A stretch of 64,000 bases of DNA from Haloarchaeobius sp. HME9146. Its GTDB lineage: Archaea; Halobacteriota; Halobacteria; Halobacteriales; Natrialbaceae. Numbering within the stretch: position 1 is the stretch's first letter; each line of letters starts with the position of its first letter. The notes below the pieces were generated by a model. That model made no database searches and had not been told where the DNA came from. It saw nothing but the letters and a program-made list of their open reading frames with translations. The DNA lies in assembly GCF_025399835.1 (NCBI RefSeq), contig NZ_JAODVR010000002.1, positions 62,001 through 126,000 of the forward strand, given 5' to 3'. A program made the position numbers and the translations under genes. Shown here in pieces: positions 1-64,000 of this stretch.

Positions 1-688
1 TGTCGCTGATGACACGGGAGAACTTCTGCCAGCTCATCGGCTCGGTCGCCCAGTTGTTGTTGTCCGGGTCGTAGCCAGCTTGCTCGACCAGGTCCTTGCG
101 GTAGTGGATGGTCGGGACGTCGGTGAACAGCGGGATGCCGTACAGGTCGCCGTCCATCGTGGCTGTCGCGACGCTGGCCTCGAAGTAGTCGCTCTTGACC
201 TTCTCCGTGATCTCGGACGGGACGGACTTGCTCAGGTTCTGGAGCTGGCCGCGGACGACGAACGGAATCATCCAGCCGTTGTCCATCATCATGATGGTCG
301 GCTTCTGCTGACCGGCCGAGAGGATGTTCTTGTACTTCGCCTTCCGGTCACCCGTGGTGAACGAGCCGGCGATGACTTCGAGAGTGATGTTTTCCGGCAG
401 GCCGTTCTCGTGGAGGATCTTGTTGATCTCTCCTTCGACCTTCTTGAAGTTAGAGTCACCCGCGAACTGGACGGTGATATCCTCCGTCGGAGCTTCCGTG
501 CTGATCTGGGTCTCGGTGTCGGTGTCTTCGCCACCGCCACCACCACTGTTATCGCCTCCGTTGTCGTTGCTCGAGACACAGCCGGCGAGTCCAACTCCCA
601 CACCGGACGCGCCAGCGACCTTCACGAACGAACGACGGCTAACTTTCCGTGCGCTTCTTCGACTCCCTTGCGAACCATTCGCAGGCAT
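1..688 (-). CDS. ABC transporter extracellular solute-binding lipoprotein, sugar type (N-terminal part)
   Basis: Only the first 229 residues are inside the window; the gene runs off the left edge. The start has a Tat motif (SRRSF, residues 17-21), a hydrophobic stretch and a lipobox ending GLAGC (Cys37), then a Gly/Asp-rich linker. This is the usual architecture of haloarchaeal substrate-binding lipoproteins that fold outside the membrane. The mature part (ITVQFAG, then DGDLYGIPLFTDVPTIHYRKDL) resembles family 1 sugar-binding proteins, which capture mono- or oligosaccharides for a CUT1-type importer. The ATG at 688 is supported by a TATA-like box 24 bases upstream. The TrmB-family regulator gene immediately upstream on the same strand fits control of a sugar importer. 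The substrate cannot be told from this fragment. Confidence 0.85.
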   Translation of the reverse strand, partial: MPANGSQGSRRSARKVSRRSFVKVAGASGVGVGLAGCVSSNDNGGDNSGGGGGEDTDTETQISTEAPTEDITVQFAGDSNFKKVEGEINKILHENGLPENITLEVIAGSFTTGDRKAKYKNILSAGQQKPTIMMMDNGWMIPFVVRGQLQNLSKSVPSEITEKVKSDYFEASVATATMDGDLYGIPLFTDVPTIHYRKDLVEQAGYDPDNNNWATEPMSWQKFSRVISD

Positions 689-711
689 AAGCCTACGTTT
701 ATGGCCTTTGG

Positions 712-719
712 ATTTATAG
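712..719 (-). promoter_or_regulatory. TATA box of the sugar-binding lipoprotein gene
   Basis: On the minus strand the box reads CTATAAAT and lies 24-31 bases before the ATG at 688. This spacing fits a leaderless archaeal transcript. An A/T-rich stretch continues to about 850. Confidence 0.6.
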
Positions 720-867
720 ATAACGTGGATACAACAGGCGTTGTAGTCCTATAGATGACAGGTTATCGGCTCTCGTATCTCCTACCTATAACGTTCGCGC
801 ACGCGAGGCTTTCCGAAAACACTCGACGGTTTGCTAGAATATCCGATACATTAGTTTGAACGACGAT

Positions 868-1947
868 TCAGCGCGAAATCTCGGTCATCGTCAGCCGAAT
901 CCCCTCGATATCCTCGAGCATCGCACCCTCACCGCCGACGGTGATCTCGCCCTCGCTGGTCTCGACGGTGATCGACGCGCGTCCCGCCAGCTGGGCTAAC
1001 GGAATCTCCTTTGCACCGACGTAGTCATCACCCTCGTAGTAGACGTCTGTGAGGTCGCCTTCCAGTATCCGTTCCTCACCAGACGAGACGTCCTTGCCGA
1101 GCACACGGACGCCGACGGTCGCCCCATCGAGCAAGAGCGGTTCCACGTCGCGGATGAACTCGCGAACGTCGACGTACTCGATGGGCGGCTCGTCGTTCCG
1201 GGCGGTGTAGATCTCGTCACAGATCTCCCACAGACAGCCGACGTAGTACCAGTGGAACACGTACTCGTGCATCCGGTCGTCGACGAGGACGCCGTACTCG
1301 TTCAGGGCGTCCTCGTGGGGGCCGAAACACGCCTTGCGCCGGTCGATGAGCGCGACGAACGGTGAGGGAATCGGTCGGTGGCGGGCCTCGGTCGTCGTCT
1401 TCGCGAGTCGCTCCTCGGCGGGGAGTTCGTACTCCTCGTCCGGAGCCGTGTAGATGGAGAGCTGGATGTAGACGCCGCGTTCGAGCGCCTCGGCGAGGGC
1501 ACCCTCGAGCTGCTCGTACTGTTCGAGGCTGGCCGAGAGCTGTATCTGGTTCTCGGCCTCCTCGATGAACAGTCGCGCGCGGTCGACGACGGTCTCGAAC
1601 CGCTTCACGATGCTCGCCGCGTGGCGGTCCAGTTCGGGCTGTTCCCACCGGTCCTCTATCTCGTCGGCGGCCTGCTCGAAGCGAGAGGCACGGCTCTGGA
1701 GGTCTTCGAGCACGTCCGCCGGGCTGTGCGCACGTGCCCGCATCGTGTCTTGCTCGTACGTCTCGACGTAGCCTCGGTCTTCGAGCGACCGGACCACGTC
1801 GTAGATTCGCGGATCCGGAACGTCGCTCGCCTCGACCAGCTCGCGTGCAGACGCCGTCCCGAGCTCGAGCAGGGCCACGTACGCCTTCGACTGGTACGGT
1901 GAGAGTCCCGCTTCCTGCAGGACTTCACGTAACTCGTCGGAGTTCAT
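868..1947 (-). CDS. TrmB-family sugar-responsive transcriptional regulator
   Basis: A 359-residue protein with the three-part TrmB layout. An N-terminal winged helix-turn-helix (about residues 5-75; LSPYQSKAYVALLELG, then a recognition helix near DPRIYDVVRSLEDRGYV) is followed by a short coiled-coil (about 80-115), an effector-binding domain (about 110-260) and a beta-rich C-terminal domain. Family members bind sugars and repress or activate sugar transport and glycolytic genes. The start at 1947 is chosen over an upstream in-frame start at 2064 because a TATA-like box lies 25 bases before it and the winged helix begins within a few residues. It lies upstream of, and in the same direction as, the solute-binding protein, which it probably regulates. 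The ligand is unknown. Confidence 0.88.
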   Translation of the reverse strand: MNSDELREVLQEAGLSPYQSKAYVALLELGTASARELVEASDVPDPRIYDVVRSLEDRGYVETYEQDTMRARAHSPADVLEDLQSRASRFEQAADEIEDRWEQPELDRHAASIVKRFETVVDRARLFIEEAENQIQLSASLEQYEQLEGALAEALERGVYIQLSIYTAPDEEYELPAEERLAKTTTEARHRPIPSPFVALIDRRKACFGPHEDALNEYGVLVDDRMHEYVFHWYYVGCLWEICDEIYTARNDEPPIEYVDVREFIRDVEPLLLDGATVGVRVLGKDVSSGEERILEGDLTDVYYEGDDYVGAKEIPLAQLAGRASITVETSEGEITVGGEGAMLEDIEGIRLTMTEISR

Positions 1948-1971
1948 ACCTGAAACGGTGGGGAAACAGGG

Positions 1972-1979
1972 AGAAAAAC
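1972..1979 (-). promoter_or_regulatory. TATA-like box of the TrmB-family gene
   Basis: Minus-strand GTTTTTCT about 25-32 bases before the ATG at 1947; it supports the shorter start and a leaderless transcript. Confidence 0.45.
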
Positions 1980-2054
1980 CTTCTCTCCGCGGCGACGTGT
2001 CGTGTGCTGTCGCGGACGACAGACCTTTGTCGTGCGCCACGTGACCATCTGGCG

Positions 2055-2873
2055 ATGAGTACACTGGACCGGTTCCGGAACCCTGCGTACACGGGTGAGT
2101 CGCGTTGCTGGCCCTGTACGGTCGTCAACGTGGTCCTCGTCGGGGGCGTGGTCGCTGGCGTCGCGCTGCTGGACTACCCGGTCGTCGCGGCGGCTGTCGG
2201 CCTCGTCGGCCTGCTCGCGATCTGGGCCCGTGGGTACGTCGTTCCCTACACCCCCAGATTCGCGCCACCGCTGGTCGCCGCGCTGCCGTTGCCCGGCGAC
2301 CCGTTCCACGCCGACGGCGGGGCGGAAGTCCCTGCAGAGGATGGGTCGCTCGGGAGCGACGAAATCGACGGTGAGACGGTCCTGACGCGGCTGGTCGAGG
2401 TCGGCGTCGTCGTCCCCGAGGGCGAGGACCTCATGCTCTCCGAGGAGTTCCACGCTGCCTGGCACGACCGGATGGAGCAGCATCAGGACGATTCGGCCGA
2501 AGAACTGGCTGCCGTCGTCCGCGACCTCCTGCCCGACGCCTCAGTTTCGGTCGAAGATGGTGCCCGTGGTCCCTACGTCGTGGTCTCGGCTGGTGACACG
2601 GCGAGCCTCTCCGACGCCTGGTTGACCCGGCCGGTCGCCATCGCGGAGGTCGCGGCCGTGGAAGCGCTCGCTGACACGGGACTCGACGAACAGACCCGGC
2701 TGGCGGCCGCGGAACCGCTCCGGACGTTCCTCGACGTGTGTCCGGACTGCGGTGGTGCCGTGGAAGTCACGACCACCGTCGAGTGCTGTGGGGGCAGCGC
2801 CGGGGCGACCGACCCCGACGAGGTGCTGGCCTGTACCGAGTGCGACACGCGACTGTTCACGTTCCCGGGGTAG
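2055..2873 (+). CDS. Membrane protein with C-terminal zinc-ribbon-like cysteines, unknown function
   Basis: A 272-residue protein I cannot assign to a named family. Two hydrophobic helices (about residues 22-39 and 42-58) anchor the N-terminus, and a short Cys pair (CWPC) precedes the first. The central part is acidic and globular. The C-terminus carries CPDC, ECC and CTEC within about 45 residues, which looks like a zinc ribbon or rubredoxin-like knuckle. ATG 2055 is chosen because the membrane helices then begin at residue 22; the in-frame extension upstream overlaps the divergent TrmB gene and is Arg-rich, as expected of antisense reading. Orientation is away from TrmB with a 107-base spacer. 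Confidence 0.75.
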   Translation: MSTLDRFRNPAYTGESRCWPCTVVNVVLVGGVVAGVALLDYPVVAAAVGLVGLLAIWARGYVVPYTPRFAPPLVAALPLPGDPFHADGGAEVPAEDGSLGSDEIDGETVLTRLVEVGVVVPEGEDLMLSEEFHAAWHDRMEQHQDDSAEELAAVVRDLLPDASVSVEDGARGPYVVVSAGDTASLSDAWLTRPVAIAEVAAVEALADTGLDEQTRLAAAEPLRTFLDVCPDCGGAVEVTTTVECCGGSAGATDPDEVLACTECDTRLFTFPG

Positions 2874-2886
2874 TTCGATTCGGCGG

Positions 2887-3294
2887 TCAGGCACCGAGTG
2901 GCCCGCCCGCTGCTTCTGCAGAATCCCAGATGACGTTCGCCCGGTACACTGCCTCCTCGAACACTGCGGGCGTGCTGGCTCGACCCTCCAGGGTTTCCAG
3001 AAACGCCTCCTCTCGGCCGGTGTGCGCCACGATTCGGTCGGCGACGTCTTGGAGCCCCTCGACATCGTCACGGCTACAGCCCATCACGCGTTCGTTCACG
3101 GCCTGCCTGAGGACTGCTCGCTCTCGTTCGGAGAGCGGCTTGGAATCGAAGTTCAGCATTCGAGAGCTATCCACGTCGGTTGCCGGGCGTAGTTCGACTG
3201 CCAGTGCTACCCCGCGACAGTCGTCCGAGGCGAGGCACCCCGCGGAGACCGTTCCGAGCGAGACAACCGTTGCGAGGAGGGCTCGACGGTTCAC
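2887..3294 (-). CDS. Small exported lipoprotein, unknown function
   Basis: A 135-residue protein with a short signal peptide (MNRRALLATVV) and a lipobox ending SAGC (Cys20). The mature domain has two further cysteines close together (Cys20 and the C of SDDC near residue 26) and one near position 70. It starts with GTG at 3294; no closer ATG gives a signal peptide. It faces the preceding zinc-ribbon gene tail to tail with 13 bases between stops. No recognised domain. Confidence 0.7.
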   Translation of the reverse strand: MNRRALLATVVSLGTVSAGCLASDDCRGVALAVELRPATDVDSSRMLNFDSKPLSERERAVLRQAVNERVMGCSRDDVEGLQDVADRIVAHTGREEAFLETLEGRASTPAVFEEAVYRANVIWDSAEAAGGPLGA

Positions 3295-3428
3295 ACCGTC
3301 AGGTAGTCAATTATCTGGCAAGTGTCTTCTGGAGGGAGGGACCGGGGTCCGCGGTTGTCACGGATTGCTTCTCCCCAGTCCAGGTGGTCGTGGTCGATAC
3401 TGGCCGAGAAGGGCGGGTCGCTGTCGGT

Positions 3429-3878
3429 TCAATCGGAGCGCACGAACGTCACCGGACACGGCGCGTTCAGCATGACCTCCTGGGCGGTCGACCCGAAGAC
3501 GGCCTTCCCGGTCGGGGAGCGCTTGCGCCCACCGACGACGACCAGTTCCGCGTCTTCGGCTTCCGCGAGCCCGACGATCTCGTGGCCGTACTCACCGACG
3601 GCCCCGCGAATCTCGTAGTCGATACCGGCCTCCGAGAGGAGTGCTTCGACCTCCCGGACCGGGCTGTACTTCGCGGCGACGTCGTCGGGCGTGACCTCGG
3701 CGTCCTTGGAGATCGAGAGCTTCGCTTTCACCTCGTCGTACTCCTCCCACGTGAACACGTGGCCGAGGATGACGGTGGCGTCGCTGGGTGCGGCGATGTC
3801 GACGACGGTATCGGTGATCGATTCGATGCGTTCCTCGTCCCCTTGACCGAGGGCGAGCAGTACGGTGTCGAATGCCAT
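3429..3878 (-). CDS. Universal stress protein, UspA family
   Basis: 149 residues, the normal size of a single Usp domain. It begins with the first beta strand (MAFDTVLLALG) and ends with the ATP-loop region VVVGGRKRSP, then FGSTAQEV and the last strand APCPVTFVRSD. The family's G-2x-G-9x-G(S/T) nucleotide motif is present in slightly modified form (GGRKRSP...FGST), so ATP binding is possible but unproven. Usp proteins are cytoplasmic dimers induced by stress. A TATA-like box at 3902-3909 supports this start. Single-gene unit. Confidence 0.9.
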   Translation of the reverse strand: MAFDTVLLALGQGDEERIESITDTVVDIAAPSDATVILGHVFTWEEYDEVKAKLSISKDAEVTPDDVAAKYSPVREVEALLSEAGIDYEIRGAVGEYGHEIVGLAEAEDAELVVVGGRKRSPTGKAVFGSTAQEVMLNAPCPVTFVRSD

Positions 3879-3901
3879 TGTCTCGAGTCTCGCACCGCTC
3901 T

Positions 3902-3909
3902 GAGTTAAC
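3902..3909 (-). promoter_or_regulatory. TATA-like box of the UspA gene
   Basis: Minus-strand GTTAACTC 24-31 bases before the ATG at 3878, consistent with leaderless transcription. Confidence 0.45.
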
Positions 3910-3974
3910 TGCTTGGGATAATTTACTCGGTGTGTTGTGAATGTTTGTGCGAGTCTCGGGGGTCGCTCCCAGGG

Positions 3975-4619
3975 CTACTGTCCGCTCGTGCCTTCGACGA
4001 GCCGCTCCAGTTGTTCGGGCGGGACAGCCCCGCGTGCGGCGTAGTCATCGTACGCGAACGTCGGGACGCCGGTGATACCAGCACGCTGGGCGTTCTCGAA
4101 CTCCTCGTGGAGCTCGGCGCGAAGCGTCTCGTCGTCGATGGCCGAGCGAATCTCGTCGCCGTCGATTCCGGCCGCCTCGGCCAGTTCGACCAGGACATCC
4201 TCGTCACCGATGTCGCGACCCTCCTGCCAGAGGGCCTCGAAGATGGCCACGTCGAAGTCGAGCCACTGGTCGTTCGGATAGTGCTGTTTCACGTAGTAGG
4301 AGGCGATCTGGGCGTCGAGGGAGTCGACGTCGACCGCGAGGTCCAGCTCCATCTCGACGTCGTACCGTTCCTGCAGTCGGCGAACGCCCTGTTTCGCCTG
4401 ATCGTAGTACTCCTCGTCCTTGCCGTCGTCGACCGACGTGTCGATGGAGCCGTCGGGACGGCGCTTCTGGGACCGGAGGTCGAACGGCCGCCAGTCGATC
4501 TCGAGTGGCTCGTCTCGTGTCTCCTGGTAGCGCTTCAGCGACTCGCGTCCGAGGAAGCAGAACGGACAGACGTAGTCGGAGTAGACGGTGATACGCTCGT
4601 CGTTGGCAGCGTTGCTCAT
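3975..4619 (-). CDS. DsbA/FrnE-family thiol oxidoreductase
   Basis: A 214-residue cytoplasmic thioredoxin-fold protein. The active site is DYVCPFCFLG with Cys18-Pro-Phe-Cys21, followed by the WRPF and PEQL elements and the helical insertion typical of the FrnE / 2-hydroxychromene-2-carboxylate isomerase branch. A cis-proline segment (GITGVPTFAYDD) lies near residue 180. No signal peptide, so it acts inside the cell on disulfides or glutathione-like adducts. The ATG at 4619 has a strong TATA box (4643-4654) at leaderless spacing; longer in-frame starts (to 4718) would cross that box. Confidence 0.88.
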   Translation of the reverse strand: MSNAANDERITVYSDYVCPFCFLGRESLKRYQETRDEPLEIDWRPFDLRSQKRRPDGSIDTSVDDGKDEEYYDQAKQGVRRLQERYDVEMELDLAVDVDSLDAQIASYYVKQHYPNDQWLDFDVAIFEALWQEGRDIGDEDVLVELAEAAGIDGDEIRSAIDDETLRAELHEEFENAQRAGITGVPTFAYDDYAARGAVPPEQLERLVEGTSGQ

Positions 4620-4642
4620 ACGGCAACCCATCGGACCTGCAG

Positions 4643-4654
4643 GGATAAATAAAC
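4643..4654 (-). promoter_or_regulatory. TATA box of the DsbA-like gene
   Basis: Minus-strand GTTTATTTATCC, one of the best TATA matches in the window, 24-35 bases before the ATG at 4619. Confidence 0.65.
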
Positions 4655-4747
4655 GAGTCGCCTGTGGCGGTGTCGTGCACGAGCGAACACCCCTGGGACA
4701 CGGAGGTTTCTCGTGCATTCATCTGTCGTGGTGTCGTAGAAAGGAGC

Positions 4748-5101
4748 ATGGACACGGACGCCCCGTTCCCGGACCCACCGGTCGACCTCCCCGATGACGT
4801 GGTCGACGCGCTCCAGGCTCACGCCGACGAGCCCCACGTCGTCAGAGAGACCGTCCTCTACGCCCAGGAGCTACTGAACCGGTTGCACGAGCCCTCGCTC
4901 GACATCGAACCGCGGGGCGACGAGGAGATCCTGCGCGTCACCGAGCGACCGGGGTACACGGAGGTCGTCAAGCGGAACCACCCGGATTCGCCCGACGCGT
5001 ACCTGTACATCGTCACCAGGGAACCCCACCCGAGCGGGGAGAACCGCCTCAGGTGGAAGGTCATCGGGCGGGTCGACGTCGACGAGATGGAAGAAGAATA
5101 G
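4748..5101 (+). CDS. Conserved-looking acidic protein, unknown function
   Basis: A 117-residue soluble protein with no domain I can name. It is rich in Asp/Glu, has a Pro-rich start (PFPDPPVDLPDDVVDAL), and a central beta-rich segment (ILRVTERPGYTEVVKR, AYLYIVTREP, LRWKVIGRVDVDE). An AAGGAG-like sequence lies directly before the ATG but is too close for a normal Shine-Dalgarno. It is divergent from the DsbA-like gene and convergent with aIF2-beta (9-base gap). Confidence 0.7.
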   Translation: MDTDAPFPDPPVDLPDDVVDALQAHADEPHVVRETVLYAQELLNRLHEPSLDIEPRGDEEILRVTERPGYTEVVKRNHPDSPDAYLYIVTREPHPSGENRLRWKVIGRVDVDEMEEE

Positions 5102-5110
5102 GTCGCGAAC

Positions 5111-5722
5111 TCAGGCGAGTCGCGCGAAGCCGAGGTTGCCGGAGATGTTCTCGATGAGGACCGTTACGGTCTGGCCCTCCTTCGCGCCGGGCACGAAGAT
5201 GGTGTAGTTACCGCGTTCGGCGACACCGTCGCCCTTGCGGCCCGTGCCGGTGATCTTGACCTGGTAGGTCCGTCCCTCTTCGAGCTCGGGCTGGCGCTTG
5301 TTTTTGCCCTTGCTGGAGTTCTTCGAGACGGGCTGGAAGGCACCACAGGCCTCACAGCGCAGCATGTCGATGCCGTCCTCGCGGACGAGGCGGGTGTCCG
5401 GGAGGCCACACTCGCCACAGGTGACGTACTCGGCGACGTAGCTGTCGATGGCCGCGGTGAAGTCCGCGATGGTGAACGACCCGTTGTAGCGGGCCTGCTG
5501 GCCGTCGAACTGGCCGTTGGTACCGAGTTCGCGCTGGATGCTGCGGTGCATGTGCTCGGCGTCACGCGAGACCGCGTCTGCGATCGCGTTGAGATTTGTC
5601 AGGCGTGTGAATGCGCCGTCCGTCTCGCCCGCGGGGTCGGGAATCTTGAGGCGCTCGCCTGCTTCCTGGGGTCGGTCCGGGAGATCCGAGAACGCTCTGT
5701 CGAGGAGAGAGTCGTATTCCAT
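5111..5722 (-). CDS. eif2b: Translation initiation factor aIF2 subunit beta with C-terminal TRAM domain
   Basis: 203 residues. The N-terminal half matches archaeal aIF2-beta: an alpha/beta core and a C4 zinc ribbon with Cys102, Cys105, Cys123 and Cys126 (TCGEC...LRCEAC). The subunit is part of the aIF2 heterotrimer that delivers initiator Met-tRNA to the small ribosomal subunit. After a Lys-rich linker (about 134-148) there is a TRAM domain (about 150-203; GRTYQVKITGTGRKGDGVA ... GFARLA), a nucleic-acid-binding OB fold. This arrangement is known in haloarchaea. TATA-like box at 5744-5752. Confidence 0.92.
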   Translation of the reverse strand: MEYDSLLDRAFSDLPDRPQEAGERLKIPDPAGETDGAFTRLTNLNAIADAVSRDAEHMHRSIQRELGTNGQFDGQQARYNGSFTIADFTAAIDSYVAEYVTCGECGLPDTRLVREDGIDMLRCEACGAFQPVSKNSSKGKNKRQPELEEGRTYQVKITGTGRKGDGVAERGNYTIFVPGAKEGQTVTVLIENISGNLGFARLA

Positions 5723-5743
5723 GGGCGTAAGAAGTCGCGGGAA

Positions 5744-5752
5744 CGTTTAGAT
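5744..5752 (-). promoter_or_regulatory. TATA-like box of the aIF2-beta gene
   Basis: Minus-strand ATCTAAACG 22-30 bases before the ATG at 5722. Confidence 0.4.
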
Positions 5753-5807
5753 GTTGGGAAGCGCGTCCGACGGGACCGGGGTGGTCCGGGCTCGCGCCCG
5801 ATGCGAC

Positions 5808-6281
5808 TTAGCGCTCGAACTCCGGCGGCAACCCGGTGTGCCTGAGGCCGGACCAGTCGGTCACTTCGAACTGGTAGATATCGATGCCGAGGTCGCCACT
5901 CGTGATGGCGCGCTGGAACATCTCGGGCCGCCAGGCCGACTTCATCACGTCACCGAGGGCGCGCCACTCGGATTCTGGGACCTGGCTGAGCGTCCCGGTG
6001 AGCTGGACGCTCTCCCAGTTGAACGGTGAGTTCGTCTGATAGACCAGGAACTTGGCCGTCGTCGTCTTCTCTGTCAGTGCTCGCTTCTGGCTGTCCTTCC
6101 CGAGCAGGTAGGTGAAGTAAAGGTTCGTGTCACCGTCGTACCCGTAGGACATCGGGACGAGATAGGGCGCGTCGTCGGCCGGAAGGCCCAGGATACCCAT
6201 CCCCTCGCTGTTCAGGAAGTCGCGAATCTCGTCGTCCCCCATGGCGACCATCCCGAAGTCGCTGAGTTCGTCGATAGTCAT
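5808..6281 (-). CDS. Pyridoxamine 5'-phosphate oxidase-like FMN-binding protein
   Basis: A 157-residue split-barrel flavoprotein. The N-terminal helix (DDEIRDFLNSEGMGILGLPADDAPYLVPMSYGYD) and the strand pair NLYFTYLLG are typical of the PPOX / HugZ-like superfamily that binds FMN or F420. Haloarchaea have many paralogues; the substrate is unknown. The start at 6281 is preferred over the in-frame ATG at 6305 because a TATA-like CTTATGTG lies about 26 bases upstream of it and the longer form adds only MRTYLLGG. Single-gene unit. Confidence 0.82.
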   Translation of the reverse strand: MTIDELSDFGMVAMGDDEIRDFLNSEGMGILGLPADDAPYLVPMSYGYDGDTNLYFTYLLGKDSQKRALTEKTTTAKFLVYQTNSPFNWESVQLTGTLSQVPESEWRALGDVMKSAWRPEMFQRAITSGDLGIDIYQFEVTDWSGLRHTGLPPEFER

Positions 6282-6582
6282 ACCACCTAGAAGGTAGGTC
6301 CGCATTCACATAAGGAAAGCCACGATTTTCGAATCTGGGGAATCGACGCTCGATGTGTCCGTCGGCGTGTGATGCATTCTCTGAGGTGTCTGGTCAGTGC
6401 GTGGTCCTGTGGTCACCACGCGCCGGTTCCACGACTCGAACGAGCTCGCCCGAGCCTACCGAAAACATCACCTGCGAAGTACTCACTACCAGTCGATAAC
6501 AACCGGACCGAGCGCTTCGAACCCATCATCGGCCACTGCGAGCTGGCATCGACAAAAACCGGTTCGCCCCGGACCCGCGAAC

Positions 6583-8712
6583 TCACCGCGGTTCGAGGGT
6601 GTCTGTCTCCGTGTCGGCTGCCGACTCCACGTACTCGGTCAGTATCTTGCCCTGGGCTTTCCGGAGGTGGCTGTGGAAGGTCGAGGGGGCGATGTCCATC
6701 GCCTCGGCGACCTCCTCGGCCGTGCTGTCCCGCGGCCACTCGAAGTAGCCGGCGTTGTAGGCGGCCGCGACGGCCTCCTCCTGTCGCCCGGTGAGGTCCG
6801 CCTCGAACTGGGTCGTCGCCGGCTCAGTGGCGGGCGACCGCTCCTGTTTGGCCAGGAGCGATACCGTCCCCACGGCCTCCGAGAGCGCATCGGTCAGTGC
6901 CCGAACGTCGTTCCCGCTGCCGGTTTCGACGACGAGTTCGAGCGTCCCGTTCGCGGCGGTCGCGTCGTGGACGTTCGCACCCCGTGCCATCACGATTGGC
7001 AAAGGGGAGCCGTCGTGGAGGCGCAACTCCAGCGTGTCGCGGTTCGGGACCTGCCGGATCTCGTCGACCTCGGTCGCGTTCTCGAGTGCAGCCACGACCG
7101 ATGCCACGTCCCCCTCCTCGACGGTGACGTAGAGCAGCAGGTCGTCGAGAGCGACCGGGACCGTTCCATTGACCGTCAGCCGACAGTCACAGTCGGCGCT
7201 CACGCGGGCGAGCACCGACGACGATGCGGGGAACTGGTAGGTGAGTTCGACGACGGTGTCCGCCAGGAGGGTCTGGCGGGTCTCGATGGCGTTCAGCGCC
7301 ATACCGATGCTCTGTGCCAGCTCTTCGAGCGTCGCGAGTTCGCGGTCGCCGAAGGCGTCCTCCCGCTGGGTCTCGACGACCAGCGTCCCGTACGTGGTGG
7401 TCCCGAACGGGAGCGGGAGTCGCGCGGCGACTACGGGGCCATCGTCGCCGGAGTCGGTCGTCACCGACGGGTCTTCGGGGCGGCCTTCAGTTGGGCGGTC
7501 CGCGTCGACGTACGCATCGGTGTACCAGTCACTCGTCGCGAGTCTGCTCGTCGCCCCGTCGAGGAGGTCCTCGGCGGTCCTGGCACTCACGAGTATCTGG
7601 AGGACGCCGCGAATCGCGGTGTTGATCGCGTCGAGTTCGAGCAGTTCCGCGCGCTGGGACGCCAGTTCTGTCTGGCGACGTTCCAGTTCCCGGAGGTTAC
7701 GCTCTCGCTCCGTGACGTCGTGGAGGGTGTAGGCAACCCCTACCGGCCGCTCCTCGGCGTCTTCGACGGTTGCCGCCGCGACCTCGAACTCGCGGTCACC
7801 GATGGTCTGCAGCGACTGTTCGGCTCCCGGCTCTGGGACCGTCGGCAGCAGGTCGTCGATGGAGTTTCCGACCATGCCAGTTGGCTTATTGAACACCCTC
7901 TCCGCCTCCTCGTTGGCGGTGACGACTGCGCCGTCGCGGTCGGTGATGACGACGGCGTCGTGGATGTTCGAGAGGACCGAGTACCGGCCGAGCTGGAGGA
8001 CGGCAGGCGACCGTTCGAACAGGTCCTCTCCGGAGATGGCGGCCGCGAACGCCAACCCGGTGATGCTGAACGCGTACGGGGTCATGTCGAACCCTCGGAA
8101 CGGTGCGTACCCGAGGACAGAGAGGAGGTTGGCGATGAGAGGGGCGGCCACGCCGACGAAGACCAGGGCCGTCGGCATCGAGAACAGGTCACCGGTCCGG
8201 CGAATCGCGAACAACAGGAGGAACGTTCCGCCTCCCACGAGGAGGTAGGTGTAGAGGAGGTGAACCCAGTACCATGGGCCGACATCCTGCTCGGCGATGG
8301 TGAGCGAGTAGACGACGTTGTAGTCGGTGTCCATCCAGATGAGTGGGTGCCACGGACTCGTCCACACCAGCAGCAGTGTCACACCGGGGACGATGAGCAG
8401 TCCTGCGAGGATGGACGGGTTGGCGAGTTCGTCGAACCCCGTGTACTCCGCGAAGAAGAGCAGGACGAAAACCGGGGCGAAGGCGATGCCGAACCACTGG
8501 AACTGCTCCCAGAAGAAGCGAAGCTGGGGGGCGTCGGTGAGGAGTGCCACCGCGTAGCCGCCGCTCCAGACCCCCGTCGACACCATCATCCCCACGAACG
8601 GCTTCGCCGCGGGCCGCTCCTTGACGCGCCACCCGACGACCGCGAGCCACCCCGAGAGGAGCATCGAGACGCCGAGCAGGGTGACGTGCAGGGCTGGTAC
8701 CACCCCGACCAT
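6583..8712 (-). CDS. Membrane-bound sensor/regulator: 7TM - PAS - GAF - bacterio-opsin-activator HTH-10
   Basis: A 709-residue one-component regulator. Residues about 1-220 hold seven membrane helices of the histidine-kinase-7TM type. A PAS domain (about 225-345; GRYSVLSNIHDAVVITDRDG) and a GAF domain (about 370-500; ATSRLATSDWYTD ... ETRQTLLADT) follow, then a bacterioopsin-activator-associated domain and a C-terminal HTH-10 (about 650-700; TGRQEEAVAAAYNAGYFEWP, AMDIAPSTFHSHLRKAQ). There is no kinase domain, so signal sensing at the membrane and DNA binding sit in one chain. ATG 8712 is chosen over GTG 8724 because a TATA-like box lies 27 bases before it. The target genes and signal are unknown. 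Confidence 0.88.
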   Translation of the reverse strand: MVGVVPALHVTLLGVSMLLSGWLAVVGWRVKERPAAKPFVGMMVSTGVWSGGYAVALLTDAPQLRFFWEQFQWFGIAFAPVFVLLFFAEYTGFDELANPSILAGLLIVPGVTLLLVWTSPWHPLIWMDTDYNVVYSLTIAEQDVGPWYWVHLLYTYLLVGGGTFLLLFAIRRTGDLFSMPTALVFVGVAAPLIANLLSVLGYAPFRGFDMTPYAFSITGLAFAAAISGEDLFERSPAVLQLGRYSVLSNIHDAVVITDRDGAVVTANEEAERVFNKPTGMVGNSIDDLLPTVPEPGAEQSLQTIGDREFEVAAATVEDAEERPVGVAYTLHDVTERERNLRELERRQTELASQRAELLELDAINTAIRGVLQILVSARTAEDLLDGATSRLATSDWYTDAYVDADRPTEGRPEDPSVTTDSGDDGPVVAARLPLPFGTTTYGTLVVETQREDAFGDRELATLEELAQSIGMALNAIETRQTLLADTVVELTYQFPASSSVLARVSADCDCRLTVNGTVPVALDDLLLYVTVEEGDVASVVAALENATEVDEIRQVPNRDTLELRLHDGSPLPIVMARGANVHDATAANGTLELVVETGSGNDVRALTDALSEAVGTVSLLAKQERSPATEPATTQFEADLTGRQEEAVAAAYNAGYFEWPRDSTAEEVAEAMDIAPSTFHSHLRKAQGKILTEYVESAADTETDTLEPR

Positions 8713-8738
8713 AGTTGTCACCACGATAGCAGCCGAGT

Positions 8739-8747
8739 GTAATTATT
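8739..8747 (-). promoter_or_regulatory. TATA-like box of the 7TM-HTH10 regulator
   Basis: Minus-strand AATAATTAC 27-35 bases upstream of the ATG at 8712. Confidence 0.5.
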
Positions 8748-9202
8748 GTACCGATGATACGAACCGTCAGTGGCGACGCGCACCGTCTCGGCGATTCGCC
8801 CACGGGAGAATCGGGGTCTGTATGGTCGCACTCGCATGGATACCACAGGCGCTAGAAGTACTTCGCCTCGGTAGCTAAGCCGGAATAGATCCTACGGATG
8901 ATGTGGGGGAGGGCGAGAACCTGTTGGGGGGAGAGAGGACGGCAAGAAGGCGGTAGAGGGGGGTCCGGACACGGTCAGCATCGTCGAACTGACTCGGCTG
9001 GGGGGCCGAGACGAACGAGAGATCGACAGTGTCCACTCGCACTCGGCGTGCTGCTACTGGGGGGTGGCCAGTTCGCCGGATACCTCGTGGAAGCGTCGGC
9101 ACGACATCGACTGTCTATTCTTCGACCGCGGCTCACGACGACCGGAAATCCACGGGCTTTAGCATCATCAGAGTCTCAGCGCCTGCGTGGTGAGCACTAC
9201 TC
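8748..9202 (+). other. Intergenic stretch without a supported gene
   Basis: About 450 bases between the divergent 7TM regulator and flippase genes. A short minus-strand reading frame at 8875-9102 has no domain and a Pro/Arg-rich random composition, so I do not call it. A TTTAGC segment near 9158-9166 could be the flippase promoter. No tRNA-like fold or repeat was seen. Confidence 0.5.
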
Positions 9203-10810
9203 GTGGCTCCGGCAGCTGACCAGTCGATTGCAGCTGATTCCGGAAGGGATGAGACAGCCAGCGACAGTTCCGAGAGCGCTGCTGCCGGGGATGCTCCGGA
9301 CGCCGACGAACCGGTCGAGGCCCGGCTCGCGGACGCGCTGGAGCGGGTCGCGCACGGCGCGACGGTCTCCATCCCGAGTATCCTGCTCGAACGCGGTCTC
9401 TCGGTCGCGTTCACCGCGGTTCTCACGAACGGGTTCTCGGCGAACGCCTACGGGTTGTTCGCGCTCGCGAGACGCCTCCAGCGGTTCCTGTTGCACGTCG
9501 CGCTGGGGTTCCGGAGCGGGCTGAGCCGTTTCCTCCCGAACGCGGATTCCCCCGAGGAACGCGACGCTCTCGTCACGTTCGCGAGCGTTCTGCTGTTCGC
9601 AGTCGCGTCGGTGTTCGGGGTGGTCCTGTACGCCACAGCCCCGACGATTGCGGACCTGACTGGCAGGGGGGCCGACTTCCGGGGTCTCCTGCGACTGTTC
9701 GCGCTTGGCCTCCCGGCGTCGGTCTGGCTGTTCACCGTCGGTGAGGCGCTCCGGGGGCTGGAGGAGGTCGTCCCGCTCAACCTCACGCTCCGAATCGGCT
9801 TCCCGGTCGGACAGCTTCTGGTGGCGGTGGCTGGGGTTTTTGTCTTCGACGACCTCGCAGCCGTCGCGGTCGGCGTCGTCGGCGTGATGGCGTTCACGGG
9901 AACCGCGGCCGCGGCCTGGCTGGTCGCGGAACGCGGACTCCGGTTCAGACTCCGAAGCCCCGGCGAGGAGGTGCTCTGGCGACGGTATCTCTCGTACACG
10001 CTGCCCCTGTTCGTGGGTGGCATCGCGACGACCATCCAGCGGCTCGGGTTCTATCCACTCATCGTGGTCTTCCTCTCGAACGTCGCGGGGGGCGTCTTCG
10101 CCATCGGTGTCCTCCTCGGGTCGCTCGTCCGGCTGCCCCTGATGGGCATCAACCAGTTCATCCCGCCGGTTGCTGCCGCCCTGAACGAAGAGGGCCACCG
10201 CGAGTCGCTCTCGCGGCTGTACCACGTCACGAGCCGGCTGGTCCTGGTGGCGGTGACCGGGCTCTCGGTCCCCGTCATCGTCTACCGCGAGTCCGTCCTC
10301 GCGCTGTTCGGGCCGACGTACGTCCAGTACGCGCCGCTCCTCCCGTGGTTCGTCCTCGCGCAGTTCGGGGCCTGTGCGGCCGGGAGCGTGGGTATCCTGC
10401 TCGCGATGACGGACAACCAGCGAGCCCTGCTGGCGGTTAACGTGTTTATAACCGCGTTCCTGACGGTCACAGCGATTCCGCTCACGAGTGCGTACGGGCT
10501 GGAGGGCCTCGTCGCGAGCTACTTCCTGATGCTGACCATCAACAACGGGCTCGAAGTCGCGGTGCTGTATCGGCTCGAAGGCCTGCAGCCGTTCACGAAA
10601 CTGCACGCGAAACCGCTCGTCGCGGCGGTCCCGTTCGTCGCCGTGGCAGTCGTCGCCGGGGCGACGCTCCCTGGCTGGACAGGGCCGGTCCTCGGCACCG
10701 TCCTCGGCCTCGCGGTGTACGGACTCGTCCTCGGGCGACTGGGATTCACGCCGGTCGAACGGCGGCTCGCGGGGACGTTGGCGGAGCGGTACCGGATTCG
10801 CGGCTGGTAA
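9203..10810 (+). CDS. Polysaccharide / oligosaccharide flippase (Wzx/RfbX-like, MOP superfamily)
   Basis: A 535-residue multi-pass membrane protein with an acidic N-terminal tail of about 45 residues and about 12-14 hydrophobic helices. The pattern (FTAVLTNGFSANAYGLFALARRLQRF ... RFLPNADSPEER ... GLEGLVASYFLMLTINNGLEVAVLYRLEGLQP) is that of lipid-linked oligosaccharide flippases, which move glycan carriers to the outer face for surface glycan or S-layer glycosylation. The start is GTG at 9203; an internal start near the first helix is possible, so the N-terminus is uncertain. No glycosyltransferases are adjacent. Confidence 0.85.
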   Translation: MAPAADQSIAADSGRDETASDSSESAAAGDAPDADEPVEARLADALERVAHGATVSIPSILLERGLSVAFTAVLTNGFSANAYGLFALARRLQRFLLHVALGFRSGLSRFLPNADSPEERDALVTFASVLLFAVASVFGVVLYATAPTIADLTGRGADFRGLLRLFALGLPASVWLFTVGEALRGLEEVVPLNLTLRIGFPVGQLLVAVAGVFVFDDLAAVAVGVVGVMAFTGTAAAAWLVAERGLRFRLRSPGEEVLWRRYLSYTLPLFVGGIATTIQRLGFYPLIVVFLSNVAGGVFAIGVLLGSLVRLPLMGINQFIPPVAAALNEEGHRESLSRLYHVTSRLVLVAVTGLSVPVIVYRESVLALFGPTYVQYAPLLPWFVLAQFGACAAGSVGILLAMTDNQRALLAVNVFITAFLTVTAIPLTSAYGLEGLVASYFLMLTINNGLEVAVLYRLEGLQPFTKLHAKPLVAAVPFVAVAVVAGATLPGWTGPVLGTVLGLAVYGLVLGRLGFTPVERRLAGTLAERYRIRGW

Positions 10811-10827
10811 GTGACCGAGGTTGGTCG

Positions 10828-13800
10828 CTACCGTTTCCCGGCGTCCGGCGTCCGAAGCACCGCTTCGTCCGTCTCCGGGCCGAGCGGTTCGACGCGGACG
10901 CTCGACACCTTGTACTCGGGGATGCCTGCCTGTGGGTCGAAGGACTCCTGGGTGAGCTTGTTGACTGCCCCGGCAGCGAAGTGCATCGGGATGAACAGCG
11001 TACCCGGACCGACCCGGTCGGTGACCTGCACCTTGACGACGATGTCGCCACGCCTCGACTCCACCCGGACGTACTCCTCGTCCGCGATACCGAGTTCGGC
11101 CGCGGTGTCGGGGTGAACCTCGACGAAGCTCTCGCCGACGTGGCTCATGAGCCCCTCAACGCGGCGGGTCAGCTGGCCGGTGTGCCAGTGGTACAGCACC
11201 CGCCCCGTGGTGAGCGTGAGCGGGAACTCCTCGTCCGTCTCCTCACCGGGCCGCTGGACGTCAGCGGGGACGAAGCGTGCCTTGCCGTCGTCGAAATTGA
11301 ACTCGCCGTCCTCGTAGTCGTAGAGGTACGGGGTGCCGGGGTGGTCCTCGTCCCAGCACGGCCACTGCAAGCCGTGCTGGTCGCCCTCCTCGAGACGCTC
11401 GTAGGTGACGCCGCCGTAGATAGGGACGAGGCCGTTGATCTCGGCCATCACCTCACGCGGATGGTCGTAGTCCCAGTCGTACCCGAGCCGCCTCGCCAGC
11501 GCCTGCGTTATCTCCCAGTCCTGGCGGGCCTTCCCCGGCGGCTCGGACACGGGCCGAACCCGCTGGATGCGGCGCTCGGTGTTGGTGAACGTCCCGTGCT
11601 TCTCCGGCGACGTCGCGGCCGGGAGGATGACGTCGGCGTACTCCGCGGTCTCGGTGAGGAAGATGTCCTGCACGACGAGGAACTCGAGCTCATCCAGCGC
11701 CTCGGCGGCGTGCTGGATGTCCGGTTCGGAGAGCGCGGGGTTCTCGCCGACGACGTACATCCCACGGAGGTTGCCCTCGTGGACCTCGTCGAACATCTGC
11801 GGGACTTTCAGGCCCGGTTCGTCCGGCGGGCGCTCGCCCCACGAGTCTTCGAACGTGTCGAGCACGGCCGGGTCCGCGAGGTCCTGGTACCCCGGCAGGC
11901 AGTTCGGGAGCGTGCCCATGTCGCCACCGCCACCCTGGACGTTGTTCTGCCCGCGGAACGGTGAGAGCCCGGCACCCCGCTTGCCGACCTGCCCGAGCGC
12001 CAGTGCGAGGTCGGCCAATGCGATGACGTTCTGGGTGCCGTGGCTGGACTGGGTCATCCCCATCGCCCAGCCGAAGACGACGGTGTCGGCGGCCGCCAGC
12101 GTCTCGGCCGCGCTGGCGAGGTCCGCCGGTGGCACCTCGGTCAGTTCCTCGACCTTCTCGGGGGTGAAGGGCTCGACCTTCTCGACGACCGCCTCGAAGT
12201 TCCGGGTGTTGCGCTCGATGAACTCGGTGTCGTGCAGGTCGTGTTCGACGATGTAGCGGATGAGACCGTTGATCCACGCCGTGTCGTAGCCGGGCCTGAC
12301 GCGGGTGAACTGGTCGGCGTGCTCGGCGATACCGATCTTCCGCGGGTCGAACACCACGAGGTCGGCTCCGTCGCGGACGTTCTGTTTGATTCGCGTCGCC
12401 AGCACCGGATGGGATTCGGTCGTATTCGACCCCGTCAGGAGGTAGGCGTCCGCCTCGCCCACGTCCTCGTTGATGCGGTTGCTCATCGCGCCGAAGCCGA
12501 CGGTCTGCTGGAGCGCCGCGACCGTCGAGGCGTGACAGAGCCGGGCGCAGTTGTCGATGTTCTTGGTGCCCAGCACCTGCCGAGCGAACTTCTGGACGAG
12601 GTACGCTTCCTCGTTGCTCCCCTTCGAGGAGGCGAGACAGGACACGGTGTCGACGCCGTGTTCGCGCTGGATGTCCGACAGACGCTCGGCGACGTAATCC
12701 AGCGCCTCGTCCCACGACACCGGTTCGAGTTCGCCCTCGTCGGTCCGGCGCAAGGGTTGCGTGAGTCGCTTCTTGCTGTTGGCGAACTCGTGGCCGAACT
12801 TCCCCTTCACACAGGTCGAGAAATCGTTCGCAGGGGCGTTCGTGGGCTCCGTGACCGGGTCGACGCCGAGGACCTCGTCGTCCTTGCCGAGCATCTCGAA
12901 CCGACAGCCGACGGAACAGAATCCGCAGGTGGTCTCTGCGGTGTCGATGCTGCGCTTTCGTACGTCGCTCAGGCGCCTGGAGACGTCGAACAGCATCCCC
13001 TCGGGCACGAGTTCCGAAGCGACCGTCTCGGCGGTGTGCTCCCCGGCCTGGAGTGCCCGCTCGGCAGCCGCCGAGATGAGGCCCTGTGCCTGGGTTCGCG
13101 CCTTCTGAACGCGCCCGGCCAGTCCGCGCGTTTCCGGCCCCTGGTCACTGGTGTCGTCGTCAGCGCGCCGGAACGACCGGTTCGGAGCCGTCGTCTCGTC
13201 TAACGTCTCGACGTCCTCGTGTTCGAGGACCCGACCGACCGACGTCCGCTGGTTGAACCCCGGAATCGGAAGCGCGGTGGCGGAGCCGATGCCCTTCTCG
13301 GTGAGCGACCCCGTCGGGCAGACGGTCGCACAGTGGCCACAGGAGACGCACTCCGAGTCGGCCATCGTCTCGGCGTCGCTCTGGAAGCCGATGTGGGTGT
13401 CCGACCCACTGCCCTCCATCCGGAGCACGCCCTCGACCTGCACGTCGTTACAGGCGTCGACACAGCGGTTGCAGAGGATGCACTTGTTGCGGTCTATCTG
13501 GATGAACGAGGAGGTGTCATCGATGGGTTCGTACTGGTCGCGTTCGTCGAAGACGCCGTAGCGCGGGTGGTCCACGTCCTGTTCGATGGCGGTCTCCTGG
13601 AGTTCACAGCGCCCGTTCCCGTTGCAGGTCGTGCACCGCAGGTTGTGGTTCGAGAGGACGAGGTCGAGGTTGACCGACCGGGCTTCGGCGGCATCGGGGG
13701 CGTCGACCGAGACGGTCAGTCCGTCCTCGGCCGGGAACGAACACGACGGCACCAGCCCGTGTTCTCTCGTCTCGACCATGCAGGTCCGGCACTCGCTCCG

Positions 13801-14154
13801 GGGACCGATTTCGTCGCTGGCGTCGCCGTCCCGGTCGTAGTAACACAGGGCCGCCACGTCTGAATCGGTGGCCAGTCCGGTCCCACCGTCGTCGAGGCCA
13901 CCACAGCCGCCGGAGACGGTCACGGTGTCGTCGTCCACGCGCTCCAGTGCGTCGATAATGGTCGACCCGGCTGGGACCGTCACCGTCTCGCCGTCGACCG
14001 TGAGCGTCGTCGGCTCCTCGCCCGGCGTCCCGACGGGTGGGTCGTTCGCGGTACCGGTGTCGAACGTCTCCGTCACGGGCGTCTCGTGCCCGGGATTCGC
14101 CACGTCGGGGACGCGGGGGACTGGGTCGTCGTCGGGTGAATCGTGCGTACTCAT
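10828..14154 (-). CDS. Formate dehydrogenase-type molybdopterin oxidoreductase, catalytic subunit with NuoG-like N-terminus
   Basis: 1108 residues. A 2Fe-2S domain (Cys104, Cys122, Cys125, Cys138) is followed by a His-Cys3 site (His170, Cys174, Cys177, Cys183), two 4Fe-4S ferredoxin motifs (Cys225/228/231/235 and 269/272/275/279) and the molybdopterin-domain 4Fe-4S site (Cys410, 413, 417, 448). The likely Mo or W ligand is Cys540 in CARLCHAS, where E. coli FdhF has selenocysteine. This is the FdsA-type layout of cytoplasmic NAD-linked formate dehydrogenases; there is no Tat signal. A charged linker (about 300-400) separates the relay from the catalytic core. It overlaps the upstream NuoF-like gene by four bases (ATGA), so the two are translationally coupled. 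CO2 reduction or another small-substrate oxidation cannot be excluded. Confidence 0.85.
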   Translation of the reverse strand: MSTHDSPDDDPVPRVPDVANPGHETPVTETFDTGTANDPPVGTPGEEPTTLTVDGETVTVPAGSTIIDALERVDDDTVTVSGGCGGLDDGGTGLATDSDVAALCYYDRDGDASDEIGPRSECRTCMVETREHGLVPSCSFPAEDGLTVSVDAPDAAEARSVNLDLVLSNHNLRCTTCNGNGRCELQETAIEQDVDHPRYGVFDERDQYEPIDDTSSFIQIDRNKCILCNRCVDACNDVQVEGVLRMEGSGSDTHIGFQSDAETMADSECVSCGHCATVCPTGSLTEKGIGSATALPIPGFNQRTSVGRVLEHEDVETLDETTAPNRSFRRADDDTSDQGPETRGLAGRVQKARTQAQGLISAAAERALQAGEHTAETVASELVPEGMLFDVSRRLSDVRKRSIDTAETTCGFCSVGCRFEMLGKDDEVLGVDPVTEPTNAPANDFSTCVKGKFGHEFANSKKRLTQPLRRTDEGELEPVSWDEALDYVAERLSDIQREHGVDTVSCLASSKGSNEEAYLVQKFARQVLGTKNIDNCARLCHASTVAALQQTVGFGAMSNRINEDVGEADAYLLTGSNTTESHPVLATRIKQNVRDGADLVVFDPRKIGIAEHADQFTRVRPGYDTAWINGLIRYIVEHDLHDTEFIERNTRNFEAVVEKVEPFTPEKVEELTEVPPADLASAAETLAAADTVVFGWAMGMTQSSHGTQNVIALADLALALGQVGKRGAGLSPFRGQNNVQGGGGDMGTLPNCLPGYQDLADPAVLDTFEDSWGERPPDEPGLKVPQMFDEVHEGNLRGMYVVGENPALSEPDIQHAAEALDELEFLVVQDIFLTETAEYADVILPAATSPEKHGTFTNTERRIQRVRPVSEPPGKARQDWEITQALARRLGYDWDYDHPREVMAEINGLVPIYGGVTYERLEEGDQHGLQWPCWDEDHPGTPYLYDYEDGEFNFDDGKARFVPADVQRPGEETDEEFPLTLTTGRVLYHWHTGQLTRRVEGLMSHVGESFVEVHPDTAAELGIADEEYVRVESRRGDIVVKVQVTDRVGPGTLFIPMHFAAGAVNKLTQESFDPQAGIPEYKVSSVRVEPLGPETDEAVLRTPDAGKR

Positions 14155-15674
14155 TGTCTGAAGGTACAGCTTCCAGCTGGACAGCGGCCCTCGGCGTGGG
14201 CCCGGAACGCCGCGCCGAACTCGTCCATCGCGGTGGTCGCGGGCCGGGGTGCCTGTCGGCCGATCTGGCAGTTCGCGGACCGACGCATCACGCGCCCGAG
14301 CTCGCGGATCGTCTCCGGGTCGAAGCGCCCGTCGTACACCCCGCGAAGCAGGTCGGTGAGCTGGGTCGTTCCCTCCCGGCCCGGCACACACCGACCGCTG
14401 TTCTCCTCGGCCGCGAACCGCGCCCTGTCGCCGGCCGTTGCGACGACGCAGGTTGCTTCGGCCAGGAACTCGACGACGCCGTCGGTGCCGAGCGAGGCGG
14501 ACGCGAGTGCCTGTGACGTAGGGGCGACGGAGAGGTCCCTGGTGAACCCACCGAGCACTCCGCCGACGCAGGCGAATCCGAACCCTGCGGTCGGTTCGAC
14601 GGCGTCGCGAAGCGTCTCGAGACTCCCGCCCGGCGGGAGTTCGACGGTCGCGGGCGCGGCCACGTCGCCACACACCGTCACCAGCCGCGACCCAGGGTCG
14701 GCGGCGTCCGGGTCGAACGCGGTCGGCTCGAGCAGGGCACGACGGACCTGTGCGACAGTCCGCGGTGTGTGTATCACGGTCGGTCGCCCGTGGAGTCCGT
14801 ACTCCGAGGGAGGGGGCGGCTGAAGCCGCGGTTCGAGGCGGTTTGCGCCCTCCATCGCCTCGAGTGCGGTCGTCGGCGCGCCGGCCCGGTACTCGTCCGG
14901 GCCGACGACGACCTCCGGCACGATGGGCAGGTCATCGGCGCTGGCACCGAGCGCCTCGTGCAGCCGGGTCCGGAGGTGTTCGTCCCCCTCGGCGAGGTAG
15001 ACGACCAGGTCGCTGGCGTCGACGTACCTGGCAACGGCGACTGCCCCGTCGAGGACCGCGAGTGGCGTACTTTCGAGCAGTGTCCGGTCGGCTCGTGGGC
15101 GATGGTCGACCTCGTGCGCGTTGACGACGACGACCGGGTCACCGTCGGCTTCCCGTGCCTGTTCCCACGCGGCAGCCACCGGCGCGTCCGAAGTCGCGTC
15201 ACCACGGCCACGGCCGAGGAGCCCGATGTCAAGGACGTCGCTGGCATCCTGGCTGGTCGAGACGAACTCGCAATCCTGGGGTGCAACAGGGTCGACCCAC
15301 CCGCACGGGCCGAGTAGCTCGCGCCGGCCGACGGCGAGGGGTCCGTCCGCCGGGAGAGGGAGCGTCTCCGGCGTCTCGTCATGGTCGACGACGAAGTCGC
15401 TGCCGTCGACCGGGAGTGTCCCCTCGTCGAGCAGGGAAACTGCCTCGCGAACGACCGGGCCCGTCCCGGCTGTGAAGACTGCGGTTCGCCCGTCGAGGGT
15501 CGCCAGCACGAGTGGTTCGATTCCCTCGATTCCGGTCGGGCCGGTCCCCACCACCGGGACGGACTGGGCGGTCTCGCTCGCAGCGTCGAGCAGTGCCGAC
15601 CGCTGGCTGTCCGTGAGACTGGCAGCGATACGGAGGGCTGTGGACTCCCCCATAACGCCCGGGCTGTGTGTCAT
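14151..15674 (-). CDS. NuoF/FdsB-like subunit with degenerate Fe-S and nucleotide motifs
   Basis: 507 residues, first gene of a two-gene operon with the formate-dehydrogenase-like subunit. The middle aligns by eye with NuoF: VVVVNAHEVDHRPRADR for NADEGEP...KDR, TTALEAMEG...RLQPPPP for TALIESIEG...RLKPPFP. The C-terminal cluster motif is broken: ENSGRCVPGREG has Ser426, Cys429 and Gly432 where NuoF has three cysteines. The fourth ligand is kept (Cys469), and a C-terminal CPAGSC pair (Cys498, Cys503) is extra. The GxGE(E)T nucleotide contact is also altered (AGAPTT). NuoF's N-terminal GRGGAGFPTG is not recognisable, so NADH oxidation as in NuoF is doubtful. A TATA-like box at 15700-15709 favours the start at 15674 over 15653. 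Confidence 0.75.
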   Translation of the reverse strand: MTHSPGVMGESTALRIAASLTDSQRSALLDAASETAQSVPVVGTGPTGIEGIEPLVLATLDGRTAVFTAGTGPVVREAVSLLDEGTLPVDGSDFVVDHDETPETLPLPADGPLAVGRRELLGPCGWVDPVAPQDCEFVSTSQDASDVLDIGLLGRGRGDATSDAPVAAAWEQAREADGDPVVVVNAHEVDHRPRADRTLLESTPLAVLDGAVAVARYVDASDLVVYLAEGDEHLRTRLHEALGASADDLPIVPEVVVGPDEYRAGAPTTALEAMEGANRLEPRLQPPPPSEYGLHGRPTVIHTPRTVAQVRRALLEPTAFDPDAADPGSRLVTVCGDVAAPATVELPPGGSLETLRDAVEPTAGFGFACVGGVLGGFTRDLSVAPTSQALASASLGTDGVVEFLAEATCVVATAGDRARFAAEENSGRCVPGREGTTQLTDLLRGVYDGRFDPETIRELGRVMRRSANCQIGRQAPRPATTAMDEFGAAFRAHAEGRCPAGSCTFRQ

Positions 15675-15699
15675 CTGTTAACAGATTGGACCAGTGGGT

Positions 15700-15709
15700 G
15701 AAAAATACC
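15700..15709 (-). promoter_or_regulatory. TATA-like box of the NuoF-like / formate dehydrogenase operon
   Basis: Minus-strand GGTATTTTTC 26-35 bases before the ATG at 15674. The same A/T-rich core sits in the divergent spacer with the nucleoside deaminase gene. Confidence 0.5.
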
Positions 15710-15766
15710 GGCCCTCCCGGGGGGCGATTCCCTAGATTGATGCCATCGCTCCGGGTCTGCCCAGAC

Positions 15767-16231
15767 ATGCCCACTTCGAGCTTCGACGACTTCGACCACG
15801 AGGCGCACATGGAGGCGGCTCTCGGATTGGCCAGGGACGCGGTCGAGCGCGGGGACCGCCCGTTCGGGTCGGTCCTCGTTCGCGACGACGAGGTCGTGAT
15901 GCGTGTGTCGAACCGGGTGCTCACGGAAGACGACATCCGGCGACACCCCGAACTGCACCTCGCCCAGCGTGCCTGTCGCGAACTCTCCCTGGCGGAGCGA
16001 GCCGAGACGGTCATGTATACGAGCACGGAGCCTTGCCCGATGTGCTCTGGTGGGATGGCGTACGCCGGGTTCGGCCGCGTCGTCTACAGCGTCAGCAGCG
16101 AGGACCTCGCGGAGTACACCGCCGATGCCCCAGCGGTCCGGTCGGCCGATGTGCTCGACGGCGTCACCGAGGTCGTCGGCCCGGTCCTGAACGAGGAGGG
16201 GCGGAAACTCCACGACGAGTTCGACTGGTGA
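15767..16231 (+). CDS. Nucleoside deaminase (cytidine/guanine deaminase-like fold)
   Basis: 154 residues. Zinc site: His60-Pro-Glu62 (HPE instead of the usual HAE) and Cys90-Pro-Met-Cys93 (TEPCPMCSGGMAYAGF). Glu62 is the expected proton shuttle. The fold matches guanine deaminase and TadA-like deaminases that hydrolyse base amino groups; the RRHPELHLAQRAC segment is unlike typical TadA, so a free-base or nucleoside substrate is more likely than tRNA. An alternative in-frame ATG at 15740 would add nine residues. Divergent from the NuoF-like gene. Confidence 0.87.
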   Translation: MPTSSFDDFDHEAHMEAALGLARDAVERGDRPFGSVLVRDDEVVMRVSNRVLTEDDIRRHPELHLAQRACRELSLAERAETVMYTSTEPCPMCSGGMAYAGFGRVVYSVSSEDLAEYTADAPAVRSADVLDGVTEVVGPVLNEEGRKLHDEFDW

Positions 16232-16310
16232 CCGGACCGATCTCCCGCCAGTGCTGGTGGGCGGTGCCGCCGGCGGAACAGCTAACTTTCCGACAGGTGT
16301 AGGCGAAGGC

Positions 16311-16496
16311 ATGCCTGCGAAACCAGTCTTCGAACTGTACCGGGACAGCGCGTCGGAGTGGCGCTGGCGACTCGTCGCGACCAACGGGAACATCATCGCC
16401 GACAGCGGCGAAGGCTACTCCTCCAAGCAGGGTGCGAAACGCGGCATCGAGAGCGTCAAGCGGAGCGTGCCGGAGGCCGAGATTCGAGAGGAGTGA
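16311..16496 (+). CDS. Small DUF1508/YegP-like protein (HVO_2922 type)
   Basis: 61 residues. It carries a single YegP-type repeat: FELYRDSASEWRWRLVATNGNIIADSGEGYSSK followed by a helix (QGAKRGIESVKRSVPEAEI). Such mini-proteins are common in haloarchaea and form dimers with a swapped beta-beta-beta-alpha fold; their role is unknown. A GCTAACTTTCC segment about 27 bases before ATG 16311 may be the promoter. Confidence 0.82.
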   Translation: MPAKPVFELYRDSASEWRWRLVATNGNIIADSGEGYSSKQGAKRGIESVKRSVPEAEIREE

Positions 16497-16706
16497 ATCG
16501 ATCGGTCACAGCGACTCCATGGCGAACGAGGCTCGATGTCGCCGAAACAGCCGTATTCGGGCCAGATATTGCTTCTAAGTGCTGAATCCGACAATCACTG
16601 CTGAACCGAGGTTTCTCGTGGGAGAACGCCTGAAACTGCCAGAACCGGCTGTTTCGGGCATATCTTGTGGTTTTTCAGACACACCCTCGTCGGTCCAGAT
16701 GAACAA

Positions 16707-18065
16707 ATGCAGGGTTCTGACAGGGCGTCTTCTCACCTGAACTGGAAAGTACTGTTCGCGCTCGTCGTGGCGACCGCGTTGACACTGCCGTGGCTCGGTG
16801 GCTGGGCGTTCGGCGCGATGCACGGACTGTCGACGCTCGCGACGGTAGGAATCAGCGGTATCGGCATCCTCGGTGCGTCCTTCCTCCTCACCTGGGGTGC
16901 CGAGACCGCCGAGAAGGACGTCCCTCGGGCGTTCGCTATCGCCGTCCTCGCGGTGCTCGCGGTCGCTCCCGAGTACGCGGTCGACGCGCTGTACGCGTGG
17001 AACGCCGGGCAGTTCGCCGGGACCGAGCGGGGCATCGAGGCGGGGAACCTCGCGGTCGCAAACATGACCGGCGCGAACCGCATCCTCATCGGGGTCGGCT
17101 GGGCCGGTATCGCGCTGTTCACGATACTGCGAGCCGGCGCTGCCACCGACGTCGCGGTCGAGAAGCGCGATGGCTTCCTCGCGGACGTGGTGACCATCGA
17201 CCGCGACATCACGGTCGAGGTCGCGTTCTTGCTCGCTGCGACCGTCTGGGCGTTCGCGGTCCCGCTCGGCGGCGGTATCGACATCCTCGACGTGGTGATG
17301 CTCGTCGGGCTCTACGTGCTGTACCTCGCGGTCATCCTTCGCGGGGACGCCGACGATGGTGACGAGGAGCACGTCGGGGTGCCCGCCGCACTCCAGCAGA
17401 TTCCGAACCCGTTCCGGGCTCTCACCGTCATCGGCCTCTTCGCCTTCTCCGGGCTGATAATCTTCACCGCGGTCGAGCCGTTCGCACACGGGCTCGAGGG
17501 GCTCGGGACCTCGATGGGCATCCCGTCGTTCTTCATGATTCAGTGGATCGCACCGCTCGCCTCGGAGTCCCCGGAGCTGGTCGTCGTCGCCGTCCTCGTG
17601 ATGAAGGCACGGTCGACGGCTGGGTTCAACGCACTCGTCTCCTCGAAGTTGAACCAGTGGACGCTCCTCATCGGGACGCTCGCGATCGTCCACTCGGTCG
17701 CCCTGGGTGAGTACGGGGCGCTCATGTTCGACCAGAAGCAGTCCGCCGAGATCTGGCTGACCGCGGCGCAGTCGTTGTTCGCGCTCTCGCTCATCGTGAA
17801 CTTTGAGTTCTCCATCCGTGAGGCCGTCGCACTGTTCGTCCTGTTCGTCAGCCAGGTGGCGGCCGAGTACCTCATCATCCGGGACCTCGTCGCCCTCCCG
17901 GTGACGAGCTACGAACTGCTGCTTGCGTTCACGGGCCTTTACATCGTCCTCTCGACGCTGCTGTTCGTCTCCCGGCGGGACGCGTTCGTGCAGCTCCTGA
18001 TGGAGGCCCGCGAGACGGTTTCGGGGGCAGTCTCTCCGGAGGTACAACCCCAGAGCGCAGACTGA
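16707..18065 (+). CDS. Sodium/calcium exchanger family (CaCA) membrane protein
   Basis: 452 residues with about 11 membrane helices. The two alpha repeats are visible: APEYAVDALYAW with GNLAVANMTGANRILIG (about residues 88-130), and SESPELVVVAVLV with SSKLNQWTLLIGTLAIVHS (about 285-335). The acidic residues inside the repeats (PE, SPE) are the expected cation ligands. The protein probably exchanges Na+ or H+ for Ca2+ or another cation at the cytoplasmic membrane. Start at 16707 removes a 14-residue in-frame extension from 16665 that has no promoter support. The next gene begins 33 bases downstream in the same direction. Confidence 0.87.
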   Translation: MQGSDRASSHLNWKVLFALVVATALTLPWLGGWAFGAMHGLSTLATVGISGIGILGASFLLTWGAETAEKDVPRAFAIAVLAVLAVAPEYAVDALYAWNAGQFAGTERGIEAGNLAVANMTGANRILIGVGWAGIALFTILRAGAATDVAVEKRDGFLADVVTIDRDITVEVAFLLAATVWAFAVPLGGGIDILDVVMLVGLYVLYLAVILRGDADDGDEEHVGVPAALQQIPNPFRALTVIGLFAFSGLIIFTAVEPFAHGLEGLGTSMGIPSFFMIQWIAPLASESPELVVVAVLVMKARSTAGFNALVSSKLNQWTLLIGTLAIVHSVALGEYGALMFDQKQSAEIWLTAAQSLFALSLIVNFEFSIREAVALFVLFVSQVAAEYLIIRDLVALPVTSYELLLAFTGLYIVLSTLLFVSRRDAFVQLLMEARETVSGAVSPEVQPQSAD

Positions 18066-18097
18066 CCGCTCACTGACCGCTGACGGTCGCTGGACCG

Positions 18098-19183
18098 GTG
18101 AGGCACGGCCGAGATTCCGTTGGGTTCATCGGGCCGGACCACGCCATCGAAGCCGTGAAGTGGAGACGCTACCGGGGAACGATAGTCGGCTTCCTCGCCG
18201 CGGGGCTCGTGTTCGCGGTCATGTTCTGGTTCCTCGACGCCCGGGCGGTGTTCGCCGCCGCCCAGCGTGCCGACCCGGGTCTCCTCGCGATGGTCGCCGG
18301 GGCGATACTTCTCTGGAACCTCTCGTGGGGGGTCGTCTTCTGGCAGGTCCTCAGCGCCGTCGACGCTGGCGCGTCGCTGCCGACCGCCGTCGTCATCAAC
18401 GCCGCCGGTGCCTTCGCGAATCACGTCACGCCCTTCGGGCAGGCCGGTGGCGAACCGGTGACGGCCTGGTTCGTCACCAGGCGCACCGGGACGGAGTACG
18501 AGGTCAGCCTCGCGGCCGTCGCGAGCTTCGACGCCATCAACGTCATCCCGTCGCTCACGCTCGCGCTTCTCGGTGGCAGCTACTACCTCTCGTCGGTGCC
18601 GATTCCGTTCGACCTCCCTGGGGGCAAGGGGGTGGTAGCGGCCCTCGGGATGGGTGTCCTCGGTGTCGTCCTCGTCTGGCAACTCGTCCGGACCCAGGGA
18701 GCACGTCTGAGCAACGCAATCGCCAGCGCCGTTCGCTTCGTCACCAGTCGCATTCCCGGCGTTCCGACGCCCGAAGCCGACGCTATCAGGGCTCGAATCC
18801 ACGGGTTCGTCGCGGCTGTCCGGCGTGTCGCCGGTGACCGCCGACGGCTGACTGCCGCGATAGCGTTCTCCGCTCTCGGGTGGACCTTCCAGGCCGTGGG
18901 CCTCTGGGTGGCCTTCCTCGCGCTCGACGCTCCCATCCCGGTGGCGGTCGCGCTGTTCGTCGTCCCCCTGAGTGCACTCGGCAGCGCGTTCCCGACACCG
19001 GGTGGCCTCGGTGGTATCGAGGCGATCAGCATCACCCTGGTCACGCTGTTCACCGGGGTCGCCGCGCCGACGATCGCGGCGGCCGTTACCATCCATAGCG
19101 TCGGTGGCTACATGCTGACGACGAGTATCGGGGCCGCAGCGACCGCGGTCATCGGTATCGACGGCGAGGGGATGCCAGACTGA
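18098..19183 (+). CDS. Lysylphosphatidylglycerol synthase-like / UPF0104 family membrane protein
   Basis: 361 residues with about eight hydrophobic helices. The motifs NAAGAFANHVTPFGQAGGEP (about 107-127) and PLSALGSAFPTPGGLGGIEA (about 290-310) are hallmarks of the LPG-synthase transmembrane (AglD-like, UPF0104) family. In haloarchaea AglD-type proteins act in S-layer glycosylation, but this one lacks any glycosyltransferase domain, so its role is open (lipid or glycan-carrier translocation is possible). The gene starts with GTG at 18098, 33 bases after the exchanger, and is probably co-transcribed with it. Confidence 0.83.
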   Translation: MRHGRDSVGFIGPDHAIEAVKWRRYRGTIVGFLAAGLVFAVMFWFLDARAVFAAAQRADPGLLAMVAGAILLWNLSWGVVFWQVLSAVDAGASLPTAVVINAAGAFANHVTPFGQAGGEPVTAWFVTRRTGTEYEVSLAAVASFDAINVIPSLTLALLGGSYYLSSVPIPFDLPGGKGVVAALGMGVLGVVLVWQLVRTQGARLSNAIASAVRFVTSRIPGVPTPEADAIRARIHGFVAAVRRVAGDRRRLTAAIAFSALGWTFQAVGLWVAFLALDAPIPVAVALFVVPLSALGSAFPTPGGLGGIEAISITLVTLFTGVAAPTIAAAVTIHSVGGYMLTTSIGAAATAVIGIDGEGMPD

Positions 19184-19283
19184 GGACTCACGGGGTGCAA
19201 AGGACATGGGCGAAAGAGGATAGGGGCCGCGAGAGCGGACTGCTGCACTCTCTGGGTGCCCCACACGAAATGACTGTGCAGAT

Positions 19284-19733
19284 TCAGCGGACGACGGTGA
19301 CCGGAACCGTCGCCCGTTCCACGATCTGCTTCGCGACGCTTCCAAGCATCAGGTCGGTTCGCCCGGAACGTCCCCGGTGGCCGACGAATATCGCGTCGTA
19401 GTTCGCGGTCTCTGCGAAGTCGGTTATCGCTTCGACCGGATCGCCGTAGACCAGCTCCGTCTCGACGCTTGCACCGAGTTCCTCGGCCAGGCTGGTCGCC
19501 CTGTCGAGGTACTGTTGCCCGCGGTCTTCTGCGGCCTCGATTCGCTCGATGATGAGCCGCCGGTTTGCGTCCGACAGCGTCGAGATGGGTTCGTTTCCAC
19601 CCGTGTCGTAGACAGCAGGGTTCACGGCGTGTACGACCGTGATTGCCCCGTCCATCGCGGTACCGATCTCTGCCGCGTAGGTGAGTGCGTTCTCCGCCGC
19701 GTCGGAGCCGTCCATGGCAACGAGGAATCTCAT
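19284..19733 (-). CDS. Universal stress protein, UspA family
   Basis: 149 residues. First strand MRFLVAMDGSDAAENALTYA, then the nucleotide motif GHRGRSGRTDLMLGSVAKQI, which fits G-2x-G-9x-GS well, and the final strand RATVPVTVVR. The intact motif predicts ATP binding, unlike the altered motif in the Usp gene at 3429-3878. Cytoplasmic. Its TATA-like box is at 19755-19762. It lies tail to tail with the LPG-synthase-like gene. Confidence 0.92.
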   Translation of the reverse strand: MRFLVAMDGSDAAENALTYAAEIGTAMDGAITVVHAVNPAVYDTGGNEPISTLSDANRRLIIERIEAAEDRGQQYLDRATSLAEELGASVETELVYGDPVEAITDFAETANYDAIFVGHRGRSGRTDLMLGSVAKQIVERATVPVTVVR

Positions 19734-19754
19734 ACAGGAACTTCGCCGACAGCG

Positions 19755-19762
19755 GATTTAAG
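19755..19762 (-). promoter_or_regulatory. TATA-like box of the second UspA gene
   Basis: Minus-strand CTTAAATC 22-29 bases before the ATG at 19733. Confidence 0.5.
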
Positions 19763-20555
19763 CCGAGGCCTGATTCCCGTCGGTATCCCCGAAATGTCGC
19801 CCGTATCTCTCTCCGAGGTGAGTCGTGTCCCGTGTGTCGAATGGTCGTGGAACCGGAACGGCGCCGGGCCGGAAAAATAAACTTTTACGTAGTTTTGAGT
19901 AACGACTCATTATGGAAAACAGAACCATATCGGTTTTAGAGCGGTTTTGAACCAGCTATTTTCTAAATAACCCTATTACGAAAATCTAAAATTAGTTTAT
20001 ATTCTGTCTGGTGGTGAAACGTGTGGACTCTCTTCCAGTCTATCTGTGGTTCCTCTTTCTCCATGAGCGACAGTATCGCCCATGGCGAGGAAACGGTCCT
20101 GTTACGCAGATAGCTATGTAACACACTGACGCCACCGACCGCGCCATCCAACACGTCTCGCCGAGTCCGCGCCGCACCCCTATCCGAGAGATTCGGATTC
20201 TCTTCTGAAGCGAGTCAGAACGCCTGAACCGCGATTCGTTCCGTTCCAGTACTACAGCACGAAATCCGATGATTCGGCGCAGAACAGGTGCCCTCGAGGA
20301 CTCTCCGACAGAAGACCGCGACACGACGGGTCGGCGATACCCGAACGCGGATCTGGCCAGACAGATAACCGGTTTTCACCTTCGTTTCGGACGAAGTGGA
20401 ACGAAACAGTCGTGGTCAGACAAACAGTCTGCAATCCAAGTAATCGGGACAACAAGGCCGATATGCCCCGGACGGTCGACAGAGCTGTCGAGTGGCGATA
20501 TTCTGTTTGACCACAACGATTATTAGTAATTGTCGAGTAGCTTCCGATAGCAGCG
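19763..20555 (+). other. A/T-enriched intergenic region, no supported gene
   Basis: About 790 bases with no convincing coding sequence. Bases 19875-20010 are markedly A/T-rich compared with the flanks (runs such as CTAAATAACC and AATTAGTTTATATTC). A small inverted repeat TTCGT-TTCGG-ACGAA lies near 20382-20396. The end of the region (GATTATTAGTAA, about 20516-20527) is a plausible promoter for the small HTH gene. Overlapping minus-strand frames at 20252-20737 have no domain. Confidence 0.5.
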
Positions 20556-20819
20556 ATGGCTTGTAACGCACAGCGGACGACGGAGGCCTGGGAACGGGCT
20601 GCAGAGGCACTCGCCGAGTATCCACCGAGCGTCAAGTTCGTGGCGAAGGTACTCGACGTCAACGGCGAGATGAGCCAGCAACGGCTCGTCGATGAGACGC
20701 TCCTGCCGGTCAGGACGGTCCGGTACGCGGTCAACACACTCGAACAGGACGGCCACCTCGAGTCCCGCCACTGCTTCCGTGACGCACGAAAGCGACTCTA
20801 CTCGCTCGAACTGGAGTAA
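20556..20819 (+). CDS. Small helix-turn-helix protein (MarR/ArsR-like winged helix)
   Basis: 87 residues, essentially one winged helix-turn-helix: VKFVAKVLDVNGEMSQQRL, VDETLLPVRTVRYAVNTLEQ (recognition helix) and the wing DGHLESRHCFRDARKRLYSLE. It has no effector domain. Proteins of this size are common in haloarchaea as repressors or activators of neighbouring genes. It precedes the IclR gene by 81 bases on the same strand, but each appears to have its own promoter-like element, so operon membership is uncertain. Confidence 0.82.
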   Translation: MACNAQRTTEAWERAAEALAEYPPSVKFVAKVLDVNGEMSQQRLVDETLLPVRTVRYAVNTLEQDGHLESRHCFRDARKRLYSLELE

Positions 20820-20900
20820 GTCTCTGGCTGGGGGAACGAGTACAGTCACGCACGCCGGGTTCCGCCAAGAACTAAATCACCACCCGCCGTCTACCCGGGT

Positions 20901-21686
20901 ATGGCACAGGACGACCGGCTGAATCGAACGGTCACGACGACCGAATCCTCTATCCGTATCCTCGAATCGCTCAAGGCCCAGCCCCGGCAGACGCTGGCCG
21001 ACCTGACCGAGACCCTCGACATCGCGCGCAGCACCATCCACCGACATCTGTTGACCCTCGAGGCGAACGACCTCGTGGTGCGCGACGAGAGCGACGGGAC
21101 GTTCTCGCTGGGGCTGCGGTTTCTCGACTTCGGCCATCGGTCACGCGAACACGTCGAGTTCTTCGACGTGGGTCGGAAGTACGTCGACCGGCTCGCCGAG
21201 GAGACCGGTGAGAAGGTCTGGCTCATCGCGAAGGAGGGCGATTTCAGCGTCCACCTCTACAAAGCACACGGCGAGAACCCGCTGGAGACCTCGGCGAAGG
21301 TCGGCCAGCGTCGCTACCTTCACCAGTTGGCGGCGGGCAAGTCGATTCTCGCGTACCTTCCCGACGACGAACTCGACGCCATCATCGAACGCCGGGGACT
21401 CGACGAGACGACGGAGAACACCATCACGTCGCCCGACGAACTGCGCGAGGAACTCGCCGATATCAGGGAGCGGGGCTACGCGTTCAACATCGGCGAGTCC
21501 ATCACGGGGCTCAACGCCATCGGGGCACCGATCCGTGACGAGGATGGGTATCCGATCGGCGCGATCAGTATCTCGGGCCCCGCGAACCGGGTCAAGGACT
21601 CGCTCCTCGAAGACGAGCTGCCGGACAAGCTTCTGGCGGCGCTCGACGAGATACACATCAGCCTGCGGTACTCGGACTCCACGTGA
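20901..21686 (+). CDS. IclR-family transcriptional regulator
   Basis: 261 residues. An N-terminal winged helix-turn-helix (about 14-70; SIRILESLKAQPRQTLADLTETLDIARSTIHRHLLTLEANDLV) is joined to an IclR effector domain (about 80-250; GEKVWLIAKEGDFSVHL, GQRRYLHQLAAGKSILAYLPDDE, GLNAIGAPIRDEDGYPIGAISISGP). Family members bind small organic acids or aromatic metabolites and control catabolic operons. It heads the EthD/HD genes on the same strand and faces the epimerase/ThDP operon, so those are its most likely targets. A second IclR gene lies at 44234-45031 at the far end of the catabolic island. Confidence 0.92.
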   Translation: MAQDDRLNRTVTTTESSIRILESLKAQPRQTLADLTETLDIARSTIHRHLLTLEANDLVVRDESDGTFSLGLRFLDFGHRSREHVEFFDVGRKYVDRLAEETGEKVWLIAKEGDFSVHLYKAHGENPLETSAKVGQRRYLHQLAAGKSILAYLPDDELDAIIERRGLDETTENTITSPDELREELADIRERGYAFNIGESITGLNAIGAPIRDEDGYPIGAISISGPANRVKDSLLEDELPDKLLAALDEIHISLRYSDST

Positions 21687-21809
21687 GGAGCGCGGGTACC
21701 GGCAGCAAACCCGACCACTGCGTTTCTGGCGCGTCGGTCGAGACTGGCCCAACCGCCATTTTGAGAGTTTCCGATGATTTATGTCTGCGGTGGTCGATGA
21801 ACAGCGTGT

Positions 21810-22544
21810 ATGTACAAGCACGTAGCGCTGCTCGTCCGACAGGACGACCTCTCGCACGAGGAGTTCGTCGACTACTGGCAGAACAACCACTCGCCACTGG
21901 CCAAGGACATCGAGGGCGTGGTGCGGTATCAGACCGTCTACCCGACGGACCCGGAGAACGCCGAGTTCGATGGACTGGCGGAGCTCTACTTCGAGACGCT
22001 GGACGACCTTCACGAGGCACTCGGGAGCGAGGGCTCGCGGGATTACGACCCCTCCCGTGAGGTCGCCGCGAAAGCTCGCGAGGACGTGAACAACTTCCTC
22101 GCCGTCGACGAGCGCCCGCGCTTCATCGGGGAGGAGAAGGTCTGGAAGGACGAGGTGGACGGCGACACCGAGGGCCTTTACAAGCACTCGGCGTTCCTCG
22201 TCCGAAAGGATGGGATGACCCACGAGGAGTTCCGCGACTACTGGGAGAACAATCACTCGCCGCTGGCCAAGGATATCGAAGGCGTGGTGCGGTACCAGAC
22301 GGTGTACCCGACGGACCCGGAGAACGCCGAGTTCGACGGCGTCGCAGAACTGTACTTCGAGACGCTGGACGACCTCCACGAGGCTCTCGGGAGCGAGGGC
22401 TCGCGAGACTACGACCCCACCCGAGAGGTCGCCGCAGCCGCCCGTGAGGACGTGAACAACTTCCTCGCCGTCTCGGAGCGCCCACGCTTCATCGGGGAGG
22501 AGAAGGTCTGGAAGAACGAGGTCGGCGACCGCGATGGCTACTGA
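21810..22544 (+). CDS. Tandem double EthD-domain protein
   Basis: 244 residues made of two almost identical EthD-type dimeric alpha/beta-barrel domains (residues about 1-122 and 123-244). Each has the LVR...HEEF.DYW.NNHSPLAKD element and ends RPRFIGEEKVWK. EthD domains occur in ring-cleavage, decarboxylation and isomerisation steps of organic compound degradation, usually as single-domain dimers; here the dimer is probably made within one chain. The His of NNHSPLA is a candidate catalytic residue in both copies. A TATA-like ATTTATG (21775-21783) precedes the ATG. The following HD gene overlaps its 3' end. Confidence 0.87.
   Translation: MYKHVALLVRQDDLSHEEFVDYWQNNHSPLAKDIEGVVRYQTVYPTDPENAEFDGLAELYFETLDDLHEALGSEGSRDYDPSREVAAKAREDVNNFLAVDERPRFIGEEKVWKDEVDGDTEGLYKHSAFLVRKDGMTHEEFRDYWENNHSPLAKDIEGVVRYQTVYPTDPENAEFDGVAELYFETLDDLHEALGSEGSRDYDPTREVAAAAREDVNNFLAVSERPRFIGEEKVWKNEVGDRDGY
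21813..22544 (+). repeat. Internal direct repeat of about 366 bases encoding the two EthD domains
   Basis: Copy one begins at 21813 and copy two at 22179. They stay near-identical at both protein and DNA level over about 340 bases, for example the stretch around ACCCGGAGAACGCCGAGTTC occurs in both, and most differences are silent third-position changes. This indicates a recent tandem duplication or ongoing gene conversion. Confidence 0.9.
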
Positions 22545-23145
22545 GATGACCGACCCGAACTACGAGACACAGGTCAGGGAGGCCTACCCGGAACTCGACA
22601 GTATCGAGGACGACGAGTTGCGCGAGCAGGTCGTCGAGGCATGGGTGCTCGGGCTCGAACGCGGCGGCTGGCAGCACATCGAGGACATCCCCTACGCATG
22701 GAACATCCACGAGGTCACGAACGTGGAACACGTGCGAGGCGTGACGAAGATCGCCATCGAGTCCGCCGAGATCCAGCGCGAGTTCCACGGGGCCGACCCA
22801 GACCTCGACGTCATCGTGGCGGCGTGTCTGCTCCACGACGTGGGGAAGTGCTACGAGTACGTGGACTTCGTCGATGCCGAACTGCTCGACGAGCCTGACC
22901 GCGAGCATTACGCCAGCGAGGAGATTCCGCACTCGATTTCGGGATACGCCCTCGCCCACGAGGTCGGTGTCCCGCTCTCGGTCCAGCGGGCCATCCCGCA
23001 CTTCCTCGGGGAAGTCCCGACCCGCACCATGGAAGCCGAGCTGGTCAAGAGCGCGAACTCGGCGTCCTCGAACGCCATCACCCAGTCCGCCATGGGCATC
23101 ACCCTGAAAGAGTGGGTGGCCGAGTACAGCCAGACGCAGAACTGA
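22534..23145 (+). CDS. HD-domain phosphohydrolase family protein
   Basis: 203 residues with an HD metal site: His66 (VEHVRGV), His101-Asp102 (LLHDVGKCYEY) and a downstream His (HSISGYALAHE, about 135) and Asp/Glu. The family hydrolyses phosphate esters or nucleotides, but some HD proteins in catabolic clusters act on small carbon compounds (for example oxygenases). It overlaps the end of the EthD gene by 11 bases; an alternative ATG at 22546 would start just after that stop. Co-transcription with the double EthD protein is likely. Substrate unknown. Confidence 0.83.
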   Translation: MATEMTDPNYETQVREAYPELDSIEDDELREQVVEAWVLGLERGGWQHIEDIPYAWNIHEVTNVEHVRGVTKIAIESAEIQREFHGADPDLDVIVAACLLHDVGKCYEYVDFVDAELLDEPDREHYASEEIPHSISGYALAHEVGVPLSVQRAIPHFLGEVPTRTMEAELVKSANSASSNAITQSAMGITLKEWVAEYSQTQN

Positions 23146-23185
23146 GCCGCAGAACCGAACCGTAAAACCGTCCTTCTCGAACGTT

Positions 23186-24160
23186 TCAGAGCGGGTCGAG
23201 GCCGGCCTCTTCGCGCAGCACGTCGATGTACTTGCGGAAGCCGGATTCGAGGTCGTACTGCACCTCGTACCCGGTGTCCTCTTCGAACGCGGTCATGTCG
23301 AGGCGCTGGGTCCACGGGAGTTCACCCTCGTCGGAGACCGTGATGTCCGCGTCGGGGATGATGTCCTCGACGGTCTCGGCGGCCTCGCGGATGGACGCGA
23401 GTTCCCCACGGACGTTGTAGATGCGTTGACTGAGGTCTTCCTCGGGGGTGAACGCGGCGAGGCGGAACGCCTGCGCGATGTCTTCGACGTGCTGCCAGTC
23501 GATCTCCTGGTCGCCGTACTCCACCGAGAAGGATTCACCCAGGGCGGGCTTCTCGATGATGTTCGCGAGGAACGCGCTTCCGCCGGTCTCGCGGTAGGGG
23601 CCGTAGGCGACGGTCGGGCGGATAGCGACGTGGTCGACACCGTACTCCTCGTTGTAGACGCGGGCCTGGTGCTCGTTGTACTCCTTGGTCGCGCCGTAGA
23701 GCGTGTCGGGGTAGACGAGGTCGTCCTCGGTGACCCACCAGTCGCCGCCATCGTCGTAGTTCGTCGGCGGGGCGTACACCGCGGCAGAGGACGCCCAGGC
23801 CACGCGTTCGACCTGGTCGTCGAGCGTTCGGGCGGCCTCGAAGATGTTGCTCGTCCCTTCCACGTTCACCTTCAGTGCGGCGCGCGGGTTGGACTCGGCC
23901 GTGTTCGTGAGCAATGCAGCGAGGTGGACGATGCGGGTCGCGCCGGTCTCGGCGACCGCGTTCACCACGTCGGTCGGGTCGGTCACGTCACCGCGGCGGA
24001 TCTCGACGTCGTCCGCGATGTCGAGCTTCGCCAGGATGCGGTCGTCGGTCGAAAGGTCGTAGGCGACCACGTCGTGACCGTGTTCGACGAACGACTTGGC
24101 GACGTAGGAGCCGATGAAGCCGGTGCCACCGGTAACGAGTACCGTCTCGGTTTCTGCCAT
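23186..24160 (-). CDS. NAD(P)-dependent epimerase/dehydratase (extended SDR)
   Basis: 324 residues with a Rossmann GGTGFIG at 11-17, a conserved NVEGTSN (about 99-105), the SSAAVY active-site segment (about 124-129) and the catalytic pair Tyr155-xxx-Lys159 in LYGATKEYNE. Extended SDRs of this kind act on nucleotide sugars, uronates or 3-hydroxy/2-keto acids. It is the second gene of a two-gene operon behind the ThDP enzyme (72-base gap) and converges on the HD gene. In this context a catabolic dehydrogenase or epimerase on a hydroxylated acid is more likely than nucleotide-sugar synthesis. Confidence 0.85.
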   Translation of the reverse strand: MAETETVLVTGGTGFIGSYVAKSFVEHGHDVVAYDLSTDDRILAKLDIADDVEIRRGDVTDPTDVVNAVAETGATRIVHLAALLTNTAESNPRAALKVNVEGTSNIFEAARTLDDQVERVAWASSAAVYAPPTNYDDGGDWWVTEDDLVYPDTLYGATKEYNEHQARVYNEEYGVDHVAIRPTVAYGPYRETGGSAFLANIIEKPALGESFSVEYGDQEIDWQHVEDIAQAFRLAAFTPEEDLSQRIYNVRGELASIREAAETVEDIIPDADITVSDEGELPWTQRLDMTAFEEDTGYEVQYDLESGFRKYIDVLREEAGLDPL

Positions 24161-24232
24161 CTGTTCGATACACGCGGGAATTCGTCAAAAGCGTTGTGCT
24201 GCCTGCGGTTCCTGCAGTTACCGCCTCTCGTC

Positions 24233-25921
24233 CTACTCGTGGAGGCCGCCGACCTCGGCGTAGAACGAGGACTGCAGCGTCTCGACCATGTCGGGCTCGC
24301 GGTCGATGCGCACGTCGAGGACGGTCGGGACGTCCGAAGCCTTCGCCTCGGCGAGCCGGTCGTCGAGGTCGTCGGGGTCGGTCACGCGAATCCCCTCGGC
24401 ACCGAAGCCCTCGACGACCGTGGCGAAGTCGGTGTCGTGGAACTCCACGCCCGGGATGGAGTCGTCCATCTGGCGGACCATCCCGAGGCTCGTGTCGTTG
24501 AGGACGACGAAGGTCGGCGCGACACCGTACTCGACCGCGGTCTCGACCGAGGTCATCGTCATGGTGAACCCGCCGTCGCCTGCCACGGCGACCACGTCCT
24601 TGTCGGTCGTGATGGCTGCCGAGACGGCTGCCGGGGTCGCCCAGCCCATCCCGCCGACGCCACCCGACCCGAAGTAGGTACGGACCGCAGGCGTCTGCAG
24701 GTAGTTCAGGAGCCAGAAGCGGTTGTTCCCTGAATCTGCCGTGACGATGGTATCCTCGTCGACGACGTCGGAAATCGCCTGCACTGCACGCTGGGGCAGG
24801 ATGGGCGACTGGTCCGAGTCGCACTCGGGGACGTGGAAGTCCTCGCGGGCCTCGGCGGCACGGTCGAGTGCCCAGCCGTTCTCTCCCGCGCCGGCCGTCA
24901 CCAGCGCGGCCAGCGAGTGCCCGGCGTCACCGATGAGGCCGACGTCTGCCGGGTACACCCAGCCAGCGTTGCGGGTGTCGATGTCGGCGTGGATGATGGT
25001 CTGCTCGTCGGGCCGGATGAACGATTCCGCCTGCCAATTGGTGTCCATCGGGTTCATACGACAGCCGACCACGAGCAGCGTGTCGGCCTCGGAGACGACC
25101 TGATTCGCGCCCTCGTGCCCGAAGGAGCCGATGACGCCGGCGGCGCGCTCGTGGGTCTCCGGAATCGTGGACTTGCCGAGGTAGGAGGTGGCGACGACCG
25201 CGTCGTAGGACTCCGCGACGGCCTGGAGTTCGTCGTAACACTGCGAGACGTGGACCCCATTGCCGGCGATGATGACGGGCCGGTCTGCATTCGCGAGCGC
25301 GTCGGCGGCGGCCGCCACGTCGGCGTCGGTCGGGCCGGACTCCCAGTTCTTCGTCTGCCGATCCGGCGACCAGACGGGCGGTACGTCACCCTCCGGAACC
25401 TCGCTGGTGACGGCATCGCCGTCGAGGATGACCGCGGTCGGCCCGGGACGCCCGGCGGTCGCGTGCTTGAACGAGAGCTGGAGGCTGCGCAGCGTCTCGT
25501 TCGCGGTGCGCGGGAACCACCACTCCTTGGTGATGCCGTCGAGAATCTTCGGCAGGGAGAACCCGCCGTAGTCCCCGCGGGCCTGCTGGTACGGCGCGAG
25601 CGTTGAGTAGTCGCCGCGCTCGGAGGCCTCGGTGATGGCGACCATGGGCGAGGAGCCCAGGCGGGCTTCCATCTGGCCGATTGCACCGAGGCTGCCGATC
25701 CACGGGCCCTGTCCAGTGAGGACGCCCGGTTGCTGGTGGTAGCGGCCGTACATCTCTGCCATCACGCTCGCCTCGCGCTCGTCGCGCGGGCGAACGACTT
25801 CGATGTCCGAGTGGGCGAGTTCTTCCAGCAGTTCGATGGCGCGGCCACCAGGGTAGCCGAACAGGTACTCCACGTCCAGGTCTTCCAGGGTGCGAACGAT
25901 CTGGGTGCTTACGGTAGTCAT
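24233..25921 (-). CDS. Thiamine-diphosphate-dependent enzyme, acetolactate synthase-like
   Basis: 562 residues with the three-domain ThDP layout. The N-terminal Pyr domain has an acidic cluster near Glu48/Glu50 (RPRDEREASVMAEMYGR) in the place of the catalytic glutamate. A central Rossmann-like domain (about 195-330; DRPVIIAGNGVHVS) and a PP domain follow, with GDGG at 448-451 and Asn475-Asp476 for ThDP-Mg2+. Relatives include acetolactate synthase, glyoxylate carboligase, cyclohexanedione hydrolase and 2-oxoacid decarboxylases; I cannot tell which. It lacks an adjacent regulatory subunit, which argues against branched-chain synthesis. It is first gene of the operon with the epimerase. Confidence 0.85.
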   Translation of the reverse strand: MTTVSTQIVRTLEDLDVEYLFGYPGGRAIELLEELAHSDIEVVRPRDEREASVMAEMYGRYHQQPGVLTGQGPWIGSLGAIGQMEARLGSSPMVAITEASERGDYSTLAPYQQARGDYGGFSLPKILDGITKEWWFPRTANETLRSLQLSFKHATAGRPGPTAVILDGDAVTSEVPEGDVPPVWSPDRQTKNWESGPTDADVAAAADALANADRPVIIAGNGVHVSQCYDELQAVAESYDAVVATSYLGKSTIPETHERAAGVIGSFGHEGANQVVSEADTLLVVGCRMNPMDTNWQAESFIRPDEQTIIHADIDTRNAGWVYPADVGLIGDAGHSLAALVTAGAGENGWALDRAAEAREDFHVPECDSDQSPILPQRAVQAISDVVDEDTIVTADSGNNRFWLLNYLQTPAVRTYFGSGGVGGMGWATPAAVSAAITTDKDVVAVAGDGGFTMTMTSVETAVEYGVAPTFVVLNDTSLGMVRQMDDSIPGVEFHDTDFATVVEGFGAEGIRVTDPDDLDDRLAEAKASDVPTVLDVRIDREPDMVETLQSSFYAEVGGLHE

Positions 25922-26880
25922 GTGTAGGTGTCCTCGATGCCGACATACGGGGCAGGGCTGCTATACAGAGCCGCGTCTGTCGCGGCGAACACACCCCTGG
26001 ACGTATGCGCGGTAGTACAATCGACTTTCGTCGCAGGCGTCTTTGTTCTACCGGTGCTTCCAAGCCATACCGATTGTCGGAGCATGGATGCACCGATAAT
26101 CCAGCGAGCACTCGAGGGCTACGCCCTTCTGCAGGCGTCTATCGTCGGGGGTCACCTTTGCTGAAATCGAACTCTGTTGGCGACTAACTGAGGTTCTCGT
26201 GCTCGCCTCCCGAGACCATCCAAGTAGTTCGGATATTGTGTGGATAGACTCCTCGATAGGCAGCCAGCAACCGGGTCGTTGGGCGTTTTTCTGCTGTTCG
26301 ACAGGGAGACGGACGACTGCTGGTGGAAGTCGACCCTTCGGCTCGTGTTTGGACCTGGCAGTTGCGGGACTACCGGCGCGGCGCAATCCGGGTGACGTCC
26401 ATCAAGTCGGTGGTTAGCGTGTGCCCGTGTCGAAGAGGTAAAATAACATAAAATGAACACTAAAAGATTTATTGAAATGTCATTATAGTGTCCCCAACTT
26501 GCGGCGGGGGATCCCAGACCGAGACAATCCCGGAGAATTGATTAAATACATTTGCTAGAATTAGGCATTCATTTTGTTAGATTCGATATTAATTGGGAAA
26601 GGCCTTGTCTATCGTTGTAAAAATGTACTATTGTACTATCTATAGGTACAGCTACGACCTACTCGACTTCCGTCCAGAAATCAGCCCCTTACTGTCTCTG
26701 TTCCAAATATTGTGGTGGAACGTTAGATTACCGGACTTTTGAGATAGTTTCGGTCGACTACACAGGCCAGCTCATGCTGTCGAATATGTCTGAATATTTA
26801 TTACAATCTTATAATTTTAATGATGGTTATTTTCCGTCCGGTGCCCTCTTGATGTCGCCGTGAAAACGCACCCTCCCAGA

Positions 26881-26924
26881 GACTGATGACCAGTCGAACG
26901 GACCCTGCCGGGGGATGCAGGGTC
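26881..26924 (+). promoter_or_regulatory. Two adjacent perfect hairpins upstream of the ectoine hydrolase gene
   Basis: GACTG-ATGAC-CAGTC at 26881-26895 (5-bp stem) and GACCCTGC-CGGGGGAT-GCAGGGTC at 26901-26924 (8-bp perfect stem, 8-base loop). They lie 86-129 bases before the ATG at 27010 and upstream of the TATA-like boxes, so they fit operators in DNA better than an RNA leader. Confidence 0.4.
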
Positions 26925-26978
26925 GGGGACGACGAGGCCCTCGCACGTGTATCTTTTCTATAAAAAAATTTTTACAGT

Positions 26979-26987
26979 CTATTTACG
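26979..26987 (+). promoter_or_regulatory. TATA-like box of the ectoine hydrolase gene
   Basis: CTATTTACG 23-31 bases before the ATG at 27010, the leaderless spacing. A second stronger A/T box (CTATAAAAAAA, 26958-26968) lies about 42-52 bases upstream and could give a short-leader transcript. Confidence 0.45.
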
Positions 26988-27009
26988 AATACTCGGGTGA
27001 GAGGCTAGC

Positions 27010-28188
27010 ATGCCCAGAGCCGTATTCGACAGCAGTGAGTACGACCGTCGAATCGCCCGGACGAAAGAGCGGATGAGAGAGGAGGGGCTGGACGCGGTGT
27101 TCGTGAGCGACCCGGCCAACATGAACTACCTCACAGGGTACGACGGGTGGTCGTTCTACGTCCACCAGGGCGTCGTGGTCACCCAGGACCGGGACGAGCC
27201 GGTCTGGGTCGGTCGGGACATGGACGCGAACGGCTGTCGTGCGACGACCACGCTCTCCGAGGAGAGTATCCGTCCCTACAGCGACGACCACGTCCAGTCG
27301 CCCTACGACCTGCACCCGATGGACTTCGTTGCGACCGTCCTCGACGACCTCGGCGTGTCCGACGGGCGCATCGGGCTGGAGATGGACGCGTATTACTTCA
27401 CCGCGAAGTCGTACACCCGGCTCCAGAAGAACCTCCCCGAAGCGGAGTTCGAGGACACCACGCTGCTGGTCAACTGGCTCCGAATCAAGAAGTCCGACGC
27501 CGAGATCGAGTACATGCGCGAGGCGGCCCGCATCTCGGAGAACGCGATGCAGGCGGGCCTCGACGCTATCGAGGAGGGTGTCCCGGAGTACGAGGCCGCG
27601 GAGGCCATCTACTCGGCGCTCATCGACGGGACCGACGACTACGGCGGCGACTACCCCTCCATCGTGCCGCTGATGCCCTCGGGCGACCACACCGGGACGC
27701 CACACCTGACCTGGACCGACGAGGAGTTCCGGAACGGCGACCCGGTCATCATCGAGCTGTCGGGCTGTCGCCACCGGTATCACTCCCCGCTCGCTCGGAC
27801 GACGTACGTTGGCGAGCCCCCGCAGGAGATGCAGGAGCGCGCCGAAATCGTTGTCGAGGGGATCAATGCCGCACTGGACGCGGTCGAACCCGGTGTGACT
27901 GCGGAGTCGGTCGAGAAGGCCTGGCGCGATACCATCGCCAAGTACGACCTCGAGAAGGAGGATCGCATCGGCTACTCCATGGGCCTTGGCTACCCGCCGG
28001 ACTGGGGCGAGCACACCGCGAGCCTGCGCCCGGGTGACGAGACGGTGCTGGAGGAGAACATGACCTTCCACACCATCCCCGGGCTGTGGTTCGACGACTT
28101 CGGCGTCGAGCTGAGCGAGACGTTCGTCGTCACCTCGGACGGGGCCGAGCCGCTGGCCGACTTCCCGCGCCGACTGTTCACAGCCTGA
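27010..28188 (+). CDS. doeA: Ectoine hydrolase (DoeA/EutD-like, M24 peptidase fold)
   Basis: 392 residues. It carries the signature segments I know from bacterial Doe[18 protein letters not shown] (38-53), MDANG (71-75), [13 protein letters not shown] (94-106), [14 protein letters not shown] (122-135), [14 protein letters not shown] (212-225), [19 protein letters not shown] (327-345) and the end ADFPRRLF. As in DoeA, the M24 metal-binding Asp residues are replaced ([20 protein letters not shown]), setting it apart from Xaa-Pro peptidases. DoeA opens the ectoine ring to N-acetyl-2,4-diaminobutyrate in the cytoplasm. It is followed 2 bases later by glutamate dehydrogenase. Aminotransferase, M20 amidohydrolase and BCCT transporter genes nearby fit the same pathway. 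Alternative: an M24 hydrolase for a related cyclic amidine. Confidence 0.82.
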
Positions 28189-28190
28189 CC

Positions 28191-29483
28191 ATGCCGGAGA
28201 CAACCACGACCGACGAGGACGCGGCGGGCGGCGAGACGGAGCCAGAGTCCGCCCTGGCGACGGCACGCCGACAACTGGAGCGCGCAGCCGCACATGTCGA
28301 CGTCGACTCGGGCGTCGTCACGCGGCTGAAACATCCGACGAAGGTCCAGCAGGTCTCGGTCCCACTTCGACTCGACGACGGCTCGCTGGAGGTGTTCACG
28401 GGCTACCGCGCTCAGCACGACGACGTTCGCGGCCCGTACAAGGGCGGCCTGCGTTTCCATCCGGAGGTGACCGCCGACGAGTGCGTCGGGCTGTCGATGT
28501 GGATGACGTGGAAGTGCGCCGTCATGGACCTCCCGTTCGGCGGTGCCAAAGGCGGCGTCGCGGTCGACCCGAAGACGCTCTCGGACGAGGAGCGCGAACG
28601 GCTCACCCGGCGCTTCGCCGAGGAGTTACGTGACGTGGTCGGCCCGAAGAAGGACGTCCCCGCGCCGGACATGGGGACCGGCCCACAGGAGATGGCGTGG
28701 TTCATGGACGCCTACTCGATGCAGCAGGGTGAGACCACACCCGGCGTCGTGACCGGGAAGCCGCCGGTCATCGGCGGTTCCTACGGTCGCGAGGAGGCAC
28801 CGGGTCGGTCCGTCGCCATCGTCACGCGCGAGGCCATCGACTACTACGACTGGGACATCGAGGAGACGACGGTCGCGGTCCAGGGCTTCGGTTCGGTCGG
28901 TGCGAACGCCGCCAGGCTGCTGGACGACTGGGGCGCGAGCATCGTCGCCGTCTCGGACGTCGACGGCGCCATCTACGACCCGGACGGCCTCGACACGCAG
29001 GACGTAAAGGGCCACGACGAGCGTCCCGGCATGGTCTCGGGCTACGACGCTCCCCAGTCCATGACGAACGCGGAACTGCTCGAACTCGACGTGGACATCC
29101 TCATCCCCGCCGCGGTGGGCGAAGTCATCACCGCGGACAACGTCGACGATATCTCCGCGGAGATGGTCGTCGAGGGCGCGAACGGTCCCACGACGTTTGC
29201 CGCCGACACCATCCTCGAGGAGCGTGGAATCCCCGTAATTCCGGACATCCTCGCCAACGCCGGCGGGGTGACCGTCTCGTACTTCGAGTGGCTGCAGGAC
29301 ATCAACCGCCGCCAGTGGTCGCTCGAGCGCGTCCACGAGGAACTGGAACAGGAGATGCTCGACGCGTGGGATGCGGTCCGTGAGCACGTCGAAGCGGACG
29401 ACCTGACGTGGCGCGACGCGGCCTACGCGGTCGCACTCTCCCGTATCGGCGGCGCGAAGGAGACGCGCGGCCTCTGGCCCTGA
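28191..29483 (+). CDS. Glutamate dehydrogenase family (Glu/Leu/Phe/Val dehydrogenase)
   Basis: 430 residues. Catalytic region [13 protein letters not shown] and PFGGAKGGV (the lysines that bind and activate the 2-oxoacid), and a Rossmann motif [12 protein letters not shown]. Glutamate dehydrogenase turns glutamate into 2-oxoglutarate and ammonia (or the reverse) with NAD(P). Starting two bases after doeA, it is almost certainly co-transcribed. In this place it would recycle the glutamate produced by the neighbouring aminotransferases and release ammonia. An upstream in-frame extension into doeA is not used. Confidence 0.92.
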
Positions 29484-29494
29484 GGTAGGGTCGG

Positions 29495-29505
29495 ATTCTT
29501 TTTCG
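29495..29505 (+). terminator. T-rich terminator after glutamate dehydrogenase
   Basis: ATTCTTTTTCG starts 12 bases after the stop of the doeA-gdh unit. Archaeal termination commonly uses such T tracts. It lies in the convergent spacer with the FAD/Fe-S oxidase. Confidence 0.5.
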
Positions 29506-29519
29506 AAGAAATCGACTTG

Positions 29520-32500
29520 CTACTGCTGGAGCGCCTCTGCCAGCTTCTCGACTGGGTGTGGCGGCTCCGGCGCGGACTCGTCCCGGTCCCCGAGCTGGGT
29601 TCGGCACGAGGCTCCGGGTGCGACGACGGTGTCGCCCTGGCTCTCGTCGACCTGGTCGAACAGAATCTTGCCGATGGCCTCGCTCATCGAGTAGTGCTCG
29701 GCCTCGTAGCCGAAGCTGCCGGCCATGCCACAGCACCCCGAATCCAGTGGGTCGACCCGGTAGCCGGCACGCCGCAGGACGCCGACAGCATGGTGGTCCT
29801 TCCGGGTCGCCTTCTGGTGGCAGTGGCCGTGGTAGGTGAGATGCTCGTCGGGGGCTTCCGTCGACAGGTCCGCGACGAGGCGGTCGGAATCGAGGTACTC
29901 CATGATGCCGTAGGTGTTGTTCGCGACGGTGTCGACGGCATCGGTGGAGACCCCGGCGTCGCCGTCACCGAGCAGGTCGCGGTAATCGGACTGGAGCATC
30001 ACGGCGTCGGAGGGTTCGACCAGGACCACGTCCCAGCCATCTTCGACCTTCGGCGCGAGCACCGAGACGTTCGTCGCGGCGCGCTCGCGGGACCGGTCGA
30101 GGAAGCCCTTGGAGTGTGCGGGGCGACCAGTCGAGGTCACATCGTCCGGAATCTGGACATGGACCTGGGCCGCCTCCAGGACGCGAACTGCAGCCTTCCC
30201 GGCTTCAGGGTGGTTGTAGTTTGTGTAGGTGTCGGGGAACAGGAGCACCTTCCGGCTCGCCTCGGCTTCCGAGACGCGGCAGCCACCCCGGCTCTCGAAC
30301 CAGTCTTCGAGGGATTCCCGGTGGAACGTCGGTAGGTTACGCTCGCTGGCGATGCCCAGTACTTTCTCGCTGACGAGGTCGGCACCCGGCACGTTCTGGG
30401 CCCAGTTCGAGACTGGGGCGAGGGCCGAGCCGAGCCTGTTGAGGCGGTCGACCTCGGCGAACAGGCGGTCCCGGAGGCTCGCGCCCTCCTGCTGGTGGTG
30501 GGCGTGTTCGACCTCGGCCTTGAGCTTCGCCATGTCGACCTCGCTCGGGCAGTCGTGCTTGCAGCCCTTGCAGCCGACGCAGAGGTCCATGGCCTCGCGC
30601 ATGAACTCGGTGTCCTCGGCGTCCGCGGGGAGGTCGCCGCTCATCGCCTGCCGGAGCATGTTCGCCCGGCCGCGGGTGGAGAGGCTCTCCTCCTCGGCGG
30701 CGCGGTATGTCGGGCACATCACACCACCACGGGTGTCCTGGTGGCCGCGACAGCCGGCGCAGCCGTGGCAGAGTTCGGCCATCCCCTGGAAGCCGTTCTC
30801 GGTGTCCCAGGCTAGCTCGGGTTCGAAGTCCGGTTCGAACTCGTAGTCGGGGTCGAACCGGAGGTTCTCGGTCATGCTGGCGGTCCGGGCTCTGGACGGC
30901 GCGGCGTCGTCGGACCGACCGACGACCTGTCCCGGGTTCAATAGCCAGTCCGGGTCGAACGCGGTCTTGAGGTCCTGGAACGTGCGCCAGAGCCGGTCGC
31001 CGTACAGCTTCTGGTTCCACTGTGTCCGGGCGCGGCCGTCGCCGTGCTCCCCAGACACCGAGCCGCCGACCTCGACCACGAAGTCGGTTATCTCGTCGGC
31101 GATGGTCTCGAAGGAGTCCAGCCCCTCGACGGTCTTCGTGTTCACCAGCGGGCGGACGTGCAGCACGCCCGGCCCGGCGTGGGCGTAGAAGCTGGTTCGC
31201 GCGTCGTGTTCGTCGATGACCTCGCGGAAGCGTTCGACGTACTCGGGGAGTTGTTCCGGGGGAATCGCGCAGTCCTCGATGAACGAGATGTGCTTCTCGT
31301 CGGTCGTCCGCGAGAGCAGGATGGGTGCGGCCGCCTTGCGCATCTTCCACAGCCCGGCGCGCGCCTCGGCGTCGTGGGCCTCCAGGGCATCGAAGGCGCG
31401 GGCGTCAGCTGCCTGCTCGACACCCTCGGTGGGAGTCGCTTCGGGCTCCACGCCGGGAACGCGTGCCGCGAGCAGGTCAGCGACCTGCTGACGGCCATGT
31501 TCGTCGGAGTCGGCGTAGAACTCGACGAGCAGTGCACCTCGCGTGCCGTCGGGCAACGAGGCGGCCACGTCGTGGAACTCGGCGGTGTCCAGCGCGAGGT
31601 CGATGAGCACGTCGTCGATGAGTTCGACAGCGGCCGGGTCGTGGTCGAGGATGGGGGCCACGTCGGCTGCCGCGTCGAACACGTCCTCGTAGGTGAGCAG
31701 CGCGACTGCCTTCGTCTCCGGGACCGGTTCCAGTGACACGGTCGCCTCGGTAACGACTGCGAGTGTTCCTTCGCTCCCAGCGAGCAGTCGGGCGAGATTC
31801 ACGCTCCCGGGCTCGCAGGCGGGGTCGATACCCGACCCGTCGGCAGTCGGGCGTTCTCCTCGAGCTTCGTCGACCAGCATGTCGAGGTTGTACCCAGAGA
31901 CGTTCCGCTTCAGGTCGGGGTACCGGGCGTCTATCTCGTCGGATTCCTCGTCGAGGATCCGGACGACCTCCCCGTAGATGCGCGGGAGGAGGGGACTCGG
32001 TGGGCCGTCTTCTCCCCACGCGTCGGCATCGGGGTCGGCCTTCGCCCGGAGTTCGTCGACCGAGATCTCGCCGAAGCGGTGGACCGTCCCGTCCGCGAGG
32101 ACGACCTCTGCCTCCTCGATGTAGTGGTCGGTCTTCCCGTACACCAGTGAGTGCGCGCCGGTCGAGTTGTTGCCGATAGCGCCGCCCAGGACGCTCCGGT
32201 CGCCGGCGGCCGGGTCCGGCCCGAAGGTTAGCCCGTGCTCGGCGGCCGCGGCGTTCAGGTCGGCGAGGATTGCGCCGGCCTGGGCGGTCGCTTCTGTATT
32301 GTCGGAATCGACCGATTCGACCGAATCCATGTACCGCGAGAGGTCGAGCACGACAGCTTCGTTGACCGCCTGTCCGGCGAGACTCGTCCCGCCCCCGCGG
32401 GGGAGCACGGGAATCTCGCGCTCCGCACAGTACGACACCACACTGGCAACGTCGTCGGTCGACTTCGGCATGACCACGCCGATGGGCAACACCTCGTAAG

Positions 32501-32660
32501 CGGACGCATCGGTCGCGTACAGCTGGCGAGAGTACTCGTCGAAGCGAACGTCGCCCTCGACGCGCTCTTCGAGGTCAGCGACGAGTCCCGGGCGTTCGAC
32601 CTCGCCCCCGGTGTACTCGTAGTCGGCTCGTGGGTCGTCGGCCGGGTCCTGCGCCGCCAT
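29520..32660 (-). CDS. Fused FAD-linked 2-hydroxyacid (D-lactate/glycolate-type) dehydrogenase with Fe-S and CCG domains
   Basis: 1046 residues. N-terminal FAD_binding_4 domain (about 50-225; ISVLPRGGGTSL-type segment PVLPRGGGTSLAGQAV), FAD-oxidase C-terminal domain (about 290-570), an Fe-S region with CHGCAGC...MCP and CVGCKGCKHDCP (about 640-740), and a cysteine-rich CCG domain at the end (YHGHCHQKA, DSGCCGMAGSF). It unites in one chain what GlcD and GlcF do separately: oxidation of D-lactate, glycolate or another 2-hydroxyacid, with electrons passed through Fe-S clusters to a quinone or carrier. Cytoplasmic, probably membrane-associated. It starts three bases after the stop of the D-2-hydroxyacid dehydrogenase, so the two form an operon. 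Confidence 0.9.
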   Translation of the reverse strand: MAAQDPADDPRADYEYTGGEVERPGLVADLEERVEGDVRFDEYSRQLYATDASAYEVLPIGVVMPKSTDDVASVVSYCAEREIPVLPRGGGTSLAGQAVNEAVVLDLSRYMDSVESVDSDNTEATAQAGAILADLNAAAAEHGLTFGPDPAAGDRSVLGGAIGNNSTGAHSLVYGKTDHYIEEAEVVLADGTVHRFGEISVDELRAKADPDADAWGEDGPPSPLLPRIYGEVVRILDEESDEIDARYPDLKRNVSGYNLDMLVDEARGERPTADGSGIDPACEPGSVNLARLLAGSEGTLAVVTEATVSLEPVPETKAVALLTYEDVFDAAADVAPILDHDPAAVELIDDVLIDLALDTAEFHDVAASLPDGTRGALLVEFYADSDEHGRQQVADLLAARVPGVEPEATPTEGVEQAADARAFDALEAHDAEARAGLWKMRKAAAPILLSRTTDEKHISFIEDCAIPPEQLPEYVERFREVIDEHDARTSFYAHAGPGVLHVRPLVNTKTVEGLDSFETIADEITDFVVEVGGSVSGEHGDGRARTQWNQKLYGDRLWRTFQDLKTAFDPDWLLNPGQVVGRSDDAAPSRARTASMTENLRFDPDYEFEPDFEPELAWDTENGFQGMAELCHGCAGCRGHQDTRGGVMCPTYRAAEEESLSTRGRANMLRQAMSGDLPADAEDTEFMREAMDLCVGCKGCKHDCPSEVDMAKLKAEVEHAHHQQEGASLRDRLFAEVDRLNRLGSALAPVSNWAQNVPGADLVSEKVLGIASERNLPTFHRESLEDWFESRGGCRVSEAEASRKVLLFPDTYTNYNHPEAGKAAVRVLEAAQVHVQIPDDVTSTGRPAHSKGFLDRSRERAATNVSVLAPKVEDGWDVVLVEPSDAVMLQSDYRDLLGDGDAGVSTDAVDTVANNTYGIMEYLDSDRLVADLSTEAPDEHLTYHGHCHQKATRKDHHAVGVLRRAGYRVDPLDSGCCGMAGSFGYEAEHYSMSEAIGKILFDQVDESQGDTVVAPGASCRTQLGDRDESAPEPPHPVEKLAEALQQ

Positions 32661-32663
32661 CGC

Positions 32664-33635
32664 TTACCCCGAGTCGGGCGCGAGGACCTGGTTCTGGAGT
32701 TCCTCGCCCTCGTCGAGGCGGTCGAGGTTCTCCGCGACGATGTCGGCGAGGCGGTCCCAGTGCTTCGGCGTGTGCCCGCCGGTGTGAGGCGTGATGAGGC
32801 AGTTCTCGAGCCCCCAGAGCGGATGGTCTTCCGGGAGCGGTTCGGGCTCGGTCACGTCGACCGCCGCGCCGCGGATCTTGTTCGAGCGCAGGGCCGAGAC
32901 GAGTGCGTCAGTGTCGACGATGCCGCCGCGGGCCGTGTTCACGAGCACGGCATCAGTTTTCATCGTCGCGAACTCGTCCTCGCCGATGAGGCCACGGGTC
33001 AGGTCGTTCAGCGGGCAGGCGACGACGACGTAGTCGCTCCGGGCGAGCGCGTCGTGGACGTCGTCGCTGTCGAACCCGAGCACCTCGTCGGTCGGGCCGC
33101 CCTTCGAGGGCGTGTACCGGATGCCGATGGTGTCGACCTCGAAGCCCTGCAGGCGCTGGACCACGGCCTGCCCGATGGAGCCCAGTCCGATGACCGTCAC
33201 GGTGGAGTCGGTGAACTCCGAGGACTGGAAGTGCCGCCACTGCGATTGCTGCTTTCGCCGCCAGCCCTCGTGGAGGCGGCGGGCGAACACCAGCATGTTC
33301 CCGATGGCCTGCTCGGCGATACCGGGCGCGTGGATGCCCCCGGCGTTGGTGACCGCGACCCCGTGTTCTGCCAGCGTGTCCATGGGGACGTGGTCGGTGC
33401 CCGCGAAGGTGCACGCGAACAGTTCGAGGCCCTCGGCACGGTCGAGGAGGTCCTCCTCGACGGTGATGCCCGTGACGACCCGCGCCTCGGGTATCAGCTC
33501 ACGTTCTTGCTTCGGCGTGCGCGCCAGCGTGACCGTCCGGTCGTCCGGAAGCCGCTCGCGAAGCGCGTCTGCGTACGATTCCATCGAAAGCCCTTCCGTC
33601 CCCTCGCGGAGGACGACGACGTCAGTCTCTGTCAT
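32664..33635 (-). CDS. D-2-hydroxyacid dehydrogenase (NAD-dependent)
   Basis: 323 residues. NAD-binding Rossmann motif GLGSIGQAVVQRL (about 145-157), the R...E...H catalytic set (NTARGGIVD, VTEPEPLPEDHPLW, TPHTGGHTP). Family members reduce 2-oxoacids to D-2-hydroxyacids (lactate, glycerate, phosphoglycerate-like). ATG 33635 is chosen because it gives the normal N-terminus; the longer frame runs into the divergent M20 promoter. It is the first gene of the operon with the FAD/Fe-S oxidase, so the pair may interconvert or dispose of one 2-hydroxyacid. An ACACACAAC motif (33648-33656) lies in its leader. Confidence 0.88.
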   Translation of the reverse strand: MTETDVVVLREGTEGLSMESYADALRERLPDDRTVTLARTPKQERELIPEARVVTGITVEEDLLDRAEGLELFACTFAGTDHVPMDTLAEHGVAVTNAGGIHAPGIAEQAIGNMLVFARRLHEGWRRKQQSQWRHFQSSEFTDSTVTVIGLGSIGQAVVQRLQGFEVDTIGIRYTPSKGGPTDEVLGFDSDDVHDALARSDYVVVACPLNDLTRGLIGEDEFATMKTDAVLVNTARGGIVDTDALVSALRSNKIRGAAVDVTEPEPLPEDHPLWGLENCLITPHTGGHTPKHWDRLADIVAENLDRLDEGEELQNQVLAPDSG

Positions 33636-33780
33636 GGGTGGTGTGGAGTTGTGTGTAGCGCCAGCGCCGGGTCGTGGGCCCCGGAACCCGAGACCCACGG
33701 CTGGCGCGCAGCTATGAAATCGATGGACTGGCCACACCTTAGTCCTTTTGTGTAGTCGCTGTCCACGGAAACCGTTTACC

Positions 33781-33788
33781 GTTAAGTG
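33781..33788 (+). promoter_or_regulatory. TATA-like box of the M20 amidohydrolase gene
   Basis: GTTAAGTG 24-31 bases before ATG 33812. It supports this start over the in-frame ATG at 33797, which directly abuts a GGAGG run with no spacing. Confidence 0.45.
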
Positions 33789-33811
33789 GTTGGAGGATGT
33801 TACGTGGACAC

Positions 33812-35092
33812 ATGGCAGATGCTGTGCGAGCACGATTAGCGGAGCTTCGCCGCGACCTGCATCGCTACCCGGAGCCTGGCTGGTGCGAGTTCTGGACCAC
33901 CGCCCGGCTCGTTGAGGAGATACAGGCCATCGGCGTGGACGAACTCGCCGTCGGCGAGGAGGCGTACGACCCGGCCGAACGGATGGCCGTCCCCTCGGAG
34001 GACGAGCTCACGACGTGGTACCAGCGCGCGCTCGACCGTGGAGCCGACCCCGATATCCTCGAACACCTCCGGGGTGGGGAGACGGGCGCGGTCGCCGTCC
34101 TCGACCGCGGCGAGGGCCCGACGGTCGGGTTGCGCGTCGACATCGACGGGCTGTATATCGAGGAATCCGAGGACGGTGGGCACATCCCGGCCGTCGAGGA
34201 CTTCCGGTCCGAGACCGGTGAGACCATGCACGCCTGTGGGCACGACACCCACATGACGTGGGGGCTCGCGACCCTCGAGGCCATCAAGGAGAGCGACTTC
34301 TCGGGTCGCCTCGTGGTCTTCTTCCAGCCCGCCGAGGAGATATCGGGCGGTGGCGCACCCATGGCCAAGAGCGAGTACTGTGACGACATCGACTATCTCT
34401 TCGCAGTGCACGTCGGCCTCGACCACCCGACCGGGGAGGTCGTCGCCGGCATCGAGCGCCCGCTCGCGATGTGCCACGTCGACGTCGAGATCGAGGGCAC
34501 GTCGGCCCACGCCGGGAAGTCACCCGAGGAGGGGAGCAACGCCATCCAGGCGCTCGGGACGGCCATCGAGAACGTCTACGGCATCCCCCGCCACTCCGAC
34601 GGGATGACCCGCGTCAACGTCGGCCGGGTCGAGGGCGGCACCGCGAGTAACATCATCGCCGAGGAGGTCGAGGCGGTCGCCGAAGCCCGCGGCGAGACGA
34701 CCGAACTGATGGAGTACGCGAAGGCCGAACTCCGACGGAAGTTCGAGACCGCTGCCGAGATGCACGGCTGCGAGGCCGACGTCGACGTCGTGAGCGAGAG
34801 CCCGCGGGCCGACAGCGACCCCGAACTCGTCGACGTGGTGGCCGGAGTGGCCGAGGATGTCGACAGCGTCGAGAAAGTCCTCCCGACGGCCGACTTCGGG
34901 GCCAGCGAGGACGCGACCTTCCTCATGGAACGCGTCCAGGACGAGGGCGGGCTGGCGTGCTACTGCATCGTCGGCACCGACCACCCGACGAGCCACCATA
35001 CGCCCACCTTCGACGTGGACGAGCGCAGCCTCGACATGGGTGTCGAGGTGCTCACGAACTCTATCCTTAGCGTCGCGGAGGAGCGGCCATGA
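33812..35092 (+). CDS. M20-family amidohydrolase, AbgA-like
   Basis: 426 residues. The N-terminus LHRYPEPGWCEFWTTARLVEE and the long PSEDELTTWYQRALDRG insert are features of AbgA, the p-aminobenzoyl-glutamate hydrolase subunit. Metal and catalytic residues are present: Asp110, Asp112, Cys142-Gly-His144 (HACGHDTH), Glu175-Glu176 (QPAEE), a His in AVHVGL and a C-terminal His in SHHTPTF. The enzyme cleaves an amide to free an amino acid. In this locus a substrate such as N-acetyl-2,4-diaminobutyrate from the DoeA reaction is plausible (inference); AbgB is absent. It overlaps the threonine dehydratase start by four bases (ATGA). Confidence 0.85.
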   Translation: MADAVRARLAELRRDLHRYPEPGWCEFWTTARLVEEIQAIGVDELAVGEEAYDPAERMAVPSEDELTTWYQRALDRGADPDILEHLRGGETGAVAVLDRGEGPTVGLRVDIDGLYIEESEDGGHIPAVEDFRSETGETMHACGHDTHMTWGLATLEAIKESDFSGRLVVFFQPAEEISGGGAPMAKSEYCDDIDYLFAVHVGLDHPTGEVVAGIERPLAMCHVDVEIEGTSAHAGKSPEEGSNAIQALGTAIENVYGIPRHSDGMTRVNVGRVEGGTASNIIAEEVEAVAEARGETTELMEYAKAELRRKFETAAEMHGCEADVDVVSESPRADSDPELVDVVAGVAEDVDSVEKVLPTADFGASEDATFLMERVQDEGGLACYCIVGTDHPTSHHTPTFDVDERSLDMGVEVLTNSILSVAEERP

Positions 35093-36366
35093 GTCATGGA
35101 CAGGAGCAAGGAAACAGCGAGACCGTCCCGTCAGCAGCCGAGGTCGTGACCGACTCCGACGTCGAGGCGGCCAACGAGCGACTCGCCGACGTGGTCCACC
35201 AGACGCCGCTCGACGGGTCGTCCACCATCGCGGAACGGTGCGGCGCGGCCCGGGTCGACCTCAAGCTGGAGAACATGCAGCGCACCGGCTCGTTCAAGAT
35301 TCGCGGCGCGTACAACGCGATGGCGCAACTCCCCGAGTCGGTCCGTGAACGCGGTGTGGTCGCCTCCAGTGCCGGCAATCACGCCCAGGGTGTCGCGCTG
35401 GCAGGGCAACTGCTCGGCATCGACACGACCATCGTCGTCCCCGAGATCACCCCGGCCGCGAAGATAGAAGCGACCCGCGGCTACGGTGCCGAGGTCGTCG
35501 TCGAAGGCCGACAGTACGAGCGGTCCTACGAGTACGCGCTCGAACTCGCCGAGGAGGAGGGGCTGGAGTTCGTCCACCCGTTCGACGACCCGGACATCAT
35601 CGCCGGGCAGGGGACGGTCGGACTGGAGATTGTGGACGAGGCTCCCGACCTGGACACCGTGCTCGTCTCCATCGGAGGCGGCGGCCTCATCTCGGGCATC
35701 GCGACGGTCCTGAAGGCCCACGACCCCAACATTCGAGTCGTCGGCGTCCAGCCCGAAGGTGCGGCCCACGCGAAGCCATCGATGGATCAGGACGAGATTC
35801 ACATGCTCTCCGAGGTGGACACCGTGGCCGAGGGCATCGCGGACGCCCGGCTGCTGGAGCAGACCTTCGCGGTCCTCCGCGAGCGCGTCGACGACGTGGT
35901 GTCGGTGAGTGACAGGGACCTGACCGTGGCTTCGACGCTCCTTGCAGAGCGGGCGAAGACGGTCGCCGAGACGGCAGGCGCAGCACCGGTGGCGGCGCTG
36001 CTCTCCGAGGCGGTCGACGTCCAGGGTGAACACGTCGCGGCCATCGTCTCCGGTGGGAACGTCGACCTGACCGAGCACGCCGAGGTGACCCGGACTGGCC
36101 TCCACGAGCTTGGTCGCTACGTCGATGCGCGGCTCGAACTCCGCGGGTGGCCGACTGCGCTCGGAGCGGTCACCGAGGTGGTCGAGGAACAGGGCGCAGC
36201 ACTCGATACGGTCGAACGCGCGAGCCGCAAGGTGGCGGACGACCCGAACCGGGTTCCGGTCTCGGTCGGTCTCGCGGGCAGTGGTCCCGAACACCTGCGG
36301 AACGTCCTGGACTCGCTCGACGGACTCGACGGGGTCGATGTCGTCGAGAATAGTCTGGATAAGTAG
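35089..36366 (+). CDS. ilvA: Threonine/serine ammonia-lyase (PLP-dependent), IlvA-like
   Basis: 425 residues. The PLP lysine is Lys70 in RTGSFKIRG; the phosphate-binding glycine loop SIGGGGLISG lies near 198. A regulatory ACT-like domain follows at the C-terminus (about 335-425). The reaction is dehydrative deamination of threonine or serine to a 2-oxoacid and ammonia via an enamine. Translationally coupled to the M20 enzyme. In bacterial hydroxyectoine clusters a related lyase (EutB) occurs but is shorter and lacks the C-terminal domain; this could be the archaeal counterpart acting on 3-hydroxy-2,4-diaminobutyrate, or simply a catabolic threonine dehydratase. Confidence 0.87.
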   Translation: MSHGQEQGNSETVPSAAEVVTDSDVEAANERLADVVHQTPLDGSSTIAERCGAARVDLKLENMQRTGSFKIRGAYNAMAQLPESVRERGVVASSAGNHAQGVALAGQLLGIDTTIVVPEITPAAKIEATRGYGAEVVVEGRQYERSYEYALELAEEEGLEFVHPFDDPDIIAGQGTVGLEIVDEAPDLDTVLVSIGGGGLISGIATVLKAHDPNIRVVGVQPEGAAHAKPSMDQDEIHMLSEVDTVAEGIADARLLEQTFAVLRERVDDVVSVSDRDLTVASTLLAERAKTVAETAGAAPVAALLSEAVDVQGEHVAAIVSGGNVDLTEHAEVTRTGLHELGRYVDARLELRGWPTALGAVTEVVEEQGAALDTVERASRKVADDPNRVPVSVGLAGSGPEHLRNVLDSLDGLDGVDVVENSLDK

Positions 36367-36374
36367 CGCTCTTT

Positions 36375-37733
36375 TCAGGCGATTGCCTGGGTCGCCACGG
36401 CGTCCATCGCCTCGCAGAAGATAGATGCGCCCAGCTCTATCTCGCGCTCGGTTGAGTCGAGCGGGGGCAGGAGCCGGATGGTCTTCTTGCCGCAGCCGAG
36501 GGTCAACAGGCCCCGTTCGAGGGCAGCTTCGACCACGGCGTTCCGACGCTCGGGCGAGTCGAACTCGACCGCGAGCATGAGTCCCTTGCCGCGAACGTCC
36601 TCGACGTGGTCGGGGGCGTCGTCGCGGATGATCTCTTTCGCCTGCCGGCCGCGCTCGGTCGCGTTGTCGAGCAGGTCGTGCTCCTCGATGGCCTGCAGGG
36701 TGAACGCGCCCTGCATCGAGGCGAGCAGGTCGCCGCCGCCGAAGGTCGAGCCGAGGCGGTTCTTCTCGGTGGGGAAGACATCGGAGTTCGAGATGGTCGC
36801 ACCGACCCGGAGGCCCTTCGCGCTGGCGATGACGTCCGGTTCGATGGGGTAGTGGTCGGAGGCCCACATCTCGCCGGTCCGGCCCACACCAGCTTGAATC
36901 TCGTCGACCACGAGGGGGATGTCGTACTCGTCGCAGACCGACCCGACCTCGGCCATGAACTCGTCGCTCGGGAAGCGGTAGCCGCCGACGCCCTGGATGG
37001 GTTCGAGGATGGCGAAGGCCACCTCGTCGGGGTTGACGTGGCCACCCTCGGGCGAGAGGGAGTTCCGGAGGCGCGACCCGCCGCCCGAGAAGAACCCGCA
37101 GTCACAGGTGCCGGCGGAACAGCCGCGGTCCTCGCAGAAGGGAACCGTCTCGATGCCGCTGATCTCGGGATAGTGGCGGGTGTAGACCTCTTTGGATTTC
37201 GTGAGCGAGAGGGTGCCGAGCGTCCGGCCGTGGAAACTCCCCTCGAAGGCGTAGCCGTATTTGGCGGCAGGCTTGTGGTCGTGGGTTATCTTCATCGCGT
37301 TCTCGACCGCCTCCGCGCCGGAGTTCGAGAGGAAGACCGTGTCCATCCCGTAATGTGAGCAGACGTCTGTCAGCTGGTCCATCAGGTGGCTCGACCCGGG
37401 GAACTCGGCCGTCTCGGGGTCCGGGCCGGCCCCGAAGTACATGTCCTGGCCGGCGATCTTCATCGGCTCCACGAGGTCGAACTCGCGGAGCTTCGAGACG
37501 ACCTTCTCGTTGTTGTACCCGAGGGGGGCGGCCCCGATGTGGCAGGTGAAGTCGAGCAGGACGTTCCCGTCGACGTCGGTGACGAACGGGCCGTCGGCCT
37601 CGGCGGTCACGTCCCAGACGAACTCGTGGGAGTACTCGCTGGGTGCGGCGTGCTGGGAGTGGAACTCGATCCACTTCTCGGCGTTGGGCCCGGGCAGCGC
37701 TGCTGTATCCGGCTCTGCGGTATCCCTATCCAT
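36375..37733 (-). CDS. Class III aminotransferase with cysteine-rich insert
   Basis: 452 residues. Fold-type I signatures: SGAEAVENAMK (139-149), SFHGRTLGTLSLT (166-178), PLVVDEIQAGVGRTGE with Asp277, and the PLP lysine Lys306 in ASAKGLRVGA. Unusual is a Cys cluster before the large domain: Cys200, Cys205, Cys210 and Cys212 (FCEDRGCSAGTCDCGFF), which could bind metal. Substrate is probably an omega- or alpha-amino acid with 2-oxoglutarate or pyruvate as acceptor. ATG 37733 is favoured over 37742 by a TATA-like box at 37758-37765. It converges with ilvA and lies downstream of the BCCT transporter on the same strand. Confidence 0.86.
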   Translation of the reverse strand: MDRDTAEPDTAALPGPNAEKWIEFHSQHAAPSEYSHEFVWDVTAEADGPFVTDVDGNVLLDFTCHIGAAPLGYNNEKVVSKLREFDLVEPMKIAGQDMYFGAGPDPETAEFPGSSHLMDQLTDVCSHYGMDTVFLSNSGAEAVENAMKITHDHKPAAKYGYAFEGSFHGRTLGTLSLTKSKEVYTRHYPEISGIETVPFCEDRGCSAGTCDCGFFSGGGSRLRNSLSPEGGHVNPDEVAFAILEPIQGVGGYRFPSDEFMAEVGSVCDEYDIPLVVDEIQAGVGRTGEMWASDHYPIEPDVIASAKGLRVGATISNSDVFPTEKNRLGSTFGGGDLLASMQGAFTLQAIEEHDLLDNATERGRQAKEIIRDDAPDHVEDVRGKGLMLAVEFDSPERRNAVVEAALERGLLTLGCGKKTIRLLPPLDSTEREIELGASIFCEAMDAVATQAIA

Positions 37734-37757
37734 ACACAACAATCGTTGATGGCGTAC

Positions 37758-37765
37758 ATTAAAAC
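37758..37765 (-). promoter_or_regulatory. TATA-like box of the Cys-rich aminotransferase gene
   Basis: Minus-strand GTTTTAATG-like box 25-32 bases before the ATG at 37733. Between box and start lies CAAC-AATC-GTTG (37737-37748), a small inverted repeat that could be an operator. Confidence 0.5.
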
Positions 37766-37850
37766 TTGTTATCAGTCACCCGCCGTGGGCGGTGGGCCGA
37801 GCGACGGGCGACCGGGAGAAAACGATACGACGGTCGAAAAGAGGCTGCGG

Positions 37851-39476
37851 TCAGTCGTCGTCCTGCGTGGCCGCGTTCGCGGCCTTACTGGACTGCTTGT
37901 TGCCGGACGGCCGACCGAAGATCTGGGTCCGGTCCTGCAGGAGCAGGGAGCCGTAGTCCTTCTGGAAGCTCCGGATGAGGCCGAGCATCGTCAGCACGCA
38001 GATGAACGCGAACGGCGCGCCCGTGATGATGGCCGCGTACTGGAGCGCCTGGACCCCACCGACGACCATCAGGATGGAGGCGACCGCACCCTGCAGCACC
38101 GCCCAGAAGATGCGGTTGACTGCGGACGGTGACTCCTTCCCACCGCTGGTCATCATCGCGACCGCCAGCGTCGAGGAGTCCGCGGAGGTGACGAAGAACG
38201 TCGTGACCAGCACGAGGAAGGCGAAGAGGAGCAGCGGTCCGACGACCGGGAGGTTGCCGAAGAGGACGTACCCCGAGACCGCGGTGCCGTACTCGGAGAT
38301 GGGGCCGAGGATGCTCGCCGTGCCGTTGTGCTGCATGAGGACACCTGCGCCCCCGACGATGGCGAACCACGGGATGGTCGCCAGTGAGGTCGCACCGATG
38401 CCGGCGAACGCGACCTCGCGGACGCTGCGACCGCGGGAGATACGGGCGATGAACAGTCCGGCGAACGGCGACCACGCGAGGGGCCACAGCCAGTAGAAGA
38501 CGGTCCAGATGTTGACCCACTTGTCGGTACCGGCGGCGGTGGCCTGCGCGTACAGGCTCATCTCGAAGAAGTTCCCGAGGTAGCCACCGATGGCCTGCGT
38601 CCCGAGTTCGAGGATGCGCAGCGTCGGCCCGAACACGAGGGTCACGACCATCAGCAACAGGAACAGCACCATGTTGAAGTTCGACAGCCGACGGATACCC
38701 TTGTCGACCCCCAGGACCAGCGAGGTGGTGAAGATGACGACCATCCCGGTGATGACGAGGACGGTCCCGATGTCACCGAGCTGGATGCCCCACTGGAAGT
38801 CGAGGCCGGTGATGAACTGGCTCCCGATGAACCCGAGCGAGGTGGCGACCCCACCGAGGGTCGCGAACACGGCGAGGATGTCGACGGACTTGCCGAGGAT
38901 GCCGTCGACGTTGTCCGCACCGATGATGGGGGTCAGCACGGCCGACACCCGCAGCGGCGCGCCGTAGTTGTACACGTAGTAGCCGATACCGAGTCCCATC
39001 ACGGTGAAACAGGACCACTGGATGACGGCCCAGTGGAAGATGGAGTACTGGACCGCCAATGGCATGGCGGCTGCCGACTGGGCCTCCGCGTTGAACAGCG
39101 GTGGAACCGTGGAGTAGTGGAACATCGCCTCGGCCGGGCCCCAGAAGACGATACCTGCTGCCAGCCCGGCGGAGTACATCATCGCGAAGTACGAGAAGTA
39201 GCTGTACTCCGGACTCTCATCGCCTAACTTGAGCCTCCCCCACGGGCCGAAGATGACGAACGCCAGGAACAGGACGAACCCGAGCATGGCGAGGAGGAAG
39301 AACCAGTTGAACGTCGACAGTATCCAGAGCCGGATGCCGTTGACCAGCTCCAGTGAGGCGTCCGGCCGGAGGCTGAACGCGCCGACGAACAGGATGGTGA
39401 TGATCGCGCCGAACGCGAAGATGGTCGGCTCTATCTCGTCGAGGAACTCCTCTATCGCCCCTTCCGAGGTGCTCAC
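37851..39476 (-). CDS. BCCT-family osmolyte transporter (betaine/choline/carnitine/ectoine)
   Basis: 541 residues with 12 predicted membrane helices. The family signature WTVFYWLWPLAWSPFAG (about 325-341) followed by FIARISRGRSVREV and the conserved FGPWGRLKLG loop are clear. BCCT carriers take up quaternary amines or ectoines with Na+ or H+. The C-terminal tail is short and polar. Start GTG at 39476 has a good Shine-Dalgarno GGAGGTG (39484-39490), so this gene is leadered, unlike most here. In this island it is the natural candidate for importing the compound broken down by the DoeA-like enzyme. Confidence 0.93.
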   Translation of the reverse strand: MSTSEGAIEEFLDEIEPTIFAFGAIITILFVGAFSLRPDASLELVNGIRLWILSTFNWFFLLAMLGFVLFLAFVIFGPWGRLKLGDESPEYSYFSYFAMMYSAGLAAGIVFWGPAEAMFHYSTVPPLFNAEAQSAAAMPLAVQYSIFHWAVIQWSCFTVMGLGIGYYVYNYGAPLRVSAVLTPIIGADNVDGILGKSVDILAVFATLGGVATSLGFIGSQFITGLDFQWGIQLGDIGTVLVITGMVVIFTTSLVLGVDKGIRRLSNFNMVLFLLLMVVTLVFGPTLRILELGTQAIGGYLGNFFEMSLYAQATAAGTDKWVNIWTVFYWLWPLAWSPFAGLFIARISRGRSVREVAFAGIGATSLATIPWFAIVGGAGVLMQHNGTASILGPISEYGTAVSGYVLFGNLPVVGPLLLFAFLVLVTTFFVTSADSSTLAVAMMTSGGKESPSAVNRIFWAVLQGAVASILMVVGGVQALQYAAIITGAPFAFICVLTMLGLIRSFQKDYGSLLLQDRTQIFGRPSGNKQSSKAANAATQDDD

Positions 39477-39483
39477 TCGTCCT

Positions 39484-39490
39484 CACCTCC
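39484..39490 (-). promoter_or_regulatory. Shine-Dalgarno of the BCCT transporter gene
   Basis: GGAGGTG seven bases before the GTG start at 39476. It decides this start. Confidence 0.7.
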
Positions 39491-39856
39491 GTTGGCGAGC
39501 CGCTGATTTCCGAACTGTGCGTCACAACGACCGTCACGTGGGTGTGGTATGATGGAACACATCATTGTGTGTCTGGAGGGTAGCCGTGATACTCGGTGCC
39601 GTACATCACGACAATGAGTAACATCTGTGTTAAATCCTTCGATTACTGGTGATGGTGAGTACGGATTCTGTGTACCGTGGAGTGGCTACCTCGGCTCCGA
39701 CCTGTCGCTATCGCTGTGGTCGATTTCGAGCATCACAGAGCCAGCCGAGGGCGTGTTCCAGACGAACTGCCATCGACGGTATACACAAACTGTAGACAAA
39801 ATGGCCGAAACCCTCGCTTTTTTGGCCCAATGTGCCAGTAATCGCCCGCTCTCGTA
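39491..39856 (+). other. Intergenic region between BCCT transporter and unknown acidic protein
   Basis: About 370 bases in a divergent arrangement. It holds the inverted repeat ACACA-TCAT-TGTGT (39557-39570) about 80 bases upstream of the BCCT start; read on the minus strand this is CACACAATGATGTGTT, similar to the element near the second IclR gene. No gene is supported (a frame at 39686-40189 on the minus strand is antisense to the next gene). Confidence 0.5.
39557..39570. promoter_or_regulatory. Inverted repeat, candidate operator of the BCCT gene
   Basis: ACACA-TCAT-TGTGT, a 5-bp stem with 4-base centre, about 80 bases upstream of the transporter start. Confidence 0.35.
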
Positions 39857-39889
39857 AGGTTTAATCGGCGACGTACACATAATCTGTAT

Positions 39890-40540
39890 ATGGAAAACGA
39901 ACGCGACACCACCGACGAAGCGGCACTCACCTACTCCGCCGACAGGGGTCGCGGTATCCTGACACCGAGCGACCGCGAGTTCCTCCTCGGGCGCAAGACC
40001 GACTACACCGACCACTCGAAGAAACAGAAACGCAACCGGATTCGACGCCGACTCCGGAACGCCATCCTCGACTTCACCATCCTCTTCGAGTGCCTCGAAG
40101 AACGCGACCGCGAGACGGTCTTCAATCCGGACGCCGAGGACCGCGAGGCCTACACGCAGGGTATCACGGACATGCTCGCGTTCCTCCATCTGGGGACGAT
40201 GGGCTACTACACCCCGTTCAAGGACATGCTCGCGGAGGGGGTCAACAAGGCCGAACAGGAGCTGGCCGGCTCGGACTACCGGATGGTGACCGTCGACTTC
40301 AACGTCGAACCCGTCGGCCAGATCGACGTCGACGCCGTCATCGACAAGCTGGAGGACGGTGACTACGAGCAGGTCTCCGACGAGGAACTCCAGGCGTTCG
40401 TCCGACTGCTCGCCGAGTCGGAGGACTTCTCCCCGGCGGACCTCCGCTCGGACATGAAGGCGCAGATGTCCGAGTTCCTCGCGAAACTGGACGAGGCGGA
40501 CGAACAGCGGAACAGGCGCGCGGAAGAACTGAACGACTGA
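39890..40540 (+). CDS. Haloarchaeal protein of unknown function, soluble and acidic
   Basis: 216 residues. The N-terminus (DRGRGILTPSDREFLLGRKTD, then KKQKRNRIRRRLRNAILDFTILFECL) matches a recurrent haloarchaeal pattern in which a TPSDR-x-FL element precedes an Arg-rich helix. The Arg-rich segment (about 42-58) may bind nucleic acid. The C-terminal part is a charged helical region (about 150-216). No enzyme motif. A TATA-like box AGGTTTAATC (39857-39866) lies 24-33 bases before the ATG. It stands between the transporter and RidA but in the opposite orientation to both. Confidence 0.75.
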   Translation: MENERDTTDEAALTYSADRGRGILTPSDREFLLGRKTDYTDHSKKQKRNRIRRRLRNAILDFTILFECLEERDRETVFNPDAEDREAYTQGITDMLAFLHLGTMGYYTPFKDMLAEGVNKAEQELAGSDYRMVTVDFNVEPVGQIDVDAVIDKLEDGDYEQVSDEELQAFVRLLAESEDFSPADLRSDMKAQMSEFLAKLDEADEQRNRRAEELND

Positions 40541-40567
40541 CCGGCGTCGTGGCCGGGGTCTTCTCGT

Positions 40568-40960
40568 CTATTCTTCAGCCAGGTGCGCGATGGCGTCCAT
40601 CTCGACGCGGACGTCGCCCGGGAGTCGCGAGACCTCCACGCAGACGCGTGCGGGTGGCACCTCACCGAAGCGAGCGCCGTAGGCCTCGTTGACGCGCTCG
40701 TAGTCGTCGAGGTCGGTGACGTAGACGGTCACCTTCACTACGTCGTCGAGTCCGTCGCCGCCGGCTTCGTCGACGACTGCGGCGATGTTGTCGAGGACCT
40801 GGTCGGTCTGTGCCTGGATGTCACCCTCGACGTCGTCCATCGTGTCGGGGTCGACCGGGCCGTAGCCGGAGACGTACAGCGTGTCCCCGGCGCGGACCCC
40901 CTGCGAGTAGGGGTTGTCGTTGCGCGGTGCGTCGTCCGTGATGACTCGTTGTGCGGGCAT
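40568..40960 (-). CDS. ridA: RidA family enamine/imine deaminase
   Basis: 130 residues, one YjgF/Rid domain. The N-terminal segment PYSQGVRAGDTLYVSGYGPVDP and the catalytic-arginine segment PPARVCVEVSRLP (about 103-115) are present, so activity is expected. RidA hydrolyses the reactive enamines made by PLP enzymes such as threonine dehydratase to 2-oxoacids. It follows the diaminobutyrate-type aminotransferase by 33 bases in the same operon. Confidence 0.9.
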   Translation of the reverse strand: MPAQRVITDDAPRNDNPYSQGVRAGDTLYVSGYGPVDPDTMDDVEGDIQAQTDQVLDNIAAVVDEAGGDGLDDVVKVTVYVTDLDDYERVNEAYGARFGEVPPARVCVEVSRLPGDVRVEMDAIAHLAEE

Positions 40961-40993
40961 GGTTGGATTCGTGTATGGTTCAGCGATTGGCGG

Positions 40994-42364
40994 TCAGTGC
41001 TGGTCGGTGACCTCGTCGATGCCGTCGACGATGACGTCCAGTGCGGTCTCCGCAAGCTCGTGCGTGAGGACGAGCGGCGGGAGCAGCCGGAGGACGTTGC
41101 CGTGGCGGCCGGCCTTCCAGACGAGCACGCCGTGCTCGAAGCAGTAGTCCTGCAGCGCGTCGGCCGCCTCGTCGTCCGGGTTGCCGTCCTCGTCCACGAA
41201 CTCCGCGCCGATGAACAGGCCCTTGCCGCGGACGTCCACGAGGGACGGGTTCTCCTCGGCCGCCTCGGAGAGCCGGTCGCGGATGTACTCGCCGAGGTCG
41301 CGGGCGTGGGCGAGCAGGTCGTGCTCCTGGATGTACTCGATGGCGCGAGTGCCGGCGCGCATCCCGACGACGTGACCCCGGTAGGTCCCGGCGTGGTCGC
41401 CCGAGCCCCAGGTGTCGAGGTCCTCGTCGTAGATGGTCGCCGAGAGCGGGAAGCCAGTTCCACCAAGGGCCTTCGCCGAGGTCATCACGTCGGGCGTCAC
41501 GTCGTACCACTCGCTGGCCCACCACTCGCCGGAGCGGCCGAGACCGCTCTGAATCTCGTCGAAGACGAGGGGCACGTCGTTGTCGTCGGCGATGTCGCGG
41601 AGGCCCTGCAGGAAGCCCTTGGGCGGCGTGACGACTCCGCCCTCGCCCTGGATGGGCTCGACGAAGATTCCGGCCGGGTTCGCGAACCCGCCGTAGGGGT
41701 CGTCGAAGATGGCCTTGACCTCCTCGAGGGAGTGCTCGACCGCGGCCTGCGGTGCCTTGTCCATCTCGATAGGGTTGGGGTACGGCGCGTGGGTCACGTC
41801 GGGGAGCAGGGGCGTGTACTCGCCCTTGAAGCTCTTGTTCCCGGTGAGGCTCATCGCGCCGCTGGTCGCGCCGTGGTAGGCACCGCGGAACGCGACCAGC
41901 CCGGTGCCGCCGGTGTTGTACTTGGCGAGCTTGATGGACGCCTCGATGGCGTCGCTCCCGGTCGGGCCGCCGAAGACGACCTTGTTGTTGCCCTGCAGCG
42001 CCCCCGGCGCGATCTCGTCGAGCTTCTCGATGAGTTCGAGGCGCGCCTCGGTCGGGAAGTCGACCGTGTGGACGAACTTATCCGTCTGTTCGTGGACCGC
42101 TTCGAGCACGTACGGGTTCGAGTGCCCGACGTTCAGGACGCCGATACCGGCGAACATGTCGATGAAGGTGTTCCCGTCTGCGTCCTTGACGGTCGCACCC
42201 TTCCCGCTGTCGAAGGCGATGGGGATGTCCTCGGGATACGCGACGGCGCTGCTGTCGATGCGCTGTTGCTTCTCGATGAGCCGCTTCGAGTTCGGCCCGG
42301 GGACGGTGTCAACGTTCGGTGCGTCGTCGAAGTGTAACTCGTGGATCGGCGGACCTGCAGCCAT
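40994..42364 (-). CDS. Class III aminotransferase, 2,4-diaminobutyrate/4-aminobutyrate type
   Basis: 456 residues. Cofactor residues: Asp269 ([14 protein letters not shown]) and PLP lysine Lys298 ([15 protein letters not shown]). Segments [17 protein letters not shown] (133-149), [13 protein letters not shown] (236-248), [16 protein letters not shown] and the end [14 protein letters not shown] resemble diaminobutyrate-2-oxoglutarate aminotransferases. In ectoine breakdown such an enzyme (DoeD role) makes aspartate semialdehyde and glutamate. A TATA box at 42388-42396 fixes a leaderless start at 42364 rather than the longer frames at 42376 or 42385. First gene of the operon with ridA, divergent from the AOR gene. 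4-Aminobutyrate is an alternative substrate. Confidence 0.86.
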
Positions 42365-42387
42365 ATTCTGACCCATGTGAAACAATC

Positions 42388-42396
42388 ATAAATAAC
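42388..42396 (-). promoter_or_regulatory. TATA box of the diaminobutyrate-type aminotransferase operon
   Basis: Minus-strand GTTATTTATG about 24-32 bases before ATG 42364. It is followed by GATTGTTTCAC, which resembles GATTGTTGTGT ahead of the other class III aminotransferase. Confidence 0.6.
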
Positions 42397-42522
42397 TTGT
42401 CCACGATTGCTATGGAAGGAGTACACAGTAACTGGTTTCGGAGGGGGTGGGGTCCCGATGTCTGATACCCGAGAGTGCAGGTACCGCAATCGATTTGTGG
42501 CTGGCAACTCGTTTTCGTAGTG

Positions 42523-44190
42523 ATGTTACACACCGAGGGCCCACTGCTGACGGTCGACGTCGGCGCGCGGGAGACACAGACCGAGGACATCGACGACGTG
42601 CTCGAATCGTACGTCGGTGGCCGGGGTGTCGCGACCAGACTCGCACACGAGCGCATCCCGTTCGACGTCGACCCGTTCGGCGCGGAGAACAGGGTGTACT
42701 TCACCACGGGGCCGATGCAGGCCTCAAACATGAGCTTCACCGGGCGGATGAACTGCACCAGTGTCTCGCCCCTGACGGACGGGCTCTGCTCGTCGAACGC
42801 GGGCGGGTTCATGTCCCGGAACTTCGCCGACACGGGGTACTCGGCCGTCGAGTTCACCGGAAAGAGCGACGAACTCGTCGTCATCCACATCACGGACGAA
42901 TCGGTCGAGTTCGAACCAGTGCCTGACCTCGCGGGGGCGACCGTGCCCGAGACGGTGTCGTACCTCGACGACGAGCACGGCATCGGTGCCGACCAGACCG
43001 CGGTCGTCGGCCCTGCCGGGGAGAACCTCGTCCGGTTCGCGTCCATCATGACCAGCGAGGAGCGCGCCTTCGGGCGTGGCGGCCTCGGAGCCGTCCTCGG
43101 GTCGAAGAACGTGAAGGCGGTCACCGTCGAGGGTGACTCCGCCCCCGACATCGACATCCCGTCGTCGCAGATGGAGATTCACCGCGAGGCCGCGACCGAC
43201 GACCACATCATGAAGCGCCAGGGCACCGTCGCCGTGATGGACCTCGCCAACGAGATGGACGGGCTCCCCTCGTACTACTTCTCCGAGCAGCACTTCGAGG
43301 GCGCTTCCGGCATCAACGGGAGCGCGGTCGAGGAGAAGAAGTACAAGAAGGGGACCTGTTCGGCCTGCGCGTTCTCCTGCAAGCTCCCGACGAGGGACGA
43401 GGAGGCAGGCGTCGAGACCGAGGGTCCCGAATTCGAGGTCGCGATGGCGTTCGGTTCGAACTCGGGGGTCGACGACATCGTCGACGTGATGAAGTCGAAC
43501 GAACTCTGCGACCGGTACGGACTCGACGCCATCTCTGCCGGGAACACCGTCGCGGCCTACCTCGCCAGCGAGGACGCCTTCGGCGACGTCGACCGCATCC
43601 ACGATACGGTCGAGAAGATCGCGAAGCGCGAGGGTATCGGGGACGACCTGGCCGAGGGAATCGCCCGCGTCCACGACGACCTCGGGGTCGAGGACTGGAC
43701 CGTCAAGGGCCTCGACTTCGCCGCCCACGAGGGTCGCGTGCTCCACGGACAGGGACTCTCCTACGCGGTCTCGAACCGCGGTGCCGACCACATGTACGCG
43801 GTCTTCTACTCGCAGGAGTACCCGCTCGTCGAGGAGGACGACGCCTACCCGCCCGAGGGGTTCGAGGGCAAGCCACAGCGCCTCATCGAGAAGGAGAACC
43901 AGATGGCCCTCAACGACAGCGGCGTCGTCTGCAAGTTCTCCCGTGACTTCATGACCCCGGAACGGTACGAGATGCTGTTCGGGGCCGACTTCGAGGACCT
44001 CCTCGCGGTCGGCGACCGGGTCGTCCGCCTGGAACGGCACTTCAACAACCAGCGCGGCTTCGACCGCTCGGACGACAGTCTCCCGTACGAGGACCAGCTT
44101 CCGGGCTTCGAGGACGCGCTCGACGAGTACTACGAACGTCGGGGCTGGACCGAGGACGGTGTGGTCACCGACGAGCAGATTCCGGCCTGA
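42523..44190 (+). CDS. Aldehyde ferredoxin oxidoreductase (tungstopterin family)
   Basis: 555 residues. The N-terminal tungstopterin domain (LLTVDVGA..., YVGGRGVATRLAHERIP, EERAFGRGGLGAVLGSKNVKAV) and the four 4Fe-4S ligands are complete: Cys279-xx-Cys282-xxx-Cys286 (GTCSACAFSC) and Cys470 (NDSGVVCKF). The family oxidises aldehydes to acids in the cytoplasm with ferredoxin as acceptor. In bacterial ectoine pathways an NAD(P)-linked dehydrogenase (DoeC) oxidises aspartate semialdehyde; no such gene is in the window, so the AOR may fill the step (inference). It is divergent from the aminotransferase and convergent with the second IclR gene. Start 42523 avoids a 16-residue extension into the divergent promoter. 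Confidence 0.9.
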   Translation: MLHTEGPLLTVDVGARETQTEDIDDVLESYVGGRGVATRLAHERIPFDVDPFGAENRVYFTTGPMQASNMSFTGRMNCTSVSPLTDGLCSSNAGGFMSRNFADTGYSAVEFTGKSDELVVIHITDESVEFEPVPDLAGATVPETVSYLDDEHGIGADQTAVVGPAGENLVRFASIMTSEERAFGRGGLGAVLGSKNVKAVTVEGDSAPDIDIPSSQMEIHREAATDDHIMKRQGTVAVMDLANEMDGLPSYYFSEQHFEGASGINGSAVEEKKYKKGTCSACAFSCKLPTRDEEAGVETEGPEFEVAMAFGSNSGVDDIVDVMKSNELCDRYGLDAISAGNTVAAYLASEDAFGDVDRIHDTVEKIAKREGIGDDLAEGIARVHDDLGVEDWTVKGLDFAAHEGRVLHGQGLSYAVSNRGADHMYAVFYSQEYPLVEEDDAYPPEGFEGKPQRLIEKENQMALNDSGVVCKFSRDFMTPERYEMLFGADFEDLLAVGDRVVRLERHFNNQRGFDRSDDSLPYEDQLPGFEDALDEYYERRGWTEDGVVTDEQIPA

Positions 44191-44233
44191 ACTGTATCCC
44201 ACATCCGGTCCGCACCCGCCCCGCGTCTCCCGC

Positions 44234-45031
44234 TTATTCTTCGCCGTCCGTTGCGGCCGTCGGCTGGTACATCTCGACGAGCCCCTGCTCGAACCGCTCG
44301 ACACCGCGCGACAGCAGTTCGACCTGGGTCGCCTTCGTCTCCTCGTCGACGACGTACGCGGGGCCGCTCAGGTTCAGCGAGCCGAGCACCTCGCCGCGGG
44401 GCGATTTCACCACCTTTCCGACGGCCCAGAACCCCTCTATCGCTTCGCCTTCTGCCTGGCCGTAGCCCTGCTCGCGGACGCGTTCGAGTTCTTCGAACAG
44501 TTCGTCCTCGCTGGTGATGGTCCGGTCGGTTGGTGCCGGGAGTCCCCAGCGGTCGATTATCTCGCGAACACGGCTCTCCGGGTATTCGGCGATGATGGCC
44601 TTGCCCGAGGCGGTCGTGTGGACGTGGAACGGGCTTCCGTCGATGAGGAACCGGGGGGAGTTCGCGAACTCGAGGTCGCCGTACAGGGAGACGATGCGGC
44701 CGTGTTCCTCCACGGTGAAGTCCGCCTCCATCGACGATTCGGCGTCGAGCCAGGCGATGGTCTCCTGGGCGATGCGGTAGTACTCCTTGCGGGTCCTGAC
44801 GTAGTCGCCGAGGTGGCAGAACTTCGACCCGAGGTGGTAGCGGTTGTCCGAGTTGACCACGTACCCGTACTCGGCGAGGGTCGTGAGGTGGCTGTGTACC
44901 GTGCTCTTCGCCAGCCCCGTCGCCTCCACGAGCTCGGCCATCGTCGCCCCTTCGAATTCGAGGATTTGTTCGATGAGCTCTAACGAAACCGCGGTCGTCT
45001 TGAGCCCGTGCCCCGCGTCGCGTTCACCCAT
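44234..45031 (-). CDS. IclR-family transcriptional regulator
   Basis: 265 residues. Winged helix-turn-helix at about 10-65 (SLELIEQILEFEGATMAELVEATGLAKSTVHSHLTTLAEYGYV) and IclR effector domain (about 85-250; TVEEHGRIVSLYGDL, HVHTTASGKAIIAEYPESRV, GFWAVGKVVKSPRGEVLGSLNLSGP). It closes the catabolic island next to the AOR gene and is the best candidate for its local regulator. A TATA-like box (45051-45060) and a strong inverted repeat (45123-45139) lie upstream. It differs clearly from the IclR protein encoded at 20901-21686. Confidence 0.92.
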   Translation of the reverse strand: MGERDAGHGLKTTAVSLELIEQILEFEGATMAELVEATGLAKSTVHSHLTTLAEYGYVVNSDNRYHLGSKFCHLGDYVRTRKEYYRIAQETIAWLDAESSMEADFTVEEHGRIVSLYGDLEFANSPRFLIDGSPFHVHTTASGKAIIAEYPESRVREIIDRWGLPAPTDRTITSEDELFEELERVREQGYGQAEGEAIEGFWAVGKVVKSPRGEVLGSLNLSGPAYVVDEETKATQVELLSRGVERFEQGLVEMYQPTAATDGEE

Positions 45032-45050
45032 GGGTAGAATCTATCGGCCG

Positions 45051-45060
45051 AGGTTAAAGA
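45051..45060 (-). promoter_or_regulatory. TATA-like box of the second IclR gene
   Basis: Minus-strand TCTTTAACCT 20-29 bases before the ATG at 45031. Confidence 0.5.
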
Positions 45061-45432
45061 TGTACTCCCGCGATGTCCGCGTGAACCGTTCCGGTCAGTC
45101 GAACGTTTTTACACTCCTGTCGTGTGTGAACACCACACAATGTGTTCGTTTCTCGCTATGTGCGGGAAATAAAGAATCGAACGTCGCTGAGATCGACAGT
45201 CCCCGCTTTTCCTTATATACTGATTCCGAGAGTGGAAACGTAACGCGACTTTGACGGGAGTAGACGGCTGTTTCACGGTGTGAGATGCGGGTTTCGGACG
45301 AGGCGACAGCTCTCGTTCCGGAGGCTCGAACATTTATAAGTGAGCCCGCCGGTTCGAACCAGAGCGACCGAATTCGAACAGTACAGGGCTACTGTGGCTC
45401 GATATGAGCACGAGACCGGGGCTGTCTCAGTT
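45061..45432 (+). other. Intergenic region with palindromes between thuA-like and IclR genes
   Basis: About 370 bases, no gene called. It holds the inverted repeat TGTGTG-AACAC-CACACA (45123-45139), the palindromic TTTATAAG near 45333-45340, and three copies of TCGAAC (about 45326, 45353 and 45373). A minus-strand frame of 74 codons (45109-45333) begins inside the TTTATAAG box and has no domain, so it is rejected. Confidence 0.5.
45123..45146. promoter_or_regulatory. Inverted repeat upstream of the second IclR gene, candidate operator
   Basis: TGTGTG-AACAC-CACACA at 45123-45139, a perfect 6-bp inverted repeat with 5-base centre. It overlaps CACACAATGTGTT (45134-45146), which resembles the BCCT upstream element. 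It lies about 92-115 bases before the IclR start. Confidence 0.45.
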
Positions 45433-46167
45433 TCAGTGCGTTTCGTCGTCGAGGGGCTCGAGTGGGTCGTGGTTTCCGCGGTACACCTCGGGGCCGTCCT
45501 CGTTCGGCGCGGCCCACTCGCACGCGTTCTGGAGGACCTGCTGGACCTCCTCCTGGAAATAGATGGGATACGTCTCGTGGCCGGGACGGAAGTAGAACAC
45601 CTTGCCTTCACCACGGTGGTAGCAACAGCCCGACCGGAACACTTCCCCACCCTCGAACCAGGAGTTGAACACCAGTGCGTCCGGTTGCGGGATGTCGAAG
45701 TGCTCGCCGTACATCTCGGCTCTGGGGACCTCGAACTGCTCGGGCAGGCCGTCGGTGATGGGGTGGCTCGGGTCGGTCACCCAGACCCGTTCCTTCTCGC
45801 CCTCGTCCCGCCACTTCAGGGCACAGCTGGTGCCCATGAGCTCGCGGAATATCTTCGAGAAGTGCCCGGAGTGGAGCACGAGGAGCCCCATCCCGTCGAG
45901 GACGTGCTCTTTCACGCGAGCGACCACGTCGTCGGATACCTCGTCGTGCGCCTTGTGGCCCCACCAGGTGAGCACGTCCGTCTCCGCGAGCACGTCCTCG
46001 GTCAACCCGTGCTCGGGTTCGTCGAGTGTCGCCGTCTCGACCTCGAAACCGGCCTCCCCGAGCGCATCGGCGATGGCCGCGTGGATCCCGTCGGGATACA
46101 CCGCTGCGACCGCCTCGTTCTCTTGCTCGTGCCGGTACTCGTTCCAGACCGTGACTCTGATCGTCAT
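45433..46167 (-). CDS. ThuA-like protein (trehalose-utilisation family)
   Basis: 244 residues with the glutamine-amidotransferase-like fold of Thu[88 protein letters not shown]. No amidotransferase Cys nucleophile triad is obvious. ThuA proteins accompany 3-keto-glycoside and trehalose use in bacteria. ATG 46167 has a TATA-like GCATAAG box at 46192-46198. It is divergent from rdfA and probably belongs to the glycan locus that follows. Confidence 0.87.
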
Positions 46168-46228
46168 GGTCGAACTATCCACGGGCATTCTGCATAAGAG
46201 TTGTCGGTCGTGGACGGTGATGTCACAG

Positions 46229-46237
46229 GTTTAAGTG
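46229..46237 (+). promoter_or_regulatory. TATA-like box of rdfA
   Basis: GTTTAAGTG 24-32 bases before ATG 46261, leaderless spacing. The divergent thuA-like box lies at 46192-46198. Confidence 0.5.
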
Positions 46238-46260
46238 CCGCGTTCACATACAGCCACCTA

Positions 46261-46884
46261 ATGACAGATGGGCAGACAGCCGGGTCGAACACGCGGACGA
46301 ACAAGGTCGACCGCGTCATCGAGGAGTACGACCTCGGCGACATCGGAGACGAACTGGAGCGACTGTGGCTCGGAGAGGGAGACGAACAGCAGAGTGTCCG
46401 GGACCTCGCGGAGTTGTTCAACAGACGGGTCCTGCAATCGGCGATAGACGCCAGTGACGTGTTCACCCTCGGCGAGAACGTCGATCACATCTACGATGCA
46501 CTCACCGGCGGGGAGTCGGAGTCAGACGACCGGACACTCATCAGGGCGCGGCTCGAACAGAACGGAATCGACGTCGAGGCGGTCGAGCGGGACTTCGTCT
46601 CGCACCAGACCATCTACCGGTATCTCAAGAACCACCGGGATGCCGAGCAGCCCGAACCGACCGACGAGGAACGGGTCGAGAAGGCCGAACAGACCATCCA
46701 GCGCCTCCGCGGCCGGACGACGGCCGTGACCGAACGCTCGCTGGAAGGACTCCAGAAGAAGGGGACCATCTCGCTCGGTGATTTCAGTGTCCTCAACGAC
46801 ATCCAGGTGCTCTGTGACGACTGCGGGCGCAGCTACGACGTGGCCGACCTCCTCGCCCGGGGTGGCTGCGAGTGCGAGACCTGA
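46261..46884 (+). CDS. rdfA: Rod-determining factor RdfA-like protein
   Basis: 207 residues. The N-terminus has the family pattern KVDRVIEEYDLGDIGDELERLW...SVRDLAELFNRRVL (15-58), a middle VERDFVSHQTIYRYLKNHR (108-126), a coiled region with TTAVTERSLEGL, and a C-terminal zinc knuckle with Cys185, Cys188, Cys203 and Cys205. In Haloferax volcanii RdfA is needed for rod shape; haloarchaea carry several paralogues. Whether this copy controls shape is unknown. It stands alone, divergent from the thuA-like gene, and is followed by a hairpin. Confidence 0.8.
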   Translation: MTDGQTAGSNTRTNKVDRVIEEYDLGDIGDELERLWLGEGDEQQSVRDLAELFNRRVLQSAIDASDVFTLGENVDHIYDALTGGESESDDRTLIRARLEQNGIDVEAVERDFVSHQTIYRYLKNHRDAEQPEPTDEERVEKAEQTIQRLRGRTTAVTERSLEGLQKKGTISLGDFSVLNDIQVLCDDCGRSYDVADLLARGGCECET

Positions 46885-46886
46885 CT

Positions 46887-46914
46887 GTTACACACATAGG
46901 TCTGTAACTTTCTC
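46887..46914 (+). terminator. Hairpin terminator candidate after rdfA
   Basis: GTTACA (46887-46892) and TGTAAC (46903-46908) form a 6-bp stem with a 10-base loop, followed by a T-rich TTTCTCT, starting three bases after the rdfA stop. Confidence 0.4.
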
Positions 46915-47889
46915 TGCTATCCGTCCCCTTCGGCGGTCGTAGCCGCTCGTGTCGAAGGTGGATGTCCCCGTGTACGGAACCCGGTCGTCTGTGACTCTCG
47001 GTCAGACCTGCGCTGTAGTGAGTGCTGGCGCGCCTGCTAGACGGACCAGCATGCATGTTAGCGGGGGAAGGCCGATGCAACAGGCCCTCAGCTGTTCTGC
47101 TCTGGTGAACACCGACGTCCCAGCACGGTGGTGAGTTCGGAGATAGGTCGCCACGACTCCGGCCGGGCTGTCCCGGACACGCGACCGGTTCATGCTGTCT
47201 CTGCGACGCTGCCTCCGGCGTGAGTCTTCACGTGCCTGGACGCGGTGGAATCGCAGTTTCTCAGGTGGTTGCGCGATCTCGGAGGTGAGTGCGAGTGACA
47301 CATGGGACTCCTCCTCCCCAAGTACCGCACCGTCGTACGGTTCTGCGGTCAAGATACGTCCAACTGCCTACTTTTCTGGCGCTGACTCCGGCCGTTCCGG
47401 AGTGGTGAACGATTCGCGGCAATAGTGACCGTTCCCCGACAACTGTGGCCGGCGCATGGCCGATCTCAGCGAGTGACGCCGTGAAAATGGAACCACTTGC
47501 GAAATACGGGGTCCACCAGCTCATTCCGCAAGAAACTGGTGAACGCGACGACTCTGGAGCGTTTCTGGGATTTCCACACCCAGGGATATCACTTCCCCTG
47601 CTCGTGGTATCACCGTCTCAGGACCCGTCTCGAGGGCCTGTGGGAGATAGCATCACAGGGGACGTGGCACACGCCGCGTTCAATCCGTATGAACGGGAAA
47701 TCGAGATACACGTTCTCGTGGGGCACAGAGGTCGAAATCGCTGTCCGAACGCTCGCTCATGGCGCTCCAGTCGTGCGTTTTCTCGATTGCTGGAGTCAGG
47801 AACAGAGGTCGTCGTGACGACTCGCCGCGGAATCTATCATCAACGATATGGTGGGACGTGTTTTATCAGGCTGAACGCGAGACCCGGTC
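46915..47889 (+). other. Gene-poor 1-kb stretch, no supported gene
   Basis: Frames at 47002-47352 (minus), 47445-47900 (plus) and 47497-47817 (plus) lack domains, promoters and the acidic composition of haloarchaeal proteins. The segment 47020-47130 has a suggestive but unassigned sequence; it may be a decayed mobile element or an RNA gene. I found no terminal inverted repeats. The last 400 bases are less GC-rich than the surroundings. Confidence 0.45.
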
Positions 47890-49044
47890 TCACTCGGTGA
47901 CATTCCGGAGGCAATCGACGTGATTCAGGCCGTCTGCACCGTTGCGGTCGTTCGCCCGCCAGACCTTGCCGACGATGTCCGGTCGGCCGTCACCGTCGAC
48001 GTCCAGCACCCGTGCGCAGTGCGAGCCGAGGTTCTCATCGAGAAGCACACGGCGCTCCCAGGTCTCGCCATCGGTGCCGAGACACCACCAGCGGGGCGTC
48101 ACCGATTCCCCATCCGTCTTGTCGTTCTCCATCTCGGCCGTGACCACCTCCAGGCGTCCGTCTCCATCCAGGTCCGCCAGTTCCAGCGTGTGAAGTGCCC
48201 GTCTGTCGTCCTCGGCATCGAACAGCAATCGGTGTTCCCACGGGCCAGTGTCCGTCCTGGAGAGTACTGCCAGCCTCGCGTTCGCGTCGAGCTCTGACTC
48301 GGAGATGACGACCTCGAGGTCACCGTCGTCGTCGACGTCCCCGACAGCGATGCGGGTCTCGTGGTCCCAGTCCAGGGCCGGGTCGACGAGTGGGTGCTGC
48401 TGCCAGTCGGTCCCCTCCCCATCCACGTTCTGGAACCAGCCCTGGTTGGTGACGATGTCGAGGCCCGGGCCGTCCGAGATGTCCGCGACCGCCGTTCCAT
48501 CTCCATCCAGCCCGGACGCGACGACGGTCGGTACCCACTCGCCGTCGCTCCCTATGTCGTCGAACACGACCAGAGAATGGTCTTTGACTCGTGCGACGAT
48601 CTCCATCTCGCCATCGCCATCGACGTCCGCGGCCAGCAAGTCGTGGGGGCCGTTCTCGAATCCGTCGTAGACGACTCGGGCTGTTCCGAACGACTCCGCG
48701 GTCGGGTCTGCATCGACGACGAACAGGCGACTGCCCCACTCGCCGCAGACGATCTCGGGGCAGCCGTCACCGTCCACGTCCGTCGCAGTTGCACCGACGC
48801 CCGGGCGGAAGTCCGGCTCGAGTTCGTAGCGGTCCCAGCCGTCGGCCGTCCGGTCGTACAGGTGGTAGTACCCACCGTCGGGGGATAACCTGCCGCCGGT
48901 TGCGAACTCGTCGCGGCCGTCGCCGTCGAAGTCCGCCGCGGCGACGCCACCCCAGGCATCGTAGCCAGGTGACTCACCACCCCAGGAGATGTTGAATATC
49001 GTCGTATCCACGGTCTCGTGTTCGAACTGCAGGGCTTCGCGCAT
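47890..49044 (-). CDS. FG-GAP/VCBS beta-propeller protein without signal peptide
   Basis: 384 residues built from about six or seven repeats with calcium-loop motifs of the DxDxDG type: DFDGDGRDE, DVDGDGCPE, DVDGDGEME, DVDDDGDLE, DLDGDGRLE and DVDGDGRPD. These are FG-GAP repeats that form a beta propeller. No Sec or Tat signal and no membrane helix, unlike most such proteins, so it is predicted cytoplasmic. Such propellers occur in polysaccharide lyases (PL11 type) and in binding proteins; no lyase residues can be assigned by eye. ATG 49044 is supported by a TATA box at 49068-49078. Divergent from the Gfo/Idh/MocA gene. Confidence 0.82.
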   Translation of the reverse strand: MREALQFEHETVDTTIFNISWGGESPGYDAWGGVAAADFDGDGRDEFATGGRLSPDGGYYHLYDRTADGWDRYELEPDFRPGVGATATDVDGDGCPEIVCGEWGSRLFVVDADPTAESFGTARVVYDGFENGPHDLLAADVDGDGEMEIVARVKDHSLVVFDDIGSDGEWVPTVVASGLDGDGTAVADISDGPGLDIVTNQGWFQNVDGEGTDWQQHPLVDPALDWDHETRIAVGDVDDDGDLEVVISESELDANARLAVLSRTDTGPWEHRLLFDAEDDRRALHTLELADLDGDGRLEVVTAEMENDKTDGESVTPRWWCLGTDGETWERRVLLDENLGSHCARVLDVDGDGRPDIVGKVWRANDRNGADGLNHVDCLRNVTE

Positions 49045-49067
49045 CGCTGAGTACCTTCGCACGGGGT

Positions 49068-49078
49068 GGTAAATAATT
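49068..49078 (-). promoter_or_regulatory. TATA box of the FG-GAP propeller gene
   Basis: Minus-strand AATTATTTACC 24-34 bases before ATG 49044, leaderless spacing. Confidence 0.55.
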
Positions 49079-49251
49079 GAGGGGCAGGGGAGTTCCGGAG
49101 GAAACCGACAGCTTGCGTGTGGTTCGCGACCGAATCGAACGATACGGCCGACATCCGAACGGCCCACGTCCGGGAGCCACCGAACGCAATCGTGACTGAA
49201 TTCTGTCGTACGGATTTAAATATCGGATTCACATCCCCACGATGTAGTGAA

Positions 49252-50148
49252 ATGAATCGGTTAGGAATGCTTGGCCTCGACACGAGTCATCCGGCCTCCT
49301 TTGGACCCATCCTGGAAGCGATGCCGAACGCGTCGGTGACCTCGCTCTGGGATGGTGGTGACGTGCGGGAGGAGTCGTACTGCCACGAACTGGCCGCGGA
49401 GTACGACGCCACGCTGTACGACGACCCGGAGGACATGCTCGGTTCGGTCGACGGCGTTCTGGTCATGGCGGTCAACTGGGACACCCACGTCTCCCTCGCG
49501 GAACCCTTCCTCGAGGCTGGTGTTCCGACGCTCATCGACAAACCCGTCGTCGGCTGTCTCGCCGACCTCGAAACCCTCGAATCGCTCGCGACCGGGACAC
49601 CGCTGTTCGGCGGCTCGTCGGTCTCGTTCCATCCCCGGCTGTCGGACTTCCCGACGGGCGTCCCGGACCGGCTCCTCTACGGGGCTGGGTACAACGACCC
49701 GTTCTACTACGGGTCGCACATGACCGACACTGCGCGCCGAATCGCGGGTGCCGACTGGGTCGCCGCGGACTGCGCCGACTATCCTGGTGCCGCGGTCGAC
49801 ATCGAGTTCGAAAACGGGGCGACGGCGGTTCTCAGGCTGGACGGTCCGTCCCAGCCTGGCGCGTTCGGCCTGCTCGACGTCTCGGACGAAACCCGCTCGG
49901 CCGTCATCGGCGGGACCGAGGAGGAACTCCAGAAGATGTACCGGTCGTACCTGCAGCGGTTCCTCGATATCGTCGAGGGCGAACGGGACGAATCACGCCG
50001 GATCCTCGACTCTGCTTCGCTCCTGCTCGGTGTCCGCGCCGCGCTCGAGACCGGGGGCCGGGTCACACCCGACTCGTCGGCACTTCGCGAGACGACTGCA
50101 GACGGGCACGACTTCCTCGATTCGTACCAGCCCTACGCGACCTCGTGA
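49252..50148 (+). CDS. Gfo/Idh/MocA-like NAD(P)-dependent oxidoreductase
   Basis: 298 residues, shorter than the usual 330-380. N-terminal Rossmann strand MNRLGMLGLDTSHPASFGPIL, an aspartate-rich nucleotide region, DGVLVMAVNWDTHVSLAEPFLEAGVPTLIDKPVVG (the EKP-type segment is DKP here), and an alpha/beta substrate domain (about 120-290). The GxGxxG is altered to LGLDTSH, as in a subgroup of this family. Members oxidise or epimerise sugars and inositols, including 3-keto-glycoside steps. A TTTAAATA box at 49214-49221 drives it. It is the first plus-strand gene of the glycan locus. Confidence 0.8.
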   Translation: MNRLGMLGLDTSHPASFGPILEAMPNASVTSLWDGGDVREESYCHELAAEYDATLYDDPEDMLGSVDGVLVMAVNWDTHVSLAEPFLEAGVPTLIDKPVVGCLADLETLESLATGTPLFGGSSVSFHPRLSDFPTGVPDRLLYGAGYNDPFYYGSHMTDTARRIAGADWVAADCADYPGAAVDIEFENGATAVLRLDGPSQPGAFGLLDVSDETRSAVIGGTEEELQKMYRSYLQRFLDIVEGERDESRRILDSASLLLGVRAALETGGRVTPDSSALRETTADGHDFLDSYQPYATS

Positions 50149-50149
50149 C

Positions 50150-51136
50150 TCATCGATTCGGTGGCGTGAGTGGCGAGTCGGGGGCTCGTTCGTAGACCAT
50201 CTCCCGGACGTGTTCTTCGTAGGCCTGCACCGTCGGCAGGTCGAACTGCGCCTCGACCTCCTCGACCCTGAGGTCCTCGTCGAGCGTCTCCAGCACGATG
50301 GTCGCGTCGTCGTAGTTTGCGTGGAGGGCGATGTCACCGCCGTAGTACTCCTGTACCTCGTCCATCGTCTCGAAGTCCAGTCCGGCGCGCGAGTAGGACT
50401 TGCAGTCCGTGTTCACCTCGGCGAAAGAGAACCGGAGTCTTCCACCACCCAGGTCGAGCCCCAGGGCCTCGGGGTGGGTCGCGTGGCGGTCCTGCCTGGC
50501 TATCTCGCTCCCGTGCGGCGTGTATATCTTCGAGTACGGACCCCAGGTGACGGGGACGTGGTAGCCGTGGTAGACCGCCCAGTTACGGAGCCGGCTGTAG
50601 CTGGTTCCTTGCGTCGGGTGGAACAGTACGTTCACGTCTCGCGCACCGAACGCGACGCCGATCTCGTCGAACCGGACGTCCCAGCATATCGTGGCCGCGA
50701 CACGCCCGAACGGCGTGTCCCACGTCGGCAGCTCGGTCCCGGGCGAGATGCCGCGGTCCATCTCGCCGTCGGTCGGCGCGAGCTTCCTGTACGTGCCTAG
50801 GAACTCGCCGTCGGGACCGACGAGTCCGACGCTGTTGTAGACGGTCCCCGCCGCGTCCTCGTACGTCGGGACCCACACGTAGGAACCGAGTTCTCTGGCT
50901 TTCTCTCCGATTCGCTCCGTCACCGGTCCCGGGAGGCTGACCGCCAGTTCCTCGGGGAGGACGTCGCCCTCGGCCCCCTTGGCCAGGGCCAGTTCCGGGA
51001 AGGAGACGAAGTCCGGCTCGAACGATGCTGCGCGGTCGAGCGCCGTGAGCATGTTGCGGAGGTTGGTTTCGACGGTCGATTCGGGGTCACTGTCCGGATT
51101 GAGCAGGGCTGCCTGCAGGATGCGGGTCGGTCGCAT
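50150..51136 (-). CDS. Carbon-nitrogen hydrolase (nitrilase superfamily)
   Basis: 328 residues. The catalytic triad Glu48 (SFPELALA), Lys118 (GTYRKLAPTDGE) and Cys151 (ATICWDVRF) is intact. The family hydrolyses nitriles, amides or carbamoyl groups, using a cytoplasmic enzyme. A C-terminal extension (about 270-328) follows the fold and may aid oligomerisation. ATG 51136 is preferred over 51145 because of the TATA-like box at 51159-51167. It faces the Gfo/Idh/MocA gene tail to tail (1-base gap). Natural substrate not predictable. Confidence 0.88.
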   Translation of the reverse strand: MRPTRILQAALLNPDSDPESTVETNLRNMLTALDRAASFEPDFVSFPELALAKGAEGDVLPEELAVSLPGPVTERIGEKARELGSYVWVPTYEDAAGTVYNSVGLVGPDGEFLGTYRKLAPTDGEMDRGISPGTELPTWDTPFGRVAATICWDVRFDEIGVAFGARDVNVLFHPTQGTSYSRLRNWAVYHGYHVPVTWGPYSKIYTPHGSEIARQDRHATHPEALGLDLGGGRLRFSFAEVNTDCKSYSRAGLDFETMDEVQEYYGGDIALHANYDDATIVLETLDEDLRVEEVEAQFDLPTVQAYEEHVREMVYERAPDSPLTPPNR

Positions 51137-51158
51137 ATGCGCCACTCGATGGCACGGG

Positions 51159-51167
51159 AGTTATAGC
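51159..51167 (-). promoter_or_regulatory. TATA box of the nitrilase-family gene
   Basis: Minus-strand GCTATAACT 23-31 bases before ATG 51136. Confidence 0.5.
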
Positions 51168-51267
51168 TAGGCGTCCACCAGCAAGCAGAGTGCAGCGTCA
51201 TCTGGGCGGGGAGGGTTGTCACCCGAATGGAACAAACACTTTTGCTAATGGATGGCGAATCCTGGCT

Positions 51268-52665
51268 ATGCCTTGTCCTCACGCAGGAGGCGGTAGGGTC
51301 GACGATACCGCTCCATCCGACGACCCCGATGCCTCGCGTCGGGAGTTCATGAAAGCTGCCGTGGCCATCGGCGGCGCGGCCGCGCTGTCGGCGTGCCTCT
51401 CCCGGTCACCGGAGGTCGACTCGACGACCACCACCGACACCCAACGGACCGCCAATCCCGTCGAGACACAGCGATTCGCGCAGGGAACCGACTCGCTGGA
51501 CGACCTCCCGGAACGCCAGCACGAGTGGGGCAAGTACGTCCAGGTCGACAGCTACGGGAATCCGGACTTCCCGCATCACCAGGCGTTCCTCCTGCTGAAC
51601 TACGTCGGTGAGGACACCCCGACAGAGGCCGAACGAACACGGGTCGAAGATGCGTTTCAAACCCTGGAACGGGCGTTCAAGCGCGGGGTCGGCACCGACC
51701 GACGAGCCGTTATGAACGACGGACTGCTGTTCACGGTGGGGTACGCACCGTCGTACTTCGACCGGTTCGAGGAACCGCTCCCAGACTCGGTCGATATCAT
51801 GCCCCCGGCAGCGCTCCTCGAGCGGCTCGGGGAGGACCCGGCGAACGCGACCACCTGTGATGCCGCTATCCACCTCGCGAGCGACCTCGCACCCGTCGTG
51901 CTGGCCGCCGAGGAAGCGCTCTTCGGGCGGCTGGAACACGTCAACGGCGTCGAGGTCCAGGGAAGCCTCGACGGTGTGTTCGAGACCGTCGAACGCCGGA
52001 CCGGGTTCGTCGGCTCGGGATTCCCGAAAGAACGACTTCGTGACGACATCCCGGCGCGCGCACCCGTCTCGATGGGGTTCAAGTCGAACTACCGCGACAC
52101 CTTCCCCTCCGAGGACAAGATAACCATCACCGAGGGGCCGTTCGCGGGCGGCTCGGTGCAGCAACTCTCCAAGCTCCGGAACCACCTCGACGAGTGGTAC
52201 GACCAGGACCACGAGCAGCGCGTCGAGAAGATGTTCAGCCCCGACCACAGCTCGGACACCGTGGGAGACGTCGGCGAGAACCTGGCGAGCAAGAGCGAGA
52301 TCACGCGCGAGATTGCCGACCGAACCCTCGAAGACGCCCAGACGAAAGGCCGTGTCGGACACGGGCAGAAACTCGCCCGGGTTCGAGACGACGACGACGA
52401 GCCACTCATCATGCGGCGTGGTGATTTCAACGCGGCCGCCGAGTCCGGTGCCATCCTCCACTTCGGGTCGCTCCAGCGCGGCATCGACGAGTTCGTCAAG
52501 ACCCGTGACGCGATGAACGAGGTGGACCTCGACGGAACCGGCGACGGGCCCGAGCTCCCCGACTCCGAGAACGGTATCCTCGATTTCATCGAGGTTCTCT
52601 CACGGAGTACCTTCCTGGTCCCACCCCGGCAGTACCGTTCGCTTCCTACCCCACGACCCAGCTAA
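51268..52665 (+). CDS. Tat-exported DyP-peroxidase-like protein, possibly heme-less
   Basis: 465 residues. Tat motif SRREFMK (23-29), hydrophobic core and lipobox ending SAC (Cys43). The later part follows the DyP fold by eye: GPFAGGSVQQLSKLRNHLDEWY, then RRGDFNA and LHFGSLQRGIDEFVKTRDAMN, ending in the FLVPPRQY element. The hallmarks of an active DyP are not intact: GFxDG reads GFKSN, and the segment where the heme-proximal His should be reads ARVRD. So peroxidase activity is doubtful and the family call is tentative. The gene ends one base before the CRTAC1-type gene, so the two exported proteins are co-expressed. Confidence 0.65.
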   Translation: MPCPHAGGGRVDDTAPSDDPDASRREFMKAAVAIGGAAALSACLSRSPEVDSTTTTDTQRTANPVETQRFAQGTDSLDDLPERQHEWGKYVQVDSYGNPDFPHHQAFLLLNYVGEDTPTEAERTRVEDAFQTLERAFKRGVGTDRRAVMNDGLLFTVGYAPSYFDRFEEPLPDSVDIMPPAALLERLGEDPANATTCDAAIHLASDLAPVVLAAEEALFGRLEHVNGVEVQGSLDGVFETVERRTGFVGSGFPKERLRDDIPARAPVSMGFKSNYRDTFPSEDKITITEGPFAGGSVQQLSKLRNHLDEWYDQDHEQRVEKMFSPDHSSDTVGDVGENLASKSEITREIADRTLEDAQTKGRVGHGQKLARVRDDDDEPLIMRRGDFNAAAESGAILHFGSLQRGIDEFVKTRDAMNEVDLDGTGDGPELPDSENGILDFIEVLSRSTFLVPPRQYRSLPTPRPS

Positions 52666-52666
52666 C

Positions 52667-54406
52667 ATGAGACGAGATAGACACCCACCCGGCAGTGAGA
52701 ACGGAACCAGAGACCAACCCGGGCGTGACAGGGCCGCCCGTGCAGGCGTCGGGGCTACCGCGCTCATCGGCGTGGCAATCCTGGTCGCAGCCATCGGGGT
52801 CGGGTTCGTCCTGCTGGGGGGCGCGGCCACCGACGCCAGTCCGCCGGTCGAGACGCTCGGCGAAGGGCAGTTCACCGATGTCGCACCAGAGGCGGGACTC
52901 ACGTACCAGCACAGTCCGGGCGGCCAACTGACCAACGGGAACGCGAGCCTCTACGTCACGGACTACGACCGCAATGGGTACCCGGATCTCCTGGCCTTCG
53001 GCGGCGGCGCGCCCGTCCTCTACCGGAACGACGGCGGGACGTTCTCCGAGTCAGGACAGCTCCCGGAGATAGACGGCTATCTCAAGGGTGCCCTGTTCTT
53101 CGACCAGGAGAACGACGGCTACGACGACCTGCTGTTGCTCCGAGTCGATGCGGACCCGGTCTTCCTCGCGAACCGGGACGGTTCGTTCGTCAGGGAACAG
53201 GTCGGGTTCGCGGCGGCCAACTTCACCGTGCCGTACGGGGCGTCCGCTGCTGATTTCGATGCCGACGGCTGCCTCGACGTCTTCGTCTACCAGAACGGGG
53301 ACTGGCGCGACCGCAACCCGGAGCGTTCGAACCTCCACTACGACGGCGCACCGGTGCGCGAGCTATCGCCGGTGGAAGACGACAACGGCGCGCCGAACTA
53401 CCTGTTCCGCGGGTCCTGTGGCGACGGGTTCGAGCGCGTCACCGACGCGGGCCTCGACCTGACCCACTGGACCATGGCCGCGAGTTTCGTCGACTTCACC
53501 GGCGACGGGCTGCCCGACATCCACACGGCGAACGACTTCAACAACGACGTGCTCTACGTGAACCAGGGCGACGGCACCTTCGAGAGCCACCGGATTCCGG
53601 ATACCAACAGGCACGGGATGTCCTCCGAGGTCGCAGACGTGGACGGCGACGGGTTGCTTGACGTGTTCGTGACCAACATCCAGTACAGAGAGGAGGTGTT
53701 CACCCTCTCGTCGATGCCCGCCGTGAGCCAGAAGGGCAACAACCTGCTCATCAACGACGGCAACGGGAGCTTCGAGAGCCGCGAGGTCGAATACGGGGTC
53801 GAGTACGCCAGATGGGGCTGGGCAAGTTCGTTCGTCGACCTCGACGACGATGGCGACGAGGACCTCATCCACACGACCCGGGCGCACTGGCCGAAGGAGA
53901 GCCTGCAGATGGTGGTGACGCTCCCGCACGTCTGGGAACGGACGGGCGAGTCGTTCGAGATGGTCAACGCGTCCACGCTCGGGTTCGAACGGTCGCGCGG
54001 CCGGGGAATGGCGGTGCTCGACTTCGACCGGGACGGTGACATGGACATCGCGGTCGCCGACCGCAAGGGGCCGACGAAGCTCTACGAGAACCGTGGGACG
54101 AGCAACAACGCGCTGCAGGTCACCGTCCCGAGTGACGGGCAGGTTGCGCTGGGGACCGTCGTCGAGGTGACCGTCGACGGGGACACCAGCTGGGACCTCG
54201 TGAGTGCGAAGTCGGACTTCCTCTCGCAGGACACGCGGCTCTTGCACTTCGGGCTGGGTTCGGCGACCACCGTCGACGAGGTGCGCGTCGAGTTCCCGGA
54301 CGGGACGGTCCGCGTGTTCGAGGACGTGGAAGCCAACCAGCGCCTCGTCGTGACTCCCGATGGAGAACTCGAACTGGTTTCGCTGAACGGTGACGGCGAG
54401 GACTGA
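52667..54406 (+). CDS. CRTAC1-type membrane-anchored beta-propeller (FG-GAP plus UnbV/ASPIC)
   Basis: 579 residues. An N-terminal helix (about 26-52) anchors the protein; the rest is outside the cell. FG-GAP repeats with DxDxDG-like loops (DYDRNGYPD, DQENDGYDD, DFDADGCLD, DFTGDGLPD, DVDGDGLLD, DLDDDGDED, DFDRDGDMD) form a propeller (about 65-470), followed by a UnbV/ASPIC-like C-terminal domain (HFGLGSATTVDEVRVEFPDG). This order is that of the CRTAC1/ASPIC-UnbV group known in bacteria and eukaryotes as calcium-binding surface proteins. It lies directly behind the DyP-like gene and likely works with it at the cell surface. Partner and ligand unknown. Confidence 0.85.
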   Translation: MRRDRHPPGSENGTRDQPGRDRAARAGVGATALIGVAILVAAIGVGFVLLGGAATDASPPVETLGEGQFTDVAPEAGLTYQHSPGGQLTNGNASLYVTDYDRNGYPDLLAFGGGAPVLYRNDGGTFSESGQLPEIDGYLKGALFFDQENDGYDDLLLLRVDADPVFLANRDGSFVREQVGFAAANFTVPYGASAADFDADGCLDVFVYQNGDWRDRNPERSNLHYDGAPVRELSPVEDDNGAPNYLFRGSCGDGFERVTDAGLDLTHWTMAASFVDFTGDGLPDIHTANDFNNDVLYVNQGDGTFESHRIPDTNRHGMSSEVADVDGDGLLDVFVTNIQYREEVFTLSSMPAVSQKGNNLLINDGNGSFESREVEYGVEYARWGWASSFVDLDDDGDEDLIHTTRAHWPKESLQMVVTLPHVWERTGESFEMVNASTLGFERSRGRGMAVLDFDRDGDMDIAVADRKGPTKLYENRGTSNNALQVTVPSDGQVALGTVVEVTVDGDTSWDLVSAKSDFLSQDTRLLHFGLGSATTVDEVRVEFPDGTVRVFEDVEANQRLVVTPDGELELVSLNGDGED

Positions 54407-54424
54407 CGTCGGACGCTTCTCGGA

Positions 54425-55396
54425 TTATCCCGTCCGTTCCTGTGCGGCCCGGACCTGCTCGAAGTACCAGCGGATGCCGGGGTCTCCCGCGGTGCCCTGT
54501 CCGGCGAGGTCGTAGCGCATCGGCAGTTCGGGGTGCTGGCACCACCGATTGTTGTGGAAGAACACCGAGAGCCCTGGTCTGGCCGCCGCACGCTGGACTT
54601 CTCTCCCGTATGCCAGTCTCGCGTCCGGAGGGAACACACCCCGCGGGAATCGCTCCGTCCAGCCGCCGAACAACTCCACGTTGACGAGTGGCTTGTCCCG
54701 GACACCGGCTCGCACGAGTCGGTCGTGCATCGCACCCGAGTCGTTGTCGGTGTAGATCTCCTCACCGGTGTCGAACAGGCAGACATCGACTGTATCGGCG
54801 CGACCGATGACCGCGGTGGTCTCCGGGTGGAATCCGCCACCGCCGACGAGCCGGTCCGGGTCGGTCTCTTTCAGGACCGAACAGCACTCGACGATGTTGT
54901 CGGGGTCTCTGAAGTCGTAGGCGTCTGCGTGCTGGTCCCAGCCGTAGGAGCTGTGCTCGTTCGCGACGTTGACGATGACGTTCCGATACGGTTCCAGGTG
55001 GCGGGCGACCTGCCCGAGTGCTTCGTGGACGGCGTTCGCGTCCCGGAGCCCGAACGGCGCGAACTGGTAGAACACACCGACGACGAGGACCATGTCGCGT
55101 GCCGCACACGCCTCTGCGATTCGTTCCATCCGGCGACGATGGTCGGGGTCGATGCTGGAGCCGTCCGGTGCGAACGGGTCGTAGTTCGCCCCCATACACC
55201 CCATGTAGAACACCGTCACCGCGTTCACCCCGTGGGCGGTGTAGTCGTCCAGCTGGTCGATGAGGTGCTGGCATTGCTCGTCGGTCGCCGTCGCACTCGC
55301 GGTGCGGATGCCCCAGAGGTCGACCAACTCGCCGTCGAGGCGGAAGCGGTTCCCGTCGGTCGTCACCGTCGGTCCGTCGGAACGTCGTGCCGTCAT
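54425..55396 (-). CDS. Clan GH-A (TIM-barrel) glycoside hydrolase-like protein
   Basis: 323 residues. Barrel strands with GVNAVTVFYMGC, MVLVVGVFYQFAPFG, NVIVNVANEHSS with Asn146-Glu147 (acid/base on strand 4) and PLVNVELFGG with Glu241 (nucleophile on strand 7). This is the residue pattern of cellulase-type (GH5-like) enzymes; which family cannot be told. No signal peptide, so it should act on an oligosaccharide already inside the cell. It converges with the CRTAC1 gene and diverges from the transporter operon. ATG 55396 is used because the frame upstream runs antisense into the permease gene. Confidence 0.75.
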   Translation of the reverse strand: MTARRSDGPTVTTDGNRFRLDGELVDLWGIRTASATATDEQCQHLIDQLDDYTAHGVNAVTVFYMGCMGANYDPFAPDGSSIDPDHRRRMERIAEACAARDMVLVVGVFYQFAPFGLRDANAVHEALGQVARHLEPYRNVIVNVANEHSSYGWDQHADAYDFRDPDNIVECCSVLKETDPDRLVGGGGFHPETTAVIGRADTVDVCLFDTGEEIYTDNDSGAMHDRLVRAGVRDKPLVNVELFGGWTERFPRGVFPPDARLAYGREVQRAAARPGLSVFFHNNRWCQHPELPMRYDLAGQGTAGDPGIRWYFEQVRAAQERTG

Positions 55397-55549
55397 CGTG
55401 TGGAACCCACGACACCGGTGGTCGTAGCTGTATTGGGTCGACCGGCCCGAGGCCGGTCCCGAACGTGCCGGGTGCACCGAACCGGCGTGACAGAGGTACA
55501 CAGTGCCAAGGTTTATGGTGAGTATCAGCAATTGAGTAATCAAGCAGGT

Positions 55550-56620
55550 ATGCAGTACCACCTCAAGCGGATTGGCCAGGGTGTCCTCACGTTCGTCACC
55601 GCGACGACGATCGCCTTCGTGATGTATCGTATGTTGCCTGGGGGGCCCATCCAGGCGATGACTAGACAGCGATACCGTCGCTGTCTCGAACGGTTCGGTG
55701 CCGGTGCGTGCAGTATCGAGGAGATACGGAGCGAGGTCGAACTGCTCATCTCTATCGACCCCGGGCAGTCGATTCCCGAAGCGTTCGTCACGTTCATCAC
55801 GAACATCGTCGTCCACCAGGAGTTCGGGACCTCCCTGCAGTACAACGAGCCCGTCTTCGACCTGCTGTTCGCTGCGATGCCGTGGTCGGTGTTCGTCAGC
55901 ATCTGGGGGCTCGTCCTCGGGTTCACGTTCAACATCTTCTGGGGTGCACTCCTCGCCTACCGGGAGGGGAGTCGCTTCGACAAGGGGGGCACCATCTTCG
56001 CGATGGTCGGGAACTCGATTCCCTACTACGTCGCCGGTATCCTCGCGCTCGCGGTCTTCGGCTACAACTTCGGCATCTTCCCACAGGGTGGGCGATACCC
56101 GGCGGAGTTCTCGCTGGGGGCCCCGATAATCGGGACGATAATCAACGACCCGAACGTGACGCCGGGGTTCAATCCGGGGTTCATCGCTGGTGCGGCCTGG
56201 TCGGCGGCGCTCCCGGTGTTCACCGGGTTCGTCCTCGGCATCAGCGGACTCGGCATGCGCGGGAACTCGATTCGCGTGATGGAGTCCGACTACATCCGCG
56301 TCGCGAGACTGCGTGGACTGAGCGAGAGCCGTATCGCGAGCCGGTACCTGGCCCGCAACGCGGTGTTGCCCCTCTATACGACGCTCATGATAGGTATCGC
56401 GGGCATCTTCAGCAGCGGTATCATCATGGAGCGTATCTTCACCTATCCTGCGGTGGGCTGGTACACGTTCAACGCGCTGGTCCAGCGGGACTACCCGCTG
56501 TTGATGGGTGCGTTCGTGTTCTACACGGCGGTGACCATCATCGGGATACTCATCGCGGACTTCACGTACGGCTTCATCGACCCACGGGCTGGTGGAGGTG
56601 AGGAACGTGAAGCTTACTGA
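55550..56620 (+). CDS. Opp/Dpp-type ABC transporter permease (DppB-like)
   Basis: 356 residues with about six membrane helices. Features of the DppB branch: N-terminal QYHLKRIGQGVLTFVTATTIAFVMYRMLPGGP, and the coupling EAA segment MESDYIRVARLRGLSESRIASRYLARNAVLP (about 243-274), which contacts the ATPase. First gene of the transporter set. A GTTTATGGTG element at 55511-55520 is a plausible promoter with a short leader. Opp-type importers in archaea carry peptides or oligosaccharides; the flanking glycosidase and sugar-oxidoreductase genes suggest sugars here. Confidence 0.88.
   Translation: MQYHLKRIGQGVLTFVTATTIAFVMYRMLPGGPIQAMTRQRYRRCLERFGAGACSIEEIRSEVELLISIDPGQSIPEAFVTFITNIVVHQEFGTSLQYNEPVFDLLFAAMPWSVFVSIWGLVLGFTFNIFWGALLAYREGSRFDKGGTIFAMVGNSIPYYVAGILALAVFGYNFGIFPQGGRYPAEFSLGAPIIGTIINDPNVTPGFNPGFIAGAAWSAALPVFTGFVLGISGLGMRGNSIRVMESDYIRVARLRGLSESRIASRYLARNAVLPLYTTLMIGIAGIFSSGIIMERIFTYPAVGWYTFNALVQRDYPLLMGAFVFYTAVTIIGILIADFTYGFIDPRAGGGEEREAY
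56594..56600 (+). promoter_or_regulatory. Shine-Dalgarno of the second permease gene
   Basis: GGAGGTG six bases before GTG 56607; it decides this start over the earlier GTG codons at 56592 and 56598. Confidence 0.6.
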
Positions 56621-57689
56621 GACGCCTACGGACGCGGAGGACGACCGGCCGAACGTCGAGGCACTGGTCGGTGGCATCGAGGCCAAGGGTGCCGGGAACT
56701 CCGTCAGTGTCTACCAACAGAAGGTGGAGGCGAACCTGGTTGCCCCGCTTCGCATCGCCTGGTACGACTGGCGCGCGAAACTCGGTCTTTCAATCGTCGC
56801 CTTCTTCGTCTTCATGGCGACCATCTGGGAACCGATGTACGACGAAGCATACCTGAACTACGCGCCCTCGTTCATCAAGCCGTTCGACTCCGAGTACAGG
56901 CACTACATCTTCGGTATCGAGCAGTTCACCATCCCGGTCATCGGCTGGACGTACACCGGTATCTGGCAGTATCCGCTCGGCACGAACGAGGTCGGGCAGC
57001 CGATCCTGATGCGTATCGTCAACGCGGCCCCCGCGATGGCGGAACTCGTCCTCGCCGGCGGGGTCGTCTCCATCGGCGTGGCGGTCATCGTCGGGACGAC
57101 GGCGGGGTACAAGGGTGGCCGGATCGACGACGTCCTGATGGGCGCGACCGACGTGATGATGACCATCCCCGGCCTGCCGCTGGTCTTGCTGCTCGCGGCG
57201 GTGTTCCAGCCGAGCGACCCGTTCGTCCTCGGGATGATTCTCGCCATCGACAACTGGCCGGGGCTGGCCCGGTCGCTCCGGTCGCAGGTGCTGACCATCC
57301 GGAACGAGTCTTACGTCGAGTCCTCCCGCACGATGGGCGTCTCGACGGGTGGCATCCTGTTCAAGGACGTCATTCCGCAGCTCATGCCGTACATCCTCAT
57401 CTCGGCGGCGGCGGCGGGTAAGCGCGTCATCACCGAAGCTGTCGGACTGTACTTCCTCGGCTTCCTGCCACAGGGGGCACCGAACTGGGGGAAGATGATG
57501 AACGACGCGTACGAGATGGGGGCCATCACGAGCTTCGACACGTTCTACATCATCCTCTGGCCGATGCTCGTGCTCGCGATGCTGTCGTTCGGGCTGGTCA
57601 TGCTCGCACAGGGCCTCGACAAGATATTCAACCCGCGACTCCGCGCCCGGCACTCCCGCAGCGTCGGTGGCGACGGCGAGGCCGACTAG
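56607..57689 (+). CDS. Opp/Dpp-type ABC transporter permease (DppC-like)
   Basis: 360 residues. Long N-terminal cytoplasmic tail, first helix LGLSIVAFFVFMATIW (about 60-75), then the periplasm-facing loop and five helices typical of DppC. The EAA coupling segment is NESYVESSRTMGVSTGGILFKDVIPQLMPYI. The GTG start overlaps the end of dppB-like by 14 bases and has a good Shine-Dalgarno, so the two permeases are translationally coupled and should pair as a heterodimer. Confidence 0.9.
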   Translation: MKLTETPTDAEDDRPNVEALVGGIEAKGAGNSVSVYQQKVEANLVAPLRIAWYDWRAKLGLSIVAFFVFMATIWEPMYDEAYLNYAPSFIKPFDSEYRHYIFGIEQFTIPVIGWTYTGIWQYPLGTNEVGQPILMRIVNAAPAMAELVLAGGVVSIGVAVIVGTTAGYKGGRIDDVLMGATDVMMTIPGLPLVLLLAAVFQPSDPFVLGMILAIDNWPGLARSLRSQVLTIRNESYVESSRTMGVSTGGILFKDVIPQLMPYILISAAAAGKRVITEAVGLYFLGFLPQGAPNWGKMMNDAYEMGAITSFDTFYIILWPMLVLAMLSFGLVMLAQGLDKIFNPRLRARHSRSVGGDGEAD

Positions 57690-57721
57690 TCGGGGTGCAG
57701 TCGTTCGACCCACCGGAATCG

Positions 57722-57729
57722 ATTTAATG
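57722..57729 (+). promoter_or_regulatory. TATA-like box of the Yip1-like gene
   Basis: ATTTAATG 26-33 bases before ATG 57755. It shows the Yip1-like gene has its own promoter rather than being only part of the permease operon. Confidence 0.5.
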
Positions 57730-57754
57730 GTCCGCGGTAACTGTTCACATCAGC

Positions 57755-58405
57755 ATGGCGATGTCCAGCACAGACGTACGTAGTTTCTTCCAGACGCGGG
57801 CGAAGTACCGAACCCTGACGGCACAGACCACCATCCTCATCCTCGCGGGCATCGCGTTCGCGGCCGATATGCTGGTCGTCTACCTGTCCATGGGAGAGGC
57901 TCGGCAGATATACGGCGGTGTTTCGCTGCTTCTCGTGGGCGTGTACGCCTTCACACCGCTCATCGGCTGGATGGCGATGACCGCCGTCGTCACGGGTATC
58001 GGGCAAGTGGTCAAGGCCCGCATCCGGTACGGGACGTTGCTTCGGGTCACCGGGTGGGCGTCGATTCCCCTCGTCGGGACCGGTGTGAGCTGGTCCCTGG
58101 GTCGCTACCTCGCGCTCGGGTCGAGCGAGCCCTGTGCTGATGGGTCCTTCGAGTGTGGCCCCGGGACGTACGCGACCATCCAGGACCAGGTCCAGGCTAT
58201 CTTCGCGTACACTGCAGGGGCATCGGCGGACCCACTGTTCCTCGGCTTCTTCGTGGTCGGTCTGGTCTTCGCCGTGGCGACGGCGGTCCTCTGGGTCTGG
58301 GCCGCCGAGCAGGTGAGCACGTTGACCATCCAGGGCGCGGTCGTCGCGGCCGGTATCCCCGCGAGTCTGCTCATCGCACTGCTGGTGTACCTGTCGGTGT
58401 TGTAG
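57755..58405 (+). CDS. Yip1-like five-helix membrane protein, unknown function
   Basis: 216 residues, predicted five membrane helices (about 25-45, 58-85, 100-120, 145-175, 190-215). The layout (soluble N-terminus, RTLTAQTTILILAGIAFAAD, then GGVSLLLVGVYAFTPLIGWMAMTAVVTGIG) resembles archaeal Yip1-domain proteins. It stands between the permease and ATPase genes of the transporter; whether it assists the transporter is unknown. Two cysteines lie in an extracytoplasmic loop (EPCADGSFECG). Confidence 0.78.
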   Translation: MAMSSTDVRSFFQTRAKYRTLTAQTTILILAGIAFAADMLVVYLSMGEARQIYGGVSLLLVGVYAFTPLIGWMAMTAVVTGIGQVVKARIRYGTLLRVTGWASIPLVGTGVSWSLGRYLALGSSEPCADGSFECGPGTYATIQDQVQAIFAYTAGASADPLFLGFFVVGLVFAVATAVLWVWAAEQVSTLTIQGAVVAAGIPASLLIALLVYLSVL

Positions 58406-58450
58406 GCAGGCGTCGATGCTGTCTGGAATCGAAGACAGTGGTGTGACCGC

Positions 58451-58714
58451 TCAGTCGAGGGGGTTCGGTTCTTCCGGTACGTCGCGTTGCTGGCGACGAC
58501 AGAGAAGGAGCAGGAGGCCGAAGAAGGAGACGAACACGATAGCGATGATGAGGTTCAACAGGACGATAGCGCCGGTCCCGGTGTCCGGACTGATGAACGG
58601 CAGCCACAGCAGCATCAGCACCGCCACGCTCACCGAGAGGGTCATGAGGAGTCGGATACCACCGGCCGACCGGCAGACGTGGAACATGAACCCCTTCGAG
58701 GACGGTTTACTCAT
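58451..58714 (-). CDS. Small two-helix membrane protein, unknown function
   Basis: 87 residues. Two hydrophobic helices (about 20-40 and 48-72) with a short loop SPDTGTGAIV and a charged tail RRQQRDVPEEPN. ATG 58714 (MSKPSS) is used; an in-frame ATG six bases earlier (58720) is possible. No recognised family. It is divergent in direction from the surrounding transporter genes. Confidence 0.6.
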   Translation of the reverse strand: MSKPSSKGFMFHVCRSAGGIRLLMTLSVSVAVLMLLWLPFISPDTGTGAIVLLNLIIAIVFVSFFGLLLLLCRRQQRDVPEEPNPLD

Positions 58715-58780
58715 AGACACTCGTTACCGCCGGTGACGAAAGAGCGTTGCGCCGGTTCGGGCCAGCCACTCGGGTGAACA

Positions 58781-59038
58781 TCAGTAGTACCGGCTCAGCA
58801 GCCGGTAGATGAGGTAGCCGGAGAGGCCGATGGCGAAGGTGAGGAGCCCGGAGATAGCCAGGAGACCGGCCCACACGTCGTGCCCGGCGTACACGAGAAC
58901 GGTGCCGGCGAACACGAACAGCAGGATACCGGCGGTCGCGATGAGCAGGTTGAACGATTTCTTTATCGTGTTCGGAAGACTGCGAAGCCAGCCGATGAGC
59001 TGTTCTGAGGGGGACCTCCCCTTGTTCATGGTTGCCAT
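58781..59038 (-). CDS. Small two-helix membrane protein, unknown function
   Basis: 85 residues (MATMNKGRSP...). After a basic, amphipathic N-terminus (EQLIGWLRSLPNTIKKSF) come two helices (about 30-50 and 54-78). ATG 59029 is an alternative start. It lies just upstream, on the minus strand, of the ATPase pair. No recognised family. Confidence 0.6.
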   Translation of the reverse strand: MATMNKGRSPSEQLIGWLRSLPNTIKKSFNLLIATAGILLFVFAGTVLVYAGHDVWAGLLAISGLLTFAIGLSGYLIYRLLSRYY

Positions 59039-59144
59039 GACCGATACGTCTGTGGCCGCCGATATGAAGGTACTGGTCGGTACGATACCTCCCAAAATTA
59101 TTTGAATGACTCAGTTGTACAGGTGGTAACCAGCCGCAACTGAT

Positions 59145-60281
59145 ATGAGTAACAAAGCTACGCCTCCAGGGACGGGGTTCACGCGGACGTCGGCGACGGT
59201 AACAGACGAACGGCAGTCGCCGGACCGGATACTCCGGGTCCGGAACCTCGACGTCTGGTTCGAGATGGACCGCGGCGCTGCGAAGGTGATGGACGACGTG
59301 GACATGGACATCTACCGGAACGAGATTCTCGGCATCGTCGGCGAGTCCGGGTCGGGGAAGTCGATGTTCGCCTCGGCGATGCTCGACGCGGTCCCGGAAC
59401 CGGGAGAGACCACCGGGAGCATCCGGTACTACCCGGACGACGGTCGTGACCCAATCGACGTGCTCGACCTCTCGAAGAACGAGTTGAAGTCGTTCCGCTG
59501 GGAGGAGATCTCGATGGTGTTCCAGGGGGCGATGAGTTCGTTCAACCCCACGATGACCATCGGCGGCCACTTCGAGGAGACTATCGTCGAACACGGGATG
59601 GACCTCGATAGCCAGATGGACCACGCGCGCAACCTCATTGCGGACCTCTACCTCGACCCCGATCGGGTGCTCGACGCGTACCCGCACGAACTATCGGGTG
59701 GGATGAAACAGCGCGCACTCATCGCGTTGAGTCTCGTGCTCGAACCCGACGTGCTCGTGATGGACGAGCCGACCGCTGCGCTCGACCTGTTGATGCAACA
59801 GTCAATCAAGACCATGCTTGCGACGCTGCGAGACGAGTACGACCTCACCATCATCTTCATCACCCACGACCTCCCGCTGGTCGCGGGACTGGTGGACAGG
59901 CTGGCGGTCATCTACGCGTTCGACTTCGTCGAGGCCGGGACGCGCGACGAGGTGTTGCTCGACGCGGCGCATCCCTACACACGGGCACTGCTGTCGGCGG
60001 TCCCCAGTCTGGACACGCCGGTCGACCAGATGAAACCCATCGAGGGGTCGAGTCCCGACCCCGTCAAGCGGCTCGAAGGGTGCCCGTACCACCCCCGGTG
60101 CCCGCTCGCGGACGAGCGTTGTGTCGAGTCGGACCCGGACCACTTCAGCGTCTCTGAGCGACATTCGGTGGCGTGTTTCTACTCGGACGAGGCGGCCGAG
60201 GCCGTCCCCTACACGCTCGAATCCGAACTCGAGATCGACCTCCACCTTCTCGAGGGTCAGCTACAGCGGGGGCGACAATGA
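59145..60281 (+). CDS. Opp/Dpp-type ABC transporter ATP-binding protein (DppD-like)
   Basis: 378 residues. Walker A GESGSGKS (66-73), Q-loop VFQGAMSSFNP, signature LSGGMKQRA, Walker B VLVMDEPTAALD, switch His in FITHDLP. A C-terminal oligopeptide-transporter domain has the cysteine set CPYHPRCPLADERC...VACFY. It hydrolyses ATP to drive the permease pair. Its stop overlaps the start of the next gene by four bases. The first ~25 residues are a variable extension. Confidence 0.93.
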   Translation: MSNKATPPGTGFTRTSATVTDERQSPDRILRVRNLDVWFEMDRGAAKVMDDVDMDIYRNEILGIVGESGSGKSMFASAMLDAVPEPGETTGSIRYYPDDGRDPIDVLDLSKNELKSFRWEEISMVFQGAMSSFNPTMTIGGHFEETIVEHGMDLDSQMDHARNLIADLYLDPDRVLDAYPHELSGGMKQRALIALSLVLEPDVLVMDEPTAALDLLMQQSIKTMLATLRDEYDLTIIFITHDLPLVAGLVDRLAVIYAFDFVEAGTRDEVLLDAAHPYTRALLSAVPSLDTPVDQMKPIEGSSPDPVKRLEGCPYHPRCPLADERCVESDPDHFSVSERHSVACFYSDEAAEAVPYTLESELEIDLHLLEGQLQRGRQ

Positions 60282-61627
60282 GCCGCACGTCGCCGTCGAC
60301 CGAGCCCGTGGTGGAACTCGACGACGTCCAGGTTCACTTCAATGCCCACAATAGCTCGTTCTTCGGCGAGCAGAAGGTGGTCAAGGCGGTCGACGAGGTC
60401 GACCTCACCATCTACGAGAACGACGTGGTGGTACTCGTCGGCGAGAGTGGGTGTGGGAAGACGACGCTCGGGAAGACCGCCATCGGCCTGCAGCGTCCGA
60501 CCGGTGGGAGCGTCAGATACCGGGGACAGGACGTCCACGACGCGATGGACGGGACCGGCACGGTGAACATCCCGTTCGAGCGCATCAGGCGGTCGCTCCA
60601 GATCATCCACCAGGACCCCGGTAGCTCACTCAACCCGAATCGGACTGTGTTGACGAACCTCGCCGTGCCGATGAAGAAGTACCGACCCGACCTGGGGTCG
60701 GCACAGCGCGAGGAGGTCGTCCACAAGCTCCTCGAACGCGTTGGAATCACGCCGGCGACCGACTACGCGACCCGGTTCCCTCACCAGCTCAGTGGTGGGG
60801 AGCAACAGCGGGTCGCACTCGCGCGGTCACTGCTGATGGAACCGGACCTCATCCTCGCGGACGAGGCGGTCAGTGCACTGGACGTCTCCCTGCGCGTGCA
60901 GATGATGGACCTGATGCTGGACCTGCGTGACTTGTTCGACACCTCCTATCTGGTGGTCTCGCACGACTTCGCCAACGCGCGGTACCTCGCCGAGAAGGCA
61001 GACGGTCGAATCGGCGTGATGTACCTCGGGAAGCTCGTCGAGATCGGGACCGTCGACGAACTCATCCAGAACCCGAAACACCCCTACACGCAGGTTCTCA
61101 TCTGGTCGACGCCGATGCTCGACCCGCGGTCGGCGGCGGAGATGTCGACGGACGACCCGCCGGTCAGGAGCATCGACATCCCGACGCCGGACGACCCGCC
61201 GGGTGGCTGCCACTTCCACACCCGGTGTCCGGTCATCATCCCGCCTGCCGACCTGGATATCGAGCAGGACACCTACAACGACATCATCGACCTGCGCCTC
61301 GACATCGAGGATGAGGACGTAGATGTCGAACGGGTATGGGCAGCGCTGGAGGCGGACAAGCCGGTGCCATCGGAGTCGGAGCGGTCCGAACTGGCGTCGG
61401 AATTCGCGGTCACGGCCCGGGAGCTGTTCGTCGATGCCGACCTGGACGATGAGCACCGGGAGGCAATCGAGGGTGCACTGGAGGCTGTGGCCATCGGCGA
61501 TTGGGAGCACGCCGCGGAAACACTACGCTCGAAGTACGAGAGCGTCTGCGAGCGAAAGCAGCCCCAGTTGCAGTCGGACCACCCGGTCGCGTGCCACCTG
61601 TACGACACCGAGGACGTGTCCGAGTAG
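60278..61627 (+). CDS. Opp/Dpp-type ABC transporter ATP-binding protein (DppF-like) with long C-terminal insert
   Basis: 449 residues, about 120 longer than the usual DppF. Walker A GESGCGKT (55-62), IIHQDPGSSLNP Q-loop, signature LSGGEQQRVALARSL, Walker B LILADEAVSALD, switch VSHDFA. The oligopeptide C-terminal motif is split: CHFHTRCPVIIP near 310 and VCERKQPQLQSDHPVACHL at the end are separated by about 105 residues of acidic helical sequence (DLRLDIEDEDVDVERVWAAL ... DDEHREAIEGALEAVAIG). Second ATPase of the pair; translationally coupled to DppD-like. Confidence 0.92.
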   Translation: MSRTSPSTEPVVELDDVQVHFNAHNSSFFGEQKVVKAVDEVDLTIYENDVVVLVGESGCGKTTLGKTAIGLQRPTGGSVRYRGQDVHDAMDGTGTVNIPFERIRRSLQIIHQDPGSSLNPNRTVLTNLAVPMKKYRPDLGSAQREEVVHKLLERVGITPATDYATRFPHQLSGGEQQRVALARSLLMEPDLILADEAVSALDVSLRVQMMDLMLDLRDLFDTSYLVVSHDFANARYLAEKADGRIGVMYLGKLVEIGTVDELIQNPKHPYTQVLIWSTPMLDPRSAAEMSTDDPPVRSIDIPTPDDPPGGCHFHTRCPVIIPPADLDIEQDTYNDIIDLRLDIEDEDVDVERVWAALEADKPVPSESERSELASEFAVTARELFVDADLDDEHREAIEGALEAVAIGDWEHAAETLRSKYESVCERKQPQLQSDHPVACHLYDTEDVSE

Positions 61628-61647
61628 TCGCGGTCGGCCCGTCCCAT

Positions 61648-61665
61648 TCTCTCTTTCTTTGTTTC
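61648..61665 (+). terminator. T-rich terminator after the ATPase genes
   Basis: TTCTCTCTTTCTTTGTTT beginning about 20 bases after the DppF-like stop. Confidence 0.4.
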
Positions 61666-61729
61666 CCAGTGACAGGCGAGCGGTCTCCCCTCCCGGGACT
61701 ACCGATAATGCGCAAATTATTACAATATG

Positions 61730-61737
61730 TTTATTAC
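61730..61737 (+). promoter_or_regulatory. TATA box of the Opp-type substrate-binding protein gene
   Basis: TTTATTAC within an A/T-rich block (61714-61740), 22-29 bases before ATG 61759, fitting separate leaderless transcription of the binding protein. Confidence 0.55.
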
Positions 61738-61758
61738 TATGGGATAGGTTCTCTGACC

Positions 61759-63690
61759 ATGGTTGACGATAGTCATCCTCATAGCGGAGAGGGCGACCCG
61801 CGATGGCGTGGGCTTCGCCGGCGACAGTATCTCGCGGCAATCGGCGCAGCTGCGGGAGTGGGACTCGCGGGTTGCAGTTCTCAGGCCGAGGACACACAGA
61901 CCAGCGAGGACGGGAACGACGAAGGTGGAAGCACCGAGACCTCGAGCGGTGGGACCGAGGAAGGTGGGTCCGAGAGTTCTGGTCGTGGCCCGGCCGTCGA
62001 CCCGACGATGAACCTCATCACGGGTACCGCACCACAGGACATGAACTTCTGGCCGTTCTTCGGCCGGAGCAACATGGACTCGATATACTTCCTGCCGCTC
62101 CAGACCTGGTACGGGGCCGGGCAACTGGACCAGTACACCGGTGGCGAGTACGATGGGCTCCTGGTCGCGGAATCGCGACTCATCAACGACTTCAGCACCT
62201 GGGAGATCAAGCTGGACACCGAGCACGACTGGACGTGGCACGACGGTGACTCGGTGACCATCGACGACATGTACGAGTACGACAAGTACTTCCACGAATA
62301 CGACAAGCTCCTGGGCAACACCCCGGACTGGAAGAGCGTCACGAAGGTCGACGACACGACCATCCACCGTGAACTCCACGAGCGCACTGCACCGTTCGCG
62401 TTCTTCCACACCAACCAGCGGCCCAACATCCACTTCCAGGGCAAACACGCCAAGAAGTTCCGCGAGATGATGGAGGACGCCTCGACGGAGAAAGAGGCAG
62501 CCGACATCAACAAACAGGCCACCGAAGCCAACGAGATTGGCTTCGAGGACGCTGTCGGGAACGGGATGTTCGAGGTCTCCGAGGTCGCAGACGACCGGGT
62601 GGTCTACTCGAAGTACGAGGACCACCCGTTCGCCGACCAGCAGAACATCGAGAACATCGAGATCCTGTTCCGTGGGGACGACTCCGGCTTCCAGCTGGCG
62701 TTCCAGAACGACCAGATCGACCTCACCTTCGAGGAGCCGAACCCCCAGCAGACCCAGTATCCGGACGACGTGAGCTACGTCACGAAGCCACAGCCGCGTG
62801 GTGAGGTGTACATGCTCAACCAGCACAACAAACACCTGGCCAAGGTCGAGGTGCGCCGCGCGATGGCGTACTACCTCGACTCGCAGGCTATCGTGAACAA
62901 CACGAACGGCGCGGCTGTTACCACGCAGACCGGTGCGGCCCCGGTCGTGCTGGACCAGTGGCTTCCGGACCCGAGCGTCGCGGACGACTACATCCAGTAC
63001 GGCGCGACGCGCCAGCCCGAGAAAGCCGCGGCCGAGCTCCAGAAGGCGGGCTACTCGAAGAACAGCGACGGTATCTGGGAGGACGAAAGCGGCGACACGC
63101 TCTCGTTCATCATCAGGACCTACGACTGGCGGCCGACCGTGGGTCGTACCATCAACAGCCAGATGCGCCGCGCCGGCTTCGACGTCGACGCGAAGGTCAT
63201 CGGGGCCCAGGAGTACCTCAACGAAGTGTACAACCAGCCGCCGGAGTCCGGTGTCTGGGACATGATCTTCGACTTCCACGCGGGCAGCATCAACCACCCG
63301 ACCCACAGCTACGCTGACTCGATAAGCGAGCTGAAGCTGACGAACGACGACGGGAGCCCCGGCTGGGCGAACCGCGACGTCAACCCGACGGTCCCCTCGA
63401 CCGTCGGTGCCGAAGAGGTCAGCGGGTCTGGCAAGACGCTCGACCTGCGCGCGCTCCAGCGCACGCTCGCCTCGCCGGACTCCTCCGTCGAGGAGACCAA
63501 ACAGGCGACGCACGACCTGGCGTGGTACTGGAACTACTCGGTGCCCTCCCTCGTCTTCAAGACGAGCCAGGCAGCGTGGGCATTCGACGACACCAACTTC
63601 GTCATGGAGGACTACGACGGCGACGGCTACGCCGACCTCGGGATGTCCTACAACTTCAGCAAGCCGACGGTGTACGGCGTCGAAAAGTAA
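61759..63690 (+). CDS. Opp/Dpp-type ABC transporter substrate-binding lipoprotein
   Basis: 643 residues. Tat-type start with RRRQYLAAIG (20-29) and lipobox ending LAGC (Cys39), then a Ser/Gly/Glu linker (about 45-75). The mature domain is SBP family 5: LLVAESRLINDFSTWEIKL, HDWTWHDGDSVTIDDM, VEVRRAMAYYLDSQAIVNN. It captures a peptide or oligosaccharide outside the cell for the permease pair upstream. It is transcribed from its own promoter, which usually gives the excess of binding protein these systems need. Sequence alone does not tell peptide from sugar. Confidence 0.92.
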   Translation: MVDDSHPHSGEGDPRWRGLRRRQYLAAIGAAAGVGLAGCSSQAEDTQTSEDGNDEGGSTETSSGGTEEGGSESSGRGPAVDPTMNLITGTAPQDMNFWPFFGRSNMDSIYFLPLQTWYGAGQLDQYTGGEYDGLLVAESRLINDFSTWEIKLDTEHDWTWHDGDSVTIDDMYEYDKYFHEYDKLLGNTPDWKSVTKVDDTTIHRELHERTAPFAFFHTNQRPNIHFQGKHAKKFREMMEDASTEKEAADINKQATEANEIGFEDAVGNGMFEVSEVADDRVVYSKYEDHPFADQQNIENIEILFRGDDSGFQLAFQNDQIDLTFEEPNPQQTQYPDDVSYVTKPQPRGEVYMLNQHNKHLAKVEVRRAMAYYLDSQAIVNNTNGAAVTTQTGAAPVVLDQWLPDPSVADDYIQYGATRQPEKAAAELQKAGYSKNSDGIWEDESGDTLSFIIRTYDWRPTVGRTINSQMRRAGFDVDAKVIGAQEYLNEVYNQPPESGVWDMIFDFHAGSINHPTHSYADSISELKLTNDDGSPGWANRDVNPTVPSTVGAEEVSGSGKTLDLRALQRTLASPDSSVEETKQATHDLAWYWNYSVPSLVFKTSQAAWAFDDTNFVMEDYDGDGYADLGMSYNFSKPTVYGVEK

Positions 63691-63710
63691 GGGCTCGGCG
63701 TCTTTTCTTC

Positions 63711-63723
63711 TCTGCTGTCACCC
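63711..63723 (+). terminator. T-rich terminator after the substrate-binding protein gene
   Basis: TCTTTTCTTCTCT beginning 20 bases after the stop at 63690. Confidence 0.4.
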
Positions 63724-64000
63724 CACGACCGCTTCTGCGTTTTTCGGTTCGATACCTCGCGCCTGCAGCGATGCGGATATCCTCCCTGCACGGTGGGAGA
63801 GACCATCGGGTAGCCTGCCCGTTCTAGCTTCCTGTGTCCTCCGGGTTGGGTGTCGAACGCTGGGACTCACCTTCGAAAACCGACTGTGCTGTTCAGCCTA
63901 GCCAAAATTTGCAGTCAGATAACCAACATGCGTTTGGTTCTGGTGAACAACGCCGCGTCGTTGCCCGGCCACACCAGCCGGATTCGGGGACGCCTGTCCG
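63724..64000 (+). other. Right-edge intergenic sequence
   Basis: About 280 bases to the end of the window with no supported gene start, repeat or RNA. Confidence 0.4.

Follow-up and report, generated by a model that had tools for sequence, protein, structure and literature searches.

A conserved haloarchaeal gene pair of a DyP-like lipoprotein and a CRTAC1-type propeller, a possible surface module for glycan acquisition

The heme site of DyP peroxidases is built from three residues: a proximal His, the distal Asp of the GxxDG motif, and a distal Arg (PMC7611857). In the DyP of K. pneumoniae (KpDyP), the D143A mutation leaves the heme and the overall architecture in place, and normal Compound I formation is lost or impaired (PMC6153280). 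The nearest functional precedent for the gene pair described here is DtpA-GlxA of Streptomyces, where a Tat-exported DyP and a propeller enzyme, likewise exported, are functionally linked (PMC4736821). A bacterial gene of the CRTAC1 type, the propeller family found at our locus, lies between homologues of hydrazine synthase subunits (PMC12758564). Microbial CRTAC1/ASPIC propellers have no settled role; DUF7405 proteins occur in most haloarchaea, yet we found no description of their function.

We analyzed a stretch of 64,000 nucleotides, called the window here, from a haloarchaeon; it lies on contig C2 of a three-contig assembly of 4.19 Mb. The gene pair and the export signals of its first product are as follows (positions are those of the window):

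51268 to 52665, + strand: DUF7405 protein of 465 aa, assigned as a Tat-exported lipoprotein with a DyP-type fold from PF24152, an AlphaFold model, and fold matches
51337 to 51396, + strand: segment of the DUF7405 protein from the Tat motif (R24 R25) to the lipobox cysteine C43 (TIGR01409 match above the cut-off)
52667 to 54406, + strand: CRTAC1-type propeller of 579 aa (PF13517, PF07593, D-x(3,4)-G-x2-D loops, match to 9etn)

The TAA stop codon of the DUF7405 gene (52663-52665) and the ATG of the propeller gene (52667) are separated by a single base, so that the open reading frames bear out the coordinates and the 1-base gap given in the first-pass annotation of this DNA. The ATG at 51268 is supported as the start of the DUF7405 gene because its deep relatives share an M-x-C-P-H/F start, beginning with MPCPH, MPCPF, or MGCPH. 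The same genome carries a second pair at C2:179163-182095.

The first protein is a full-length member of the DUF7405 family (PF24152; E 1.4e-120, 402.8 bits against a cut-off of 27.1, covering profile positions 1-347 of 347). Its Tat motif is SRREFMK, of the form RRxFMK, and its lipobox is ALSAC; in an alignment of 71 DUF7405 sequences, R24 and R25 are invariant and C43 is found in at least 90%, so both signals are nearly invariant across the family. The Tat signal had already been recognized on first reading. Together, Tat motif and lipobox indicate that the protein should leave the cell folded and be lipid-anchored. The family is common, with members in 51 of 61 relatives; Haloferax volcanii is the sole one of 14 control genomes with a member. 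Some homologues are publicly annotated as 'Dyp-type peroxidase (domain-containing)' and single genes also carry the DUF7405 label; the literature that we searched contained no mention of DUF7405.

Structure prediction, which the first-pass annotation had proposed as a check, gave a confident AlphaFold model of this protein from the 71-sequence alignment (pLDDT 90.6, pTM 0.90). When the model was compared with the PDB by Foldseek, the best 50 listed matches were DyPs only (best E 2.6e-15, probability 1.00), with TM scores of about 0.7 by target length. Judged by this model, the DUF7405 protein has a DyP-type fold, and its C-terminal part is DyP-like both in Foldseek and in an alignment to the DyP TyrA, as the first-pass annotation had suspected of the protein's ending. 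A single-sequence search of the PDB returned nothing useful, and a profile search gave a marginal match to TyrA (PDB 2hag, E 0.26). There was no Dyp_perox match in Pfam for the window's protein, and a comparison with 11 bacterial DyPs by hhalign fell short of significance (probability 1.2%); the residue register used below therefore rests on the fold and on the marginal alignment. Because PF20628, the Pfam model of the DyP C-terminal part, finds no match in any of 59 haloarchaeal genomes, the DyP fold may be represented in haloarchaea by DUF7405.

Three positions of the putative heme site can be placed in this register:

52084 to 52086, + strand: Ser273, in place of the distal Asp of the DyP GFxDG motif (Ser or Ala in 72 of 72 sequences; hhalign register)
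52360 to 52362, + strand: His365, candidate proximal heme ligand (invariant in 71 of 71; TyrA alignment)
52414 to 52416, + strand: Arg383, candidate distal Arg (invariant in 71 of 71; aligned with the invariant DyP Arg)

The counterpart of GFxDG in the window's protein is GFKS, and hhalign, in a comparison that is not significant by itself, puts Ser273 of this motif against the Asp of the GFVD stretch of DyPs. Position 273 is Ser or Ala and never Asp in the window's protein, 70 relatives, and a Streptomyces homologue, in agreement with the earlier description of this motif as altered. The proximal-His segment had been called altered as well, and here the alignments speak against the first-pass annotation: His365, Arg383, and Arg384 are invariant in all 71 aligned DUF7405 proteins and are also present in the Streptomyces homologue. 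In the TyrA alignment, the proximal His is matched by His365 and the distal Arg by Arg383, with an identical spacing of 18 residues in the two proteins. hhalign aligns Arg383 with the invariant DyP Arg and does not align His365 exactly. His365 is thus probably the proximal heme ligand and Arg383 probably the distal Arg. The statement that the protein is without heme hallmarks holds for the Asp and most likely fails for the His and the Arg, so that the intact heme site, which the first-pass annotation had named as a refuting finding, would be there by half.

These residues make heme binding by DUF7405 proteins likely. Since KpDyP D143A retains its heme while Compound I formation is impaired, we would expect, by analogy, a heme protein that performs poorly as a classical peroxidase. 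A conserved Glu, Glu282, is a candidate stand-in for the lost distal Asp, an idea that we put forward as such. We also considered whether the loss of the Asp is specific to paired DUF7405 proteins and rejected this, as the Asp is absent family-wide.

The second protein matches PF13517 (FG-GAP_3; E 6.5e-39, seven stretches) and, above the cut-off, PF07593 (UnbV_ASPIC; E 5.9e-17). A hydrophobic N-terminal membrane anchor is followed by seven FG-GAP repeats and a C-terminal UnbV_ASPIC domain at aa 494-560, just the membrane-anchored UnbV/ASPIC propeller that had been described at the outset. The repeats come with seven D-x(3,4)-G-x2-D loops, which are of the calcium-binding type by sequence. Its nearest solved structure is that of CRTAC1 (cartilage acidic protein 1; 9etn, E 2e-13), and the gene is publicly annotated as 'CRTAC1 family protein'; in the literature searched, CRTAC1 was not found together with haloarchaea.

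The propeller is rare: in our sample of the order, 392 haloarchaeal genomes, 48 carry it. We based the analysis of gene pairing on the 40 propeller genomes with a completeness of 90% or more and a contamination of 5% or less. In 36 of these, a DUF7405 gene directly adjoins the propeller gene, mostly in tandem with DUF7405 first and with gene ends typically between -3 (an overlap) and +4 bases apart. Some pairs are convergent or divergent instead, which indicates that the adjacency of the two genes has outlived rearrangement. The paired DUF7405 proteins form a dedicated subfamily, a single clade with an SH-aLRT of 96, in which one unpaired copy and two copies classed as nearby are also found; the paired/unpaired label changes 2 times on the DUF7405 tree, compared to 24 times in shuffles. 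Because many haloarchaeal families intermingle in this clade, the tree suggests that the paired unit spread by horizontal transfer. In a mirror-tree comparison of 35 pairs, the distances among DUF7405 proteins and among propellers correlate with r 0.886 (the maximum in 2000 shuffles was 0.295), a value that speaks for joint inheritance of the two proteins and not for contact between them. The adjacency, the three gene orders, the correlation, and the dedicated clade all indicate that the genes are conserved as neighbors, the point on which the first-pass annotation had staked its proposal of a pair. A physical complex of the two proteins is plausible.

In the other four good genomes (G023, G240, G352, and G355), a different exported lipoprotein of ~450 residues lies beside the propeller, and the same protein adjoins the propeller in two incomplete genomes (G063 and G065). 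This alternative partner is assigned by sequence homology to the vanadium-dependent haloperoxidases (VHPO; profile E 3.1e-31 to 4cit), its structural model being too poor (pLDDT 58.6). VHPO-like proteins occur in 10 of the 392 genomes and adjoin the propeller in six; in all ten proteins read, the acid-base histidine of the SGH motif is replaced by Leu (STL, AGL, or SGL). Adding the 36 DUF7405 and the four VHPO-like neighbors, the propeller's neighbor in 40 of 40 good genomes is a protein with a peroxidase-type fold whose acid-base residue is replaced. The possibility that the His was lost specifically in propeller-linked VHPO-like copies was rejected, as solitary copies are also without it; in the sequences read here, both partner families lack the acid-base residue, whether or not a copy is linked to the propeller. 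Four bacterial plasmid loci with VHPO homologues have no adjacent propeller gene, so the pairing of propeller and VHPO-like protein is seen in haloarchaea only.

Downstream of the window's pair are a glycosidase-like gene and the genes of one Opp/Dpp-type importer, with two permeases, two ATPases, and one family-5 lipoprotein:

54425 to 55411, - strand: TIM-barrel glycosidase-like (weakly GH5-like) protein, between the pair and the importer (PF00150 Cellulase, E 0.002, below the cut-off)
54533 to 56620, + strand: Opp/Dpp-type ABC permease (PF00528, E 5.6e-24; true start inside the open reading frame)
56592 to 57689, + strand: Opp/Dpp-type ABC permease (PF00528, E 2.4e-25)
59145 to 60281, + strand: ABC ATPase with an oligo_HPY C-terminus (PF00005, PF08352)
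60173 to 61627, + strand: ABC ATPase with an oligo_HPY C-terminus (PF00005, PF08352; true start inside the open reading frame)
61501 to 63690, + strand: family-5 solute-binding lipoprotein (PF00496, E 6.8e-37; true start inside the open reading frame)

Upstream lie genes of the ThuA, Gfo/Idh, CN-hydrolase, and IclR types. Importer genes are a recurring feature of paired loci: with flanks that differ between the groups (~7-10 kb), Opp/Dpp ATPases lie within ~9 kb at 29 of 38 paired loci, and at none of the 23 loci with DUF7405 only or the nine with the propeller only. Of the 38 paired loci, 15 have GH3 homologues and 10 have TrmB-type regulators; a Halobaculum paired locus has xylan and glucuronate genes, and one from Natronosalvus encodes a GH81 family protein. 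ABC ATPases are not within reach in the remaining nine paired loci, including the second pair of this genome, which adjoins an IclR-type regulator. The importer and the sugar genes, the main functional clue, had escaped the first-pass annotation. Chemotaxis genes are also seen near some DUF7405 genes: in four convergent pairs, the distance between the DUF7405 gene and a chemotaxis transducer (MCP) gene is 170-870 bases, and one related DUF7405 gene of this genome has a 4-base overlap with an MCP gene.

Our favored interpretation, to which we give a probability of about 0.5, is that the two genes encode one extracellular haloarchaeal module for glycan acquisition at the cell surface, in which an EfeB-like exported DyP relative and a propeller have been recruited to sugar-uptake loci. 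Because the pair is conserved beside a nutrient importer and often beside sugar-degrading enzymes, it probably helps to capture or process sugar polymers at the surface. The DUF7405 product, related to but diverged from the Tat-exported DyP/EfeB peroxidases, would be exported folded by the Tat pathway and lipid-anchored, and it would probably still hold heme through His365 and Arg383, without the distal acid that makes fast peroxidases of DyPs. The membrane-anchored propeller with its calcium loops most likely sits against it on the cell surface, and most likely presents or binds a polymer or a partner in a calcium-dependent manner. The module may then capture or modify a glycan-type substrate outside the cell, and the resulting oligomers would pass through the family-5 ABC importer to glycosidases such as GH3. 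We infer the class of substrate from gene context; the importer is not proof of sugar, as the cargo of family-5 binding proteins extends to peptides, nickel, or heme. The DyP-like part itself most likely binds heme and could serve as a slow oxidase or as a subunit for binding or redox sensing; it may also be a factor that matures the propeller. In the simplest history, an EfeB-like DyP relative would have resided near iron genes, and one subfamily would have joined the propeller and an oligosaccharide importer before spreading.

The pair might instead serve iron or heme acquisition in the manner of EfeB. Heme or ferrous iron would then be handled by the DyP-like protein, and uptake of heme or iron complexes would fall to the Dpp-type importer, a type that can transport heme. 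EfeB is itself a Tat-exported type-A DyP that works in iron uptake (PMC7611857), and the surroundings of unpaired DUF7405 genes resemble the EfeB context, with DUF7350/Fe2+-transport proteins adjoining them at ~25 of 57 loci, a count made with flanks down to 1.5 kb at some unpaired loci that can only be an underestimate. In contrast, iron-transport proteins are found at none of the 38 paired loci, which show GH3, GH81, TrmB, and xylan-pathway genes instead; we consider iron or heme acquisition by the pair unlikely. A reading close to that of the first-pass annotation, in which a degenerate DyP fold without heme has no role beyond partnering the propeller in binding or adhesion, is consistent with the absence of the distal Asp from every homologue and of the catalytic His from all VHPO-like members read. 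It is quite unlikely, however, in view of the invariance of the putative heme His and Arg in 71 of 71 proteins at 40-54% identity to the window's protein; a scaffold needs neither residue.

Improbable, too, is a function in redox or cofactor maturation, with the DyP-like protein maturing the propeller, or a different exported oxidase, in the way that DtpA serves GlxA, a galactose-oxidase-type propeller. The Tat-exported DyP DtpA is required for GlxA maturation and for morphogenesis in Streptomyces (PMC4736821), and the near-overlapping ends of the tandem genes suggest coupled production. DtpA is an active DyP peroxidase, whereas DUF7405 proteins are without the Asp; no radical-copper site is known from the CRTAC1 propeller, and a Sco-type copper chaperone was not seen in the annotated loci that we read. 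As for the MCP genes, they raise the thought that a chemotaxis system uses the pair for ligand binding, comparable to the lipoprotein-transducer pairs BasB/BasT and CosB/CosT. Most pairs, including the one in the window, have no MCP gene nearby, and we regard this as very improbable.

The glycan-acquisition module, if correct, would mean that a peroxidase fold that has lost its acid catalyst and kept its putative heme ligands has been reused in a new surface module, and that an oxidoreductase-like component has been added to archaeal polysaccharide utilization. The split in context, with iron genes on one side and the propeller, the ABC importer, and glycosidases on the other, yields testable predictions for both parts of the DUF7405 family. 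A broader and more speculative generalization, which we think somewhat unlikely, is that propellers of the CRTAC1 type are dedicated to partnering exported proteins with a peroxidase fold and a replaced acid-base catalyst (DUF7405, VHPO-like proteins, and perhaps heme complexes elsewhere). These would form a class of surface complexes that use a heme or oxyanion pocket beyond classical peroxidation, for example in binding, sensing, or oxidizing glycans during polysaccharide uptake.

Compared to what has been described, both protein families are already defined, and the module and its context appear to be undescribed; the earlier remark that the function is undescribed holds in the literature searched, with single genes already annotated as DUF7405/Dyp-type and CRTAC1. 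Paired copies share with unpaired haloarchaeal DUF7405 proteins a full-length family match, the layout of a Tat lipoprotein, and the invariant His and Arg; unpaired copies often adjoin iron-transport proteins, whereas the paired ones form a separate clade with the propeller and an ABC importer. DUF7405 proteins have the fold, Tat export, and the putative proximal His and distal Arg in common with DyPs, especially the Tat-exported EfeB and DtpA, but they have Ser or Ala for the distal Asp, escape the DyP Pfam model, and contain a longer segment from the conserved Trp to the His, with a conserved MF[CS]PxH motif. The window's propeller combines FG-GAP repeats and UnbV_ASPIC like human CRTAC1 and the UnbV-type protein of Streptomyces enediyne clusters; unlike these CRTAC1/ASPIC propellers, it is archaeal, membrane-anchored, and genetically tied to a DyP-like protein. 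In the DtpA-GlxA system, GlxA is a copper radical oxidase, whereas CRTAC1 is not known as an enzyme. Finally, hydrazine-synthase-type loci also place a CRTAC1/FG-GAP gene by an exported heme redox complex, with genes for substrate-binding proteins near in one clade (PMC12758564), and they differ from the haloarchaeal pair in their c-type hemes, their other partners, and their bacterial hosts.

Two conserved features of the DUF7405 proteins fall between the positions of the DyP Asp and His in alignment A1: Glu282 (numbered as in P0001, the 465-aa protein of the window) is invariant, and an MF[CS]PxH motif at positions 322-327 is nearly so. Together they might constitute a different distal site.

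Three other genes lie around the pair of DUF7405 and propeller genes:
46201-46884, (+), homologue of the rod-determining factor RdfA
47890-49167, (-), second FG-GAP repeat protein, on the upstream side of the pair and about 2 kb from it
54425-55411, (-), probable TIM-barrel glycosidase, between the pair and the importer genes

The second FG-GAP repeat protein has no ASPIC domain and no evident export signal. The probable glycosidase has only a sub-threshold GH5 match; at another locus, L105, a DUF6298-like protein adjoins the propeller. At a Halobaculum locus (L158), rdfA and an SMC-like gene likewise lie just upstream of the pair.

Propellers also occur without DUF7405. At six such loci (L130, L131, L132, L133, L138 and L139) the propeller adjoins an exported lipoprotein homologous to VHPO. 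The SGH histidine is replaced by Leu in these propeller-linked homologues, where the motif reads STL or AGL; in their solitary relatives it is SGL.

Two further DUF7405 genes have other neighbours:
L155:5989-7062, DUF7405 protein gene on a Streptomyces plasmid
L141:6417-10084 (G000:C1, about 770-774 kb), divergent DUF7405 gene and methyl-accepting chemotaxis transducer gene, same genome as the window

The Streptomyces protein has no obvious export signal and keeps Ser, His and Arg as in other DUF7405 proteins; oxidoreductases share its apparent operon. The divergent gene overlaps the transducer gene by 4 bases, and a transducer gene is also found near four convergent DUF7405/propeller pairs.

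Unpaired DUF7405 genes adjoin those for DUF7350/Fe2+-transport proteins (L140:7827-10267 and many further unpaired loci). In this, the context of the unpaired members of DUF7405 resembles that of EfeB.
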